Source of the DNA: Streptomyces fildesensis
Lineage (GTDB): Bacteria; Actinomycetota; Actinomycetes; Streptomycetales; Streptomycetaceae
Direction: 5' to 3'
NCBI RefSeq assembly: GCF_016107395.1
Contig: NZ_JAAIKO010000001.1
Span: 620,001 to 684,000 of the forward strand
Length of the DNA: 64,000 bases
Part shown: positions 1 through 64,000 of the stretch, one piece after another
Layout of the letters: each line of letters opens with the position of its first letter
Numbering within the stretch: position 1 is the stretch's first letter
The notes under the pieces: model-generated
What the model saw: the letters and a program-made list of their open reading frames with translations, nothing else
Told to the model about the DNA's origin: nothing
Database searches by the model: none
Program-made: the position numbers and the translations under genes

Positions 1-300
1 GCCGAATGGTCCCGGCCGTGGTCCGAGGTGCAGGAGGTCGCGCTCGTCCGTACCCGGGCCACGGTGAGCCGGCGCGCCGGCTTCCTCCTGCGGGCGACCG
101 TTCCGGCCGGCAGCCTGCGGGCCGTCCCGCCCCAGGAGTTCGGTGTGGATTCCGGGGCCGCGGGCGTCACCGTCGCGGCGGCGCGGCGCAGCGCGGGGCT
201 CACCCTGCGGCTGGACCCCGCCGAGGCGCGGGAGCTGTCCACGGCGCTGCGGCGGTACGCGAGCCGCGCCTACCGGCCCGAGCCGGAGAGCAAAGGCTGA
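1..300 (+). CDS. C-terminal fragment of an unrecognised protein
   Basis: An open frame enters from the left edge in frame 1 and ends at a TGA at 298-300, giving about 99 residues that finish in a charged tail (PEPESKG). The true start lies outside the window. The visible part has alternating hydrophobic strands and a final helix rich in Ala, Glu and Arg (DPAEARELSTALRRY), but I do not recognise the family. It converges on the polysaccharide deacetylase gene with only four bases between them. Confidence 0.6.
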   Translation, partial: AEWSRPWSEVQEVALVRTRATVSRRAGFLLRATVPAGSLRAVPPQEFGVDSGAAGVTVAAARRSAGLTLRLDPAEARELSTALRRYASRAYRPEPESKG

Positions 301-304
301 CGGC

Positions 305-1147
305 TCAGACGTAGTCCTCGAGGCGCGCCACGGTGAAGCCCTGCTCGGAGATCATGCGCAGCATGTTGGCGGTCATCTCCGTCATGGAGGTGCCCTTGAG
401 CTCGGACGGGCCGCGGAAGTGGGCCAGGATGATGTCGCCGGGGTGCAGTTTCTTGTCGGCGCGCTGGTACTGCATGCCCTTGATCTGCATGGACTCGCGC
501 CACAGGATGAGCGCCTGGAGTCCGCAGGACTTCGCGGCGGTCTTGGTGGCCTCGTTCAGGTTGCCGTAGGGCGGCCGGAAGAGGCGGGGCGTGGTGCCGT
601 ACTCGGCCTTCAGCTTCGTCTGCTGGGTGCATATCTCGTGACGCTGGGCGGACTCCGACTCGGTCCGCAGGTTCGGGTGCGTCAGCGTGTGGTTCTGTAT
701 CGGGTTGCCGAGCTTCTGGAGCGGCTTGAAGTAGCCGTAGTCGCTCCGGATGATGTCGTCGGTCAGGAACATCGTGAAGGGGATCTTCAGCTCGCCCATC
801 ATGGTGACGAACTTTGGGTCCTTCTCCGCGCCGTCGTCGAAGGTGACGAAGACGATCTTCTCCTTGGTGGGGATGTCGCTGACCACCGGCGGCGTACCGG
901 AACCGGTCTTCACCGGCTTCACCTTCGGCGGGGCCGGGGCCGGTGCCATCGGCTTGATCTTCCACTTGCGGAACGCGGCGGCGGTGTCCGCACCGTCGCC
1001 GGGGGCGGTGCTCCCGTCGGACGACGGGGCGGCGGAAGGTCCGGTCCCGGAAGTCGCCGGCGCGGCCTTCGGCGTGGACGAAGCCGTCGAGCACCCGGTG
1101 ACGAGCAGGAGACCGGAAACGATCAGTCCCGCCGCTTTTATGTGCAT
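305..1147 (-). CDS. Polysaccharide deacetylase (NodB-type) lipoprotein
   Basis: This 280-residue protein has a signal peptide ending in a lipobox (LVTGC, Cys19), so it is probably lipid-anchored outside the cytoplasmic membrane. A Ser/Thr/Ala/Pro-rich linker covers roughly residues 20-60. The NodB domain shows the expected motifs: TFDDG at 102-106 (catalytic and metal-binding Asp), HTLTH at 153-157 (metal-binding His pair), RPPYG at 191-195 and a later ILAHFRG strand. Family members remove N- or O-acetyl groups from peptidoglycan, chitin oligomers or related glycans; the substrate here cannot be read from sequence. It lies downstream of the tsaB-rimI-tsaD group, 9 bases after the 83-residue gene, and may be read through from it. 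Confidence 0.9.
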   Translation of the reverse strand: MHIKAAGLIVSGLLLVTGCSTASSTPKAAPATSGTGPSAAPSSDGSTAPGDGADTAAAFRKWKIKPMAPAPAPPKVKPVKTGSGTPPVVSDIPTKEKIVFVTFDDGAEKDPKFVTMMGELKIPFTMFLTDDIIRSDYGYFKPLQKLGNPIQNHTLTHPNLRTESESAQRHEICTQQTKLKAEYGTTPRLFRPPYGNLNEATKTAAKSCGLQALILWRESMQIKGMQYQRADKKLHPGDIILAHFRGPSELKGTSMTEMTANMLRMISEQGFTVARLEDYV

Positions 1148-1156
1148 ATGTGAACC

Positions 1157-1408
1157 CTATGCTGTTCGTTCAAAACGCCATCTGTGTACTGAACGATGCA
1201 GAAAAGCGGCCGGGGGTTCCGCCAGCTCGGGCAACTCGGCCTCGTAGGGCGCGTCCCACCAGGTGATGACGAGCACCCGGTCACCAGGTGCGGAGAAGTG
1301 CTCGCGGCGCAGCGGGGCCGGTGCCAGCTCCTGGGCGCGGACCCATTCCAGCAGCTCGGCACCGCGCCCCTCGGCGGCCCGCGCCTCCCACATCAGGGCG
1401 ACGGTCAT
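1157..1408 (-). CDS. Small conserved-looking protein coupled to tsaD
   Basis: The start ATG at 1408 overlaps the tsaD TGA as ATGA, which favours this start over longer upstream readings in the same frame that run inside tsaD. The product is 83 residues with no signal peptide or membrane segment. It begins [16 protein letters not shown] and has a Trp-Trp pair in a beta-like strand (VLVITWWD). The length and strand pattern resemble a single ferredoxin-like (ABM/Dabb) domain, but this is only an impression and I assign no function. Translational coupling suggests co-expression with the t6A genes. Confidence 0.65.
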   Translation of the reverse strand: MTVALMWEARAAEGRGAELLEWVRAQELAPAPLRREHFSAPGDRVLVITWWDAPYEAELPELAEPPAAFLHRSVHRWRFERTA

Positions 1409-2526
1409 CAGTACAGGTTGTCCTTGCTCAGCTCGTGCACATGGTCGTGCGAGTGGGTGTGCTCCTCCGGGTGCGGGTGCGAGTGGCCCGGTACGGAGAC
1501 CTCGGTGACGGGCAGGGAGGAGTCGGCCGGCAGGTCCCAGGTCGAGGACGGCCGGTTGCGCGCCACCATCTCCGCGCCGAGCGCCGCGACCATGGCGCCG
1601 TTGTCCGTGCACAGTGCCCGGCGCGGCACCCGCAGCACGATGCCAGCGTCCTCGCAGCGCTCCAGTGCCAGAGACCGCAGCCGTGAGTTCGCCGCGACCC
1701 CGCCGCCGATCATCAGGTGGTCCACGCCGTGCTCCTTGCAGGCCCGGATCGCCTTACGGGTCAGCACGTCCACCACGGCCTCCTGGAAGGACGCGGCGAC
1801 ATCCGCCACCGGCACGTCCAAGCCGTCCCGGCGCTGCGCCTCGACCCAGCGCGCGACGGCCGTCTTCAGGCCGGAGAACGAGAAGTCGTACGGCGCGTCG
1901 CGCGGGCCGGTCAGGCCGCGCGGGAACCTGATGGCCTTCGGGTCGCCGTCGCGGGCGTGCCGGTCGACGGCCGGGCCGCCGGGGAAGCCGAGGCCCAGCA
2001 CCCGGGCGACCTTGTCGAACGCCTCGCCCGCCGCGTCGTCGATCGTCGAGCCCAGCGGCCGCACATCACTGGTGATGTCCGGGGCGAGCAGCAGCGACGA
2101 GTGCCCGCCGGAGACCAGCAGCGCCATCGTCGGCTCGGGCAGCGCGCCGTGCTCCAGCTGGTCCACGCAGATGTGCGACGCGAGGTGGTTGACGCCGTAG
2201 AGCGGCTTGCCGAGCGCGTAGGCGTACGCCTTGGCGGCGCTCACGCCCACCAGCAGCGCGCCCGCGAGCCCGGGGCCCGCGGTGACGGCGATGCCGTCGA
2301 GGTCGCTCGCGGCGACCCCCGCCTCCTTCAGGGCGCGCTGGATCGTGGGGACCATCGCCTCCAGATGCGCCCGGCTGGCGATCTCGGGCACCACGCCGCC
2401 GTAGCGCGCGTGGTCGTCGACGCTGGACGCCACCGCGTCGGCGAGCAGGGTGTGCCCCCGGACGATGCCGACACCGGTCTCGTCGCAGGAGGTCTCGATG
2501 CCGAGGACAAGCGGCTCGTCAGCCAT
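1408..2526 (-). CDS. tsaD: tRNA N6-adenosine threonylcarbamoyltransferase TsaD
   Basis: TsaD transfers the threonylcarbamoyl group from TC-AMP to A37 of ANN-decoding tRNAs, making t6A, in a complex with TsaB and TsaE. The 372-residue protein has the ASKHA opening strand ([11 protein letters not shown], residues 8-18), the metal-binding HxxxH as NHLASH (His114, His118), the SGGHSSLLL nucleotide loop and a [11 protein letters not shown] segment near the C-terminus. The start ATG at 2526 lies 8 bases inside rimI, and its stop overlaps the next gene. It ends with an unusual tail of about 30 residues very rich in His and Glu after the catalytic core. tsaB, tsaE and rimI are all nearby. Confidence 0.97.
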
Positions 2527-3055
2527 CAGTAGTGGTTCCTTGTACGGAGGAGGGTTCGGTCATACGCATCACGAGGGCGTCGACGTTGCCCGGTTGGTAG
2601 TAACCCTTGCGGAAGCCGATCGGCTCGAAGCCGAAGCGCTCGTAGAGCCGTTGGGCGCGGAGGTTGTCGACCCGGACCTCGAGCAGCACCTCGTGGCACT
2701 CGAAGGCCGTGGCCTGGTGCATCAGGTCGGCGAGCAGCCGGGCGCCCAGGCCGGTGCCCCACTGGTCGCGGGCGGCGGCGATGGTCTGCACGTCGCCGGT
2801 CCCGGCGATCGCCGCGAGTCCCGCGTAGCCGACCAGCCGGCCCCCACCGCCGGTGACGGCGGCAGCGTCCTCGGCGACGTCTTCAGCGACGTCCTCGGCC
2901 ACGATGTAGTGCCTGGTGGCCAGCGGGTGCCGCGCGTCGGCCAGCTCGGACCAGAACATGCCGCGCGACCAGGCGTCCTCGGGGAAGAGCTCCAGTTCCA
3001 GCTCCATCACCCGGTCCAGGTCCCACCAGCGCATCTCGCGCAGTGTCACCGTCAC
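2519..3055 (-). CDS. rimI: Ribosomal-protein-alanine N-acetyltransferase RimI (GNAT)
   Basis: A GNAT-fold acetyltransferase of 178 residues. RimI acetylates the N-terminal alanine of ribosomal protein S18 in E. coli, and actinobacterial homologues may have broader N-terminal specificity. It opens with [16 protein letters not shown], carries the acetyl-CoA loop as [12 protein letters not shown], and ends with the Asn-Leu-Arg-Ala-x-x-Leu-Tyr-x-Arg-x-Gly-Phe pattern typical of the family. Between the second and third strands sits an insertion with a tandem VAED repeat (about residues 53-66). The GTG start overlaps the tsaB stop by four bases, and the 3' end overlaps tsaD by eight, so tsaB-rimI-tsaD form one coupled operon. 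Confidence 0.93.
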
Positions 3056-3714
3056 TTGGGCAGGACCGCCTTGTAGCCGGCCGGCACCTGCGCGTCGGGC
3101 CGCCGCAGGTACAGCGGCAGCGGGGGCGCGAACTCCGCGCCCTCCGCGAGCCGCAGGGCACCGAGCGCGGCCAGCGCGCCGGCGGACTGGTGCTCAGGCG
3201 CCCGTACGTCCGTGAAGACCTCCGGGTACAGCGCGGCCCCGGCGCCGACGGCGGGCAGCCCCGCGACCGCCTGCGCGATATCGGCGGGACGGTCGACGGC
3301 GGGCTCGGTCACAGGCTCGCGGGGGCTGTCGTAGCGGGCCCAGTAGACCTCTTTGCGGCGGGCGTCGGTGGCCACCACGAAGGGGCCCTCGACGCCGGCC
3401 AGACCGGCCGCGTACGCGATCCCGTCCAGGGTGCAGATGCCGTGCACCGGCACCCCGAGCGCGTCGCCGAACGCGGCGGCGGTCACCAGGCCGACCCGCA
3501 GCCCCGTGTACGGCCCGGGGCCGGTCCCGACGACGATGCCGGTCACATCGCCGATCGCCGCCCCGGCCTCGCCCAGCACCCGGTCGACGGCCGGCATGAG
3601 GAGTTCTCCGTGCCGCCGGGCGTCGACGACCGTCGATTCGGCGAGCACCCGCCCGCCGTCGTGGAGCGCGGCGGTCACAGCGGGCGTAGCGGTGTCAAAA
3701 GCAAGCAGAAGCAC
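3052..3714 (-). CDS. tsaB: tRNA threonylcarbamoyladenosine biosynthesis protein TsaB
   Basis: TsaB is the non-catalytic ASKHA-fold partner that binds TsaD and is needed for t6A formation. The 220-residue protein starts with a GTG and shows the family opening LLLAFDTATPAVTAAL, the GxGPGPYTGLRVG signature near residues 63-76 and a degenerate C-terminal half with no second ATPase core, as is normal for TsaB. It is the first gene of the tsaB-rimI-tsaD operon. About 185 bases separate it from the divergent plus-strand gene at 3900, and its promoter should lie there, though I see no clear consensus boxes. Confidence 0.95.
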   Translation of the reverse strand: MLLLAFDTATPAVTAALHDGGRVLAESTVVDARRHGELLMPAVDRVLGEAGAAIGDVTGIVVGTGPGPYTGLRVGLVTAAAFGDALGVPVHGICTLDGIAYAAGLAGVEGPFVVATDARRKEVYWARYDSPREPVTEPAVDRPADIAQAVAGLPAVGAGAALYPEVFTDVRAPEHQSAGALAALGALRLAEGAEFAPPLPLYLRRPDAQVPAGYKAVLPK

Positions 3715-3899
3715 GGTGACACCCTACGGCCCCGCCCCATCCCCCGGGTCGGCCGCGGTGGCGGTGGGGGCGGTGGCCCAGGCCGCCACACCGGGCACAA
3801 CACCCGGCCGCCCGGCGCCCGCTCGCGCGGTCATCGGGCGGGCCCCGGCTGCTAACGTCGACCACAGCCCGCAAACCCCTCCGGAGGAGCGAACCAACC

Positions 3900-4457
3900 G
3901 TGCCAAGGATCGGGTCGGGGACCCTCGTGACAGGCCTCACCGCTGCCGCGCTCGCCGTCATCGCCGTACTGGCCGTCCAGGCCTCCGGTTCCGCGGCGGA
4001 CCACCCCGTGACGGCCCGCCCCTCGAGCCCGGCCGCCACCGCGCCCACGGCCAAGGTGCCGCCGGTCACCCAGGTGCCGGTGCTGCCCGCGAACACCGGC
4101 AGCGGCAAGCGCGTGGTCTACGGGCTGGCGGCCAAGCGGGTCTGGCTGGTGAACGGCGCCAACAAGGTGGTGCGCACCTACGTCGTCGCGCCGGGCAGCG
4201 TCGATCCGGCCCCCGGCCGCTACAAGGTCACCTCGCGCACCGCGCGCGGCACCGGCGGTGACGGGATCGCGATCGAGCACGTCGTGCGGTTCGCGACCGT
4301 CGGCGCCACCGTCATCGGCTTCAGCGCGGCGGTGGACGCCTCGATGCCCAGCCCGGACCCGCAGAAGAAGACCGGCGGTATCCGTGAGACGCCCGCCGAC
4401 GGTGACGAGCTGTGGAAGCTCGCGGTGATCGACACCAAGATCGTCGTCGTCCGCTGA
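3900..4457 (+). CDS. Membrane-anchored protein resembling an L,D-transpeptidase without the catalytic motif
   Basis: The start is GTG at 3900, preceded by GGAGGAG about ten bases upstream. The 185-residue product has an N-terminal hydrophobic segment (about residues 8-28), a Pro/Ala/Thr linker to about residue 70, and a beta-rich domain. That domain begins with KRVVYGLAAKRVWLVNG followed by VRTYVVAPGS and GRYKVTSRT, which looks like the first strands of a YkuD domain. The catalytic His and the SHGC motif of YkuD enzymes are absent, so it is unlikely to cross-link peptidoglycan; a binding or structural role is possible. No neighbour suggests a specific role. Confidence 0.7.
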   Translation: MPRIGSGTLVTGLTAAALAVIAVLAVQASGSAADHPVTARPSSPAATAPTAKVPPVTQVPVLPANTGSGKRVVYGLAAKRVWLVNGANKVVRTYVVAPGSVDPAPGRYKVTSRTARGTGGDGIAIEHVVRFATVGATVIGFSAAVDASMPSPDPQKKTGGIRETPADGDELWKLAVIDTKIVVVR

Positions 4458-4509
4458 TCAAGCGCTCAAGGACGCGAATTCCACCGTTCGAGTGAAGGGC
4501 GGCCGGCTG

Positions 4510-4713
4510 TTACGCCGCGTCGCGGCGTTCCCCGTCGTTCTCGTCGGGCGGGGTGGACACAGCCGTCGCCGCCGCACCCGCGGCCAGCAGCTCGCTCATC
4601 GACGGCAGTGCGGGGATCGCGGGACCGGTGGGAACTCCGGGGACCACGGGGGCAGCCGGGACCGCGGGGACTGCGGCGGGCTTCGGCGCGTCCGAAGTGC
4701 CATGAGCCGGCAT
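4510..4713 (-). CDS. Small Ala/Pro-rich protein of unknown function
   Basis: A 67-residue reading frame begins at ATG 4713 with a near-perfect ribosome binding site (AGGAGG six bases upstream), which decides this start over longer upstream options. The protein has no cysteines, no transmembrane segment and no signal peptide. The first half is a Pro/Ala/Val repeat-like stretch (repeated VPAVPAAP / VPGVP units), then a short amphipathic helix (SMSELLAAGA) and an acidic C-terminus. It sits alone between the plus-strand gene ending at 4457 and tsaE. I do not recognise the family. Confidence 0.6.
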   Translation of the reverse strand: MPAHGTSDAPKPAAVPAVPAAPVVPGVPTGPAIPALPSMSELLAAGAAATAVSTPPDENDGERRDAA

Positions 4714-4832
4714 GCGTGCCTCCTGAGGGAATGTAGGCAGCCTCGACCAACATCTGCACTCCCATGCGACCACGCCGGGCCACCCGCGCGCAACATCTTC
4801 CCGACACGCTGTCGGAACGCCTCCCCGCCGGG

Positions 4833-5414
4833 CTAGGCCCCGAGCGGTGAAAGGTCCTGGTTGACCCAGCGTCGGCCGATACCGGTGACGGTCACCTCGC
4901 GCACGTCGTCGACATCGCTCTCGGCGTCGACGTCGGCGCCGGGATCCGCGTCAGCGCCGGCGTCGTGCTGCCCGGCCGTGCCGAGCGTCCGGGAGATGAC
5001 GACCTGCAGCCGGGCCTCGGACAGCTCCTCGACCTTGCCCTCGCCCCATTCGACGACCACCACCGATTCCGGCAGCGAGACGTCGAGGTCCAGGTCCTCC
5101 ATCTCGTCGAGCCCGCCGCCCAACCGGTACGCGTCCACGTGCACCAGGGCGGGCCCGCCGCTGAGCGACGGATGCACCCGGGCGATCACGAAGGTCGGCG
5201 AGGTCACCGCCCCCCGCACCCCGAGGCCCTCCCCCAGGCCGCGGGTCAGCGTCGTCTTGCCCGCGCCCAGTTCGCCACTGAGCAGCACCAGGTCACCGGG
5301 GAGCAGCAGACCGGCGAGAGCCCGGCCCAACTCCCGCATACGGTCGGGGGTCCTGACCGTGAGACGGACGGATACGGGGTCGTCAGCGGTGTGCTGACCG
5401 TGCAGCGGTTCCAT
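4833..5414 (-). CDS. tsaE: tRNA threonylcarbamoyladenosine biosynthesis ATPase TsaE
   Basis: TsaE is the small P-loop ATPase of the t6A complex; ATP hydrolysis by it is needed for turnover by TsaBD. From ATG 5414 the product is 193 residues (MEPLHGQH...), with Walker A as GELGAGKTTLTRGLG, the switch-like SPTFVI, and the DAYRLGG and VEWGEG motifs typical of the family. An acidic Asp/Ala-rich insert (around residues 145-170) lies near the C-terminus before the final GIGRRWVNQDL segment. An upstream in-frame ATG at 5504 would add 30 residues but runs into the palindromic repeat at 5447-5611, so the internal start is preferred. Confidence 0.93.
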   Translation of the reverse strand: MEPLHGQHTADDPVSVRLTVRTPDRMRELGRALAGLLLPGDLVLLSGELGAGKTTLTRGLGEGLGVRGAVTSPTFVIARVHPSLSGGPALVHVDAYRLGGGLDEMEDLDLDVSLPESVVVVEWGEGKVEELSEARLQVVISRTLGTAGQHDAGADADPGADVDAESDVDDVREVTVTGIGRRWVNQDLSPLGA

Positions 5415-5446
5415 GTCCGCGAATGCTACGCGGCGTGGCGGAGGCG

Positions 5447-5611
5447 AGGGCCTGGCCGGCCGATCATGGGCGGGCAAGGCGTCGTCTGGTGCGGTGCCTC
5501 GCAAGGCGCCGGAGCACCTGCATACCGGTCTGTATTCAGGTGTTTCGGCAACGCCGCGAGGGGCCGTGCCAGGCGGCGAAAGGGCCGCTCGTGATCGGCC
5601 GGCCAGGCCCT
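5447..5611. repeat. 165-bp palindromic dispersed repeat, copy A
   Basis: The two ends form a perfect 20-bp inverted repeat (AGGGCCTGGCCGGCCGATCA at 5447-5466 and its reverse complement at 5592-5611). The whole 165 bp folds as one imperfect palindrome whose centre is CACCTG...ATAC/GTAT...CAGGTG. A second copy of exactly the same length lies at 43581-43745, sharing the arms but with a different, still self-complementary centre. It fills the gap between tsaE and the hydrolase gene, and its right end provides two bases of the hydrolase TAG stop. It has no coding capacity of its own. Confidence 0.85.
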
Positions 5612-6842
5612 ATGCCTCCTGTGCCGCCTGCTGCACCTCTTGAGAGAGCCCCAGTTCTCTGACCGTCTGCGGCAGCGGGGCCTGGACGGCGTCCGCCGCG
5701 CGGGCCAGCAGGGCGGCCAGATGGGCGTTCACCAGTTCCGGGTACTCCAGCATCACCAGGTGACCGGCGTTCTCGACGATCACCAGTTCCGCGGCCGGCA
5801 GCCGCTCCGCGATGTCGGCGCTGTGGTCGCTCGGGGTGAGCAGGTCCTTGTCCCCGGCCAGTACGAGCGCGGGCTTGCCGTCCAGGACGGCCAGCGCGTC
5901 CGCCTTCTCGTGCTGGATGAACGCCGGGTAGAACTCGGCGACGACGTCGATCGGCGTCCCCTCGATCAGCCGCTCGGCGAACCGGCCCACCGACGCGTCG
6001 ACGTCCGAGGCGAACGAGTACCGCTTCACGATGCCCGCGAAGAGGTCCGCGGTGGCCCGCCGCCCGCGTTCCACCAGATCCACCTGCGTGCCGAGGATCC
6101 GCAGCACGCCGGGCGCCAGCGCCCGGAACGCCCGTGCCCCGGCGGCCGGCAGCCCCATCGTCATCGCCGCCAGCTTCCCCGCTGACGTGCCGATGAAGGC
6201 GACCCCGGCCACCCGTTCCGTCACCAGATCGGGGAACTGGTCGGCCAGCGCCATGATCGTCATGCCGCCCATCGAGTGCCCGACGAGCACCAGCGGGCCG
6301 TTCGGCGCGGCGGCGTCCAGCACCGCCTTGAGGTCGCGGCCGAGCTGGTCGATCGTGGCGGGCTCACCCGCGAGCTGGTCCCGGCCGCGCTCGGAGCGCC
6401 CGTGGCTGCGCTGGTCCCAGTAGACGGCCCGGACGCTGCCGCGCAGGGCCGCGCGCTGGAAGTGCCAGGCGTCCTGGTTGAGGCAGTAGCCATGGCAGAA
6501 GACGACGGTGAGCGGCTGCGGCTCGGCCCCGCCGCCCCGCTTGAAGAGGCCCGTCCAGCCGCGCCGCGGCACCGCCACCGGCTGCTCCACGACGTCCTCG
6601 ACCTCGTAGTACAGCTCGGTGCCGTCCTCCGCGGCCACCGAACCCGGTGTGCCGCGCAACGCTCCGTACGGCCCGGCCGCGTCCAGCGCGAGCCGCGCCT
6701 TCCTGCGGATGCCCCGGCCGACCGTGAGCCGCTCCAGCGCGACGCCAGCGGCGGCGCCCGCCGCCACCACGCCGATCGCCGCACCGACGAAGCCGGCGCT
6801 CTTGCCGGCCCGCTCCCACTTCGCTCCGCTGTCCATGGTCAT
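5610..6842 (-). CDS. Alpha/beta hydrolase with N-terminal membrane segment
   Basis: From ATG 6842 the product is 410 residues. Residues 14-37 form an Ala/Gly/Val-rich hydrophobic segment that could anchor it in the membrane. The hydrolase core follows: the oxyanion-side HGY motif near residue 117, the nucleophile elbow GHSMGG (Ser190), the acid in GDKDLLTP and the histidine in ENAGHLVMLEYP, so the triad is complete. The substrate is unknown. The start is ten bases after the alr stop, so it is probably co-transcribed with alr. Its TAG stop coincides with the edge of the 165-bp palindrome, so the repeat follows the gene directly. Confidence 0.88.
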   Translation of the reverse strand: MTMDSGAKWERAGKSAGFVGAAIGVVAAGAAAGVALERLTVGRGIRRKARLALDAAGPYGALRGTPGSVAAEDGTELYYEVEDVVEQPVAVPRRGWTGLFKRGGGAEPQPLTVVFCHGYCLNQDAWHFQRAALRGSVRAVYWDQRSHGRSERGRDQLAGEPATIDQLGRDLKAVLDAAAPNGPLVLVGHSMGGMTIMALADQFPDLVTERVAGVAFIGTSAGKLAAMTMGLPAAGARAFRALAPGVLRILGTQVDLVERGRRATADLFAGIVKRYSFASDVDASVGRFAERLIEGTPIDVVAEFYPAFIQHEKADALAVLDGKPALVLAGDKDLLTPSDHSADIAERLPAAELVIVENAGHLVMLEYPELVNAHLAALLARAADAVQAPLPQTVRELGLSQEVQQAAQEA

Positions 6843-6852
6843 CGTGTTCCCG

Positions 6853-8010
6853 CTACTCCCCTGGTACGCGTCTCCCGTTGTCGACATAGACGCGCGGCAC
6901 CCGGGTCCCGATCCGCGTGACGATCTCGTAGGCGATGGTGCCCGCGGCCAGCGCCCAGTCCTCCGCGGTCGGCTCGCCCCGGTCACCCGGCCCGAACAGT
7001 ACTGCCTCGTCGCCCGGTTGGGCCGCGTCGCCCCCGAGGTCGACGACGAACTGGTCCATCGCGACCCGGCCGGCGACCGTCCGCCACTTCCCGGCGACCA
7101 GGGCGGGCCCCGAGCCCGAAGCGTGCCGGGGGACGCCGTCCGCGTAGCCCAGCGGGACGAGCGCCAGGGTCGTCTCACCCGGGGTGATGTAGTGATGGCC
7201 GTAGCTGACCCCGTGCCCGCCCGGCACCCGCTTCACCGACGCCAGCCGCGCGGCCAGCGTCATCACCGGCCGCAGCCCGAAGTCGGCGGGGCCGCCGACC
7301 TGCGGCACCGGCGAGATCCCGTACATCGCGACGCCGGGGCGCACCAGGTCGAAGTGCGACTCCGGAAGGGTCAGGGTGCCCGGCGAGTTCGCCATGTGCC
7401 GCACCTCGGGGTCGAGGCCGGCGGCCGCCGCGCCCGCCAGGGCGGTGTGGAAGGCCGCCAGCTCGGCGGCGATCGACGGATGGCCCGGCTCGTCGGCGCA
7501 CGAGAAGTGCGACCAGATGCCGGTGACCTTGATCAGCCCGTCGGTCTCGGCCGCCCGCGCCGCGGCGGTCAGCTCCGGCCAGTCGGCCGGCTGGCAGCCG
7601 TTGCGGCCCAGGCCGGTGTCCGCCTTCAGCTGCACCCTGGCCGTGCGGCCCGCCTCGCGGGCCGCCGCGCACACCTCGCGCAGCGCCCACAGGGCGCTCA
7701 CCGTCACATCGATGTCGGCCTCGACCGCGGCGCGCCACGGGCCGCCGGGCGTCCACAGCCAGCACAGCAGCCGGCCGCCCACCCCGGCCGCGCGCAACGC
7801 CAGCGCCTCCTCGGGCGTGGCGGTGCCGAGCCAGGTCGCCCCGGCCTCCAGCGCGGCCCGCGCGCACGGCACCATGCCGTGCCCGTAGGCGTCCGCCTTG
7901 ACCACGGCCATCAGCCCGGCGCCGGGGGCACAGGCCCGCAGCGCCGTCACATTCGCCCGGAGCGCGGTCAGATCGATCTCCGCCCAGGCACGCATCGCAG
8001 TGTTGTCCAT
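6853..8010 (-). CDS. alr: Alanine racemase
   Basis: A PLP-dependent fold-III racemase that interconverts L- and D-alanine for peptidoglycan. The 385-residue protein has the PLP lysine in VVKADAYGHG (Lys38), the VAMYGISP segment, the second catalytic tyrosine region GVSYGHHY and the C-terminal AMDQFVVDLG dimer motif. Length is normal for the family. It lies between nnrD upstream and the alpha/beta hydrolase downstream, on the same strand as glmS, also a cell-wall precursor gene. A start at the fourth codon region (MRAWAEIDL) is possible but the longer start is kept. Confidence 0.96.
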   Translation of the reverse strand: MDNTAMRAWAEIDLTALRANVTALRACAPGAGLMAVVKADAYGHGMVPCARAALEAGATWLGTATPEEALALRAAGVGGRLLCWLWTPGGPWRAAVEADIDVTVSALWALREVCAAAREAGRTARVQLKADTGLGRNGCQPADWPELTAAARAAETDGLIKVTGIWSHFSCADEPGHPSIAAELAAFHTALAGAAAAGLDPEVRHMANSPGTLTLPESHFDLVRPGVAMYGISPVPQVGGPADFGLRPVMTLAARLASVKRVPGGHGVSYGHHYITPGETTLALVPLGYADGVPRHASGSGPALVAGKWRTVAGRVAMDQFVVDLGGDAAQPGDEAVLFGPGDRGEPTAEDWALAAGTIAYEIVTRIGTRVPRVYVDNGRRVPGE

Positions 8011-8113
8011 CGAGCCCAGTCTCTCAGGCCTGTGGCTCCGCCCCGCGCCTCCGCCCCGCGCGACCGGCGGAACGGGCCCGCAACCAGGCCGTCCTCCGGC
8101 GCGAGGACGGGGT

Positions 8114-9577
8114 TCAGCCGCCCGTCACCTGACGCCACGCGGCCGGAAGGGTGGCCGCGATGTCCTGGGCCGAGACGGGCGCGCCGACACCGGCGGCGGA
8201 GCCGGAGGCCAGCCGGGCGGCCAGGCCGTGGAGGTGGGCGCCGACGGACGCGGCGTCGCGGGGGGCGAGGCCGGCGGCCAGCAGGGAGCCGGTGAGGCCG
8301 GACAGGACGTCGCCGCTGCCCGCGGTGGCGAGCCACGACGTGCCGGTCGGGTTGACCCGCACCGGTACGGCCCGGTCGGGGTCGGCCACCAGCGTCGTCG
8401 AGCCCTTGAGGAGCACCGTGGCGCCGTACTGCTCGGCGAGCTCCCGCACGGACGCCAGCCGGGCCGCCTCGACCTCCTCCCGGGACCGCCCCAGCAGCGC
8501 CGCCGCCTCCCCCGCGTGCGGGGTGAGGACGGTGGCCGCGGTGCGCGCCCTGACCTGCTCGCGGGTGATCAGACGCAGCCCGTCCGCGTCGACGAGGACG
8601 GGCACCCCGGACGCGAGGACGTCGTCGACCGACCGCCGCGCCTCCGTACCGTCGCCGAGACCAGGACCGACCACCCACGCCTGGACGCGACCCGCTTCGG
8701 ACGGCGGGCCGGTCGTGACGAGCGTCTCGGGGAAGCGGGCCAGCACGGCCTCCCCTCCGTGCCCGGCGTACCGCACGGCGCCCGCGCCGCCGCGCAGCGC
8801 GCCCGCCACCGCGAGGACGGCCGCGCCCGGGTAGCGGTCGGACCCGGCGACCACGCCGACGACACCGCGCCGGTACTTGTCGCTCTCGGTGGCCGGCACC
8901 GGCAGCAGCGCGGCGACCTCCGCGAACTGCAGGGCTTCGAGCGCCGGGGCCGGCAGACCGGGGCCGAGGCCGATGTCGATCAGGCGCGGGGCTCCGACGT
9001 GACCGGCGGCCGGGTCGATCAGCAGGCCCGGCTTGTAGGTGCCGAAGGTGACGGTGACATCGGCGTGCACGACCGGGCCGGTGACCTCACCGGTGTCGGC
9101 ATCGACACCGCTCGGCAGGTCCACGGCGACGACCGTGGCGCGGGAGTCGCGCGCGGCCCGCGCGAGCGGCACGGCCGCCGGCCGCAGACCGCCCTTCCCG
9201 CCGATGCCGACGATCCCGTCCAGGACGAGGTCGGCGCGGCCGATCAGCGGCAGCGCCGCGTCGGCGGTCACCGTACGCCCGCCCGCGGCCCGCAGGTCCG
9301 CCAGCCCGCCGCCGTGCGTACGGTCCGGCGCGAGCAGCACAGCGGTGACGGCGGCGCCGCGCCGCGCGAGCCTGGCCCCCGCGTACAGCGCGTCGCCCCC
9401 GTTGTCACCGCTGCCGACGAGCAGAACGACACGGGCGCCGTACACCCGCCCGAGCAGCCCGGCACAGGCAGCCGCCAGCCCGGCGGCCGCCCGCTGCATG
9501 AGCGCCCCCTCGGGCAACCGCGCCATAAGAGCGCGCTCCGCCGCCCGTACGGTCTCGACGGTGTGTGCGTGCCGCAT
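8114..9577 (-). CDS. nnrD: Bifunctional NAD(P)H-hydrate epimerase / ADP-dependent dehydratase
   Basis: Repairs damaged NADHX and NADPHX. The 487-residue fusion has an N-terminal YjeF_N epimerase domain (about residues 1-210; GSGDNGGDALYAGARL is the NAD-binding loop, with the catalytic Asp in VLDGIVGIGGKG) and a C-terminal ribokinase-like dehydratase domain (WVVGPGLGDG, LTPHAGEAAALLG, and the ATAGSGDVLSG active-site motif). The order and length match other actinobacterial fusions. It is 37 bases downstream of acpS and about 100 bases upstream of alr, so it probably belongs to the glmS-acpS-nnrD-alr transcription unit. Confidence 0.95.
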   Translation of the reverse strand: MRHAHTVETVRAAERALMARLPEGALMQRAAAGLAAACAGLLGRVYGARVVLLVGSGDNGGDALYAGARLARRGAAVTAVLLAPDRTHGGGLADLRAAGGRTVTADAALPLIGRADLVLDGIVGIGGKGGLRPAAVPLARAARDSRATVVAVDLPSGVDADTGEVTGPVVHADVTVTFGTYKPGLLIDPAAGHVGAPRLIDIGLGPGLPAPALEALQFAEVAALLPVPATESDKYRRGVVGVVAGSDRYPGAAVLAVAGALRGGAGAVRYAGHGGEAVLARFPETLVTTGPPSEAGRVQAWVVGPGLGDGTEARRSVDDVLASGVPVLVDADGLRLITREQVRARTAATVLTPHAGEAAALLGRSREEVEAARLASVRELAEQYGATVLLKGSTTLVADPDRAVPVRVNPTGTSWLATAGSGDVLSGLTGSLLAAGLAPRDAASVGAHLHGLAARLASGSAAGVGAPVSAQDIAATLPAAWRQVTGG

Positions 9578-9614
9578 CCGTTGTCCTCTCGTTTCCCGCC
9601 CGCGGGCGGGCGGT

Positions 9615-9983
9615 TCAACCCTCCGCGATCACCACAGCGGAAGCGATCCCCGCGTCATGGCTGAGCGAGACGTGCCACCCCCGCACCCCCAGTTCCGCCG
9701 CCCGCCGGGCCACCGAGCCGGTCACGGTGAGCCGTGGCTGGCCGGTGTCCTCGGTGGTCACCTCGGCGTCCAGCCAGACCAGCCCCGCCGGGGCGCCGAG
9801 CGCCTTGGCGAGGGCTTCCTTGGCGGCGAAGCGGGCGGCGAGCGAGGCGATGCCACGGGGTTCGCCGCCGGGCAGCAGCCGCTCGTTCCTGGTGAAGAGC
9901 CGGTCGGCCAGGCCCGGGGTGCGCTCCAGGGACGCGGCGAAGCGCTCGATCTCGGCGACGTCGATCCCGACCCCGATGATCAT
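9615..9983 (-). CDS. acpS: Holo-[acyl-carrier-protein] synthase
   Basis: Transfers 4'-phosphopantetheine from CoA to a serine of acyl carrier proteins. The 122-residue product has the two family motifs: [12 protein letters not shown] at the N-terminus (metal-binding Asp) and [13 protein letters not shown] (catalytic Glu and Lys), plus the C-terminal WHVSLSHD. The ATG at 9983 overlaps the glmS TGA as ATGA, indicating translational coupling. The longer frame upstream lies inside glmS and lacks family similarity. Confidence 0.96.
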
Positions 9984-11827
9984 TCGACGGTCACCGACTT
10001 GGCGAGGTTCCGCGGCTGGTCGACCTCGTTGCCGCGGGCGGTGGCCAGCTCGCACGCGAAGACCTGCAGCGGCACGGTGGCCACCAGCGGCTGCAGCAGC
10101 ACCGGGGTGCGCGGGATGCGGATGATGTGGTCCGCGTACGGGACGACCGCCTCGTCGCCCTCCTCGGCGATGACGATGGTGCGGGCGCCGCGGGCCCGGA
10201 TCTCCTGGATGTTGGAGACGATCTTGTCGTGCAGCACCGACCGGCCGCGCGGCGACGGCACCACCACGACCACCGGCAGGTCCTTCTCGATGAGCGCGAT
10301 CGGCCCGTGCTTGAGCTCACCCGCCGCGAAGCCCTCAGCGTGCATGTACGCCAGCTCCTTGAGCTTCAGCGCGCCCTCCAGGGCGACCGGGTAGCCGACG
10401 TGCCGGCCCAGGAACAGCACGGTGTTCTTGTCCTTCAGCGACCGCGCGAGCGCCCGCACCGGCTCCATCGTCTCCAGCACCTGCCCCACCTGGGTGGAGA
10501 TCTCCGACAGCTCACGGATCACCCCGGTGATCTCGTCGCCCCACTTGGTGCCGCGTACCTGCCCCAGGTACAGCGCGACCAAATAGCAGGCGACGACCTG
10601 CGTCAGGAACGCCTTCGTCGAGGCGACGGCGACCTCGGGCCCGGCGTGCGTGTACAGCACGGCGTCGGACTCACGCGGGATCGTCGAACCGTTGGTGTTG
10701 CAGATGGCGAGCACCTTGGAGCCCTGCTCACGGGCGTGCCGCAGCGCCATCAGGGTGTCCATCGTCTCGCCGGACTGGCTGATCGCGACGACGAGCGTGC
10801 GCTGGTCCAGGATCGGGTCCCGGTACCGGAACTCGCTCGCGAGCTCCACCTCGCACGGCATCCGCGTCCAGTGCTCGATCGCGTACTTGGCGATCATCCC
10901 GGCGTGGAACGCCGTCCCGCACGCGACGATCACGACCTTGTCGATCTCGCGCAGCATCCGGTCGGGCATCCGCAGCTCGTCGAGGGTCAGCCGGCCGTCC
11001 GTGCCGATCCGCCCCAGCAGCGTGTCGGCGACCGCCTTCGGCTGCTCGGCGATCTCCTTGAGCATGAAGTAGTCGTAGCCGCCCTTCTCGGCGGCCGAGA
11101 CGTCCCAGTCGACGTGATAGGGCCGCACCTCGGCCGGCTTGCCCTCGAAGTCGGTGACGGTGACGCTCTCCCGGCGCAGCTCGACGACCTGGTCCTGGCC
11201 CAGTTCGATCGCCTCACGGGTGTACGCGATGAACGCGGCGACGTCCGACGCCAGGAAGTTCTCGCCCTCCCCGACGCCCACCACCAGCGGTGAGTTGCGG
11301 CGCGCCCCGACCACCACGTCCGGCTCGTCCGCGTGCACCGCGACCAGCGTGAACGCCCCGTCCAGCTGCCGGCACACCTGCCGCATCGCCTCGGCCAGGT
11401 CCGCCGACGAGGAGAAGTGCTCGGCGAGCAGATGCGCCACGACCTCGGTGTCGGTCTCGGACTCCAGCGCGTGGCCGCGCTCGGCCAGCTCCGCCCGCAG
11501 CGCGGCGAAGTTCTCGATGATGCCGTTGTGCACCACCGCGACCCGTCCGGCGTTGTCCAGGTGCGGATGCGCGTTCACATCCGTCGGGCCGCCGTGGGTC
11601 GCCCACCGCGTGTGCCCGATCCCGGTTCCGCCGGCCGGCAGCGGCTGCCGTTCCAGCAGCGCCTCCAGATTGGCGAGCTTGCCGGCTTTCTTGGCGGCGG
11701 CCAGACCGCCGTCGGCCAGCACGGCGATACCCGCCGAGTCGTAGCCCCGGTACTCCAGCCGCCGCAGCCCGGCGACAACGACCTCGAGAGCGGACCGGCC
11801 GCCCACATACCCCACGATTCCGCACAT
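9980..11827 (-). CDS. glmS: Glutamine-fructose-6-phosphate aminotransferase (isomerizing)
   Basis: Makes glucosamine-6-phosphate, the first step to UDP-GlcNAc, used with glmM in this window. The start ATG 11827 places the catalytic cysteine as residue 2 (MCGIVGYVG), as required for the N-terminal glutamine amidohydrolase; upstream in-frame codons are therefore rejected. The 615-residue protein has the GATase II domain (residues 1-240: [15 protein letters not shown]), then two SIS isomerase domains ([19 protein letters not shown], and the C-terminal [10 protein letters not shown]). It is divergent from coaA with about 97 bases between, where both promoters must lie. Confidence 0.98.
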
Positions 11828-11924
11828 GCCCGCCACCCTATGGCCGTACCGCCCCGCCGTCCCAGAGGCCCTCCGGGGGCGCCCGGCGCCCCCCGAGGTG
11901 AGCCGGGCGCGGCGCGGCAGCACA

Positions 11925-12920
11925 ATGGGGCGTGTGCCGACCACCGATCAGCAGCAGCGCCGACGCGCCGAGATCAGCCCGTACGTGGACCTCAGCCGCG
12001 CGGAGTGGAGCGCGCTGCGGGAGCGGACGCCACTGCCGCTGACCGCCGACGAGGTGGAGCGGCTGCGGGGCCTGGGCGACGTCATCGACCTGGACGAGGT
12101 CGTGGACGTGTATCTGCCGCTGTCCCGGCTGCTCAATCTGTACGTGGCCGCCCACAGCGGCCTGCGGGGCGCCCTGAACACCTTCCTGGGCGACGCGGGC
12201 AACGGGCAGGGCGAACAGCCCGGCACCCCGTTCGTCATCGGGGTGGCGGGGAGCGTCGCCGTCGGGAAGTCGACCACCGCCCGTATCCTGCGCGCGCTGC
12301 TGGCCCGCTGGCCCGAGCACCCGCGGGTCGAGCTGGTGACCACCGACGGTTTCCTGCTGCCCAACGCCGAACTGCACCGCCGCGACCTGATGTCGCGCAA
12401 GGGCTTCCCGGAGTCCTACGACCGGCGCGCGCTGACCCGCTTCGTCGCCGATGTGAAGGCGGGCAAGGACGAGGTGACCGCACCCGTCTACTCGCACCTG
12501 ATCTACGACATCGTCCCCGGGGAGCGCCTGACGGTGCGCCGGCCCGACATCCTCATCGTCGAGGGCCTGAACGTGCTGCAGCCGGCGCTACCCGGCAAGG
12601 ACGGCCGCACCCGTGTCGGCCTCGCCGACTTCTTCGACTTCAGCGTGTACGTCGACGCGCGTACCGAGGACATCGAGCAGTGGTACCTCGGCCGGTTCCG
12701 CAAGCTCCGTGAGACGGCGTTCCAGAACCCGTTCTCGTACTTCCGCAAGTACACGCAGGTCTCGGAGGCGGAGGCGATGGAGTACGCCCGGCTGATGTGG
12801 CGGACCGTCAACAAGCCCAACCTGCAGCAGAATGTGCTGCCGACGCGCAGCCGCGCCACGCTGGTGCTCCGCAAGGGCCCGCAGCACAAGGTCCAGCGGC
12901 TGTCGCTGCGCAAGCTCTGA
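11925..12920 (+). CDS. coaA: Type I pantothenate kinase
   Basis: Phosphorylates pantothenate, the first and regulated step of CoA synthesis. From ATG 11925 the protein is 331 residues; a GTG at 11934 (VPTTDQQ) is an equally plausible start. The P-loop [12 protein letters not shown] lies near residues 106-117, followed by [18 protein letters not shown] and the YDIVPGE strand typical of the bacterial PanK-I family, ending in QRLSLRKL. It is transcribed away from glmS and ends in a strong shared hairpin with glmM. Confidence 0.96.
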
Positions 12921-12940
12921 ACTCACCGCGCACCGAACGC

Positions 12941-12974
12941 GCGCCGCCCGCCCGGGAATCCGGGCGGGCGGCGC
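12941..12974. terminator. Bidirectional hairpin between coaA and glmM
   Basis: A perfect 14-bp GC stem (12941-12954 with 12961-12974) and a 6-base loop sits between the convergent ends of coaA and glmM. It could stop transcription from both sides. There is no long T-tract on either strand, as is common in actinobacteria. Confidence 0.85.
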
Positions 12975-12991
12975 TACTTTCGCGACACGCC

Positions 12992-14350
12992 CTAGCCGAG
13001 GACGGACTTCACGACGTCGGCCAGCCGGCCCGCGACCGCGCGGGCGTGGTCGATGTCGGCGGCCTCGACCATGACGCGGACCAGCGGCTCGGTGCCGGAG
13101 GAACGCAGCAGGACCCGTCCGGTGGTGCCCAGTTCGCGCTCGGCCTCGGCGACCGCGGCCGCCAGCTCGGGAGCGGTGTTGACCCGGCTCTTGTCGACGT
13201 CCGGAACGTTCACCAGCACCTGCGGGAGCCGCTGCATGACGCCGGCCAGATCGGCCAGCGTGCGGCCGGTGGCGGCGACGCGGGCGGCCAGCATGAGGCC
13301 GGTCAGCGTGCCGTCGCCGGTCGTGGCGTGGTCCAGGATGATGACGTGGCCGGACTGCTCGCCGCCCAGCGCGTAGCCGTGCTCCTTCATCGACTCCAGC
13401 ACATAGCGGTCACCGACCGCCGTCTCGACGAGGTGGATGCCCTCGCGTTCCATCGCCAGCTTGAAGCCGAGGTTGGACATGACGGTGCCGACCACGGTGT
13501 TCTCCCGCAGCCCGCCCCGCTCGCGCAGGTCCAGGGCCAGCACGGCCAGGATCTGGTCGCCGTCGACCTCGTCGCCGTCGGCGTCGATGGCCAGGCAGCG
13601 GTCCGCGTCGCCGTCATGGGCGATGCCGAAGTCCGCGCCGTGCTCGACGACGGCGGCCTTGAGCAGTTCGAGGTGCGTGGAGCCGCAGCCGTCGTTGATG
13701 TTCAGGCCGTCGGGCTGGGCGCCGATCGTGATGATCTCGGCGCCGGCCCGGGAGAACGCCTCGGGCGACACCCAGGCGGCGGCGCCGTGCGCCTCGTCCA
13801 GGACGATCTTCAGTCCGTCGAGGCGGTTCGGCAGCACCCCCATGAGGTGCGCGACGTACTGGTCGAAGCCCTCGGTGTAGTCCTTCACGCGGCCGACGCC
13901 GGAACCGGTCGGCCGGTCCCAGGGCTCGCCCGCGCGGTGCTCCTCGTAGGTCTTCTCGATGCGCTCTTCGAGCTCGTCGTCGAGCTTGTGGCCGCCGCGG
14001 GCCAGGATCTTGATGCCGTTGTCCGGCATCGCGTTGTGGCTGGCGGAGAGCATCACGCCGAGGTCGGCACCCAGCGCACCGGTGAGATACGCCACCGCTG
14101 GGGTGGGCAGCACACCGACCCGCAGGACGTCCACGCCCGCGCTCGCGAGGCCCGCCACGATGGCGGCCTCCAGAAACTCCCCCGAAGCACGCGGATCGCG
14201 TCCGACCACGGCCACCGGCCGATGACCCTGGAACGAGCCCGCCTCAGCGAGCACATGAGCCGCCGCGACGGACAGGCCGAGCGCCAGCTCGGCGGTCAGG
14301 TCCGCGTTGGCGACGCCGCGCACGCCGTCCGTGCCGAAGAGTCGTCCCAC
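12992..14350 (-). CDS. glmM: Phosphoglucosamine mutase
   Basis: Converts glucosamine-6-phosphate to glucosamine-1-phosphate, the step after GlmS. The start is GTG 14350 ([12 protein letters not shown]), chosen because GGAGG lies seven bases upstream and the family begins here. The 452-residue protein carries the phosphoserine loop LSASHN (Ser104), the metal-binding DGDADR, the sugar-binding GEQSGH and the C-terminal phosphate-binding [12 protein letters not shown]. It follows the rpsI terminator at 14421-14453, so it probably has its own promoter in the 70 bases between. Confidence 0.97.
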
Positions 14351-14420
14351 TGTTATTCCTCCGAGTATGGGAACCATGGGCGTTACCGACAGATATACGC
14401 CCTGGGCACTAAAAAGCGAA

Positions 14421-14453
14421 CGCCCCGGAGGCGCACAAAGTGCCTCCGGGGCG
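14421..14453 (-). terminator. Terminator of the rplM-rpsI operon
   Basis: A perfect 12-bp stem (14421-14432 with 14442-14453) is followed on the minus strand by TTCGC and a run of five T. It starts 15 bases after the rpsI stop and is one of the clearest intrinsic terminators in the window. Confidence 0.9.
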
Positions 14454-14467
14454 AACGCCGAGCGTGA

Positions 14468-15016
14468 TTAGCGCTTGCTGAACTGCGGCGCCTTACGGGC
14501 CTTCTTCAGACCGGCCTTCTTGCGCTCGACCGCACGGTCGTCACGCGTCAGGAATCCGGCCTTCTTGAGGGCGGCGCGGTTGTTGTCCGTGTCCGCCTCG
14601 TTCAGCGCACGGGCAACACCCAGGCGCAGCGCACCGGCCTGGCCGGAGATGCCGCCGCCACCGATACGCGCGATGACGTCGTAGCGGTTGTCCAGCTCAA
14701 GGAGCTTGAACGGCTCGTTGACTTCCTGCTGGTGCACCTTGTTCGGGAAGTAACCCTCGAGGGTGCGACCGTTGATCTTCCACTTGCCAGAGCCCGGCAC
14801 GATGCGGACACGGGCGATGGACTGCTTGCGGCGGCCGGTGCCGGCTGCCGGCTGCGGGTCGCCGAAGCGGCCCGCGAGAGACTCGGAGGTGTACTCCTCC
14901 GGAGCCTCGGACTCCGAGGTGTACTCCGTAGGAGCCTCCTCGGACCCGAAGGCCTCAACGGTCTCGGTGGTGTCGTCAGCCTCGACGACGGGGGCCTCGG
15001 TAGTGGTCTCAGCCAC
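14468..15016 (-). CDS. rpsI: 30S ribosomal protein S9
   Basis: S9 sits in the 30S head, and its C-terminal tail (here ending APQFSKR) reaches the P-site tRNA. The 182-residue protein has a normal S9 core from about residue 60 ([17 protein letters not shown] through [22 protein letters not shown]). The first 58 residues are an acidic extension, as is usual for streptomycetes, but here it contains a duplicated unit: TEYTSES and EEYTSES, separated by seven residues. Second gene of the rplM-rpsI operon, 42 bases after rplM. Confidence 0.98.
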
Positions 15017-15058
15017 GATTCTCCTCAGATGCTTTCTGCTGGTAGCTGGTGGCCGGGA

Positions 15059-15502
15059 CTACTGCGAGACCTGGCTGATCACGAACGGGACCGGCTGCTG
15101 CGCAGCGTGCGGGTGCTCGGCACCCGCGTAGACCTTCAGCTTCGAGAGCATCTGACGGCCCAGGGTGTTCTTCGGGACCATGCCCTTGATGGCCTTCTCG
15201 ACGGCCTTCTCGGGGTTCTTGTCGAGCAGCTCGTCGTAACGGACGGAGCGCAGACCACCCGGGAAGCCAGAGTGGCGGTAGGCCATCTTCTGGGACTTCT
15301 TGTTGCCGGACAGGTGAACCTTGTCGGCGTTGATGATGATGACGAAGTCACCGGTGTCAACGTGCGGGGCGTACACAGGCTTGTGCTTGCCCCGGAGAAG
15401 GTTCGCGGCCTGAGAGGCCAGACGGCCCAGGACAACGTCCTGCGCGTCGATGACGTGCCACTGGCGAGTTACATCGCCGGGCTTGGGGCTGAACGTACGC
15501 AC
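15059..15502 (-). CDS. rplM: 50S ribosomal protein L13
   Basis: An early-assembly 23S rRNA binding protein. From GTG 15502 the product is 147 residues ([20 protein letters not shown]...), the length usual for streptomycetes; the longer open frame upstream is leader sequence. The core motifs [34 protein letters not shown] and [12 protein letters not shown] are all present. First gene of the rplM-rpsI operon, with a leader of about 170 bases from the promoter at 15681-15710. Confidence 0.98.
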
Positions 15503-15680
15503 GGTCGTAGCCTTCGCTTCTTCAGAGAGTGGAGTCCTGACAAGGCCACCCGGACGATCACGACAGCCCTGGCGGTACTCGGGGACGCAACCCGGTACTG
15601 CCGCTGGTGTTCGGCCCGGCGGACCGGCGTAAGGGCCTCTCACGTGAGAACGAGCAAGCCAATACGCATAACGAACTCGC

Positions 15681-15710
15681 AGAATACCCGGCTTCGACCG
15701 TACGGGTCAA
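15681..15710 (-). promoter_or_regulatory. Vegetative promoter of rplM-rpsI
   Basis: On the minus strand a -35 box TTGACC (15705-15710) is followed after 18 bases by a -10 box TATTCT (15681-15686). This fits the principal sigma factor consensus and faces rplM. Transcription would start near 15674, giving a leader of about 170 nt that contains the palindrome TCTCACGTGAGA at 15638-15649. This is a reading of the sequence, not a mapped start. Confidence 0.65.
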
Positions 15711-15781
15711 AACGCGGCCCAATGCCCTGGTCAGGAGCTTGTCGTCAGCCGTCCGTCACCTGGTCGTCACCGCCCGCGGCC

Positions 15782-17401
15782 CTACCGTTTGCGCTCCACC
15801 CGGCGCTCGTCCCAGACCGGCTCCGTCGACTCGCGGACGAATCCGTCCGAGCCGAAGACCAGATAGCGGTCGAAGGACCGGGCGAACCAGCGGTCGTGGG
15901 TCACCGCGAGCACCGTGCCGTCGTAGGCCTCCAGGCCCTCCTGGAGGGCCTCGGCGCTCTCCAGGTCAAGGTTGTCCGTCGGCTCGTCCAGCAGGAGCGC
16001 GGTGGTACCCGCCAGCTCCATCAGGAGGATCTGGAAGCGGGCCTGCTGGCCCCCGGAGAGGCTGCCGAAGTTCTGGTCGCCCTGCCGTTCCAGCTCGTAG
16101 CGGCGCAGCACGCCCATCGCCCGGCCGCGGTCGTGCGCGTTCTCGGTCCACAGGATGTCGACCAGCGAGCGCCCCTCCAGCTCCGGGTGCGCGTGGGTCT
16201 GCGCGAAGTGGCCGGGCACCACCCGGGCGCCGAGCTTCCAGGAACCGGTGTGCCGGACGTCCTGGCCGGCCAGCAGCCGCAGGAAGTGTGATTTACCCGA
16301 CCCGTTGGAGCCGAGCACCGCGACCCGCTCGCCGTAGTAGATCTCCAGGTCGAACGGCTGCATCAGCCCCGTGAGCTCCAGCCCCTCGCAGGTCACCGCC
16401 CGCACCCCGGTACGGCCGCCGCGCAGCCGCATCTTGATGTCCTGCTCGCGCGGCGGCTCCTGAGGGGCACCCGCGTCCTCGAAGCGCTTCAGCCGGGTCT
16501 GGGCCGCGTGGTACCGCGACGCCATGTCCGGACTGATCGCGGCCTGCTGGCGCAGCCGGAAGACCATCTGCTTGATCTTGGTGTGTTCTTCCTCCCACCG
16601 GCGCCGCAGCTCCTCGAACCGCGCGAAGCGGTCCTTGCGCGCCTGGTGGTACGTGCCGAAGCCGCCGCCGTGCACCCAGACGTCGGAGCCCGCGGGCCCC
16701 GGCTCGACGCTGACGATGCGCTCCGCGGAGCGGGCCAGCAGCTCCCGGTCGTGGGAGACGAACAACACGGTCTTCTTGGTCTGCGCGAGCTGTTCCTCCA
16801 GCCAGCGCTTGCCGGGTACGTCCAGATAGTTGTCCGGCTCGTCCAGCAGCAGCACCTCGTCGGTGCCGCGCAGCAGGGCCTCCAGCACCAGGCGCTTCTG
16901 CTCACCGCCGGAGAGCGTCTTGACCTCGCGCCACTGCGCCCGCTCGTACGGGACGCCCAGTGCGGACAGGGTGCACATGTCCCACATGTTCTCGGCCTCG
17001 TAGCCGTGCGCCTCCGCCCAGTCGCTGAGCGCGTGCGCGTAGGCCATCTGGGCCGGTTCGTCGTCCTGCGCCATGATCGCCAGCTCGGCCGCGTCCACGG
17101 CCTTCGCGGCCGTCCTGATCCGCGCCCGCGATACGGAGACCAGCAGGTCCCGGACCGTCCGGTCGTCCCGGACCGAACCCACGAACTGCGGCATGACGCC
17201 GAGCCCGCCGCTGATGGTCACCGAGCCGCCGTCCGGCTTGAGCTCTCCCGAGATCAGCCGCAGCAGGGTCGTCTTGCCCGCGCCGTTCGCCCCGACCAGA
17301 GCGACCTTGGCGCCTTCTCCCACCCGGAACGAGACGTCGCCGAGCAGCACCCGTCCATCCGGAAGGTAGTACTCCAGGTGTGCCGCCTCTACATGTCCCA
17401 T
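15782..17401 (-). CDS. ABC-F family ATPase (two nucleotide-binding domains, no membrane domain)
   Basis: A soluble 539-residue ABC-F protein; family members act on the ribosome, either as translation factors or in antibiotic protection. Domain 1 has Walker A GANGAGKTT (38-46), signature LSGGEQKR and Walker B with an unusual VLLLDEPDNYLD. Domain 2 has GSNGSGKSH, LSGGQQAR and ALLLDEPTDNLD. The helical linker between them is rich in Arg, Lys and Glu (FARFEELRRRWEEEH). The start at MGHVEAAHLEYYLPDG was chosen because the first beta strand begins here; the upstream open frame runs into the divergent gene. It lies directly behind rplM-rpsI. The Asn-Tyr-Leu-Asp variant in Walker B is a subfamily trait worth noting. 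Confidence 0.93.
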   Translation of the reverse strand: MGHVEAAHLEYYLPDGRVLLGDVSFRVGEGAKVALVGANGAGKTTLLRLISGELKPDGGSVTISGGLGVMPQFVGSVRDDRTVRDLLVSVSRARIRTAAKAVDAAELAIMAQDDEPAQMAYAHALSDWAEAHGYEAENMWDMCTLSALGVPYERAQWREVKTLSGGEQKRLVLEALLRGTDEVLLLDEPDNYLDVPGKRWLEEQLAQTKKTVLFVSHDRELLARSAERIVSVEPGPAGSDVWVHGGGFGTYHQARKDRFARFEELRRRWEEEHTKIKQMVFRLRQQAAISPDMASRYHAAQTRLKRFEDAGAPQEPPREQDIKMRLRGGRTGVRAVTCEGLELTGLMQPFDLEIYYGERVAVLGSNGSGKSHFLRLLAGQDVRHTGSWKLGARVVPGHFAQTHAHPELEGRSLVDILWTENAHDRGRAMGVLRRYELERQGDQNFGSLSGGQQARFQILLMELAGTTALLLDEPTDNLDLESAEALQEGLEAYDGTVLAVTHDRWFARSFDRYLVFGSDGFVRESTEPVWDERRVERKR

Positions 17402-17525
17402 AGCTCTGGATTCTCGCCCCTGCCAGGGCCCGGGCCCAAACCGATTTCCAGCACCCGGACAGCGGTGCCCGGGACCGCCCGGATCGGGCGTCCGCGTCAC
17501 CCGTTCGCCGAATATGATGCGCGTC

Positions 17526-18749
17526 ATGACTGATGGGCCCACGCCTCCCCACGACCCGCGCCAGGGCTTCACGGCGCCCACCCCGCCCGAGTCCGGGGGC
17601 GAGGGCCGGCGCGAGGTGCTGGAGGGGCGGGTCATCCCGTCCCGGCCGCTCCCCTACCAGGCCGGGCCGCCCGCGGCGGGCGCCCCGCAGCCACCGCGGA
17701 TACCCGACGGCACGGCACCGCAGGCACCGGCGCAGCCGGACCCGTACGGCCCCGGAGCACAGGCCCGGCCCCCGGCCGGCGCCCAACAGCCCGAGCGGGC
17801 TCAGCAGCAGGCCCAGCAGCCCCCGCAGGGCGACCCCGGCGCACCGCAGGCTCCCGCCTGGGCCCCGCCGACGAGCGGCCTCGGCGCCGCCGGCGCCCCG
17901 CCGGCCTTCCCCCAGCAGTCGCAGGGCCCGGCGGCCGGCCCCGGCGCCTTCCCGCAGGCCCCGCAGTCCAACGCCCCCGACTGGGGAGCGCTCGCCGCGC
18001 AGCGCGAGGCCGCGGCGAAGCGCCGCAAGCTGTTCATGGTCGGTGGCGGAGCGCTCGCCGCGGTGGCCGTCGCGGGGATCGTCGCGGCCGCCGTCGTGGC
18101 GTCCAACAAGAGCGACGGCAAGCCGAAGGCGGGCCCCACCACCACGGCGCCCTCCCAGCCGCTGCCGCCCGAGCCGTCCTTCTCCTCGGTCGCGCCGCCG
18201 CCCCCGAAGAACCCGCTGGACTACATCTCCACGGCCAAGAAGGACACCGCCCCCATCAGCGCGGAGACCCTCTTCCCCGGCAAGCTGATGACCATCGCGG
18301 GCCGCACGTACACCAGGACCGCCGGCACCCAGACGACGAGCTGCGCCGCGGCGGCCACCGACGGCCTCGCCACCGCGCTGCCGCAGAACCACTGCCGCCA
18401 GGTGATCCGGGCGACGTACGTGCTGGGCGGCTCGGCGGTCACCGTCGGCGTCGCGGTCTTCGACGACAAGGCGCCGGCCGACAAGGCCAAGGCCACCCTG
18501 CACTTCCTGCTGCCGCTGAACGGCGGCGGAGTCGCCGCGTTCTGCCACAACGTGTCCTGCTGGACGACCTCCAACGCGGTCGGCCGCTACGCCTACTACA
18601 CGATCTCCGGGCCCAAGAACGGCACGACCGCGACCAGCGCCGACACCGCGTCCAAGCAGGCCGGGATCGACGCGTCGAACTTCGCCTTCGAGCGCATCGT
18701 GCAGCGCGGCAAGGACGCGGCGGCGCGCGACACGGCCGCCGGGAACTGA
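17526..18749 (+). CDS. Single-pass membrane protein with long proline-rich cytoplasmic region
   Basis: About 407 residues from ATG 17526 (two ATG codons 12 bases earlier are possible). Residues 1-150 are a Pro/Gln/Ala-rich low-complexity region, followed by a short basic helix (AAQREAAAKRRK), one transmembrane helix at about 170-192, a Pro-rich spacer and an extracytoplasmic domain of about 180 residues with a few cysteines (TTSCAAAA, NHCRQVI, CHNVSCW) likely in disulfides. This layout is common for streptomycete surface proteins of unknown function. It is divergent from the ABC-F gene and converges on truA. Confidence 0.8.
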   Translation: MTDGPTPPHDPRQGFTAPTPPESGGEGRREVLEGRVIPSRPLPYQAGPPAAGAPQPPRIPDGTAPQAPAQPDPYGPGAQARPPAGAQQPERAQQQAQQPPQGDPGAPQAPAWAPPTSGLGAAGAPPAFPQQSQGPAAGPGAFPQAPQSNAPDWGALAAQREAAAKRRKLFMVGGGALAAVAVAGIVAAAVVASNKSDGKPKAGPTTTAPSQPLPPEPSFSSVAPPPPKNPLDYISTAKKDTAPISAETLFPGKLMTIAGRTYTRTAGTQTTSCAAAATDGLATALPQNHCRQVIRATYVLGGSAVTVGVAVFDDKAPADKAKATLHFLLPLNGGGVAAFCHNVSCWTTSNAVGRYAYYTISGPKNGTTATSADTASKQAGIDASNFAFERIVQRGKDAAARDTAAGN

Positions 18750-18758
18750 CGGCGGCCG
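18733..18758. terminator. Hairpin across the convergent ends of 17526 gene and truA
   Basis: CGGCCGCC at 18733-18740 and GGCGGCCG at 18751-18758 form a perfect 8-bp stem with a ten-base loop containing the plus-strand stop codon. Only ten bases separate the two convergent genes, so this is the only candidate terminator there. Confidence 0.5.
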
Positions 18759-18759
18759 C

Positions 18760-19605
18760 TCAGAGGCAGCCGGGCAGCGTCCGCAGATTGCGGGCCAGCA
18801 GGTTGCGGGCCGCGAGCTGGTCGTCCGCCGGGTAGCCGACCTCCTCCAGCGTCAGCCCGTGCGGGCGCACCACATTGACCGCGGAGTTGCGGACCCCGGC
18901 GGCCAGCACCTCGCCGGGGAACTCCGCCGGCCGGTGCCCGTCCCCGACCAGCAGCATGGAGCCGACCAGCGCCCGCACCATGTTGTGGCAGAACGCGTCG
19001 GCCCGCACGGTCGCGACGGCGATCCCGTCGGGCGTGCGCTCCCAGTGCAGATCGAGCAGCTTGCGGATGGTCGTCGCACCCTCGCGCTTCTTGCAGTACG
19101 CCGCGAAATCGTGCTCGCCCAGCAGCTTCCCTGCCGCCTCGTTCATGAGGTCCACGTCCAGCGGCCGGTCGTGCCACAGCACGTGCCCGCGCAGCAGCGG
19201 GTCGACCCCGGCCTGCTGGTCGCCGACCCGGTACGCGTAACGCCGCCAGACGGCCGAGAACCGGGCGTTGAAGGCCCGCGGGGCCACGGCGACCCGCCAC
19301 ACCCGCACGTCCTGCGGCAGCTTGCCTGCGAGCCGTCTGAGCAGCTTCTCGCCGTGCTCGGCCCACACGTCCTCGGCCAGGTCCAGGTGCGCGACCTGGC
19401 CGCGCGCGTGCACTCCCGCGTCCGTGCGGCCGGCCACCGTCAGGGAGACCGATTCCCGCAGCCGCATGACGGTCTGCAGCGCCGCCTCCAGGTCGCCCTG
19501 CACGGTGCGCCGGGTCCGCTGCTTCGCCCAGCCGGAGAATTCGGCCCCGTCGTACGACAGGTCCAGCCGCACCCGTACGAAACCGGGCTCCACCTCGTCG
19601 CTCAC
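18760..19605 (-). CDS. truA: tRNA pseudouridine synthase A
   Basis: Forms pseudouridine at tRNA positions 38-40. The 281-residue protein has the catalytic aspartate in [12 protein letters not shown] (Asp62), the [20 protein letters not shown]-terminus, [15 protein letters not shown] and the C-terminal [15 protein letters not shown]. It lies downstream of rplQ, its usual neighbour in many bacteria, but a strong hairpin at 19654-19687 separates the two. Confidence 0.97.
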
Positions 19606-19653
19606 CGTGCGGTCCTCTCGTGCCGATGGTGCTGATCATGCCGTGCATGCGGA

Positions 19654-19687
19654 ACGGGCCCGCCCCCAGAAGCTGGGAGCGGGCCCG
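19654..19687 (-). terminator. Terminator after rplQ
   Basis: A 16-bp stem with one mismatch (arms ACGGGCCCGCCCCCAG and CTGGGAGCGGGCCCGT) closes the alpha operon 24 bases after the rplQ stop. Confidence 0.85.
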
Positions 19688-19711
19688 TCCGTAGTACGCC
19701 GAACGCCTGGA

Positions 19712-20230
19712 TCAGGCGTCCTTCGACTCCTCGTCGGCCTTCTCGGCCGGCTTGGCGTCCTCGACGACCTCGTCGGACTTCGCCTCGACGGCGTCGTCCT
19801 TCTTGAGGGTGTCTTCCTTCACCGCGCGCTTCGTCGCGGCTTCGGCCTCACCGGTGGCGGCCTGGGCCACGGTCAGGGCCTCGACCAGCTCGATGACCGC
19901 CATCGGGGCGTTGTCGCCACGACGGTTGCCGATCTTGGTGATACGCGTGTAACCACCGGGGCGGTTCTCGTAGCGCGGGCCGATCTCCGTGAAGAGCGTG
20001 TGCACGATGCTCTTGTCGGTGATGGTGGCCAGCACCTGGCGACGGTTGTGGATGTCGCCCTTCTTCGCCTTGGTGATGAGGCGCTCCGCGACCGGACGCA
20101 GACGACGCGCCTTGGCCTCGGTGGTGGTGATGCGGCCGTGCTCGAACAGCGCCTTCGCAAGGTTCGCGAGCAGGTGACGCTCGTGCGCGGCGCTGCCGCC
20201 CAGACGGGCACCCTTGGCGGGCTGAGGCAT
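19712..20230 (-). CDS. rplQ: 50S ribosomal protein L17
   Basis: L17 of 172 residues from ATG 20230 ([21 protein letters not shown]). The core of about 120 residues ([42 protein letters not shown]) is followed by an acidic Ala/Glu/Lys tail of about 45 residues, a usual actinobacterial extension. It is the last ribosomal gene of the alpha operon, 152 bases after rpoA. Confidence 0.98.
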
Positions 20231-20382
20231 GGTCTTTCTCCTTCTTTTCTGCACCGGCCGGATCAGGTACCGGTGTCAGTGTCCGACGGGCGTGTGCCTG
20301 CCAGAAGTCCTTGCCGAACCGCGCGGAGGCGGGGACCAGCGGGGTGAACCGCGGTCGGGCCCGCCTCCGCGACGGAGTCGGA

Positions 20383-21405
20383 TCAGTACTGCTCGGTCTC
20401 CACGAAGCCGGCGTCCACGTCGTCGTCGGCGCCGAAGGCGTCGGCGGCGGCGGTGGGGTCGAATCCGGGCGGGCTGTCCTTGAGGGCCAGGCCCATGCCG
20501 GCCAGCTTCGCCTTGACCTCGTCGATCGACTTCGCACCGAAGTTGCGGATGTCGAGCAGGTCGGCCTCGGAGCGGGCGACGAGCTCACCCACGGAGTGGA
20601 TGCCCTCGCGCTTGAGGCAGTTGTACGAACGAACGGTGAGCTCGAGCTCCTCGATCGGCAGCGCCAGATCGGCGGCCAGAGCGGCGTCCGTCGGGGACGG
20701 GCCCATGTCGATGCCCTCGGCGTCGACGTTGAGCTCGCGGGCCAGGCCGAACAGCTCGACCAGGGTCTTACCGGCCGACGCCATGGCGTCGCGCGGGCGC
20801 ATGGCCTGCTTGGTCTCGACGTCGACGATCAGCTTGTCGAAGTCGGTGCGCTGCTCGACACGGGTCGCCTCGACCTTGTACGTGACCTTGAGCACCGGGC
20901 TGTAGATGGAGTCGACCGGGATACGGCCGATCTCCTGGCCCTGCTGCTTGTTCTGGACGGCGGAGACGTAGCCGCGACCGCGCTCGACGGTCAGCTCCAT
21001 CTCCAGCTTGCCCTTGGCGTTCAGGGTGGCCAGAACCAGGTCGGGGTTGTGCACCTCGACACCGGCCGGGGGCGCGATGTCGGCGGCGGTGACGACACCC
21101 GGGCCCTGCTTGCGCAGGTACATCACGACGGGCTCGTCGTGCTCCGAGGAGACGACGAGCTGCTTGATGTTGAGGATGACGTCGGTCACGTCCTCCTTGA
21201 CGCCCGGCACGGTGGTGAACTCGTGCAGAACGCCGTCGACCCGGATGCTGGTGACAGCGGCACCGGGGATCGAGGAGAGAAGCGTGCGGCGAAGGGAATT
21301 TCCGAGGGTGTAGCCGAAGCCCGGCTCCAGCGGCTCGATCACGAACCGGGAGCGGAATTCGTCGACGACCTCTTCGGTCAGCGACGGACGCTGAGCGATA
21401 AGCAT
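20383..21405 (-). CDS. rpoA: RNA polymerase alpha subunit
   Basis: From ATG 21405 the protein is 340 residues, as in other streptomycetes. The N-terminal dimerisation domain includes [23 protein letters not shown], and the C-terminal domain (from about residue 255: [20 protein letters not shown] and [15 protein letters not shown]) contacts DNA and activators. A poorly conserved acidic tail ends in ETEQY. It follows rpsD with 116 bases between, and a hairpin at 21461-21498 lies in that gap. Confidence 0.99.
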
Positions 21406-21460
21406 GATGTTCCTCCAGTCATCGGCATCCGCTATTTGATGCCGAGGGGTACTGCAAGGG

Positions 21461-21498
21461 TACGGGCGGCAGGACCCGGTTGGGTTCTGCCGCCCGTA
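21461..21498 (-). terminator. Hairpin between rpsD and rpoA
   Basis: A 14-bp stem with one mismatch (21461-21474 with 21485-21498) starts 23 bases after the rpsD stop. It may partly uncouple rpoA-rplQ from the upstream ribosomal genes; a full stop would require a promoter in the remaining 55 bases. Confidence 0.7.
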
Positions 21499-21521
21499 TC
21501 GCTGAGCTTTCGCTCCAAGGA

Positions 21522-22148
21522 CTACTTGGAGTAGAGCTCCACGATCAGCTGCTCCTGGACCTGCGTGTCGATAACAGGCCGCTCGGGCAGCGAGTGCACG
21601 AGGATCCGGAGCTTCGACGGGATCGACTCGAGCCACGCGGGCACGGTCTTCTCGCCGGCCTCGGCGGCAGCGACCACGAACGGGGTCATCTGACGCGAGG
21701 ACTCACGAACCTCGACGATGTCGTTCACAGCCACGCGAGCCGACGGGATGTCGGTCTTGCGGCCGTTCACGGTGATGTGTCCGTGACGAACCAGCTGACG
21801 GGCGTGGTCGCGGGACTTGGCGAAGCCGGCCCGGTAGACCACGTTGTCGAGACGGATCTCAAGGATGCGCAGAAGGTTCTCACCGGTCTTGCCGGACTTC
21901 TGGTTCGCTTCCTTGTAGTAGTTCACGAACTGCTTCTCGAGTACACCGTAGATACGGGCACACTTCTGCTTCTCGCGAAGCTGAAGGAGGTACTCGCTGT
22001 CCTTGGTGCGCCCGCGGCCGTGCTCACCCGGGGGGTAAGGACGGATCTCGATCGGGCACTTTGCGCTCTCGCACTTGCTGCCCTTGAGGAACAGCTTCTG
22101 CTTCTCCCGACGGCAACGCTTGCAGTCGGCCCCGGTGTAACGCGCCAT
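21522..22148 (-). CDS. rpsD: 30S ribosomal protein S4, zinc-cysteine (C+) type
   Basis: Primary 16S-binding assembly protein and translational repressor in some bacteria. The 208-residue protein has the N-terminal cysteine cluster Cys9-x2-Cys12 and Cys26-x4-Cys31, the zinc-binding arrangement known from Thermus S4, followed by the [12 protein letters not shown] segment and the S4 RNA-binding domain ([27 protein letters not shown]). It sits between rpsK and rpoA, the ancestral alpha-operon position. As I recall, S. coelicolor lacks rpsD here and encodes a cysteine-free S4 elsewhere, so this copy may mark a lineage difference or a paralogue pair. Confidence 0.97.
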
Positions 22149-22174
22149 ATTGTCTTGTCTCCTACTTCAGGTGG

Positions 22175-22579
22175 TCAGACGCGGCGGCGCTTGGGCGGGC
22201 GGCATCCGTTGTGCGGAGTGGGGGTGACGTCCTGAATCGAGCCGACCTCGAGGCCAGTGGCCTGGAGGGAGCGGATCGCGGTCTCACGGCCGGAGCCGGG
22301 ACCCTTGACGAAGACGTCGACCTTGCGCATGCCGTGCTCCTGCGCGCGACGGGCAGCCGATTCGGCAGCCATCTGTGCGGCGAACGGAGTCGACTTGCGC
22401 GAGCCCTTGAAGCCGACATGGCCGGCAGAGGCCCAAGCGATCACGTTGCCCGAGGGGTCCGTGATCGAGACGATCGTGTTGTTGAACGTGCTCTTGATGT
22501 GGGCGTGCCCATGAGCGACGTTCTTCTTTTCCTTGCGGCGCACCTTCTTGACTGCGCCCTGACGGCCCTTCGGAGGCAT
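22175..22579 (-). CDS. rpsK: 30S ribosomal protein S11
   Basis: S11 lies on the 30S platform near the mRNA exit. The 134-residue product has the standard core ([55 protein letters not shown]) and the C-terminal [18 protein letters not shown]. Normal length; alpha operon, 26 bases upstream of rpsD. Confidence 0.99.
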
Positions 22580-22678
22580 GTATTACTCCCGTGGAGGTGG
22601 TCGGTCCTGAGCGAACCGCTTTCTTCTGCGGAGATCCGGGGTCGCCCCCCGGCGGCACCGCAGTTGCGTCCGCTAGGA

Positions 22679-23059
22679 CTACTTCTTGCCCGGCTTCTTC
22701 TTACCGGCGATGGCGCGACGCGGACCCTTACGGGTACGAGCGTTGGTGTGCGTGCGCTGACCGTGGACCGGAAGGCCACGACGGTGACGCAGACCCTGGT
22801 AGCAGCCGATTTCCACCTTGCGGCGGATGTCGGCCTGCACCTCGCGACGGAGGTCACCCTCGGTCTTGAAGTTGGCGTCCACGTAGTCGCGGAGCTTGAC
22901 GAGGTCTTCCTCGGCAAGGTCGCGAACGCGGATGTCGGGGTTCACACCAGTGTTCTTCAGGGTCTCCTGGGCACGGGTGCGACCGATGCCGAAGACGTAG
23001 GTGAGGGCGATCTCCACGCGCTTCTCACGCGGGAGGTCAACGCCGGAAAGGCGTGCCAT
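22679..23059 (-). CDS. rpsM: 30S ribosomal protein S13
   Basis: S13 is in the 30S head and contacts the P-site tRNA and the B1 intersubunit bridges. The 126-residue protein begins [26 protein letters not shown], includes [21 protein letters not shown] and ends in a lysine-rich tail (GKKKPGKK) that reaches the P site. The gap to rpmJ upstream (173 bases) contains a CGTCCCGG/CCGGGACG hairpin at about 23153-23172. Confidence 0.99.
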
Positions 23060-23232
23060 TCATGGCTCCTGTTGATTCGGAGGTCTTCCGCAGTACCGTT
23101 CCCGGCCGCCGTACGAGGTACGTTCCGGGTCCTCGGCCCCCGCCGAAGGTGTCGTCCCGGCGTACCGGGACGGGTGACTGCGTAATTACTGTGTGTGCGT
23201 CGCGGGAAGAACTGCGAGTTGCAGGTCGTGCG

Positions 23233-23346
23233 TCAGCCCTGGCGCTGCTTGTGGCGCAGGTTGTCGCAGATGACCATGACCCGACCGTGACGGCGGATCA
23301 CCTTGCACTTGTCGCAGATCTTCTTGACGCTCGGCTTGACCTTCAT
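23233..23346 (-). CDS. rpmJ: 50S ribosomal protein L36, zinc type
   Basis: A 37-residue protein, [14 protein letters not shown]... ending NLRHKQRQG. Cys11, Cys14, Cys27 and His32 form the zinc ribbon of the C+ form of L36. Streptomycetes often keep a second, cysteine-free L36 elsewhere under zinc control; that copy is not in this window. It lies between infA and rpsM in the alpha operon. Confidence 0.97.
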
Positions 23347-23405
23347 GTGATGTCAGGTTCTCCGGGTCGTGCCATCGCCCCACGGGAGCGGGGCAGCAGC
23401 GAGAT

Positions 23406-23627
23406 CTACTTGTAGCGGTAGACGATCCGTCCGCGCGTCAAGTCGTAGGGAGACAGCTCCACAACGACCCTGTCATCGGGAAGGATGCGGATGTAGTGCA
23501 TACGCATCTTGCCACTGATGTGCGCGAGGACCTTGTGACCGTTCTGGAGCTCCACCCGGAACATCGCGTTCGGGAGAGACTCGATCACGGTGCCCTCGAT
23601 TTCGATGGCACCTTGCTTCTTGGCCAC
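23406..23627 (-). CDS. infA: Translation initiation factor IF-1
   Basis: A 73-residue OB-fold protein ([41 protein letters not shown] and so on) that binds the 30S A site during initiation. Length and sequence are those of actinobacterial IF-1. First gene after a hairpin and a likely promoter at 23707-23743, and followed 59 bases later by rpmJ. Confidence 0.99.
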
Positions 23628-23706
23628 GCTTCGCCCTTCGAATCGGCTACCTTGATCGGCCCAGGTAAATCACGCAGACGTGCGGGTATACATGAGCCGA
23701 CGTGTC

Positions 23707-23736
23707 AGTCTACGGCAGGCACCCCGGAATGACGAA
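23707..23736 (-). promoter_or_regulatory. Candidate promoter of infA and the alpha operon
   Basis: On the minus strand TTCGTC (23731-23736) and TAGACT (23707-23712) are 18 bases apart; the -10 fits well, the -35 poorly. The -35 lies within the loop of the hairpin at 23722-23743. The leader to infA would be about 70 nt. Confidence 0.45.
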
Positions 23737-23743
23737 TCCGGGG
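23722..23743 (-). terminator. Hairpin between map and infA
   Basis: CCCCGGAAT...ATCCGGGG arms form an 8-bp stem with a short loop, about 175 bases after the map stop. It may end map transcription, although it also overlaps the candidate infA -35 box. The rest of 23744-23915 holds no convincing gene; a 22-codon frame at 23767-23835 lacks a good ribosome binding site. Confidence 0.55.
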
Positions 23744-23915
23744 TAGATGCCCACGTTGGGTGATCGTTACTCCACCCGGCCCAACAGCGTCCGACGATCG
23801 TCCGGACTCACCCGAGCGGGTCGAATCCTCTTCATGCCGCTCTCGCGGGCTCGGCGCCGGAGCGCCTCACAAGCTTCGAGCGGCTGCGTCCGACCCCGTC
23901 CGCCGGGGCCTCGGC

Positions 23916-24752
23916 TCACCCGAGCGGGTCGGGGGCCGCCGTGATCCCGTACTCCGCCAGCTTCGCCTTGCCGCCGTCGACGGCGGTGAGCACCAGCGGG
24001 CCCTGCTCGGTCAGCGCGATCGAGTGCTCCCAGTGACTGGACCAGGACCCGTCGTCGCTCTTGACCGTCCACTCGTCCTCGAGGACGTGGGTGTGCGGGG
24101 TGCCGAGGGTGACCATCGGCTCGATCGCCAGGCAGACACCCGGCACCAGCTTGATGCCCCGGCCGCGCTTCTTGTTGACGTAGTTCAGCAGATGCGGGTC
24201 CATGTGCATCTCGGAGCCGATGCCGTGGCCGCCGTACTCCTCGACGATGCCGTACTTGCCGGACGCCGGCCGCGGCTGGCGGCGGATGTAGCCCTCGATC
24301 GCCGCCGAGACGTCGGAGAGCCGGTTGCCCTTCTTCATCGCGGCGATACCGGCCCACATGGACTCCTCGGTCACCCGGCTGAGCTCGATGAGCTCCGGAG
24401 CGTGACCGGTGCCCACGAAGGCCGTGAAGGCCGCGTCGCCGTGCCAGCCGTCGATGATGGCGCCCGCGTCGATGGAGATGAGGTCGCCGTCCTTCAGGAC
24501 GGTCTCCCGGTCCGGGATGCCGTGCACCACGACATCGTTGACCGAGGTGCAGATGTTGCCGGTGAAGCCGCCGTACCCGAGGAAGTTCGGCTTGGCACCG
24601 TGCTCGGCGATCACCTTCGCGGCGATCTCGTCGAGCTCCTTGGTGCTCACGCCCGGAACCGCGGCCTCGCCGCACGCCCGGTGGATGGCCGCGACGACCA
24701 ACCCCGCCTCGCGCATCTTGGCGATCTGCTCCGGGGTCTTGATCTCGACCAT
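23916..24752 (-). CDS. map: Type I methionine aminopeptidase
   Basis: Removes initiator methionine from new proteins. From ATG 24752 (MVEIKTPEQIAKMREAG) the protein is 278 residues, preceded by GAGAGGG. The metal ligands are visible as Asp95 and Asp106 (SIDAGAIIDGWHGDAAFT), the His of GGHGIG, and the Glu residues of LAIEPM and the late EHSIALTEQG strand. It follows adk, separated by a strong terminator hairpin, so it probably has its own promoter near 24770-24790. Confidence 0.98.
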   Translation of the reverse strand: MVEIKTPEQIAKMREAGLVVAAIHRACGEAAVPGVSTKELDEIAAKVIAEHGAKPNFLGYGGFTGNICTSVNDVVVHGIPDRETVLKDGDLISIDAGAIIDGWHGDAAFTAFVGTGHAPELIELSRVTEESMWAGIAAMKKGNRLSDVSAAIEGYIRRQPRPASGKYGIVEEYGGHGIGSEMHMDPHLLNYVNKKRGRGIKLVPGVCLAIEPMVTLGTPHTHVLEDEWTVKSDDGSWSSHWEHSIALTEQGPLVLTAVDGGKAKLAEYGITAAPDPLG

Positions 24753-24792
24753 GCCTGTGGCCCTCTCTGAAAAAGTCGTCACTCAAACAGTA

Positions 24793-24823
24793 CGGCCGCG
24801 GTGCCACCTGGGCACCGCGGCCG
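24793..24823 (-). terminator. Terminator after adk
   Basis: A perfect 13-bp stem (CGGCCGCGGTGCC with GGCACCGCGGCCG) with a 5-base loop sits 20 bases after the adk stop and ends the secY-adk unit. Confidence 0.9.
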
Positions 24824-24842
24824 ACCTGTGTACGTGTGGGTA

Positions 24843-25502
24843 CTACGCGCTCTTGTTGCTCTTCAGTGCGTCCATCGCCCGCTGGGTGACTTCCGCGACC
24901 GGACCGAGCGCCGAGATCGTCGCCACCAGGTCCTGCTGCCGGTAGTAGTCGATGATCGGCTCGGTCTCCCGGTGATAGACGGCGAGGCGGTTGCGCACGG
25001 TCGCCTCGGAGTCGTCGTCACGCTGGTAGAGCTCGCCGCCGCACTCGTCGCACACACCCTCGACCTCGGGCTTCTTGTACGTGATGTGGAACGTGTGCGC
25101 CGTGTCCTTGCGGCAGGTGCGCCGGCCGGCGATGCGCTTGACGACCTCGTCCTCCGGGACCTCCAGGTCCAGGACCCCGTCGAGCGCGATACCGCGCTCG
25201 ACCAGGAAGGCGTCGAGCGCCTCGGCCTGGTGGACGTTGCGCGGGAAACCGTCGAGCAGGAAGCCGCCCTCGGTGTCCGGCTCGTCGAGCCGGTCCTTCG
25301 CCATCCCGATGGTCACTTCGTCGGGCACCAGGTTGCCGGCGTCCATGTAGGACTTCGCCTGCTTGCCCAGGGCGGTGCCCTGGCTGATGTTCGCGCGGAA
25401 GAGGTCGCCCGTCGAGATGTGCGGGATCGACAGGTTCTTGGCGAGGAACGCAGCCTGCGTACCCTTGCCGGCCCCAGGCGGCCCGACGAGGACGATTCGC
25501 AT
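24843..25502 (-). CDS. adk: Adenylate kinase
   Basis: Interconverts AMP, ADP and ATP. The 219-residue product from ATG 25502 has the P-loop GPPGAGKGT (8-16), AMP-binding [10 protein letters not shown], the DGFPRN motif and a long LID with cysteines ([22 protein letters not shown]), of which only three are in zinc-like positions. The ATG overlaps the secY TGA as ATGA, so translation is coupled; the longer upstream frame lies inside secY. Confidence 0.98.
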
Positions 25503-26815
25503 CAGCGGAGGAACCCTTCGTAGTTGCGCTGCTGGAGCTGGCTCTCGATCTGCTTCACGGTCTCCAGGCCGACACCCACGATGATCAGGATGCTGGTCCC
25601 GCCGAACGGGAAGTTGGTGCTGCCGTTGAACAAGGCGATGGCAACGGTGGGAACGAGAGCGATGAGCCCCAGATACAGCGATCCCGGCCACGTGATCCTG
25701 TTCAACACGTAGCTCAGGTATTCAGCAGTAGGTCGACCGGCCCGGATGCCCGGGATGAAGCCACCATACTTCTTCATATTGTCGGCGACTTCCTCGGGGT
25801 TGAACGAGATCGCGACGTAGAAGAAGGCGAAGAAGACGATCAGCAGGAAGTAAGCGGCCAGGTAGGCGGGGTGATCGCCCTTGGTCAGGTTGACGCTGAC
25901 CCACTGGGCCCACGGTGCTGTCGACCCGCTGAACTGAACGACGAGGGCCGGAATGTAGAGCAACGACGAGGCGAAGATGACGGGAATCACACCCGCCTGG
26001 TTCACCTTGAGCGGGATATACGTGGACGTTCCGCCGTAGGACCGCCGGCCGATCATGCGCTTCGCGTACTGCACCGGGATCCTGCGTTGCGCCTGTTCGA
26101 CGAAGACCACAAGGGCCACCATCACCAGGCCGATCAGGATGACGATGAAGAACTCGAACCAGCCGCCCATGATCTTGCCGGAGCTCTTGATGGACCACAG
26201 GGCGCCCGGGAAGCCGGCCGCGATCGAGACGAACATCAGGATCGACATACCGTTGCCGATGCCGCGGTCGGTGATCAGCTCGCCGAGCCACATGATCATC
26301 ACGGTACCGGCGGTCATCGTGACCACCATCGTGACGGTGGTGAAGATCGACTTGCTGGAGATGATGTCGTAGCGCTGGGTGCAGCTGGAGAAGAGGCTGC
26401 CGCCGCGGGCGGTGGCCACCAGGCCGGTGCCCTGCAGGATCGCCAGCGCCACGGTCAGGTATCGGGTGTACTGCGTGATCTTCGCGGTGCCCGCCTGGCC
26501 CTCCTTCTTGAGGGCTTCGAGGCGTGGGATCACCACGGTCAGCAGCTGCAGGATGATGCTCGCCGTGATGTACGGCATGATCCCGAGCGCGAAGATGGTC
26601 AGCTGGAGCAGTGCACCACCGCTGAAGAGGTTGACCAGGCTGAAGAGGCCCTGCCCGCCGCCCGCGTCCTTGATGCACGCGTTGACGACCTTGTAGTCCA
26701 CCCCTGGCACCGGGACGTGCGCCCCGAGCCGGAACAGCACCATGATGCCCAGCGTGAACAGCAGCTTCTTGCGCAGGTCAGGCGTTTTGAACGCCTGGGC
26801 GAACGCGGTGAGCAC
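25502..26815 (-). CDS. secY: Preprotein translocase channel subunit SecY
   Basis: The membrane pore of the Sec translocon, working with SecE (also in this window) and SecG. The 437-residue protein has ten predicted hydrophobic segments, the cytoplasmic start [21 protein letters not shown], and signature loops such as [20 protein letters not shown] and RIPVQYAKR. It is preceded by a 316-base gap with a terminator and a likely promoter, so it starts a separate secY-adk unit rather than continuing the spc operon. Confidence 0.99.
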
Positions 26816-27131
26816 GGTGCCTCCTGCACCTTCCGCGCAGCAGGGCGGAAGGGTCGGTCGAGATGGTCTGTCACGGACGGCGGATCACCGGCCGGGATGG
26901 GGCGCGAGGACAGTCTGCGGGCAGTTTCGCCAGTCGACCCAACGGACTCTAACAGCGCGTGGCGGTCCGTATGAAGCGCGTGTCTCCCCCAGTTGGCGAT
27001 CGCCACCCGGTAGAGACACGTCAGGGTCGTACTTGCGCAGTTTGTCCTTCGGTGCCTGCTACCGAATCGGGCCCGTCCCTCCGAGGAGGAACGGGCCCGA
27101 TTCGGTCGCTGTCAGCAGCAGTCGCCGAGAC
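26816..27131 (-). promoter_or_regulatory. Intergenic region between rplO and secY
   Basis: This 316-base gap holds no gene. It contains the terminator at 27061-27106 and, nearer secY, a good -10 box TAGAGT on the minus strand (26946-26951) with only a weak -35 (TTCATA, 19 bases upstream). The implied secY leader is about 125 nt. Confidence 0.55.
27061..27106 (-). terminator. Strong terminator at the end of the spc operon
   Basis: A perfect 16-bp stem (ACCGAATCGGGCCCGT at 27061-27076 with its complement at 27091-27106) with a 14-base loop lies 25 bases after rplO. It separates the ribosomal spc genes from secY. Confidence 0.9.
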
Positions 27132-27596
27132 TCAGATGAGCTCGGTGACGGTGCCGCCGGCAGCAGCGATCTTCTCCTTGGCGGAGCCGGAGACGGCGTC
27201 AACCGAAACCTGCAGCGCCACGGTGATCTCGCCGGTGCCGAGCACCTTGACGAGCTGGTTCTTACGTACCGCGCCCTTGGCGACCAGATCGGCCACCGTG
27301 ACCTCTCCACCCTCGGGGTAGAGGGCGGTGAGCTTGTCCAGGTTCACGACCTGGAACTCGACGCGGAACGGGTTCTTGAAGCCCTTGAGCTTCGGCAGGC
27401 GCATGTGGAGGGGCATCTGCCCACCCTCAAAGCGAGCCGGAACCTGGTAACGGGCCTTCGTGCCCTTGGTACCACGACCAGCGGTCTTACCCTTGGACGC
27501 CTCGCCACGACCCACACGGGTCTTGGCGGTCTTGGCACCCGGGGCGGGACGCAGGTTGTGGACCTTCAGGGGGTTCTGCGGGTTCTCAGCACCCAT
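27132..27596 (-). CDS. rplO: 50S ribosomal protein L15
   Basis: Late-assembly 50S protein. The start ATG 27596 gives 154 residues; a TTG three codons upstream is less likely. The Gly/Lys-rich N-terminal arm ([22 protein letters not shown]) threads through 23S rRNA, and the globular part carries [18 protein letters not shown]. It follows rpmD by one base and is the last gene of the spc operon. Confidence 0.98.
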
Positions 27597-27597
27597 G

Positions 27598-27780
27598 TCA
27601 GTCAACCTCCTCGACCGTGACGAGGTGGCGGACGGTCTGGACCATTCCGCGAATCTCCGGACGGTCCTCCTTGACCACCACGTCGTTCAGGCGCTTGAGC
27701 CCGAGCGAACGCAGGGTGTCACGGTGGTTCTGCTTGCTACCGATGTAGGACTTGATCTGCGTGACCTTGAGGCGAGCCAT
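27598..27780 (-). CDS. rpmD: 50S ribosomal protein L30
   Basis: The 60-residue product ([27 protein letters not shown]...) is the usual bacterial L30. Its ATG overlaps the rpsE TGA as ATGA. The longer upstream frame is a shadow within rpsE. Confidence 0.98.
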
Positions 27781-28382
27781 CAGGCACCCACCCCGGCACG
27801 TGCACGCAGCAGAGCTGCGGGCGCGACGTCCTCCAGCGGCAGGCCACGACGGGCAGCGATCTCCTCGGGGCGCTGAAGGCCCTGAAGCGCGGCCACCGTG
27901 GCGTGCACGATGTTGATCGCGTTGTCCGAGCCGAGGCTCTTGGACAGAACGTCGTGGATACCGGCGCACTCGAGTACGGCGCGCACCGGGCCACCGGCGA
28001 TAACACCGGTACCGGGGGAAGCAGGCTTGAGCAGAACGACGCCCGCGGCCTTCTCGCCCTGGATCGGGTGCGGGATGGTGCCCTGGATGCGGGGAACCTT
28101 GAAGAAGTTCTTCTTCGCTTCCTCGACACCCTTGGCGATGGCGGCCGGAACTTCCTTGGCCTTGCCATAACCGACACCGACGGTGCCGTCACCATCGCCC
28201 ACCACGACCAGCGCGGTGAAGCTGAAGCGACGACCACCCTTGACTACCTTGGCGACGCGGTTGATCGCGACAACACGCTCGACGTAGGCGGTCTTCTCGG
28301 CCTGCTGGCCGTCCCGCCCAGACTTACGGTCACGCCGCTCGCCGCCACCGGCACCGCTGCCGCGGCGCTGGGGTCCAGCCAT
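27780..28382 (-). CDS. rpsE: 30S ribosomal protein S5
   Basis: S5 helps translational accuracy and mRNA unwinding. From ATG 28382 the protein is 200 residues: a Gly/Arg-rich N-terminus ([20 protein letters not shown]), the dsRBD-like domain ([23 protein letters not shown]) and the [18 protein letters not shown] region where spectinomycin-resistance changes occur in other bacteria; the sequence there looks wild type. Spc operon, 43 bases after rplR. Confidence 0.98.
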
Positions 28383-28425
28383 TGGAATTACCTCTCTTCG
28401 TTGATCCGCTAGCTGCGGGACGAAC

Positions 28426-28809
28426 TCAGAACTCGAGTCCGGCTTCGCGGGCGGCGTCCGCAAGGGCGGCAATGCGCCCTGCGTACTGATTGCCGCCACG
28501 GTCGAATACGACAGTCTCAATACCCGCGGCCTTGGCACGCTCGGCCACGAGCTGGCCGACCTGCTTCGCCTTGGAGGACTTGTCGCCTTCGCCGCCACGG
28601 ATGGACGGGTCGAGGGTCGACGCCGACGCGAGGGTGTGCCCCGCGAGGTCGTCGATAACCTGCGCCACGATGCCGCGGTTGGACCTGGTCACGACGAGAC
28701 GCGGACGCGCCTCCGTGCCCGAGATCCGCTTGCGGACGCGGATGTGGCGACGCTTGAGAGCCGCGCCCTTGTAAGCCTTGCCCTTGGCGATCTTCACACC
28801 GTATGCCAT
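28426..28809 (-). CDS. rplR: 50S ribosomal protein L18
   Basis: Binds 5S rRNA with L5 and L25. The 127-residue protein has the basic N-terminal arm ([24 protein letters not shown]) and the conserved C-terminal [23 protein letters not shown]. Two bases from rplF, in the spc operon. Confidence 0.99.
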
Positions 28810-28811
28810 GG

Positions 28812-29351
28812 CTACTTACCAGCCTTTCCGACCTTGCGGCGGATGACTTCGCCCGCGTACTTAACACCCTTGCCCTTGTACGGGTCGGGCTTCCGCAGCT
28901 TGCGGATGTTCGCGGCTACCTCGCCGACCTTCTGCTTGTCGATTCCCTCGACACTCAGCTTGGTCGGCGACTCCACCTTGAACGAGATGCCCTCCGGCGG
29001 CTCGATCACGACGGGGTGGCTGTAGCCCAGGGCGAACTCCAGATTGGAGCCCTTCGCCTGGACGCGGTAGCCGACGCCGTTGATCTCGAGCGCCTTGCTG
29101 TAACCCGCGGTCACGCCAGTGATCATGTTCGCCACCAGCGTGCGGGACAGGCCGTGCAGGGCCTTCGAAACACGCTCGTCGTTAGGACGCGACACGATGA
29201 GCGTGCCGGTCTCGTCCTTGGCGACATCGATCGGGGCAGCGACGGTGTGGGAAAGGGAACCCTTGGGGCCCTTCACCGAGACCGTACGGCCGTCGATGGT
29301 GACGTCCACGCCGGCGGGAACCGGGATGGGCAGCTTGCCGATGCGCGACAT
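28812..29351 (-). CDS. rplF: 50S ribosomal protein L6
   Basis: A two-domain protein near the sarcin-ricin loop and factor-binding site. The 179-residue sequence ([21 protein letters not shown]... to [19 protein letters not shown]) is complete and of the usual length. Confidence 0.99.
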
Positions 29352-29372
29352 TGCAATGCCTCCTGTTCCCGA

Positions 29373-29771
29373 TTACCAGACGTAGGCGAGGACTTCCCCA
29401 CCTACGCCCTTCTTGCTGGCCTGCTGGCCGGTGAGGAGACCGTGGGACGTGGAGATGATCGCCACGCCCAGGCCGCCGAGCACCTTGGGCAGATTGGTGG
29501 ACTTTGCGTAGACCCGAAGGCCCGGCTTGCTGATGCGCTTGATGCCGGCGATCGAGCGCTCACGGCTCGGACCGAACTTCAGCTCGAGGATGAGGTTCTT
29601 GCCAACCTCGGCATCCTCGACCTTCCAGCCGGTGATGTAACCCTCCTGCTGGAGGATCTCCGCGATGTGCGACTTGATCTTGCTGAACGGCATCACGACG
29701 TCATCGTGATACGCCGAGTTCGCATTACGCAGACGGGTGAGCATGTCTGCGATGGGGTCGGTCATGGTCAT
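29373..29771 (-). CDS. rpsH: 30S ribosomal protein S8
   Basis: Central-domain 16S binding protein; in E. coli it represses the spc operon by binding its mRNA near rplE. The 132-residue product has [17 protein letters not shown] at the start and [18 protein letters not shown] near the end. The 220-base gap to rpsZ upstream (29772-29991) is unusually long within this operon and contains ACGGCAG/CTGCCGT and CCGGATTCCCC/GGGAACCGG inverted repeats; I see no gene in it. Confidence 0.99.
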
Positions 29772-29991
29772 GAGTTGGCCCTAGGCCTCTCTCGCCGGGG
29801 TTTCCATTGCGCCATCCTTCTCCCCGAGCAAAGTCGGGACGGGTGCGGCGCGGGGACCTACGGCGTAGTAAGTCGGTCATGGGCGACAGGGCGCCCAACC
29901 CCTCTACCTTACGGCAGACGGGGAGGGCATCCTGCCGTCCAGATGCTTACCGAGAGTTCCTGGTCACCGGATTCCCCGAAGGGAACCGGAT

Positions 29992-30177
29992 CTACCAGGA
30001 GCTCTTGGTCACGCCCGGCAGCTCGCCACGGTGAGCCATCTCACGAAGGCACACGCGGCAGAGGCCGAACTTGCGGTAGACAGAGTGCGGCCGGCCACAG
30101 CGCTGGCAGCGGTTGTAACCGCGCACAGCGAACTTGGGCTTGCGAGCGGCCTTAGCGATCAGAGCCTTCTTCGCCAC
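29992..30177 (-). CDS. rpsZ: 30S ribosomal protein S14, zinc type
   Basis: The short C+ form of S14 (61 residues), with the zinc ligands Cys24, Cys27, Cys40 and Cys43 in RCQRCGRPH and LCRVCLREM. The start is GTG 30177: AGGAGA lies eight bases before it, whereas the GTG two codons upstream is too close to that site. The start is two bases from the rplE stop. Streptomycetes usually keep a cysteine-free paralogue for zinc starvation; none is in this window. Confidence 0.97.
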
Positions 30178-30179
30178 GG

Positions 30180-30737
30180 TCACATCTCCTTGAACGGGAA
30201 GCCGAGGTGACGAAGCAGGGCACGACCCTCGTCGTCGTTGGTCGCCGTGGTAACCACGGTGATGTCCATGCCCCGGACCCGGTCGATCTTGTCCTGGTCG
30301 ATCTCGTGGAACATGACCTGCTCCGTGAGACCGAAGGTGTAGTTGCCCCGGCCGTCGAACTGCTTCGGCGACAGGCCGCGGAAGTCACGGATACGCGGCA
30401 GTGCGAGTGACAGCACGCGGTCCAGGAACTCCCACATACGGTCACCGCGGAGGGTGACGTGGGCGCCGATCGGCTGGCCCTCACGCAGCTTGAACTGCGC
30501 GATGGACTTGCGGGCCTTGGTGACCTGCGGCTTCTGGCCGGTGATCGTGGCGAGGTCGCGAATCGCGCCCTCGATCAGCTTGGAGTCGCGGGCGGCGTCG
30601 CCCACACCCATGTTGACCACGATCTTGGTCAGACCCGGGATCTGCATGACGTTCTCGAAAGAGAACTCCTCGTGCAGCTTGCCCGAGATTTCCTCGCGGT
30701 AGCGCGTCTTCAGACGCGGCGTGGTGGTGGCAGTCAT
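30180..30737 (-). CDS. rplE: 50S ribosomal protein L5
   Basis: Binds 5S rRNA and contacts P-site tRNA. The 185-residue product has [39 protein letters not shown] and [21 protein letters not shown]. Its ATG overlaps the rplX stop (ATGA). Confidence 0.99.
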
Positions 30738-31060
30738 CAGATGTCCTCACCCGTCCGCTTGGCAACGCGGATCTTGTTGCCTTCGTCGTCGAAGCGGTAA
30801 CCGACGCGGGTAACGACCTTCTTGCCGTCCTTCTCCACGATCAGCTGAACATTGCTGATGTGAATCGGGGCCTCGGTCGTGATGATCCCACCGGTCTTGC
30901 TACCGCGGTCGGACTGGCCGGCCTTGGTGTGCTTCTTGACCCGGTTGACACCCTCGACGAGGACACGGCTCTCAGTGGGGTAGGCCACAATGACCTTGCC
31001 CTGCTTGCCGCGGTCCTTACCGGTGATGACCTGGACCAGGTCGCCCTTCTTGATCTTCAT
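30737..31060 (-). CDS. rplX: 50S ribosomal protein L24
   Basis: Assembly-initiating 50S protein with a KOW motif ([22 protein letters not shown] at the N-terminus). 107 residues, three bases after rplN and overlapping rplE. Confidence 0.99.
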
Positions 31061-31063
31061 CGG

Positions 31064-31432
31064 TTACAGCACCTCCGGCGCGAGAGAAACGATCTTCATG
31101 AACTTCTTCTCGCGCAGCTCACGGCCCACCGGGCCGAAGATACGGGTGCCGCGGGGGTCGCCGTCGTTCTTCAGAATGACGGCGGCGTTCTCGTCGAACC
31201 GGATGTACGAGCCGTCTGCGCGACGGCGCTCCTTGACGGTCCGGACGATGACCGCCTTGACGACCTCGCCCTTCTTCACGTTGCCACCGGGGATCGCGTC
31301 CTTGACGGTGGCAACGATGACGTCACCGATTCCCGCGTAGCGGCGACCCGAACCACCGAGAACACGGATGCAAAGGATTTCCTTCGCACCAGTGTTGTCG
31401 GCGATCCGCAGTCGCGACTCCTGCTGGATCAC
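31064..31432 (-). CDS. rplN: 50S ribosomal protein L14
   Basis: L14 (122 residues, [28 protein letters not shown]...) lies at the intersubunit face. It is the first gene after two tandem hairpins, which suggests it opens the spc operon, as it does in E. coli. Confidence 0.99.
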
Positions 31433-31461
31433 GTCTATCTCCTGTTTGTCGCGTCGGTTCC

Positions 31462-31527
31462 CGGTAGGGGCGGGTTGCCCCGCCCCTACCGAGCCTGACG
31501 GAACGGTCCTGAGGGAAAGCCCTCAGG
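31462..31527 (-). terminator. Two tandem hairpins at the S10/spc operon boundary
   Basis: Stem 1 is a perfect 12-bp repeat (CGGTAGGGGCGG at 31462-31473 with 31480-31491). Stem 2 is CCTGAGGG at 31508-31515 with CCCTCAGG at 31520-31527 and the loop AAAG. They occupy the gap between rpsQ and rplN. They could terminate or attenuate S10 operon transcripts before rplN. Confidence 0.75.
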
Positions 31528-31529
31528 GA

Positions 31530-31814
31530 TTACTTGGCCTTCTCGAGGATCTCCACGACGCGCCAGCGCTTGGTGGCAGAGGTCGGCCGGGTCTCCATGA
31601 GGAGGACACGGTCGCCGATGCCGGCAGCGTTCTGCTCGTCGTGCGCCTTGAGCTTGTTGGTGCGCCGGATGACCTTGCCGTACAGGGCGTGCTTCACACG
31701 GTCCTCGACGGCGACCACTACGGTCTTGTCCATCTTGTCGCTGACCACAAGGCCCTCACGGGTCTTGCGGAAGCCGCGCTGCTCGGAGGTCTCAGTCACA
31801 TTCTTCTCGCTCAT
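31530..31814 (-). CDS. rpsQ: 30S ribosomal protein S17
   Basis: A 94-residue OB-fold 16S-binding protein ([27 protein letters not shown]..., ending [11 protein letters not shown]). The ATG overlaps the rpmC TGA. Last gene of the S10 operon. Confidence 0.99.
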
Positions 31815-32041
31815 CAGGCGCTCTCCACCGTCTCGATGCCCAGCTCGCGCTCGCGCATCAAGGTGTAGATCCGGGCGATGTCCTTGCGGACGACCTTGAG
31901 CCGGTTGTTGTTCTCGAGCTGTCCCGTGGCCGCTTGGAAGCGGAGGTTGAACAGCTCCTCCTTGGCTTCGCTCAGCTTGGCGAGGAGTTCCTCGTCGCCC
32001 AGCGTGCGCAGCTCGGTGGCCTTAGTGGTGCCGGCCGCCAT
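31814..32041 (-). CDS. rpmC: 50S ribosomal protein L29
   Basis: L29 lies at the peptide exit tunnel. The start ATG 32041 gives 75 residues ([23 protein letters not shown]...). The preceding GTG is in frame, but the ATG overlapping the rplP stop is the more likely start. Confidence 0.98.
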
Positions 32042-32460
32042 CACGATTCACCTGCCTCGCGCCGCACAATGCGGCACTTCATCGGAAGCTTGTGGGCGGC
32101 GCGGGTGAGCGCCTCCTTGGCAACCTTCTCGTTCGGGAAGGACAGCTCGAACATCACCCGACCGGGCTTGACGTTCGCGATCCACCACTCCGGCGAACCC
32201 TTACCGGAACCCATGCGGGTCTCAGCAGGCTTCTTGGTCAGCGGACGGTCCGGGTAGATGTTGATCCAGACCTTGCCGCCGCGCTTGATGTGACGGGTGA
32301 TGGAGATACGAGCGGACTCGATCTGCCGGTTCGTCACATAGGCCGGGGTGACGGCCTGCAGGCCGTACTCACCGAACGCGAGTTCGGTGCCGCCCTTGGC
32401 CATGCCCGAGCGCTTCGGGTGGTGCTGCTTGCGGTGCTTGACCCTGCGGGGGATCAGCAT
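32041..32460 (-). CDS. rplP: 50S ribosomal protein L16
   Basis: L16 organises the A-site region of the 50S. From ATG 32460 it is 139 residues ([19 protein letters not shown]...), with [21 protein letters not shown]. The longer upstream frame overlaps rpsC and is a shadow. Confidence 0.98.
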
Positions 32461-32464
32461 TGGG

Positions 32465-33304
32465 TCAGGCCTCCGTTCCGGGAGTGTCCGCAGCCGGAGC
32501 CTCGACAGCGGCGGGGGCCTCGGCCTTGGGAGCCGAACCGCCGTCCGTCTGGGGCTTACGGCCGCGGCCGCCGCGCTCGCCACCGCGGCGCTGCGGACGG
32601 TCGGTTCCACCGGCGCCGGGACCACGCGACGGGCGGTTGCCCGCACGGGCCGCGGCGTTGTCGGCGCGAACCTCTGCGATGTTCTTGACGTTGCCCTTGT
32701 AGATCCACACCTTCACACCGATGCGGCCGAAGGTGGTCTTGGCCTCGAAGAAGCCGTAGTCCACGTTGGCGCGCAGGGTGTGCAGCGGCACACGGCCTTC
32801 GCGGTAGAACTCAGAGCGGGACATCTCGGCGCCGCCGAGACGGCCACCGCACTGGATCTTGATGCCCTTGGCGCCGGCCTTCATGGTGCCCTGCATGCTC
32901 TTACGCATGGCACGACGGAAGGAGACACGCGAGGAGAGCTGCTCGGCGACGGCCTGGGCCACCAGCTGAGCGTCCATCTCGGGGTTCTTGACCTCGAGGA
33001 TGTTCAGCTGCACCTGCTTGCCGGTCAGCTTCTCCAGGTCGCCGCGGATGCGGTCGGCCTCGGCACCACGACGGCCGATGACGATGCCGGGACGCGCGGT
33101 GTGGATGTCCACACGCACGCGGTCACGGGTGCGCTCGATCTCAACCTTCGAGATGCCGGCGCGCTCCATGCCCTGCGTCATCATCTTGCGGATGGCGACG
33201 TCTTCCTTGACGTAGTCCTTGTACAGCTTGTCGGCGTACCAACGAGACTTGAAGTCCGTGGTAATTCCGAGCCGGAACCCGTACGGGTTAACCTTCTGGC
33301 CCAT
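32465..33304 (-). CDS. rpsC: 30S ribosomal protein S3
   Basis: S3 lines the mRNA entry channel. The 279-residue protein has the KH domain ([26 protein letters not shown]) and the C-terminal S3 domain ([16 protein letters not shown]), then a tail of about 70 residues: first Arg/Gly-rich ([13 protein letters not shown]), then Ala/Pro/Glu-rich. Such tails are usual in streptomycetes. Overlaps rplV by one base. Confidence 0.98.
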
Positions 33305-33651
33305 TACCGGGTCCCTTCCTTGCTGCTGACGACCACGGTGATGTGGCTGGTCCGCTTGCGGATCCGGTAGGCACGGCCCTGGGCACGCGGACGGAACCGC
33401 TTCAGGGTCGGACCTTCGTCGACATACGCCTCAGTGATGACGAGAGACTCGGCATCGGAGTGGTCGTAGTTGTGCGCGGCGTTGGCAATGGCGCTGTCAA
33501 GCACCTTGCCCACCGGCACGCTCGCGGCCTGCGGGGCGAAACGCAGGACCGCCTGAGCCTCCGTGGCATTCATGCCACGGATGAGGTCCACCACGCGGCG
33601 GGCCTTCATGGGCGTGACGCGGATGTACCGCGCCTGGGCCCTGGCTTCCAT
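33304..33651 (-). CDS. rplV: 50S ribosomal protein L22
   Basis: L22 lines the peptide tunnel. The start ATG 33651 ([22 protein letters not shown]) has AAGGGA five bases upstream; an alternative eight codons earlier is unlikely. 115 residues, with the tunnel loop [17 protein letters not shown] looking wild type at macrolide-related positions. Confidence 0.98.
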
Positions 33652-33694
33652 GGTTGTCCCTTCGGTGTCAGTCATAGTCTTCGCACTCCGCCGA

Positions 33695-33976
33695 TCAGCG
33701 ACGCTTCGTCTTGCGGTCGTCCTTGACGTGGCCGCGGAACGTGCGGGTCGGCGAGAATTCGCCGAGCTTGTGGCCGACCATGGACTCGGTGACGAACACC
33801 GGGACGTGGATCTTGCCGTTGTGCACCGCGATCGTGTGGCCCAGCATCGCCGGAATGATCATGGAGCGGCGGGACCAGGTCTTGATGACGTTGTGGGTGC
33901 CTGCCTCGTTCTGTACGTCCACCTTCTTGATGAGGTGGTCGTCGACGAAGGGCCCCTTCTTGAGACTGCGCGGCAT
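33695..33976 (-). CDS. rpsS: 30S ribosomal protein S19
   Basis: S19 (93 residues: [24 protein letters not shown]..., ending [12 protein letters not shown]) sits in the 30S head near S13. Normal length; 12 bases after rplB. Confidence 0.99.
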
Positions 33977-33988
33977 CTAAACCTGCTC

Positions 33989-34825
33989 CTAGCGCTTCTT
34001 GTTCGTCTTGCGGCGGCGGACGATGTACTTGCTGCTTGCCTTCTTCGGCGAGCGAGTACGACCCTCCTTCTGACCCCACGGGGAGACCGGGTGGCGACCA
34101 CCGGAGGTCTTACCCTCACCACCACCGTGCGGGTGGTCGACAGGGTTCATCGCGACACCGCGGACGGTCGGGCGGACGCCCTTCCAGCGCATACGGCCGG
34201 CCTTGCCCCAGTTGATGTTCGACTGCTCGGCGTTGCCGACCTCGCCAACAGTGGCGCGGCAGCGGACGTCGACCAGGCGGACCTCACCGGACGGCATACG
34301 AAGGGTGGCCATGGAGCCCTCCTTCGCCAGCAGCTGGACCGAAGCACCCGCGGAACGGGAGATCTTCGCACCGCCGCCGGGACGCAGCTCGATAGCGTGG
34401 ATGGTCGTACCCACCGGGATGTTGCGCAGCGGGAGGTTGTTGCCCGGCTTGATGTCGGCCGTGGGGCCGTTCTCAACCCGGTCGCCCTGGCTCAACTTGG
34501 CCGGGGCAATGATGTAGCGCTTCTCGCCGTCTGCGTAGTGCAGCAGCGCGATGCGTGCGGTGCGGTTCGGGTCGTACTCGATGTGAGCGACCTTCGCCGG
34601 AACGCCGTCCTTGTCATGACGACGGAAGTCGATGACTCGGTAAGCACGCTTGTGACCGCCACCCTGGTGGCGAACAGTGATGCGACCCGAGCTGTTACGC
34701 CCGCCCTTGCTGTGCAGGGGGCGGACCAGCGACTTCTCCGGCGTGGACCGCGTGATCTCGACGAAGTCGGCGACGCTGGAGCCACGACGGCCCGGCGTCG
34801 TCGGCTTGTACTTGCGGATACCCAT
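33989..34825 (-). CDS. rplB: 50S ribosomal protein L2
   Basis: L2 is central to peptidyl-transferase assembly and subunit association. The 278-residue protein has the conserved [20 protein letters not shown] loop with the important histidine, and the basic C-terminus ([15 protein letters not shown]). Confidence 0.99.
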
Positions 34826-34864
34826 TTCTCAGTCCTCGTCCGATATCGGACGACACGGACTCCG

Positions 34865-35200
34865 TTAGGAGACCGGGCCGCCGAAGATGTCGATTCGGTC
34901 GCCCTCAGCGAGGGTCACGATGGCGCGCTTGGTGTCCTTGCGCTTGCCGAAACCGGTCTTGGTGCGCTTGCGCTTACCCTGCCGGTTGATCGTGTTGACC
35001 CCGGTGACCTTGACCGAGAAGACCGCCTCGACGGCCTGCTTGATCTGGGTCTTATTGCTGCCCGGCGCGACGATGAACGTGTACTTGTTCTCGTCCAGGA
35101 GCGCGTAGCTCTTCTCGGAAACCACCGGCTTGACCAGGATGTCACGGGGGTCCGTGAAGGTCTTGCTGGTGACGACCGCGGCGGTTTTGGTCTCACTCAT
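34865..35200 (-). CDS. rplW: 50S ribosomal protein L23
   Basis: Docking site for trigger factor and SRP at the tunnel exit. The 111-residue product has the family core [24 protein letters not shown] in two halves, plus a basic loop ([18 protein letters not shown]). The ATG overlaps the rplD TGA as ATGA. Confidence 0.98.
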
Positions 35201-35877
35201 CAGGCGTCGTTCCCTTCGAGCTCATCCTCGGAGGCAACGGCCTTGGCGGACGCGGCGGGACCCGCCACGAAACGCTCGAAGGCATCCTTCGTGAAGACCA
35301 CTTCGTCGGAGACGAGCACGTCGTAGGTGTTCAGCTGACCGGCTTCCAGGATGTGGACCTGGGGCAGGTTGCGGGCGGACAGCCACGCGGCCTCGTCAGC
35401 GCGCTCGACGACCAGGAGCACGTTCTTACGCTCCGAGATCTTGCCGAACAGCGTCTTGGCGGACTTCGTGGAAGGCGTCGTGCCCTCGATCACGCCGGAA
35501 ACGACGTGAATGCGGGAGTGACGCGCCCGGTCGGTCAGGGCGCCGAGGAGGGCGGCCCGGATCATCTTCTTCGGCGTCCGCTGGGAGTAGTCACGCGGCT
35601 TCGGACCGTGGACGACGCCACCGCCCGCGAACTGCGGAGCGCGGGTCGAACCCTGGCGGGCGCGGCCGGTGCCCTTCTGGCGGTAAGGCTTGCGCCCACC
35701 ACCGCGGACCTCGCCGCGACGCTTGGTGCTGTGCGTGCCCTGACGGGCGGCAGCGAGCTGCGCCACGACGACCTGGTGGATCAGCGGAATGCTGACCTTG
35801 GCGTCGAAGATCTCGGCGGGAAGCTCAAGGCTCCCGGTCTTGTCGCCCGCGGGCGACAGGATGTCAATGGTGCTCAT
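35200..35877 (-). CDS. rplD: 50S ribosomal protein L4
   Basis: L4 reaches the peptide tunnel through its extended loop ([18 protein letters not shown]) and in E. coli regulates the S10 operon. From ATG 35877 it is 225 residues, with an acidic tail ([10 protein letters not shown]). The upstream open frame overlaps rplC and is not used. Confidence 0.98.
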
Positions 35878-35881
35878 ATCC

Positions 35882-36526
35882 TCAAGCCCCCTTGGCCGCG
35901 GTACGGACCAGGATGAGGCCGCCGTTCGGACCAGGTACCGCTCCCTTGATGAGGAGCAGGCCCTTCTCCGCGTCAACGGCGTGGACGGTCAGATTCTGTG
36001 TGGTCACACGCTCTCCACCCATCCGGCCGGCCATCTTCATGCCCTTGAAGACACGACCCGGGGTGGCACAGCCACCGATGGAGCCGGGGGAACGGTGCTT
36101 GCGCTGAACGCCGTGACCAGCGCCGAGACCCTTGAAGTTGTGACGCTTCATGACACCGGCGAAACCCTTGCCCTTGCTGGTGCCGGTCACATCGACCTTG
36201 ACACCGGACTCGAAGGTCGCAGCGGTGATCTCCTGGCCCAGCGTGTACTCGCCGGCGTCAGGCGTACGAAGCTCCACCAGGTGGCGGCGCGGGGTTACGT
36301 CGGCCTTGGCGAAGTGACCCTTGAGGGGCTTGTTCACCTTGCGCGGGTCAATCTCGCCGAAGGCGATCTGAACCGACTCGTAGCCGTCGACGTCGTTGGT
36401 GCGGACCTGGGTCACGACACACGGGCCGGCCTTGATGACGGTCACCGGCACAATGCGGTTGTTCTCGTCCCAGACCTGCGTCATGCCGAGCTTCTCGCCC
36501 AGGACGCCCTTAATGCTCTTAGCCAT
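35882..36526 (-). CDS. rplC: 50S ribosomal protein L3
   Basis: L3 starts 50S assembly and reaches the peptidyl-transferase centre by its Trp-loop region ([20 protein letters not shown]). The 214-residue form from ATG 36526 ([21 protein letters not shown]) matches the family start. Confidence 0.98.
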
Positions 36527-36539
36527 CTCGCGCGTCACC

Positions 36540-36848
36540 TCAGAGCTTGATCTCGATGTCGACGCCAGCCGGGAGGTCGAGACGCATCAGCGAGTCAACC
36601 GTCTTCGGCGTGGGGTCGAGAATGTCGATGAGCCGCTTGTGGGTGCGCATCTCGAAGTGCTCGCGCGCATCCTTGTACTTGTGCGGCGACTTGATGACGC
36701 AGTACACGTTCTTCTCAGTGGGCAGCGGCACCGGGCCTGCGACGTGCGCACCAGTACGCGTCACCGTCTCGACGATCTTCTTCGCCGAGGAGTCGATGAC
36801 CTCGTGGTCGTACGCCTTGAGCCGGATGCGGATCTTCTGTCCCGCCAT
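36540..36848 (-). CDS. rpsJ: 30S ribosomal protein S10
   Basis: S10 (102 residues: [20 protein letters not shown]..., ending [11 protein letters not shown]) is both a 30S head protein and, as NusE, part of NusG-linked antitermination. First gene of the S10 operon; its untranslated leader shares a 26-nt sequence with the rpsL leader. Confidence 0.99.
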
Positions 36849-36908
36849 GGCTACTCCGTAGTCCTTTGTCTCGTAACGCTCTGGAACCCGGTCGGTAGTG
36901 ACTCTCCG

Positions 36909-36934
36909 CCGACCCACGCGGTCGGGCGTGTCGC
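36909..36934 (-). promoter_or_regulatory. 26-nt leader motif shared with the str operon
   Basis: Twenty-five of 26 bases match 48202-48227 in the rpsL leader. The motif contains CCGACC-CACGC-GGTCGG, a 6-bp hairpin. It lies 61-86 bases upstream of the rpsJ start, similar to the 50-75 bases in the rpsL leader. It may be a structured RNA element or a DNA site. Confidence 0.65.
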
Positions 36935-37180
36935 ACCCCTTCTCATAAATTTCCGCAAGCGGAAATCCCTCGGAGAAGGAAGCGCGGCGCTCTGACCGCA
37001 GGATGTGGTGAAGACTCCCACCGGGTGCCTGGCCGGAACCGCACTAACGCTTCCCGGAAGATTCCCGTACGTCCGTCATGCCACCAAGAGGCGGATCATG
37101 ACGACGAGTACTGTGGGACTCGCTTCCGGTCCTCCCGACGGGAGGCGCGCAGCATCGGCGCTCGACCGAGCAACTTGGCT

Positions 37181-37202
37181 AGTGTGCCATATGGGGCACA
37201 CT
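37181..37202. promoter_or_regulatory. Palindromic site AGTGTGCC-N6-GGCACACT
   Basis: Two perfect 8-bp arms with a 6-base spacer (ATATGG) lie between the divergent rpsJ and DMFase-like genes. The form suits a dimeric transcription factor. A related arrangement (AGTGTGCC ... GGCTACACT) covers the spacer and -10 of the rpoB promoter. Confidence 0.55.
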
Positions 37203-37328
37203 CCACGCCAATCGAGCCGGTGACACTACCACCTGGGCAGGCGGAGCAACCAAAGGCTCCCCCGGACGGTCCTCATCTGCGGAGTTCCCTGACATGGCGG
37301 GGACACGTCGGACGAGAAAGAGTGTTCG

Positions 37329-38909
37329 TTGAAGAGGCTGCCCCGTCTGGTACTGCTCACGGTCGTCCTCGCGCTGTTCGCCGGCGCGTGCGGCACCCCC
37401 GGCACCGGAGCGCTGACCCCGCCCGCCAGGACTCCCCAGGCCGCCCCGCCGCTCGACATGGACAACTGGTCGGTGACGGAGGAGAACCGGCGGCCCGGCA
37501 GCACCGCCTGGCGGCTGCGCGACCCGGGGCCGTCCGACGCGATCGAGGGCTTCGCCGACCACGTGAGCGTCACCTCAGGAGAATCGTTTCGGCTGTTCGT
37601 CTCCACCACCGCCAGGAGCTTCCGCGTCGAGGCGTACCGGATGGGCTGGTACCAGGGGAAGCAGGGCCGCAAGGTCTGGTCGTCGGCATCCCGGCCCGGT
37701 GAGCGGCAGGCGGGCCCGAAGACGGTGCCCGGCATATACCTGATCAGCGCGCCCTGGAAGCCGTCCCTGACGGTGAGCACCAGGAACTGGCCGCAGGGCA
37801 GCTATCTGCTGAAGCTCGTCTCCAGCCAGGGCCACGACCGCTGGGTGACGCTGACGATCCGCTCCACCTCCACCGTCGGCCGCACCGTGTTCGTGAACGC
37901 GGTCACCACCTGGGCCGCGTACAACAAGTGGGGCGGCGGCACCAATGTCTACGGCGACTCCCGCGGCACCACGGGACCCGGCTACGACAAGCGCTCGCGC
38001 AAGGCCGGCTTCGACCGGCCGTACGACGGCAAGGGCTCGCCCTTCAACTGGTACGAGCTGCCGATGCTCAGCATCGCGGAGCGGATGCGCATACCGCTCG
38101 CCTACGAGACCGACACCGACCTCGACAACTCGGCGGAGCTGTTCCGCGGCGCCCGTGCGGTGATCTTCCCCGGGCACGACGAGTACTGGTCGGCGGGCAT
38201 GCGCGACAACACCCTCACGATCCGCGACGCCGGCGTGAACATCGCCTTCTTCTCCTCCAACGCCGCCTACCGGCACATACGGCTGGAGCCCAGCTCGCTG
38301 GGCAAGGACCGCGTGGTGGTGGTCTACAAGGACCCCGCCGAGGACCCGATGATCCTCAAGGACCCCAGCCAGGCCACCCAGCAGTGGCGGCTGCCGCCCG
38401 ACCCGCGCCCGGAGAGCGTCCTGACCGGCGTGCTGTACGAGTGCAACCCGGTCTACGCGCCGTTCGTCGTCACCGACCCGGACGCGTGGATGTTCCGCGG
38501 CACCGGCGCCAGGGCCGGCAGCAAGTACATCGGACTGGTCGGCGTGGAGTCGGACCGGCTGATGGCCGGCGTCCCGGTGCCGCGCCCGATCCAGGTCGTC
38601 GGGGACTCCCCGCTGACCTGCCGCGGCGCGAAGACCCGGGCCAACGCCGCCTACTACACGGTGCCTTCGGGCGCCGGGGTCTTCGCCACCGGCACCATGA
38701 GCTGGGCCTGCAGCGTGTACGGCAACACCGGCTGCCGGGACCAGGCCGGCGAGCAGCGGGTGCCCGAGGCGTCCGGGGAGTTCGCCCGCCAGGTCTCCGA
38801 GAACATCCTGCGGGTCTTCGCCGCCGGACCGGCGGGCCGTACGTACCCGGCGCAGGACAACTACGCCCGGTACGTCTCACCGCCCAGCAGGATGTCCTTC
38901 GCGCACTGA
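37329..38909 (+). CDS. N,N-dimethylformamidase beta-subunit-like lipoprotein
   Basis: A 526-residue protein starting at TTG 37329 (weak GAAAG site upstream). Residues 1-21 are a lipoprotein signal with Cys21 in FAGAC. An N-terminal beta domain (residues 70-180: SGESFRLFVSTTARSFRVEAYRMGWYQG) precedes the domain typical of the DMFase large subunit, including TVFVNAVTTWAAYNKWGG and the conserved FPGHDEYWS (residues 280-288). Known DMFases are cytoplasmic iron-dependent amidases with a small alpha subunit; here there is a lipid anchor and no alpha gene, so the substrate is probably different. First of four genes likely linked to the envelope. Confidence 0.85.
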   Translation: MKRLPRLVLLTVVLALFAGACGTPGTGALTPPARTPQAAPPLDMDNWSVTEENRRPGSTAWRLRDPGPSDAIEGFADHVSVTSGESFRLFVSTTARSFRVEAYRMGWYQGKQGRKVWSSASRPGERQAGPKTVPGIYLISAPWKPSLTVSTRNWPQGSYLLKLVSSQGHDRWVTLTIRSTSTVGRTVFVNAVTTWAAYNKWGGGTNVYGDSRGTTGPGYDKRSRKAGFDRPYDGKGSPFNWYELPMLSIAERMRIPLAYETDTDLDNSAELFRGARAVIFPGHDEYWSAGMRDNTLTIRDAGVNIAFFSSNAAYRHIRLEPSSLGKDRVVVVYKDPAEDPMILKDPSQATQQWRLPPDPRPESVLTGVLYECNPVYAPFVVTDPDAWMFRGTGARAGSKYIGLVGVESDRLMAGVPVPRPIQVVGDSPLTCRGAKTRANAAYYTVPSGAGVFATGTMSWACSVYGNTGCRDQAGEQRVPEASGEFARQVSENILRVFAAGPAGRTYPAQDNYARYVSPPSRMSFAH

Positions 38910-38944
38910 GACTGAGGGCCTGTGGCCGGGCGGGCGGGGAGCGC

Positions 38945-39964
38945 TCAGCGCACCACGCTCGGCCCGTAGGCGCCCGACACCATCAGCTCAGGCCGGCCCG
39001 AACCGTCCGCGGGCTGCTTCCACACGTCGAAGGCGCTGCTGCCGGTCGGCAGGGAGTAGGCGATGGTGCGGTCGTCCAGCCAGTCGCCCTGGTCGTCCAC
39101 GCTGCGGGTCTCGGCGAGCGCCGTCTCCCGCAGGGTCGCCAGGTCCAGCACGTACAGCCGCCACGGCTTGGACGGGTCGTCGGAGATCTTCTTCTTGAAG
39201 ACCAGCCGGGTGCCGTCGGGGGAGAGCGACGGGCACTCGACGTTCTCCCGCAACACGGTCATGGTGCGGGCCGCGAAGTCGCCGCGGACCAGGAACGTTC
39301 CGCCGCTGGAGGAGCTGCCCAGCGTCGCGTAGAAGGTGTTGTCGTCCTTCAGGAACGACACCCCCCAGAAGTTCCGGTCCGGCGGTGTGAAGTCCTTGCC
39401 GTTCCGCCGGACCTCGAACGTCTCCAGGGTCGGCACCACCGTGTCGGTGCGCGAGTCGTAGATGCCGGTGCGGGTGGAGAAGCCGGCCGAGGTGTACGAG
39501 TCCCCGTAGACGAACGCCGTCCAGGCCGCCATCCGGCCGTCGGCGGAGAGCCGGGCGCGGCTGGGCAGGCCGGGCAGCTGGATCCGCTTGAGCAGCTTCA
39601 TCCGGCTGTCGCGCAGCTCCGCGTAGTGGTGCACCACCAGGCCGTTCTGGCCGGCCAGGCAGAGCAGCCGGCCGGCCGCCGCGTAGCTGCGCTCGCAGGC
39701 CTGCGTGTCGACCTTCCGGCCGCCGCCGGGGCTGCCCACCCGCACCTCGGCCAGCCGGCCGAAGCCGGGGCCCTTGGCGGTGTCGCGGAAGATCAGCCGG
39801 GCACTGCCGCCCGGGGTGAGGTCGACGGCGCCGGCGACCGGGCGCACTCCCTCACCGCCCCCGGCGCGGGCCTTGTCGCGCTGCAGGGCGTACACCGTGT
39901 ACCCGATGGCCACCGAGGCCAGCACGGCCACGCACACCGCGAAAACTATGATCCGGTTCTTCAT
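38945..39964 (-). CDS. Membrane-anchored TolB-like beta-propeller protein
   Basis: A 339-residue protein from ATG 39964, which overlaps the MFS gene stop (ATGA). One N-terminal transmembrane helix (residues 5-27) is followed by an extracytoplasmic region with propeller-like repeats: SRARLSADGRMAAWTAF, CPSLSPDGTRLVFKKK and DDRTIAYSLP have the S-x-DG pattern of TolB/WD40-like blades. Two cysteines (ACERSY, LLCLAG) may pair. Coupling with the MFS transporter suggests a shared job at the membrane. Convergent with the DMFase-like gene. Confidence 0.8.
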   Translation of the reverse strand: MKNRIIVFAVCVAVLASVAIGYTVYALQRDKARAGGGEGVRPVAGAVDLTPGGSARLIFRDTAKGPGFGRLAEVRVGSPGGGRKVDTQACERSYAAAGRLLCLAGQNGLVVHHYAELRDSRMKLLKRIQLPGLPSRARLSADGRMAAWTAFVYGDSYTSAGFSTRTGIYDSRTDTVVPTLETFEVRRNGKDFTPPDRNFWGVSFLKDDNTFYATLGSSSSGGTFLVRGDFAARTMTVLRENVECPSLSPDGTRLVFKKKISDDPSKPWRLYVLDLATLRETALAETRSVDDQGDWLDDRTIAYSLPTGSSAFDVWKQPADGSGRPELMVSGAYGPSVVR

Positions 39965-41259
39965 ACGTCGGCCACCTCGGGACCGTGGGCGGCACCCGGC
40001 CGCAGCAGCACCATGCACAGCAGCACGGCGGCCGTCAGAGCGACGGTGAATCCTTGGATGGTGTTCTCCGGGCCCCAGCGCATCCAGGCGGCGCCGAACG
40101 CCACGGAGGAGACGGAACGGCCCAGGGTCTGGGTGGTCTGCAGCACGGACAGCCCGCTGGTGCGCAGCTCCTCGGGGATCAGCGGCCCGGCGTGCGCCAT
40201 CAGGACGCCGTCGGTCGCCGCGTAGAACAGCCCGTGCAGGGCCAGGACGATGAGGATCAGGGCCGTGCCCCGCAGGTCCAGGACGCCGCCGATCAGCAGA
40301 TAGGCGCCGATCAGGCAGGCGTGCCCGGCCAGGAAGATCTTCCAGCGGCCGATCCGGTCGGCCAGCCCGCCCAGCGGCACCGCCGCCAGCAGGTACACCC
40401 CGGTCGTGCCCAGCGGGAGCAGCGGGAACCAGGAGATCGCCAGGTCGGTGCGGTTCTGCAGCGCCAGGTAGATGAACGCGTCGGAGACCGTCGCCAGGCC
40501 GAGCAGGCAGGCCCCGATGCAGGCCCGCCGGAACGCCGCGTTGCCGAGCATCCCCAGCCCGGCGCGGAGCGAGACCGCGACCCGGGCGGTCTTCTTCCGC
40601 GTGAACGGGTCCCTTACGAACAGCGCGAGGGCCACCACGCCGATCGCGCCGATGCAGAAGCTCACCACGAACACGGCGTCGTACGCGGTGCCCAGCGAGG
40701 TGCTCATCATCGACATCAGGGCGAAGGCGATGACCGGGCCGATGAAGGCGCCGACGGTGTCCATCGCCCGGTGCACGCCGAACGCCCGGCCCTGCGACTC
40801 CGGCGGGGTGGACAGCGAGATCAGCGCGTCCCGCGGGGCGGTTCTGATCCCCTTGCCCGCCCGGTCGACGGCCATCATCATCCCGATGCCCGGCACCGAG
40901 GCGCCCACCAGGGGGAATCCCAGCTTCGTCACCGCCGACATGAGGTAGCCGGAGCCCGCCACGGCCTTGCGTGCGGTGAACTTGTCGGCGAGGTAGCCGC
41001 CGACGATCCGCAGCAGGGCCGTCGACCCCGAGTACACGCCGTCCAGGAAGCCGAACTGCAGCATGCTCAGACCGAGTCCGGTCACCAGGTACACGGGAAG
41101 GACCGCGGTGACCATCTCCGAGGAGATGTCGGTGATCAGGCTCGTCATCCCGAGCGCGAAGACGTTCGCCGACACCAGACCGCGCAGTCCCCGGCGGCGG
41201 CCCGGACGTTCGCCCTCGGACCGGGCCTTGTCACTCGCCCGGGTCTCCGACAGATACAC
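39961..41259 (-). CDS. MFS transporter
   Basis: From GTG 41259 (GGGAG upstream) the protein is 432 residues, with about 12 hydrophobic helices. The loop GGYLADKFTARKAV after helix 2 and the loop GGLADRIGRWKIF in the second half are the MFS motif A. DRAGKGIRTAPRDALIS is a conserved charged segment found in one MFS drug or sugar exporter group. The substrate is unknown. Its stop overlaps the TolB-like gene start, and it is divergent from the PIG-L gene with about 100 bases between. Confidence 0.9.
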   Translation of the reverse strand: MYLSETRASDKARSEGERPGRRRGLRGLVSANVFALGMTSLITDISSEMVTAVLPVYLVTGLGLSMLQFGFLDGVYSGSTALLRIVGGYLADKFTARKAVAGSGYLMSAVTKLGFPLVGASVPGIGMMMAVDRAGKGIRTAPRDALISLSTPPESQGRAFGVHRAMDTVGAFIGPVIAFALMSMMSTSLGTAYDAVFVVSFCIGAIGVVALALFVRDPFTRKKTARVAVSLRAGLGMLGNAAFRRACIGACLLGLATVSDAFIYLALQNRTDLAISWFPLLPLGTTGVYLLAAVPLGGLADRIGRWKIFLAGHACLIGAYLLIGGVLDLRGTALILIVLALHGLFYAATDGVLMAHAGPLIPEELRTSGLSVLQTTQTLGRSVSSVAFGAAWMRWGPENTIQGFTVALTAAVLLCMVLLRPGAAHGPEVADV

Positions 41260-41364
41260 GCATCGCTCCCTTAACGCCCTGGTAACCCGACGGACCACCC
41301 TAGGTCAGCCGGCGTGCAGGTTCTCGCACGCAACCTCGGAGCCGTCCGAACGCTCCTATCTGTT

Positions 41365-43482
41365 GTGAGCGTCTCTACGAGGCGAAGGTTGTCCCGCAGG
41401 GAACTACTTGTCGCCACAGCCCTAGCAACCGCGGCCGCGGCAGCCGGCTGCACCAGCACGCCGTCCGACGCGAAACCGGTCACCGGTTCCGACCCGAGCG
41501 CGGTCCAGGCCTACCGGCCCGGCGCCAAGCCGCTGCTCCTCCAGGTCCTCGCGCACCCGGACGACGACCTGTACTTCATGAACCCCGACACCCTGCACGC
41601 CGTGCGCAGCGGCGTCCCGGTGGTCTCGGTCTACGTGACGGCGGGCGAGTCCGTGGGCGTGAACCACGCGCCGCGCACCCCCACGCCCAAGGCCAACCGG
41701 CAGGCGTACTCCTCCGCCCGGCACCAGGGGCTGCGCCAGGCGTACGCGACCATGCTCGGCCTCGACAAGTTCACCCCGTGGCGCCATTCCGCGCTGCGGC
41801 TCACCGGCGGCCTCACCGTCGAGCTCGACCAGCTGGCGAACGGTGAGCGCCGGGCCGATCTGGTCTTCGTGAACCTGTCGATGGGCGAGGGGAACCCGAA
41901 CCTGATGGGACTCCCCCATCTGTGGGCGGTCCCCGGCATCACCCTGGACACCGTGGTGGCCACCGGTTCCCCCGTCGGAAGGTCCACCAAGGTGAGCCAC
42001 CGGACCCTGGTGGACTCGCTGGCCGCGCTGCTGGAGCGCTACCAGCCGACCCTCGTGCAGACCCTGGACCCCGATCCCGACATCCAGGTGCACGACGCGG
42101 CCCACCACCAGAACAGCGACCAGAACGGCTACTCCGACCACCGCGACCACACGCCCGCCGCGCTCTTCGCCTGGAAGGCCCTCGCCCAGTGGGTGGCCGA
42201 CAGCGCGAAGGCGGACGGTGACGTGCCGCGGTTCGTGACCACCTCCTACCGCGGCTACTACAACCAGCGCTGGCCCCGCAATCTCCCGCAGTCCGTGGTC
42301 CGGGAGAAGAACGAGTACCTCCTGCCGTACGGCGGAGATCCGGAGTGGGACTGCGGCAACGCCGCCGGCTGCGGGGACTACGGAGTCGGCCAGAACACCC
42401 CGCTGACCAACCCCAAGGGCTGGGTCCGTTCCACCCACTACCGCTACCCCGGCGCCCGGCCCGCGACGTTCACCGGCGCCGACGGCCGGCTGGAGGCGTT
42501 CAGCGTCCTCGGCACCCGGGCCGTGCGCTGGCAGGAGAGCGCCCCCGGCAGCGGCCAGTGGAGCGATCCCCAGGACCTCGGCGGCGGGCCGCTGGCCCCC
42601 GCGCTGGCCGCCGTGAAGGACACCACGGGCCGCCGGCTGCTGTTCGCCCTGCGGTTCTCCTCCCTGCAGGGCCAGGGCGGGCACAACTCACGCGAGATCG
42701 TCCTGCTGGAACAGAGCTCCCCCGACGGCGCGTTCCGGGCCTGGACCGGTATGGGCAACCCCGAGCGCACCGAGGACAACGGCCGCCGGATCGGCTGCCC
42801 GGTCGCGATCTCCACCCCCGACGGGCGGGTCCACCTCTTCGTCCGCAGCGCCGCCAAGGGTGTCTGGACCAAGGTCAGGGAGCCCGGCGGGAAGTGGGGC
42901 GACTGGCGTGACCTCGGCGGCGACGAGGTGCAGGACGGCCTGGCGGTGGTGCTCGACGGCCAGGCGCGGATCCATGTCTTCGCCGCCGGCCGCGAGACCG
43001 TCCACCACTGGACGCAGCCCGCGCCCGGGCAGCCGATGGCCTTCCAGGCGCTGAAGGGCATGCCGCAGCCCGGTGAGCCCCCGTCCGCGGCGCTCGCCCC
43101 CGACGGCTCCCTCACGGTCGCCTACCGGCGGCCGGTGACCGGCGAGCTGGTACTGCGCACGGTCGACGGCACGGCGTCACGGGACGGCGTGCTGACGCCC
43201 GCGCAACTGAGCGGGTACGGCGGCTACGCCGATGTCGCGGTCGGCGCCGCGCCGGCCCGCAGCGGGCACCGCGGCCTGCTGCTGCTCGGCAAGGAGCTCG
43301 ACGGCACCGTCAAGCTCGTGGACACCACGCAGCCCGGCCGGCCGCTCAAGCGGCCGCCCTTCGCGCTCCCGGTCGGCACCCCCACGCTGCTGCACGGCGC
43401 CGACGGCCGGGCGTACGTGGTCGGCCTGGACTTCGCCGCGACCCCGTGGGTGTGGCGGGCCGAGACGCAGTCCACGGCGTAA
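41365..43482 (+). CDS. PIG-L family deacetylase fused to a beta-propeller, Tat-type lipoprotein
   Basis: About 705 residues from GTG 41365; an in-frame GTG at 41314 would add 17 residues. The N-terminus has a twin-arginine-like signal (RRLSRRELLVATALA) and a lipobox ending in AAGC (Cys29). The deacetylase domain (residues 55-350) has the catalytic HPDDD (about 64-68) and the second metal region HDAAHH...YSDHRDH, as in GlcNAc-PI and mycothiol pathway deacetylases. The C-terminal half (after about 370) carries repeated W/DG blades (DGRLEAFSVLG, DGRVHLFVRS, QARIHVFAAG) typical of a PLL/tectonin-like sugar-binding propeller. An extracellular glycan is the likely target. Confidence 0.85.
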   Translation: MSVSTRRRLSRRELLVATALATAAAAAGCTSTPSDAKPVTGSDPSAVQAYRPGAKPLLLQVLAHPDDDLYFMNPDTLHAVRSGVPVVSVYVTAGESVGVNHAPRTPTPKANRQAYSSARHQGLRQAYATMLGLDKFTPWRHSALRLTGGLTVELDQLANGERRADLVFVNLSMGEGNPNLMGLPHLWAVPGITLDTVVATGSPVGRSTKVSHRTLVDSLAALLERYQPTLVQTLDPDPDIQVHDAAHHQNSDQNGYSDHRDHTPAALFAWKALAQWVADSAKADGDVPRFVTTSYRGYYNQRWPRNLPQSVVREKNEYLLPYGGDPEWDCGNAAGCGDYGVGQNTPLTNPKGWVRSTHYRYPGARPATFTGADGRLEAFSVLGTRAVRWQESAPGSGQWSDPQDLGGGPLAPALAAVKDTTGRRLLFALRFSSLQGQGGHNSREIVLLEQSSPDGAFRAWTGMGNPERTEDNGRRIGCPVAISTPDGRVHLFVRSAAKGVWTKVREPGGKWGDWRDLGGDEVQDGLAVVLDGQARIHVFAAGRETVHHWTQPAPGQPMAFQALKGMPQPGEPPSAALAPDGSLTVAYRRPVTGELVLRTVDGTASRDGVLTPAQLSGYGGYADVAVGAAPARSGHRGLLLLGKELDGTVKLVDTTQPGRPLKRPPFALPVGTPTLLHGADGRAYVVGLDFAATPWVWRAETQSTA

Positions 43483-43523
43483 CCGCCCGGGGGACCTCCC
43501 CGCAGATACGTTCTGGAAAAAGG

Positions 43524-43567
43524 CCAAGGGCCCTGCCCCACCGCGAACGGTGGGACAGGGCCCTTGG
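43524..43567 (-). terminator. Strong hairpin, probable tuf terminator
   Basis: A 20-bp stem with one mismatch (CCAAGGGCCCTGCCCCACCG and CGGTGGGACAGGGCCCTTGG) with loop CGAA is followed on the minus strand by CCTTTTTCC, so it is oriented to stop tuf transcripts; it can also stop the plus-strand PIG-L gene. It lies about 190 bases after tuf, with the 165-bp repeat in between. Confidence 0.85.
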
Positions 43568-43580
43568 TGTGATGCTCGCC

Positions 43581-43745
43581 AGGACCTGTCCGGCCAGCCC
43601 AGGCCGGGCCCGCGACGCCTGGCACGCACGCTCGCTGCGTTGCCGAAACGACCGGATAGCTCCGCTATCAGGACGCTCCGGCGCCTTGCGATCGCACGCA
43701 CCAGACGCCGCGGCCTATCCGACCCAGACCGGCCGGACAGGCCCT
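43581..43745. repeat. 165-bp palindromic dispersed repeat, copy B
   Basis: The ends are inverted (ACCTGTCCGGCC near 43584 and GGCCGGACAGGCCCT to 43745). The inner arms GCCTGGCACGCACGCTCGCTG and GCGATCGCACGCACCAGACGC pair imperfectly, and the centre GATAGC-TCC-GCTATC is a short perfect hairpin. It matches copy A (5447-5611) in length and arm sequence when aligned in the same relation to the neighbouring stop codon. It lies 11 bases after tuf. No reading frame of its own. Confidence 0.85.
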
Positions 43746-43755
43746 AAGCGTCAGA

Positions 43756-44949
<1,194 letters not shown>

Positions 44950-45097
44950 TGGGGTCCTCCTGGGGAGTTGTTCTGTACGCCTTGCTTCATCGGCGCCAGG
45001 TGATCTTTGCTGGAATGCGGGCTGCCGGGGAATCCGCCACGCTTCTCAGGGCCGAAGCCCCGGTGGATTGCGACGAATGCCCCGATGCCTGCTATCA

Positions 45098-45126
45098 AGC
45101 CTAAGGGTTGAGCAACACTGCGAAAA
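45098..45126 (-). promoter_or_regulatory. Candidate extra promoter for tuf
   Basis: On the minus strand TTTTCG (45121-45126) and TAGGCT (45098-45103) are 17 bases apart, in the fusA-tuf gap. The boxes are only fair matches; a separate tuf promoter is plausible because tuf is needed in excess. Confidence 0.35.
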
Positions 45127-45133
45127 TTGAGCG

Positions 45134-47269
<2,136 letters not shown>

Positions 47270-47307
47270 TAGGCTCAGTCTTCTCTCGGTCTCGATGTGG
47301 GTGGTGA

Positions 47308-47778
47308 CTACCAGCGGTAGTGCGCGAAGGCCTTGTTCGACTCGGCCATCTTGTGGGTGTCCTCGCGACGCTTGACCGAGGCACCGAGACCGTTGCTGGC
47401 GTCCAGCAGTTCGTTCATCAGGCGCTCGGTCATGGTCTTCTCGCGGCGGGCGCGGGAGTAACCCACGAGCCAGCGCAGCGCGAGCGTGGAAGCACGGGCG
47501 GGGCGAACCTCGACCGGCACCTGGTAGGTCGCACCGCCGACGCGGCGGGACTTGACCTCCAGAGTCGGCTTGATGTTCTCAAGAGCGCGCTTCAGGGTGA
47601 TGACCGGGTCGGTACCGGTCTTCTCCTTGAGGCCCTCGAGGGCGCCGTAAACGATCCGCTCGGCGGTGGAACGCTTGCCGTGCAGGAGGATCTTGTTGAC
47701 CAGCGAGGTCACCAGAGGAGATCCGTAGACCGGGTCGATGATGACCGGGCGCTTCGGGGCAGGACCCTTACGAGGCAT
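47308..47778 (-). CDS. rpsG: 30S ribosomal protein S7
   Basis: Head-assembly protein near the decoding region and, in E. coli, translational regulator of the str operon. The 156-residue product ([20 protein letters not shown]..., ending KAFAHYRW) is of normal length, two bases after rpsL. Confidence 0.99.
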
Positions 47779-47780
47779 GC

Positions 47781-48152
47781 TTACTTCTCCTTCTTGGCGC
47801 CGTAGCGGCTGCGGGCCTGCTTGCGGTTCTTGACGCCCTGGGTGTCCAGGGAGCCGCGGATGATCTTGTAGCGAACACCCGGCAGGTCCTTCACACGACC
47901 GCCACGCACGAGCACGATGGAGTGCTCCTGGAGGTTGTGGCCCTCGCCCGGAATGTAGGCGGTGACCTCAATCCCACTGGTCAGACGCACACGGGCCACC
48001 TTGCGAAGCGCCGAGTTCGGCTTCTTCGGGGTGGTCGTGTACACACGCGTGCAAACACCGCGGCGCTGAGGGGAACCCTTCAGCGCGGGTGTCATATTCT
48101 TCTTGACCTTGTCCTGCCGGCCGTTCCGGACCAGCTGCTGGATCGTAGGCAC
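47781..48152 (-). CDS. rpsL: 30S ribosomal protein S12
   Basis: S12 controls decoding accuracy and is the streptomycin target. The 123-residue sequence retains Lys43 and Lys88 ([18 protein letters not shown]), so it looks streptomycin-sensitive, and Asp89, the residue methylthiolated in E. coli. First gene of the str operon, with a leader of about 210 nt from a strong promoter. Confidence 0.99.
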
Positions 48153-48201
48153 CGTTTCTCCGGTTTCTGTGTGCCGATCTCGATAAAACTAACCTGGGGC
48201 A

Positions 48202-48227
48202 CCGACCCACGCGGTCGGGTGTGTCGC
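48202..48227 (-). promoter_or_regulatory. 26-nt leader motif shared with the S10 operon
   Basis: This sequence differs from 36909-36934 at one base only. It has the CCGACC/GGTCGG hairpin and lies 50-75 bases before rpsL, downstream of the promoter at 48371-48399, so it is transcribed into the str leader. Confidence 0.65.
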
Positions 48228-48370
48228 GGACCCCGCACGTCCCCGTGGAGCAGAGAACGTACGTATGTCGGGTGTCGCGGCCTCGGTGTCCCCGTGCGAT
48301 ATCGGTGACCTCCCGGCCAGAGGCTGGGGGCACGCGCAAGGACCCGGGCACACCCCAGGCACAAGGTCAG

Positions 48371-48399
48371 ATCGTACCTATCGCATCGGCTCCGGTCAA
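48371..48399 (-). promoter_or_regulatory. Promoter of the str operon
   Basis: On the minus strand a -35 box TTGACC (48394-48399), 17 bases, then a -10 box TACGAT (48371-48376) fit the principal sigma factor very well. Transcription would begin near 48364, about 210 nt before rpsL. The region 48153-48370 contains no gene. Confidence 0.7.
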
Positions 48400-48445
48400 A
48401 ACAAATGCATCAGCGCAGGACACGCCGCCCTTCCGGCGCGAACTC

Positions 48446-48976
48446 TCAGCCGGAACCGGAGACCATTCCGATCATCACGAAGAGCATGATCAGACCCAGG
48501 AAGCCGGACACGATCCAGCCCAGCACCAGGCCGGCGACCGCGAACCCGTCCCCCGCCTCGCCGCTGTTGCGGATCTCCTTGCGGGCCTTGTGCCCGAGGA
48601 TCACCGCCGGGATCGCCGTCACGAGGGTGAAGGTGCCCGCCAGACCGCAGACGAACGAGGCGATGGCGGAGGTGTTCGTACGCGGCGGGGCCGGCAGGAA
48701 GGTCCGCGGCACATAGCCCATCGGCGGGGACATCTGTGCGGACATCGGCGACGGCCCCTGCGGGAGGTCGCGCACCAGCAGCTGCAACTCACCGTAGGTA
48801 CGCGCCTGGTAGGCGGTGGACATCCGGTGCTCGTACTCCTGCTGCTGCAGCCGCCCCTCCGCGAACGCGGCCTTCAGCACGTCCACCGTGCGCTCACGGT
48901 CGGCGTCGGCCGCCAGCATGCCAGGCACCTGGCCGGACTGGGGCAACCGCCCGTTGCCCCACGGATCGAGCGACAC
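48446..48976 (-). CDS. DUF1707 and DUF4190 domain membrane protein
   Basis: From GTG 48976 (GGGGAGG eight bases upstream) the protein is 176 residues. The N-terminal part (MLAADADRERTVDVLKAAFAEGRLQQQEYEHRM) matches the DUF1707 pattern of actinobacterial membrane proteins. The C-terminal half has two hydrophobic segments (IASFVCGLAGTFTLVTAIPAVILG, AVAGLVLGWIVSGFLGLIMLFV) with the HKARKEIRNSGE loop typical of DUF4190. Function unknown. It lies between rpoC and the str promoter, after the rpoC terminator. Confidence 0.85.
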   Translation of the reverse strand: MSLDPWGNGRLPQSGQVPGMLAADADRERTVDVLKAAFAEGRLQQQEYEHRMSTAYQARTYGELQLLVRDLPQGPSPMSAQMSPPMGYVPRTFLPAPPRTNTSAIASFVCGLAGTFTLVTAIPAVILGHKARKEIRNSGEAGDGFAVAGLVLGWIVSGFLGLIMLFVMIGMVSGSG

Positions 48977-49053
48977 GCGCGACACCTCCCCGCCTTGGAA
49001 TGGTCTCTCCATACTGACGGACGCACGGCGACCGTGCGAAGTTCCGCGAAAAG

Positions 49054-49094
49054 CCGCAAGGCGGCCATCCCGGGAGGGGACGGCCGCCTTGCGG
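49054..49094 (-). terminator. Terminator of rpoBC
   Basis: A 13-bp perfect stem (CCGCAAGGCGGCC at 49054-49066 with 49082-49094) starts 22 bases after the rpoC stop. A smaller hairpin (CGCACG/CGTGCG, 49022-49038) follows. Confidence 0.9.
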
Positions 49095-49116
49095 ATCAGA
49101 CTCTGTGGGACACGAC

Positions 49117-53016
<3,900 letters not shown>

Positions 53017-53111
53017 TTGTCGTCAATCCCTCTTTCAGGGTCGAGTGTCAAACATGGTCTGAACGGTCCGGGGCGGCCGGGACTCCGGTGAGGGAGTCCC
53101 GACCAGGCCCG

Positions 53112-56597
<3,486 letters not shown>

Positions 56598-57068
56598 GAG
56601 GGGGTCCTTCCGAGGGCTCGGACTCACTACGCGCATACCGGTGTCCGCCCCCGAGCACACGGGGATGTCCACAGACGGGACATCTCTTCATTCCGTGCTC
56701 AGGCTTGGGGCTGTCCCTGGTGACGGGCCAGGCTACAGCTAACAGGCAGCGCAAAGGGTCAGTGTAGCCACTCGGCACACTGATGTCCAGGCAGAGATTC
56801 GGAGTACCGAATCATTGCCCCCTCGCCACTGTTGTCGACCCGGTCTCGGCACCGGATCTGTGCTTGACGCTAGGCATTCCCGCATCGCGCTCGATCCATG
56901 CCTCGGACCCCGGATCGAACTTACGACGCGTCCTGAGAATTGCGCGCCGCGTGCGGTTCGTCAAGGCCCCAGCCCCCCGGAGATCCGCACGGCCCCCCTG
57001 GCCCGGCGGGGATGATCACCTTACCCCCGGGCGGCTACAGGCCCCCTGGAGGACTCCGGGAACGACCG
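56598..57068 (-). promoter_or_regulatory. rplL-rpoB intergenic region
   Basis: The region between the rplL terminator and rpoB (471 bases) holds no gene. It contains the promoter at 56761-56789 and a leader of about 155 nt. The part from 56800 to 57068 shows no clear feature. Confidence 0.6.
56761..56789 (-). promoter_or_regulatory. Promoter of rpoBC
   Basis: On the minus strand TGGACA (56784-56789), 17 bases, TACACT (56761-56766): a good match to the principal sigma factor consensus, facing rpoB. The spacer and -10 contain AGTGTGCC and GGCTACACT, similar to the palindrome upstream of rpsJ. Confidence 0.65.
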
Positions 57069-57098
57069 AGGGCGGCCACCCTTTCGGGTGGCCGCCCT
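57069..57098 (-). terminator. Terminator after rplL
   Basis: A perfect 13-bp stem (AGGGCGGCCACCC with GGGTGGCCGCCCT) and a four-base loop lies 34 bases after rplL. It separates rplJL from rpoBC. Confidence 0.9.
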
Positions 57099-57132
57099 GC
57101 GGCTGTTCAGCCCCTTGTGGAGGGGCTGGGAG

Positions 57133-57513
57133 TTACTTGACCTCGACGGACGCGCCAGCGGCCTTGAGGGAGTCCGCAGCCTTCTCGGCAACGTCCTTGG
57201 CGACCTTCTCGAGGACCGGCTTCGGAGCGCCGTCGACGAGGTCCTTGGCCTCCTTCAGACCCAGCGAGGTGAGCTCACGCACAACCTTGATGACCTGGAT
57301 CTTCTTCTCGCCGGCGCCGGTGAGGACGACGTCGAACTCGTCCTGCTCCTCCGGGGCGTCGGCGACGGCGGCAGCGCCACCGGCGGCGACGGCGACCGGG
57401 GCGGCAGCCTTGACGTCGAACTTCTCTTCGAACGCCTTGACGAACTCAGAGAGCTCGATGAGGGTCAGGGTCTCGAACTGCGCGAGCAGCTCTTCCTGGG
57501 ACAGCTTCGCCAT
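57133..57513 (-). CDS. rplL: 50S ribosomal protein L7/L12
   Basis: Stalk protein that recruits translation GTPases. The 126-residue product has an N-terminal dimerisation helix ([29 protein letters not shown]), an Ala-rich hinge ([15 protein letters not shown]) and the C-terminal domain ([28 protein letters not shown]). 83 bases after rplJ. Confidence 0.99.
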
Positions 57514-57596
57514 GATGGCGTCCTTCCACTATTCGGCAGGTGCCGGGTGTACATGAAGGCGGGCGTGAGGCGCCCGCTGCGACCAGGGGCGGAGGG

Positions 57597-58157
57597 TTAC
57601 TCCGCCACCTCGGCCTCGGCGGGAGCCGGCGTACCGGCACCGCCCTGCTCGACCTTGGCGCGAAGCGCGTCCGCAGTGCGGACGAACTCCGTGAGCGGGG
57701 CCTGGAAAGTCGCCGCGGCCTTGGCCATCGACGCCTTGATGCCACCGGCCACCTTGGCGAGCAGAACCTCGCGGGACTCGAGGTCCGCGAGCTTCTTGAT
57801 CTCATCAGCGGTCAGCGCCTTACCGTCAAGGACACCGCCCTTGATGATGAGGTTGGGGTTGTCCTTGGCGAAGTCACGCAGACTCTTCGCCGACTCCACC
57901 GGGTCACCGGTGACGAAGGCAACCGCCGTCGGACCTGCGAACAGGTCGTCCAGCGTGCTGATCCCGGCCTCGTTGGCCGCGATCTTGGTCAGCGTGTTCT
58001 TCACCACGGCGTACTGAGCGTTCTCACCGAGCGAACGGCGCAGCGTCTTGAGCTGCGCCACGGTGAGACCGCGGTACTCGGTCAGCATTGCGGCGTTGGA
58101 GCTGCGGAACTTGTCCGTCAGCTCGGCAACCGCAGCAGCCTTATCGGGCCTCGCCAT
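57597..58157 (-). CDS. rplJ: 50S ribosomal protein L10
   Basis: Stalk base protein that carries L7/L12 dimers and represses its own mRNA through a leader in many bacteria. From ATG 58157 ([20 protein letters not shown]) it is 186 residues with [18 protein letters not shown] and an acidic C-terminus. The long leader upstream resembles the L10 leader family. Confidence 0.98.
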
Positions 58158-58289
58158 GAGTCTCGGCCTCCTTCCGGGTGATTCGGACCGCACGGAAGGG
58201 GCTGGGCAACACGAACGCCCCGGCGCAGGCGCACGGGGCGTTACTCAACCAGAATGAATTCCAGGAGTTCTTCCACAGCAACCTGAGCG

Positions 58290-58420
58290 GGTCGTCCGCA
58301 GCTAGCGGATCCTTCGGCCGCCGCGCTCCTCAACGAGGGCACAGCAGCGACCAGCGGTCTTTGGCTTCTTCGATAGCGTACGCGAACGGGTCGCGATCCG
58401 GCAAATCGCCTCAACGGGCC
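58290..58420 (-). ncRNA. L10-leader-like autoregulatory RNA
   Basis: The 422-base region between rplA and rplJ has, on the minus strand, a segment reading GCCAAAGACCGCTGGTCGCT around 58345-58367 that resembles the conserved L10-binding part of the L10 leader family as I remember it. Expected role: L10 (with L7/L12) binds the leader and represses rplJL. Exact borders are estimated. The remaining bases up to 58512 carry GC-rich inverted repeats such as GGGGGCGCCGGCGCCCCC. Confidence 0.6.
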
Positions 58421-58512
58421 GCTCAGCGGCCGCGTTCGGGCCGGAACGCCGTGGGGGCGCCGGCGCCCCCGTCCGGGCGGGACAGGGGCGTACAGGGCCG
58501 GGACAGCTGACA

Positions 58513-58549
58513 GGCCGGGCCCCGCTCCGGAGAGGAGCGGGGCCCGGCC
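58513..58549 (-). terminator. Terminator after rplA
   Basis: A perfect 16-bp stem (GGCCGGGCCCCGCTCC with its complement at 58534-58549), loop GGAGA, 30 bases after rplA. It ends the rplKA unit. Confidence 0.9.
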
Positions 58550-58579
58550 CGAGTCGCGTACGCGGCGGCGTCGTCAGAA

Positions 58580-59302
58580 TCAGACGGCGGCCGGGTCCTC
58601 TTCGACGAGGAGGTTGCGGGTACGACTCTGGTCCACCGGGATACCGGGGCCCATCGTGGTGCTGATGACGGCCTTCTTGATGTACCGGCCCTTGGAGGCG
58701 GACGGCTTCAGACGAAGGAGCTCGTCCAGGGCCGCGCCGTAGTTCTCGACCAGCTGCGCGTCATCGAACGACACCTTGCCGATGATGAAGTGCATGTTCG
58801 AGTGCTTGTCGACGCGGAACTCGATCTTGCCGCCCTTGATCTCGGTCACGGCCTTGGCCACGTCCGGGGTCACGGTGCCGGTCTTCGGGTTCGGCATCAG
58901 GCCACGGGGACCGAGCACGCGGCCGAGGCGGCCGACCTTGCCCATGAGGTCCGGGGTGGCGACGACGGCGTCGAAGTCGAGGCGGCCCTTGGCCACCTCT
59001 TCGATGAGCTCGTCGGAGCCGACGATGTCGGCGCCGGCGGCACGCGCGGCCTCGGCACGGTCACCGGTCGCGAAGACCAGGACCCGGGCGGTCTTGCCGG
59101 TGCCGTGGGGGAGGTTCACGGTGCCGCGGACCATCTGGTCGGCCTTGCGCGGGTCGACACCCAGGCACATGGCGACCTCGACGGTCGAGTCGAACTTCGT
59201 CGCTGCGGTCTCCTTGGCGAGACGGACGGCCTCGAGCGGGGCGTAGAGCTTCTCCCGGTCGATCTTCGCGTCCGCAGCGCGGAGAGTCTTGCTGCGCTTC
59301 AC
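58580..59302 (-). CDS. rplA: 50S ribosomal protein L1
   Basis: L1 forms the mobile stalk near the E site and in E. coli represses rplKA. 240 residues ([20 protein letters not shown]...), with the RNA-binding [25 protein letters not shown] and the C-terminal [12 protein letters not shown]. 77 bases after rplK. Confidence 0.99.
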
Positions 59303-59379
59303 TGCTGCTCCTCAATGGTGAGTGGAGTCGTGGTACGGACCGCGCGCGGCCCTTCCACAGACGTGCTTCGGGGTGGGTG

Positions 59380-59814
59380 TCAGCCCTCGACCGTGATGCC
59401 CATGGAACGGGCGGTGCCGGCGATGATCTTCGACGCGGCGTCCAGGTCGTTGGCGTTCAGGTCCGGCATCTTGACGGTGGCGATGTCACGCACCTGAGCG
59501 GCGGTGAGCTTCGCGACCTTCTTGACGTGCGGCTCGCCGGAGCCCTTCTCCACGCCCGCGGCCTTGAGGATCAGCTTCGCGGCCGGCGGAGTCTTGGTGA
59601 TGAAGGTGAAGGAGCGGTCGTCGTAGACCGTGATCTCCACCGGCACGACCATGCCACGCTGCGACTCGGTCGCGGCGTTGTAGGCCTTGCAGAACTCCAT
59701 GATGTTGACGCCGTGCTGGCCCAGTGCGGGGCCGACGGGCGGGGCGGGGTTGGCCGCGCCCGCGTTGATCTGGAGCTTGATAAGCCCCGTGATCTTCTTC
59801 TTCTTGGGAGGCAT
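59380..59814 (-). CDS. rplK: 50S ribosomal protein L11
   Basis: L11 is in the GTPase-associated centre and is the thiostrepton site and RelA activator. The 144-residue protein has [31 protein letters not shown] (in two parts) with the conserved prolines, and the rRNA-binding C-terminal domain. 145 bases after nusG, with a hairpin in the gap. Confidence 0.99.
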
Positions 59815-59907
59815 TGCTCTCTCCGGGTCCTAGTGAGAGTTGTTTCGCCTGCTAGCAGGCATACCGCACCACGATAACGGGTATCGCGGCGTGGCCTGAA
59901 ACCAAAC

Positions 59908-59940
59908 AGGCCAGACCGGCGATGAAATCCGGTCTGACCT
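59908..59940 (-). terminator. Hairpin between nusG and rplK
   Basis: A 12-bp stem with one mismatch (AGGCCAGACCGG and CCGGTCTGACCT) followed on the minus strand by GTTTGGTTT lies about 20 bases after nusG. It may end or attenuate secE-nusG. A 14-bp palindrome (GCCTGCTAGCAGGC, 59847-59860) lies further on, in the rplK leader. Confidence 0.75.
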
Positions 59941-59959
59941 GGTCGGACGTGTAAAAAAG

Positions 59960-60865
59960 TCAGTTCTTCTGGATCTGGTCGAAGCTGAGCTCGACCGGGG
60001 TCTCACGGCCGAAGATCTCGACGAGGCCCTTGATCTTCTTCGAATCCGGGTTGATCTCGTTGATCGTCGCCTGCAGCGTCGCGAACGGGCCGTCGGTGAC
60101 GGTGACCGAGTCGCCGACCTCGAAGTCCAGCACCTGGACCTCGATCTTGCGGGCCGGACCCGTGCCGTCCGCGGCGGCGGCGGCCTCGGCGGCCGCCTCG
60201 ACCTCGGGAGCGAGCATCTTGAGGATCTCGTCCAGCGTCAGCGGGTACGGGTCGTACGCGTTGCCCACGAAGCCGGTGACGCCCGGCGTGTTGCGGACGA
60301 CACCCCACGACTCGTTCGTCAGGTCCATGCGGACGAGCACATAGCCGGGAAGCTTGTTCTGCTTGACCGTCTTCCGCTCGCCGTTCTTGATCTGGGCTAC
60401 TTCTTCCTGGGGCACTTCTGCCTGGTAGATGTAGTCCTCGACGTTCAGCGAGACGGCGCGCTGCTCCAGGTTGGACTTCACGCGGTTCTCGTAGCCGGCG
60501 TACGTGTGGATGACGTACCACTCGCCGGGCAGAGTGCGGAGTTCCTCGCGGAAGGCGGCGACGGGGTCGACCGGCTCCGGCTCCTCGACGGGCTCGGCGT
60601 CCTCGGCCAGCTCGGCGTCGGCCTCGGCAAGCACGGCGTCGGCCTCTTCGTCGACGGCCGCCTCGGTCTCGTCCTGGGCGTCCTCGGCGACTGCCGCACC
60701 GGTCTCGTCGATGACGTGGACGGCGGCCTGCTCGGCGGCTTCGCCCGCGGCTTCATCGGCAGCTTCGGCCTGGTCGATGTCGCCGTCGGCTGCCTCGACG
60801 ATGTCGAGCGCAGTGTCGTCGCCCTCGACGGACTCGTCGGCGTCGTACACGTTCGGGTCAGACAC
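59960..60865 (-). CDS. nusG: Transcription termination/antitermination factor NusG
   Basis: NusG links RNA polymerase with Rho or the ribosome. 301 residues from a GTG start. Residues 1-112 are an acidic Glu/Asp/Ala-rich extension, usual in streptomycetes. The NGN domain begins at [19 protein letters not shown] (about 115) and includes [23 protein letters not shown]. An Ala-rich linker precedes the KOW domain ([22 protein letters not shown]). 71 bases after secE. Confidence 0.98.
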
Positions 60866-60936
60866 GGTGACTGCTTCTTCCTGACTTCAAGGGGTGGAAC
60901 ATGCGGAAAGGCGCCGCAGGGGCGTCGTCCGCAGGA

Positions 60937-61215
60937 TCATCCGAAGACGTACGAGACGAGCTTCGCGAAGCCAAAGTCAATCACGGACACAAGCCCGATG
61001 ACGACGACAACGAAGACAATTACGACGCTCGTGTACGTCGTGAGGTCGTGACGCGAAGGCCAGACGACCTTGCGGAGCTCGGCGACGATCTGCCGGTAGA
61101 AGAGGCCGAGACGGGCCAGGGGGCCCTTCTTTCCGCGCTTACCTCCGCGGCGGGCCTTCTTGTCCTGGGATGCGTCAGGCTCAGGGACCTCGATGGAGTC
61201 CGTGATTTCAGTCAC
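60937..61215 (-). CDS. secE: Preprotein translocase subunit SecE
   Basis: Essential partner of SecY. The 92-residue product starts at GTG 61215. A charged cytoplasmic region (KKARRGGKRGKKGPLARLG), the amphipathic helix FYRQIVAELRKVVWPSRHDL and one transmembrane helix (VVIVFVVVVIGLVSVIDFGF) make it a short single-helix SecE, normal for actinobacteria. Upstream lies tRNA-Trp; an 8-bp hairpin (TACCGCGC/GCGCGGTA, 61246-61266) lies in the gap. Confidence 0.98.
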   Translation of the reverse strand: MTEITDSIEVPEPDASQDKKARRGGKRGKKGPLARLGLFYRQIVAELRKVVWPSRHDLTTYTSVVIVFVVVVIGLVSVIDFGFAKLVSYVFG

Positions 61216-61312
61216 TCGTCTTCACCTGACTCCGGGTCGTGGCCATACCGCGCCCGTCGCGCGGTACGGCGAGTGCAATTACCTGCCCGCATCCTGGTGA
61301 GGACGCGTGTAG

Positions 61313-61385
61313 CAGGGCCGGAGGGACTTGAACCCCCAACCGCTGGTTTTGGAGACCAGTGCTCTACCAATTGAGCTACGACCCT
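61313..61385 (-). tRNA. trnW: tRNA-Trp (anticodon CCA)
   Basis: A 73-nt cloverleaf on the minus strand. Acceptor arms AGGGTCG and CGGCCCT pair with one T-G wobble; the D arm contains AGCTCAATTGGTAGAGC, the anticodon stem-loop CTGGTCTCCAAAACCAG has anticodon CCA, and the T arm has GGTTCAAGTCC. The discriminator is G, and the 3' CCA is not encoded. Immediately upstream of secE, a conserved position in streptomycetes. Confidence 0.96.
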
Positions 61386-61489
61386 TTGAAGACGCCCCTC
61401 AACGTACCGCAGTTCGCGAGAGGGCCATCGACGGATGAGTGTACGTGTTCACAGGCCGGTCGTCGAACGGCTCCGCCGCAGGCCCCGCC

Positions 61490-61533
61490 GTCCACTCCGT
61501 AAACACCGGGGTGTCCACTCCGCAAACCGCGGT
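61490..61533 (+). repeat. Tandem direct repeat upstream of the aminotransferase
   Basis: Two adjacent copies, 61490-61512 and 61513-61533, share GTCCACTCCGYAAA and then CCG-rich ends. The period is 23 bases, about two helical turns. It lies 35 bases upstream of the aminotransferase start, suitable for a regulator or promoter element. Confidence 0.6.
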
Positions 61534-61567
61534 GCCGGGGCGGTACGCCGTCTGGGACCATGCACTC

Positions 61568-62806
61568 ATGACCGCTGCCACTCCCCCCGTACAGTCCCCC
61601 TCCGACCGTCGGGTGTCGGCCCGCGTCGGGTCGATCTCCGAGTCCGCGACACTCGCTGTGGACGCCAAGGCGAAGGCCCTCAAGGCCGCCGGGCGTCCGG
61701 TCATCGGCTTCGGTGCCGGCGAGCCCGACTTCCCGACCCCCGACTACATCGTCGAGGCCGCGGTGGAGGCGTGCCGCAACCCGAAGTTCCACCGCTACAC
61801 CCCGGCCGGCGGGCTGCCGGAGCTCAAGGCCGCCATCGCCGCCAAGACGCTGCGCGACTCGGGCTACGAGGTCGACGCCTCCCAGGTGCTGGTCACCAAC
61901 GGCGGCAAGCAGGCCATCTACGAGGCCTTCGCCGCGATCCTCGACCCGGGCGACGAGGTCATCGTCCCGGCGCCGTACTGGACCACCTACCCCGAGTCGA
62001 TCCGGCTCGCGGGCGGCGTGCCCGTCGACGTCGTCGCGGACGAGACGACCGGCTACCGGGTGACGGTCGAGCAGCTGGAGGCGGCCCGCACCCCGCGGAC
62101 CAAGGTCGTGCTCTTCGTCTCGCCGTCCAACCCGACCGGCGCCGTCTACAGCGCGGCCGACGCCGAGGCGATCGGCCGCTGGGCCGTCGAGCACGGCCTG
62201 TGGGTGCTCACCGACGAGATCTACGAGCACCTCGTCTACGGTGACGCGACCTTCACCTCGCTGCCGGCGGTCCTTCCCGAGCTGCGCGACAAGTGCATCG
62301 TGGTGAACGGCGTCGCCAAGACGTACGCCATGACCGGCTGGCGCGTCGGGTGGATGATCGCCCCCAAGGACGTCATCAAGGCCGCGACGAACCTCCAGTC
62401 GCACGCCACCTCCAACGTCAGCAACGTCGCCCAGATCGCCGCGCTGGCCGCGGTCTCCGGGAACCTGGACGCGGTCGCCGAGATGCGCACCGCCTTCGAC
62501 CGGCGGCGGCAGACCATCGTGCGGATGCTGAACGAGATCGACGGTGTGGTGTGCCCCACTCCCGAAGGCGCGTTCTACGTCTACCCCTCGGTGAAGGAGC
62601 TGCTCGGCAAGGAGATCCGCGGCAAGCGCCCGGCGTCCTCGGTCGAGCTGGCGGCCCTCATCCTGGACGAGGTCGAGGTCGCCGTGGTCCCGGGTGAGGC
62701 CTTCGGCACCCCCGGCTACCTGCGGCTTTCCTACGCACTGGGTGACGAGGACCTGGTCGAGGGCGTCTCCCGGATCCAGAAGCTGCTCGGCGAGGCCCGC
62801 GACTGA
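61568..62806 (+). CDS. Aspartate aminotransferase family protein (class I/II PLP)
   Basis: A 412-residue PLP enzyme from ATG 61568. The PLP lysine is Lys251 ([16 protein letters not shown]); other signatures are [24 protein letters not shown] and the final [17 protein letters not shown] with the substrate-carboxylate arginine. It matches the Ib subgroup of aspartate aminotransferases, converting aspartate and 2-oxoglutarate to oxaloacetate and glutamate. Divergent from tRNA-Trp; ends in a strong terminator. Confidence 0.94.
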
Positions 62807-62820
62807 CGGCTCTCCCTCTG

Positions 62821-62850
62821 ACGGGCCCCCGGCTGCTGCCGGGGGCCCGT
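62821..62850 (+). terminator. Terminator of the aminotransferase gene
   Basis: A perfect 13-bp stem (ACGGGCCCCCGGC with GCCGGGGGCCCGT), a four-base loop and a T-rich tail (TTCTGTTTT) follow the stop codon by 14 bases. Confidence 0.92.
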
Positions 62851-62923
62851 TTCTGTTTTCGGGCAAGTCCCCGTTCGGTGAAACCGGTACCGGACAGCGT
62901 CACCCGTACGGCAGGATCTTCGG

Positions 62924-63943
62924 ATGGCACGTGATGTCCGTCTGCTCCCCAAGGCCCATCTCCATCTGCACTTCACCGGCTCCATGCGGTCCGAGACCCT
63001 GCTGGACCTCGCGGACCAGCACGGTGTGCACCTCCCCGAGGCGCTGACCTCGGGCGAACCACCGAAACTGCGGGCCACCGACGAGCGGGGCTGGTTCCGC
63101 TTCCAGCGGCTCTACGACAGCGCGCGCTCGTGTCTGCGCACCGCCGAGGACATCCAGCGGCTGGTCCATGAGGCCGCCGAGGAGGACGCCAGGGACGGCT
63201 CCGGGTGGCTGGAGATCCAGGTCGACCCGACGTCCTACGCACCCCGGCTGGGCGGCCTCATCCCGACCATGGAGATCATCCTGGACGCGGTGGCGACCGC
63301 CTCCCGGGACACCGGCGTCGGGATGGCCGTCATCGTCGCCGCCAACCGCATGAAGCACCCGCTCGACGCCCGCACCCTCGCCCGGCTCGCGGTGCGCTAC
63401 GCCGACCGGGGCGTCGTCGGCTTCGGTCTCTCCAACGACGAGCGCCGCGGGCTCGCCCGCGACTTCGACCGCGCCTTCGCCATCGCCCGGGACGGCGGGC
63501 TGCTCGCCGCCCCGCACGGCGGTGAGCTCGCCGGGCCCAGCAGCGTCCGCGACTGCCTCGACGACCTGCACGCGGGGCGCGTGGGGCACGGCGTACGGGC
63601 CGCCGAGGACCCGCGGCTGCTGAGACGGCTCGCCGAGCGGCAGATCACCTGCGAGGTCTGCCCGGCGTCCAACGTGGCGCTGGGCGTCTACGAGAAGCCG
63701 GAGGACGTGCCGCTGCGCACGCTCTTCGACGCGGGCGTACCGATGGCGCTGGGCGCCGACGACCCGCTGCTCTTCGGCTCCCGGCTCGCCGCGCAGTACG
63801 AGATCGCCCGGGACTCGCACGCCTTCACGGACGAGGAGCTGGCGGAGCTGGCCCGGCAGTCGGTACGGGGCTCGGCGGCGCCGCCGGAGGTACGGGAGCG
63901 GCTGCTGGCCGGCATCGAGGACTGGCTGGCGCTGCCGGCCTGA
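62924..63943 (+). CDS. add: Adenosine deaminase family protein
   Basis: A 339-residue amidohydrolase of the adenosine/adenine deaminase group. Metal ligands are His12/His14 region (KAHLHLHFTGS) and the later HGG (PHGGEL, where most adenosine deaminases have HAGE), GHGVRAAEDP, SNVALGVY and the Asp pair in GADDPLLFG. The HAGE to HGGE change may affect the specificity, so the exact base or nucleoside substrate is uncertain. ATG 62924 is 73 bases after the terminator. Confidence 0.88.
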   Translation: MARDVRLLPKAHLHLHFTGSMRSETLLDLADQHGVHLPEALTSGEPPKLRATDERGWFRFQRLYDSARSCLRTAEDIQRLVHEAAEEDARDGSGWLEIQVDPTSYAPRLGGLIPTMEIILDAVATASRDTGVGMAVIVAANRMKHPLDARTLARLAVRYADRGVVGFGLSNDERRGLARDFDRAFAIARDGGLLAAPHGGELAGPSSVRDCLDDLHAGRVGHGVRAAEDPRLLRRLAERQITCEVCPASNVALGVYEKPEDVPLRTLFDAGVPMALGADDPLLFGSRLAAQYEIARDSHAFTDEELAELARQSVRGSAAPPEVRERLLAGIEDWLALPA

Positions 63944-64000
63944 CCGCCCGCCGGACGGTTTACTCGACGGCCCGGCCCCCGCAGTACAGTCGTGCGCCGT

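Follow-up and report, generated by a model that had tools for sequence, protein, structure and literature searches.

A putative composite WhiA-type site shared by the str and S10 leaders of Streptomyces fildesensis and other Actinomycetes

Why should the leaders of two separate ribosomal protein operons carry almost the same short sequence, and what reads it there? The question was raised by a stretch of 64,000 nucleotides of Streptomyces fildesensis DNA (the window), in which an earlier note had claimed a near-identical 26-nt motif in the str and S10 leaders. Comparison within the window bore this out, with a single mismatch separating positions 48202-48227 from positions 36909-36934 (25 of 26 bases equal).

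Two copies in the window and their conservation in the class

Read on the minus strand, the element is CGACACRCCCGACCGCGTGGGTCGG, with one copy 5' of rpsL, the first gene of the str operon (ribosomal protein S12; 47781-48152, minus strand), and another 5' of rpsJ, the first gene of the S10 operon (ribosomal protein S10; 36540-36848, minus strand). An alignment of leaders puts its length at 25 bp, with conservation dropping sharply outside positions 1 and 25. The putative composite WhiA-type site of the str leader is then CGACACACCCGACCGCGTGGGTCGG at 48202-48226 (minus strand), its 3' end 49 nt before the rpsL GTG (48152), and that of the S10 leader is CGACACGCCCGACCGCGTGGGTCGG at 36909-36933 (minus strand), 60 nt before the rpsJ ATG (36848). 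By sequence, the cores of the two sites are GACACACC (48218-48225, minus strand) and GACACGCC (36925-36932, minus strand). The rest of the str site is a putative auxiliary half, CGACCGCGTGGGTCGG (48202-48217, minus strand), delimited by the conservation profile, and contains most of the 6-bp inverted repeat CCGACC/GGTCGG, which had also been pointed out beforehand and is found in the element. The search for extra copies that the earlier note proposed gave two sites only, with no further match at up to three mismatches in the 9.4-Mb genome and 0.00 matches at that threshold in shuffled windows.

The element was matched in 199 of 200 genomes of the family, nearly always in exactly two copies, and in 178 of 197 genomes of the class Actinomycetes, of which reduced genomes of 1.3-1.5 Mb retain CAACACACCCGACCGCGTGGGTCGG. 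It stands in sense orientation, 28-199 nt upstream of the start codon, in 100 of 112 rpsL leaders and 60 of 102 rpsJ leaders; these counts are not an unbiased frequency, since some of the regions were collected through the position of the motif and others through the S12 gene irrespective of the motif. An exact-pattern scan over 84,980 species genomes returned at least 80 loci. Among the matches listed (80 loci), 57 lie upstream of rpsJ and 22 upstream of rpsL, on the coding strand, with the remaining locus adjoining a contig end, and the hosts among them include Streptomyces, Micromonospora, Actinoplanes, Nocardioides, Mycolicibacterium, Arthrobacter, Brevibacterium, Leifsonia and Cutibacterium. 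Beyond the class there were few strict matches, each with at least one mismatch and chance-like. The earlier note had considered that the motif might be unconserved in relatives or randomly placed, and neither is the case: the element is conserved across the class, restricted to two copies and set in one orientation in the rpsJ and rpsL leaders. The whiA-positive genomes of genus g83 (family f36) that were examined have no site 5' of rpsL. Three str leaders of that family without the WhiA-type site (L142, L143 and L161) have in common CCCCACGGCATAYCCACCACAC... and ...GCTGTCACCGTGCAGCA, which may represent another kind of regulatory element for str.

The distribution of the two copies follows the layout of the operons. 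At 93 loci with both genes, both sites were present in 46, the str site alone in 40, the S10 site alone in 5 and neither in 2. The gap between tuf and rpsJ had a median of 148 nt when rpsJ was without a site versus 593 nt when it had one (p = 1e-14, without phylogenetic correction), and an rpsJ with no site of its own, as it usually lies closely behind tuf, is presumably transcribed from the promoter of str. The element is used once per transcription unit, heading the main ribosomal protein operons.

Leader RNA or double-stranded DNA

In the profile of 160 leaders the flanks of the 25-bp block hold little information, and the invariant bases fall in the core, in CCCG and, within the would-be loop, at C16, G17 and G19; the most constant letters of the block are ACAC, CCCG and these same three. 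One way to read such a block is as a leader RNA element, in which the transcribed hairpin or its single strand would bind S7, S12, L4 or S10 and repress their own operons. The choice of operons suits regulation by a ribosomal protein, the inverted repeat is intact in 54 of 100 str leaders and 45 of 60 S10 leaders, and the str copy is predicted to be transcribed in Actinomycetes, where a strong predicted promoter lies 5' of the site in 87 of 100 str leaders (1.5 in shuffles). The hairpin itself argues the other way. Across 65 distinct sites no compensatory change was found in any of the 6 pairs, all six pairs were intact in only 18, and the variation of the would-be stem is one-sided, its 3' side varying without a matching change on its 5' side. 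Single-sequence folding of both leaders was no better than that of shuffles, two alternative pairings were also without compensatory change, and Rfam gave nothing relevant in either leader at gathering or permissive thresholds. Of the two properties that the earlier note suggested testing, conservation is found in the sequence, and covariation is absent from the RNA pairing. The RNA hairpin was rejected as the functional element on the absence of covariation and on folding no better than that of shuffles.

Two other RNA candidates were tried and set aside. For mimicry of rRNA, the 18-letter core pattern gave best matches with 2-4 mismatches on loci that hold 16S or 23S genes, and the sole 2-mismatch match falls outside the 16S match. 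A shared attenuator, suggested by a hairpin seen by eye about 15-30 nt 5' of the site, was rejected, as it occurs in only a few of the 160 leaders. An intrinsic-terminator-like hairpin followed by 5-6 T does stand just 5' of the WhiA-type site in the S10 leaders of L177, L178 and L179 and in the str leader of L083, which suggests an attenuator in some lineages only; with a convincing stem and T-run in so few leaders, this hairpin is not part of the element. Ribosomal leaders such as L17-Actino-Proteobacteria (RF03132) likewise lie in the 5' leaders of ribosomal protein operons and are widely conserved, whereas the element has neither a covarying RNA structure nor an Rfam match and in some lineages precedes the promoter. 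In the part of Eckert and Weinberg 2020 available to us, no actinobacterial S10 or S12 leader was found. The window does hold an L17-Actino-Proteobacteria ribosomal leader of its own, at 20249-20304 (minus strand; 62.3 bits, above the cut-off).

In the window, consensus prediction places the str promoter at 48371-48399 (minus strand), with a -35 box TTGACC (48394-48399), a 17-bp spacer and a -10 box TACGAT (48371-48376), so that the str site lies about 140 bp inside the predicted transcript. In Actinomycetes the distance from the predicted transcription start down to the str site is mostly 90-200 bp, an S10 promoter was predicted for a minority of leaders only, and no promoter was found between the site and the start codon in 160 leaders. 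Four genomes from Actinomycetota classes other than Actinomycetes have a diverged site that directly precedes a consensus-like promoter instead: GCTACGCCCGGCCGCGTGG then tTTGACA in L303, GAGACGCCCGGACGCGTGG then tctgTTGACA in L306, GATACGCCCGGATGCGTGG then cgtTTGACA in L326 and GATACGCCCGGGCCGGTGT then gcaaTTGACA in L329. There the site is presumably not transcribed, and its place just 5' of the -35 box argues that the element acts as DNA, which together with the lack of covariation leaves regulation through leader RNA quite improbable.

The same four genomes bear on the idea of a pause or antitermination element, which would act in the moving transcription complex through a NusG-family protein or NusA, in the manner of ops, and aid the transcription of long operons. 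Strand-specific orientation, a position in the leader, a single copy heading each long transcription unit and strict sequence conservation without RNA structure would all fit. A site upstream of the -35 box in other classes does not, nor do the match to the WhiA core, the WhiA ChIP peak at rpsJ and the co-occurrence with whiA described below, and we regard this idea as very improbable. The RNA options of the earlier note (a ribosomal protein, NusG/S10 antitermination, a functional hairpin) are not supported, with no covariation, no Rfam match and no resemblance to rRNA found, and a site upstream of the promoter in other classes.

Other conserved stretches were seen in the two leaders. A second GACAC (GACACCCGAC) at 48267-48276 (minus strand), about 50 bp 5' of the str site, is partly conserved among relatives. 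Just past the predicted promoter, at the 5' end of its leader, str has TTGTGCCTGGG...CCCGGG (about 48343-48364, minus strand), which reappears in variable form in str leaders throughout the class and may form a conserved 5' hairpin of its own. In the S10 leader, GGACGTACGGGAATCTTCCGGGAAG at about 37045-37070 (minus strand) is strongly conserved within the genus of the window and is unrelated to the WhiA-type site.

The WhiA core and known WhiA sites

The earlier note could put no name to the sequence, a point that is answered for the core: positions 2-9 of the element, GACACRCC, are the core of the known WhiA site GAYACRCY, which has been demonstrated upstream of rpsJ. Across the 160 site-bearing leaders these positions are near-invariant save the A/G position, with position 7 being A or G in 157. 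The relaxed core alone was uninformative in GC-rich genomes, giving dozens of matches per genome, many more than a reversed control, an excess that probably reflects coding-sequence composition. The genome of the window encodes one WhiA, with WhiA_N, LAGLIDADG_WhiA and HTH_WhiA domains, whose nearest solved structures are the WhiA chains of 8dy7 and 8dy9. In S. narbonensis and S. litmocidini, which we take to be relatives of S. venezuelae, the element spans about -85 to -62 of rpsJ. This is around the position of the WhiA ChIP-seq peak in S. venezuelae, where rpsJ is a listed target whose peak lies 75 bp upstream of its start codon, and where a whiA mutant expresses rpsJ at a lower level (Bush et al. 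2013, PMC3781837). The S. venezuelae footprints elsewhere have only GACAC in common, which the element shares, while the element is a long composite and rpsL is absent from the selected target table of that paper (PMC3781837); in its text as available to us, no description of the long composite was found.

The closest known parallel is in Mycoplasma gallisepticum, whose WhiA binds the GAYACRCY core 5' of rpsJ, the helix-turn-helix (HTH) contacting the core and the LAGLIDADG domain contacting an auxiliary motif (Fisunov et al. 2024, PMC11701221). From the parts of this study available to us, most species with whiA have the core upstream of rpsJ, and in some clades the core is followed downstream by an auxiliary motif specific to the clade; repression of rpsJ by M. 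gallisepticum WhiA is modulated by ATP, and at the Mycoplasma sites, 22-40 nt downstream of the start, WhiA affected initiation more than elongation (PMC11701221). On this model, the str core (48218-48225) would be the HTH contact and the auxiliary half (48202-48217) the putative contact of the LAGLIDADG domain. The Mollicutes rpsJ site, as described there, and the actinomycete element have the same core and operon, an auxiliary motif (putative in the actinomycete element) on the same strand 3' of the core, and a place downstream of the start. The putative actinomycete auxiliary half, unlike the Mollicutes GTTGT, is longer and GC-rich and contains an inverted repeat, the str operon carries a second copy, and the distance from the start is mostly 90-200 bp (actinomycete str, predicted start) versus about 22-40 nt.

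The presence of whiA itself was also compared with that of the site. Inside the class 14 of 14 tested genomes have whiA, hence co-occurrence is uninformative there. Outside it, whiA was scored by Pfam in 60 genomes and 33 str leaders were examined with the class-derived pattern at up to three mismatches, and a diverged copy was found in 9 of 17 whiA-positive versus 0 of 16 whiA-negative genomes of other actinobacterial classes (Fisher p = 0.0009, without phylogenetic correction, the lineages not being independent). At least two of the nine matches are weak on a position-weight matrix, a rank test with that matrix on whiA-positive versus whiA-negative str leaders was only suggestive (p = 0.08), about half of the whiA-positive genomes outside the class have no recognisable site, and rpsJ leaders outside the class gave no comparable whiA-linked signal. 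Given the weak matches, the rank test and the non-independent lineages, the co-occurrence is supporting rather than decisive for WhiA.

WhiA and WhiB act jointly at many Streptomyces promoters, which lends some weight to another possibility, that the operator belongs to a regulator other than WhiA, or that a partner of WhiA (e.g., WhiB or an unidentified factor) reads the 3' half. The 25 conserved bp are more than the GACAC common to Streptomyces WhiA footprints, and C16, G17 and G19 of the 3' half are as invariant as the core. WhiA footprints are nevertheless reported to be about 20 bp with two protected regions, and in Mycoplasma a motif further downstream is read by the second domain of WhiA. 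A single protein can thus explain how long the element is, and a different or additional reader seems unlikely.

A proposed operator for str and S10

Taken with the evidence above, the element is most likely a composite double-stranded DNA operator for WhiA that couples the str and S10 operons. The common regulator that the earlier note had proposed for these operons, a DNA-binding protein being among its options, is well supported. The C-terminal helix-turn-helix of WhiA would bind GACACRCC, its LAGLIDADG (homing-endonuclease-like) domain would contact the downstream half CGANNNCGNGGGTCGG, and the bound protein would tune early transcription of both operons jointly by growth or energy state, perhaps by modulating promoter escape or early elongation. 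Action at promoter escape or early elongation is preferred, if weakly supported, because the str site mostly lies so far downstream of the predicted start; the distance of about 140 bp in the window is unusual for a regulator of initiation. The auxiliary half also counts against the operator reading, being longer than the known WhiA requirement, as footprints elsewhere share GACAC only. The sign of regulation is uncertain, as the published effects are opposite, activation in Streptomyces and repression in Mycoplasma. That rpsJ has a site linked to WhiA is already known; that WhiA also binds the copy at str, what the auxiliary half does, and in which direction and by what mechanism the element acts are our inferences. 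In the main texts available to us, no description was found of the copy at str, the composite form of 25 bp, the pattern of one site per transcription unit or the switch in position relative to the promoter.

WhiA is widespread in Gram-positive bacteria, and its role is poorly known beyond sporulation in Streptomyces and control of rpsJ in Mycoplasma. A composite site kept throughout the class, at essentially two operons, offers a precise and testable target, suggests that a single DNA-binding protein coordinates str and S10, and may account for the retention of whiA in non-sporulating, genome-reduced actinobacteria. More tentatively, the coupling of str and S10, and not sporulation or cell division, might be an ancient role of WhiA that is widely kept in Actinomycetota, with one composite operator per unit, readable inside the leader or 5' of the promoter, adjusting the output of ribosomal proteins to growth or ATP state.
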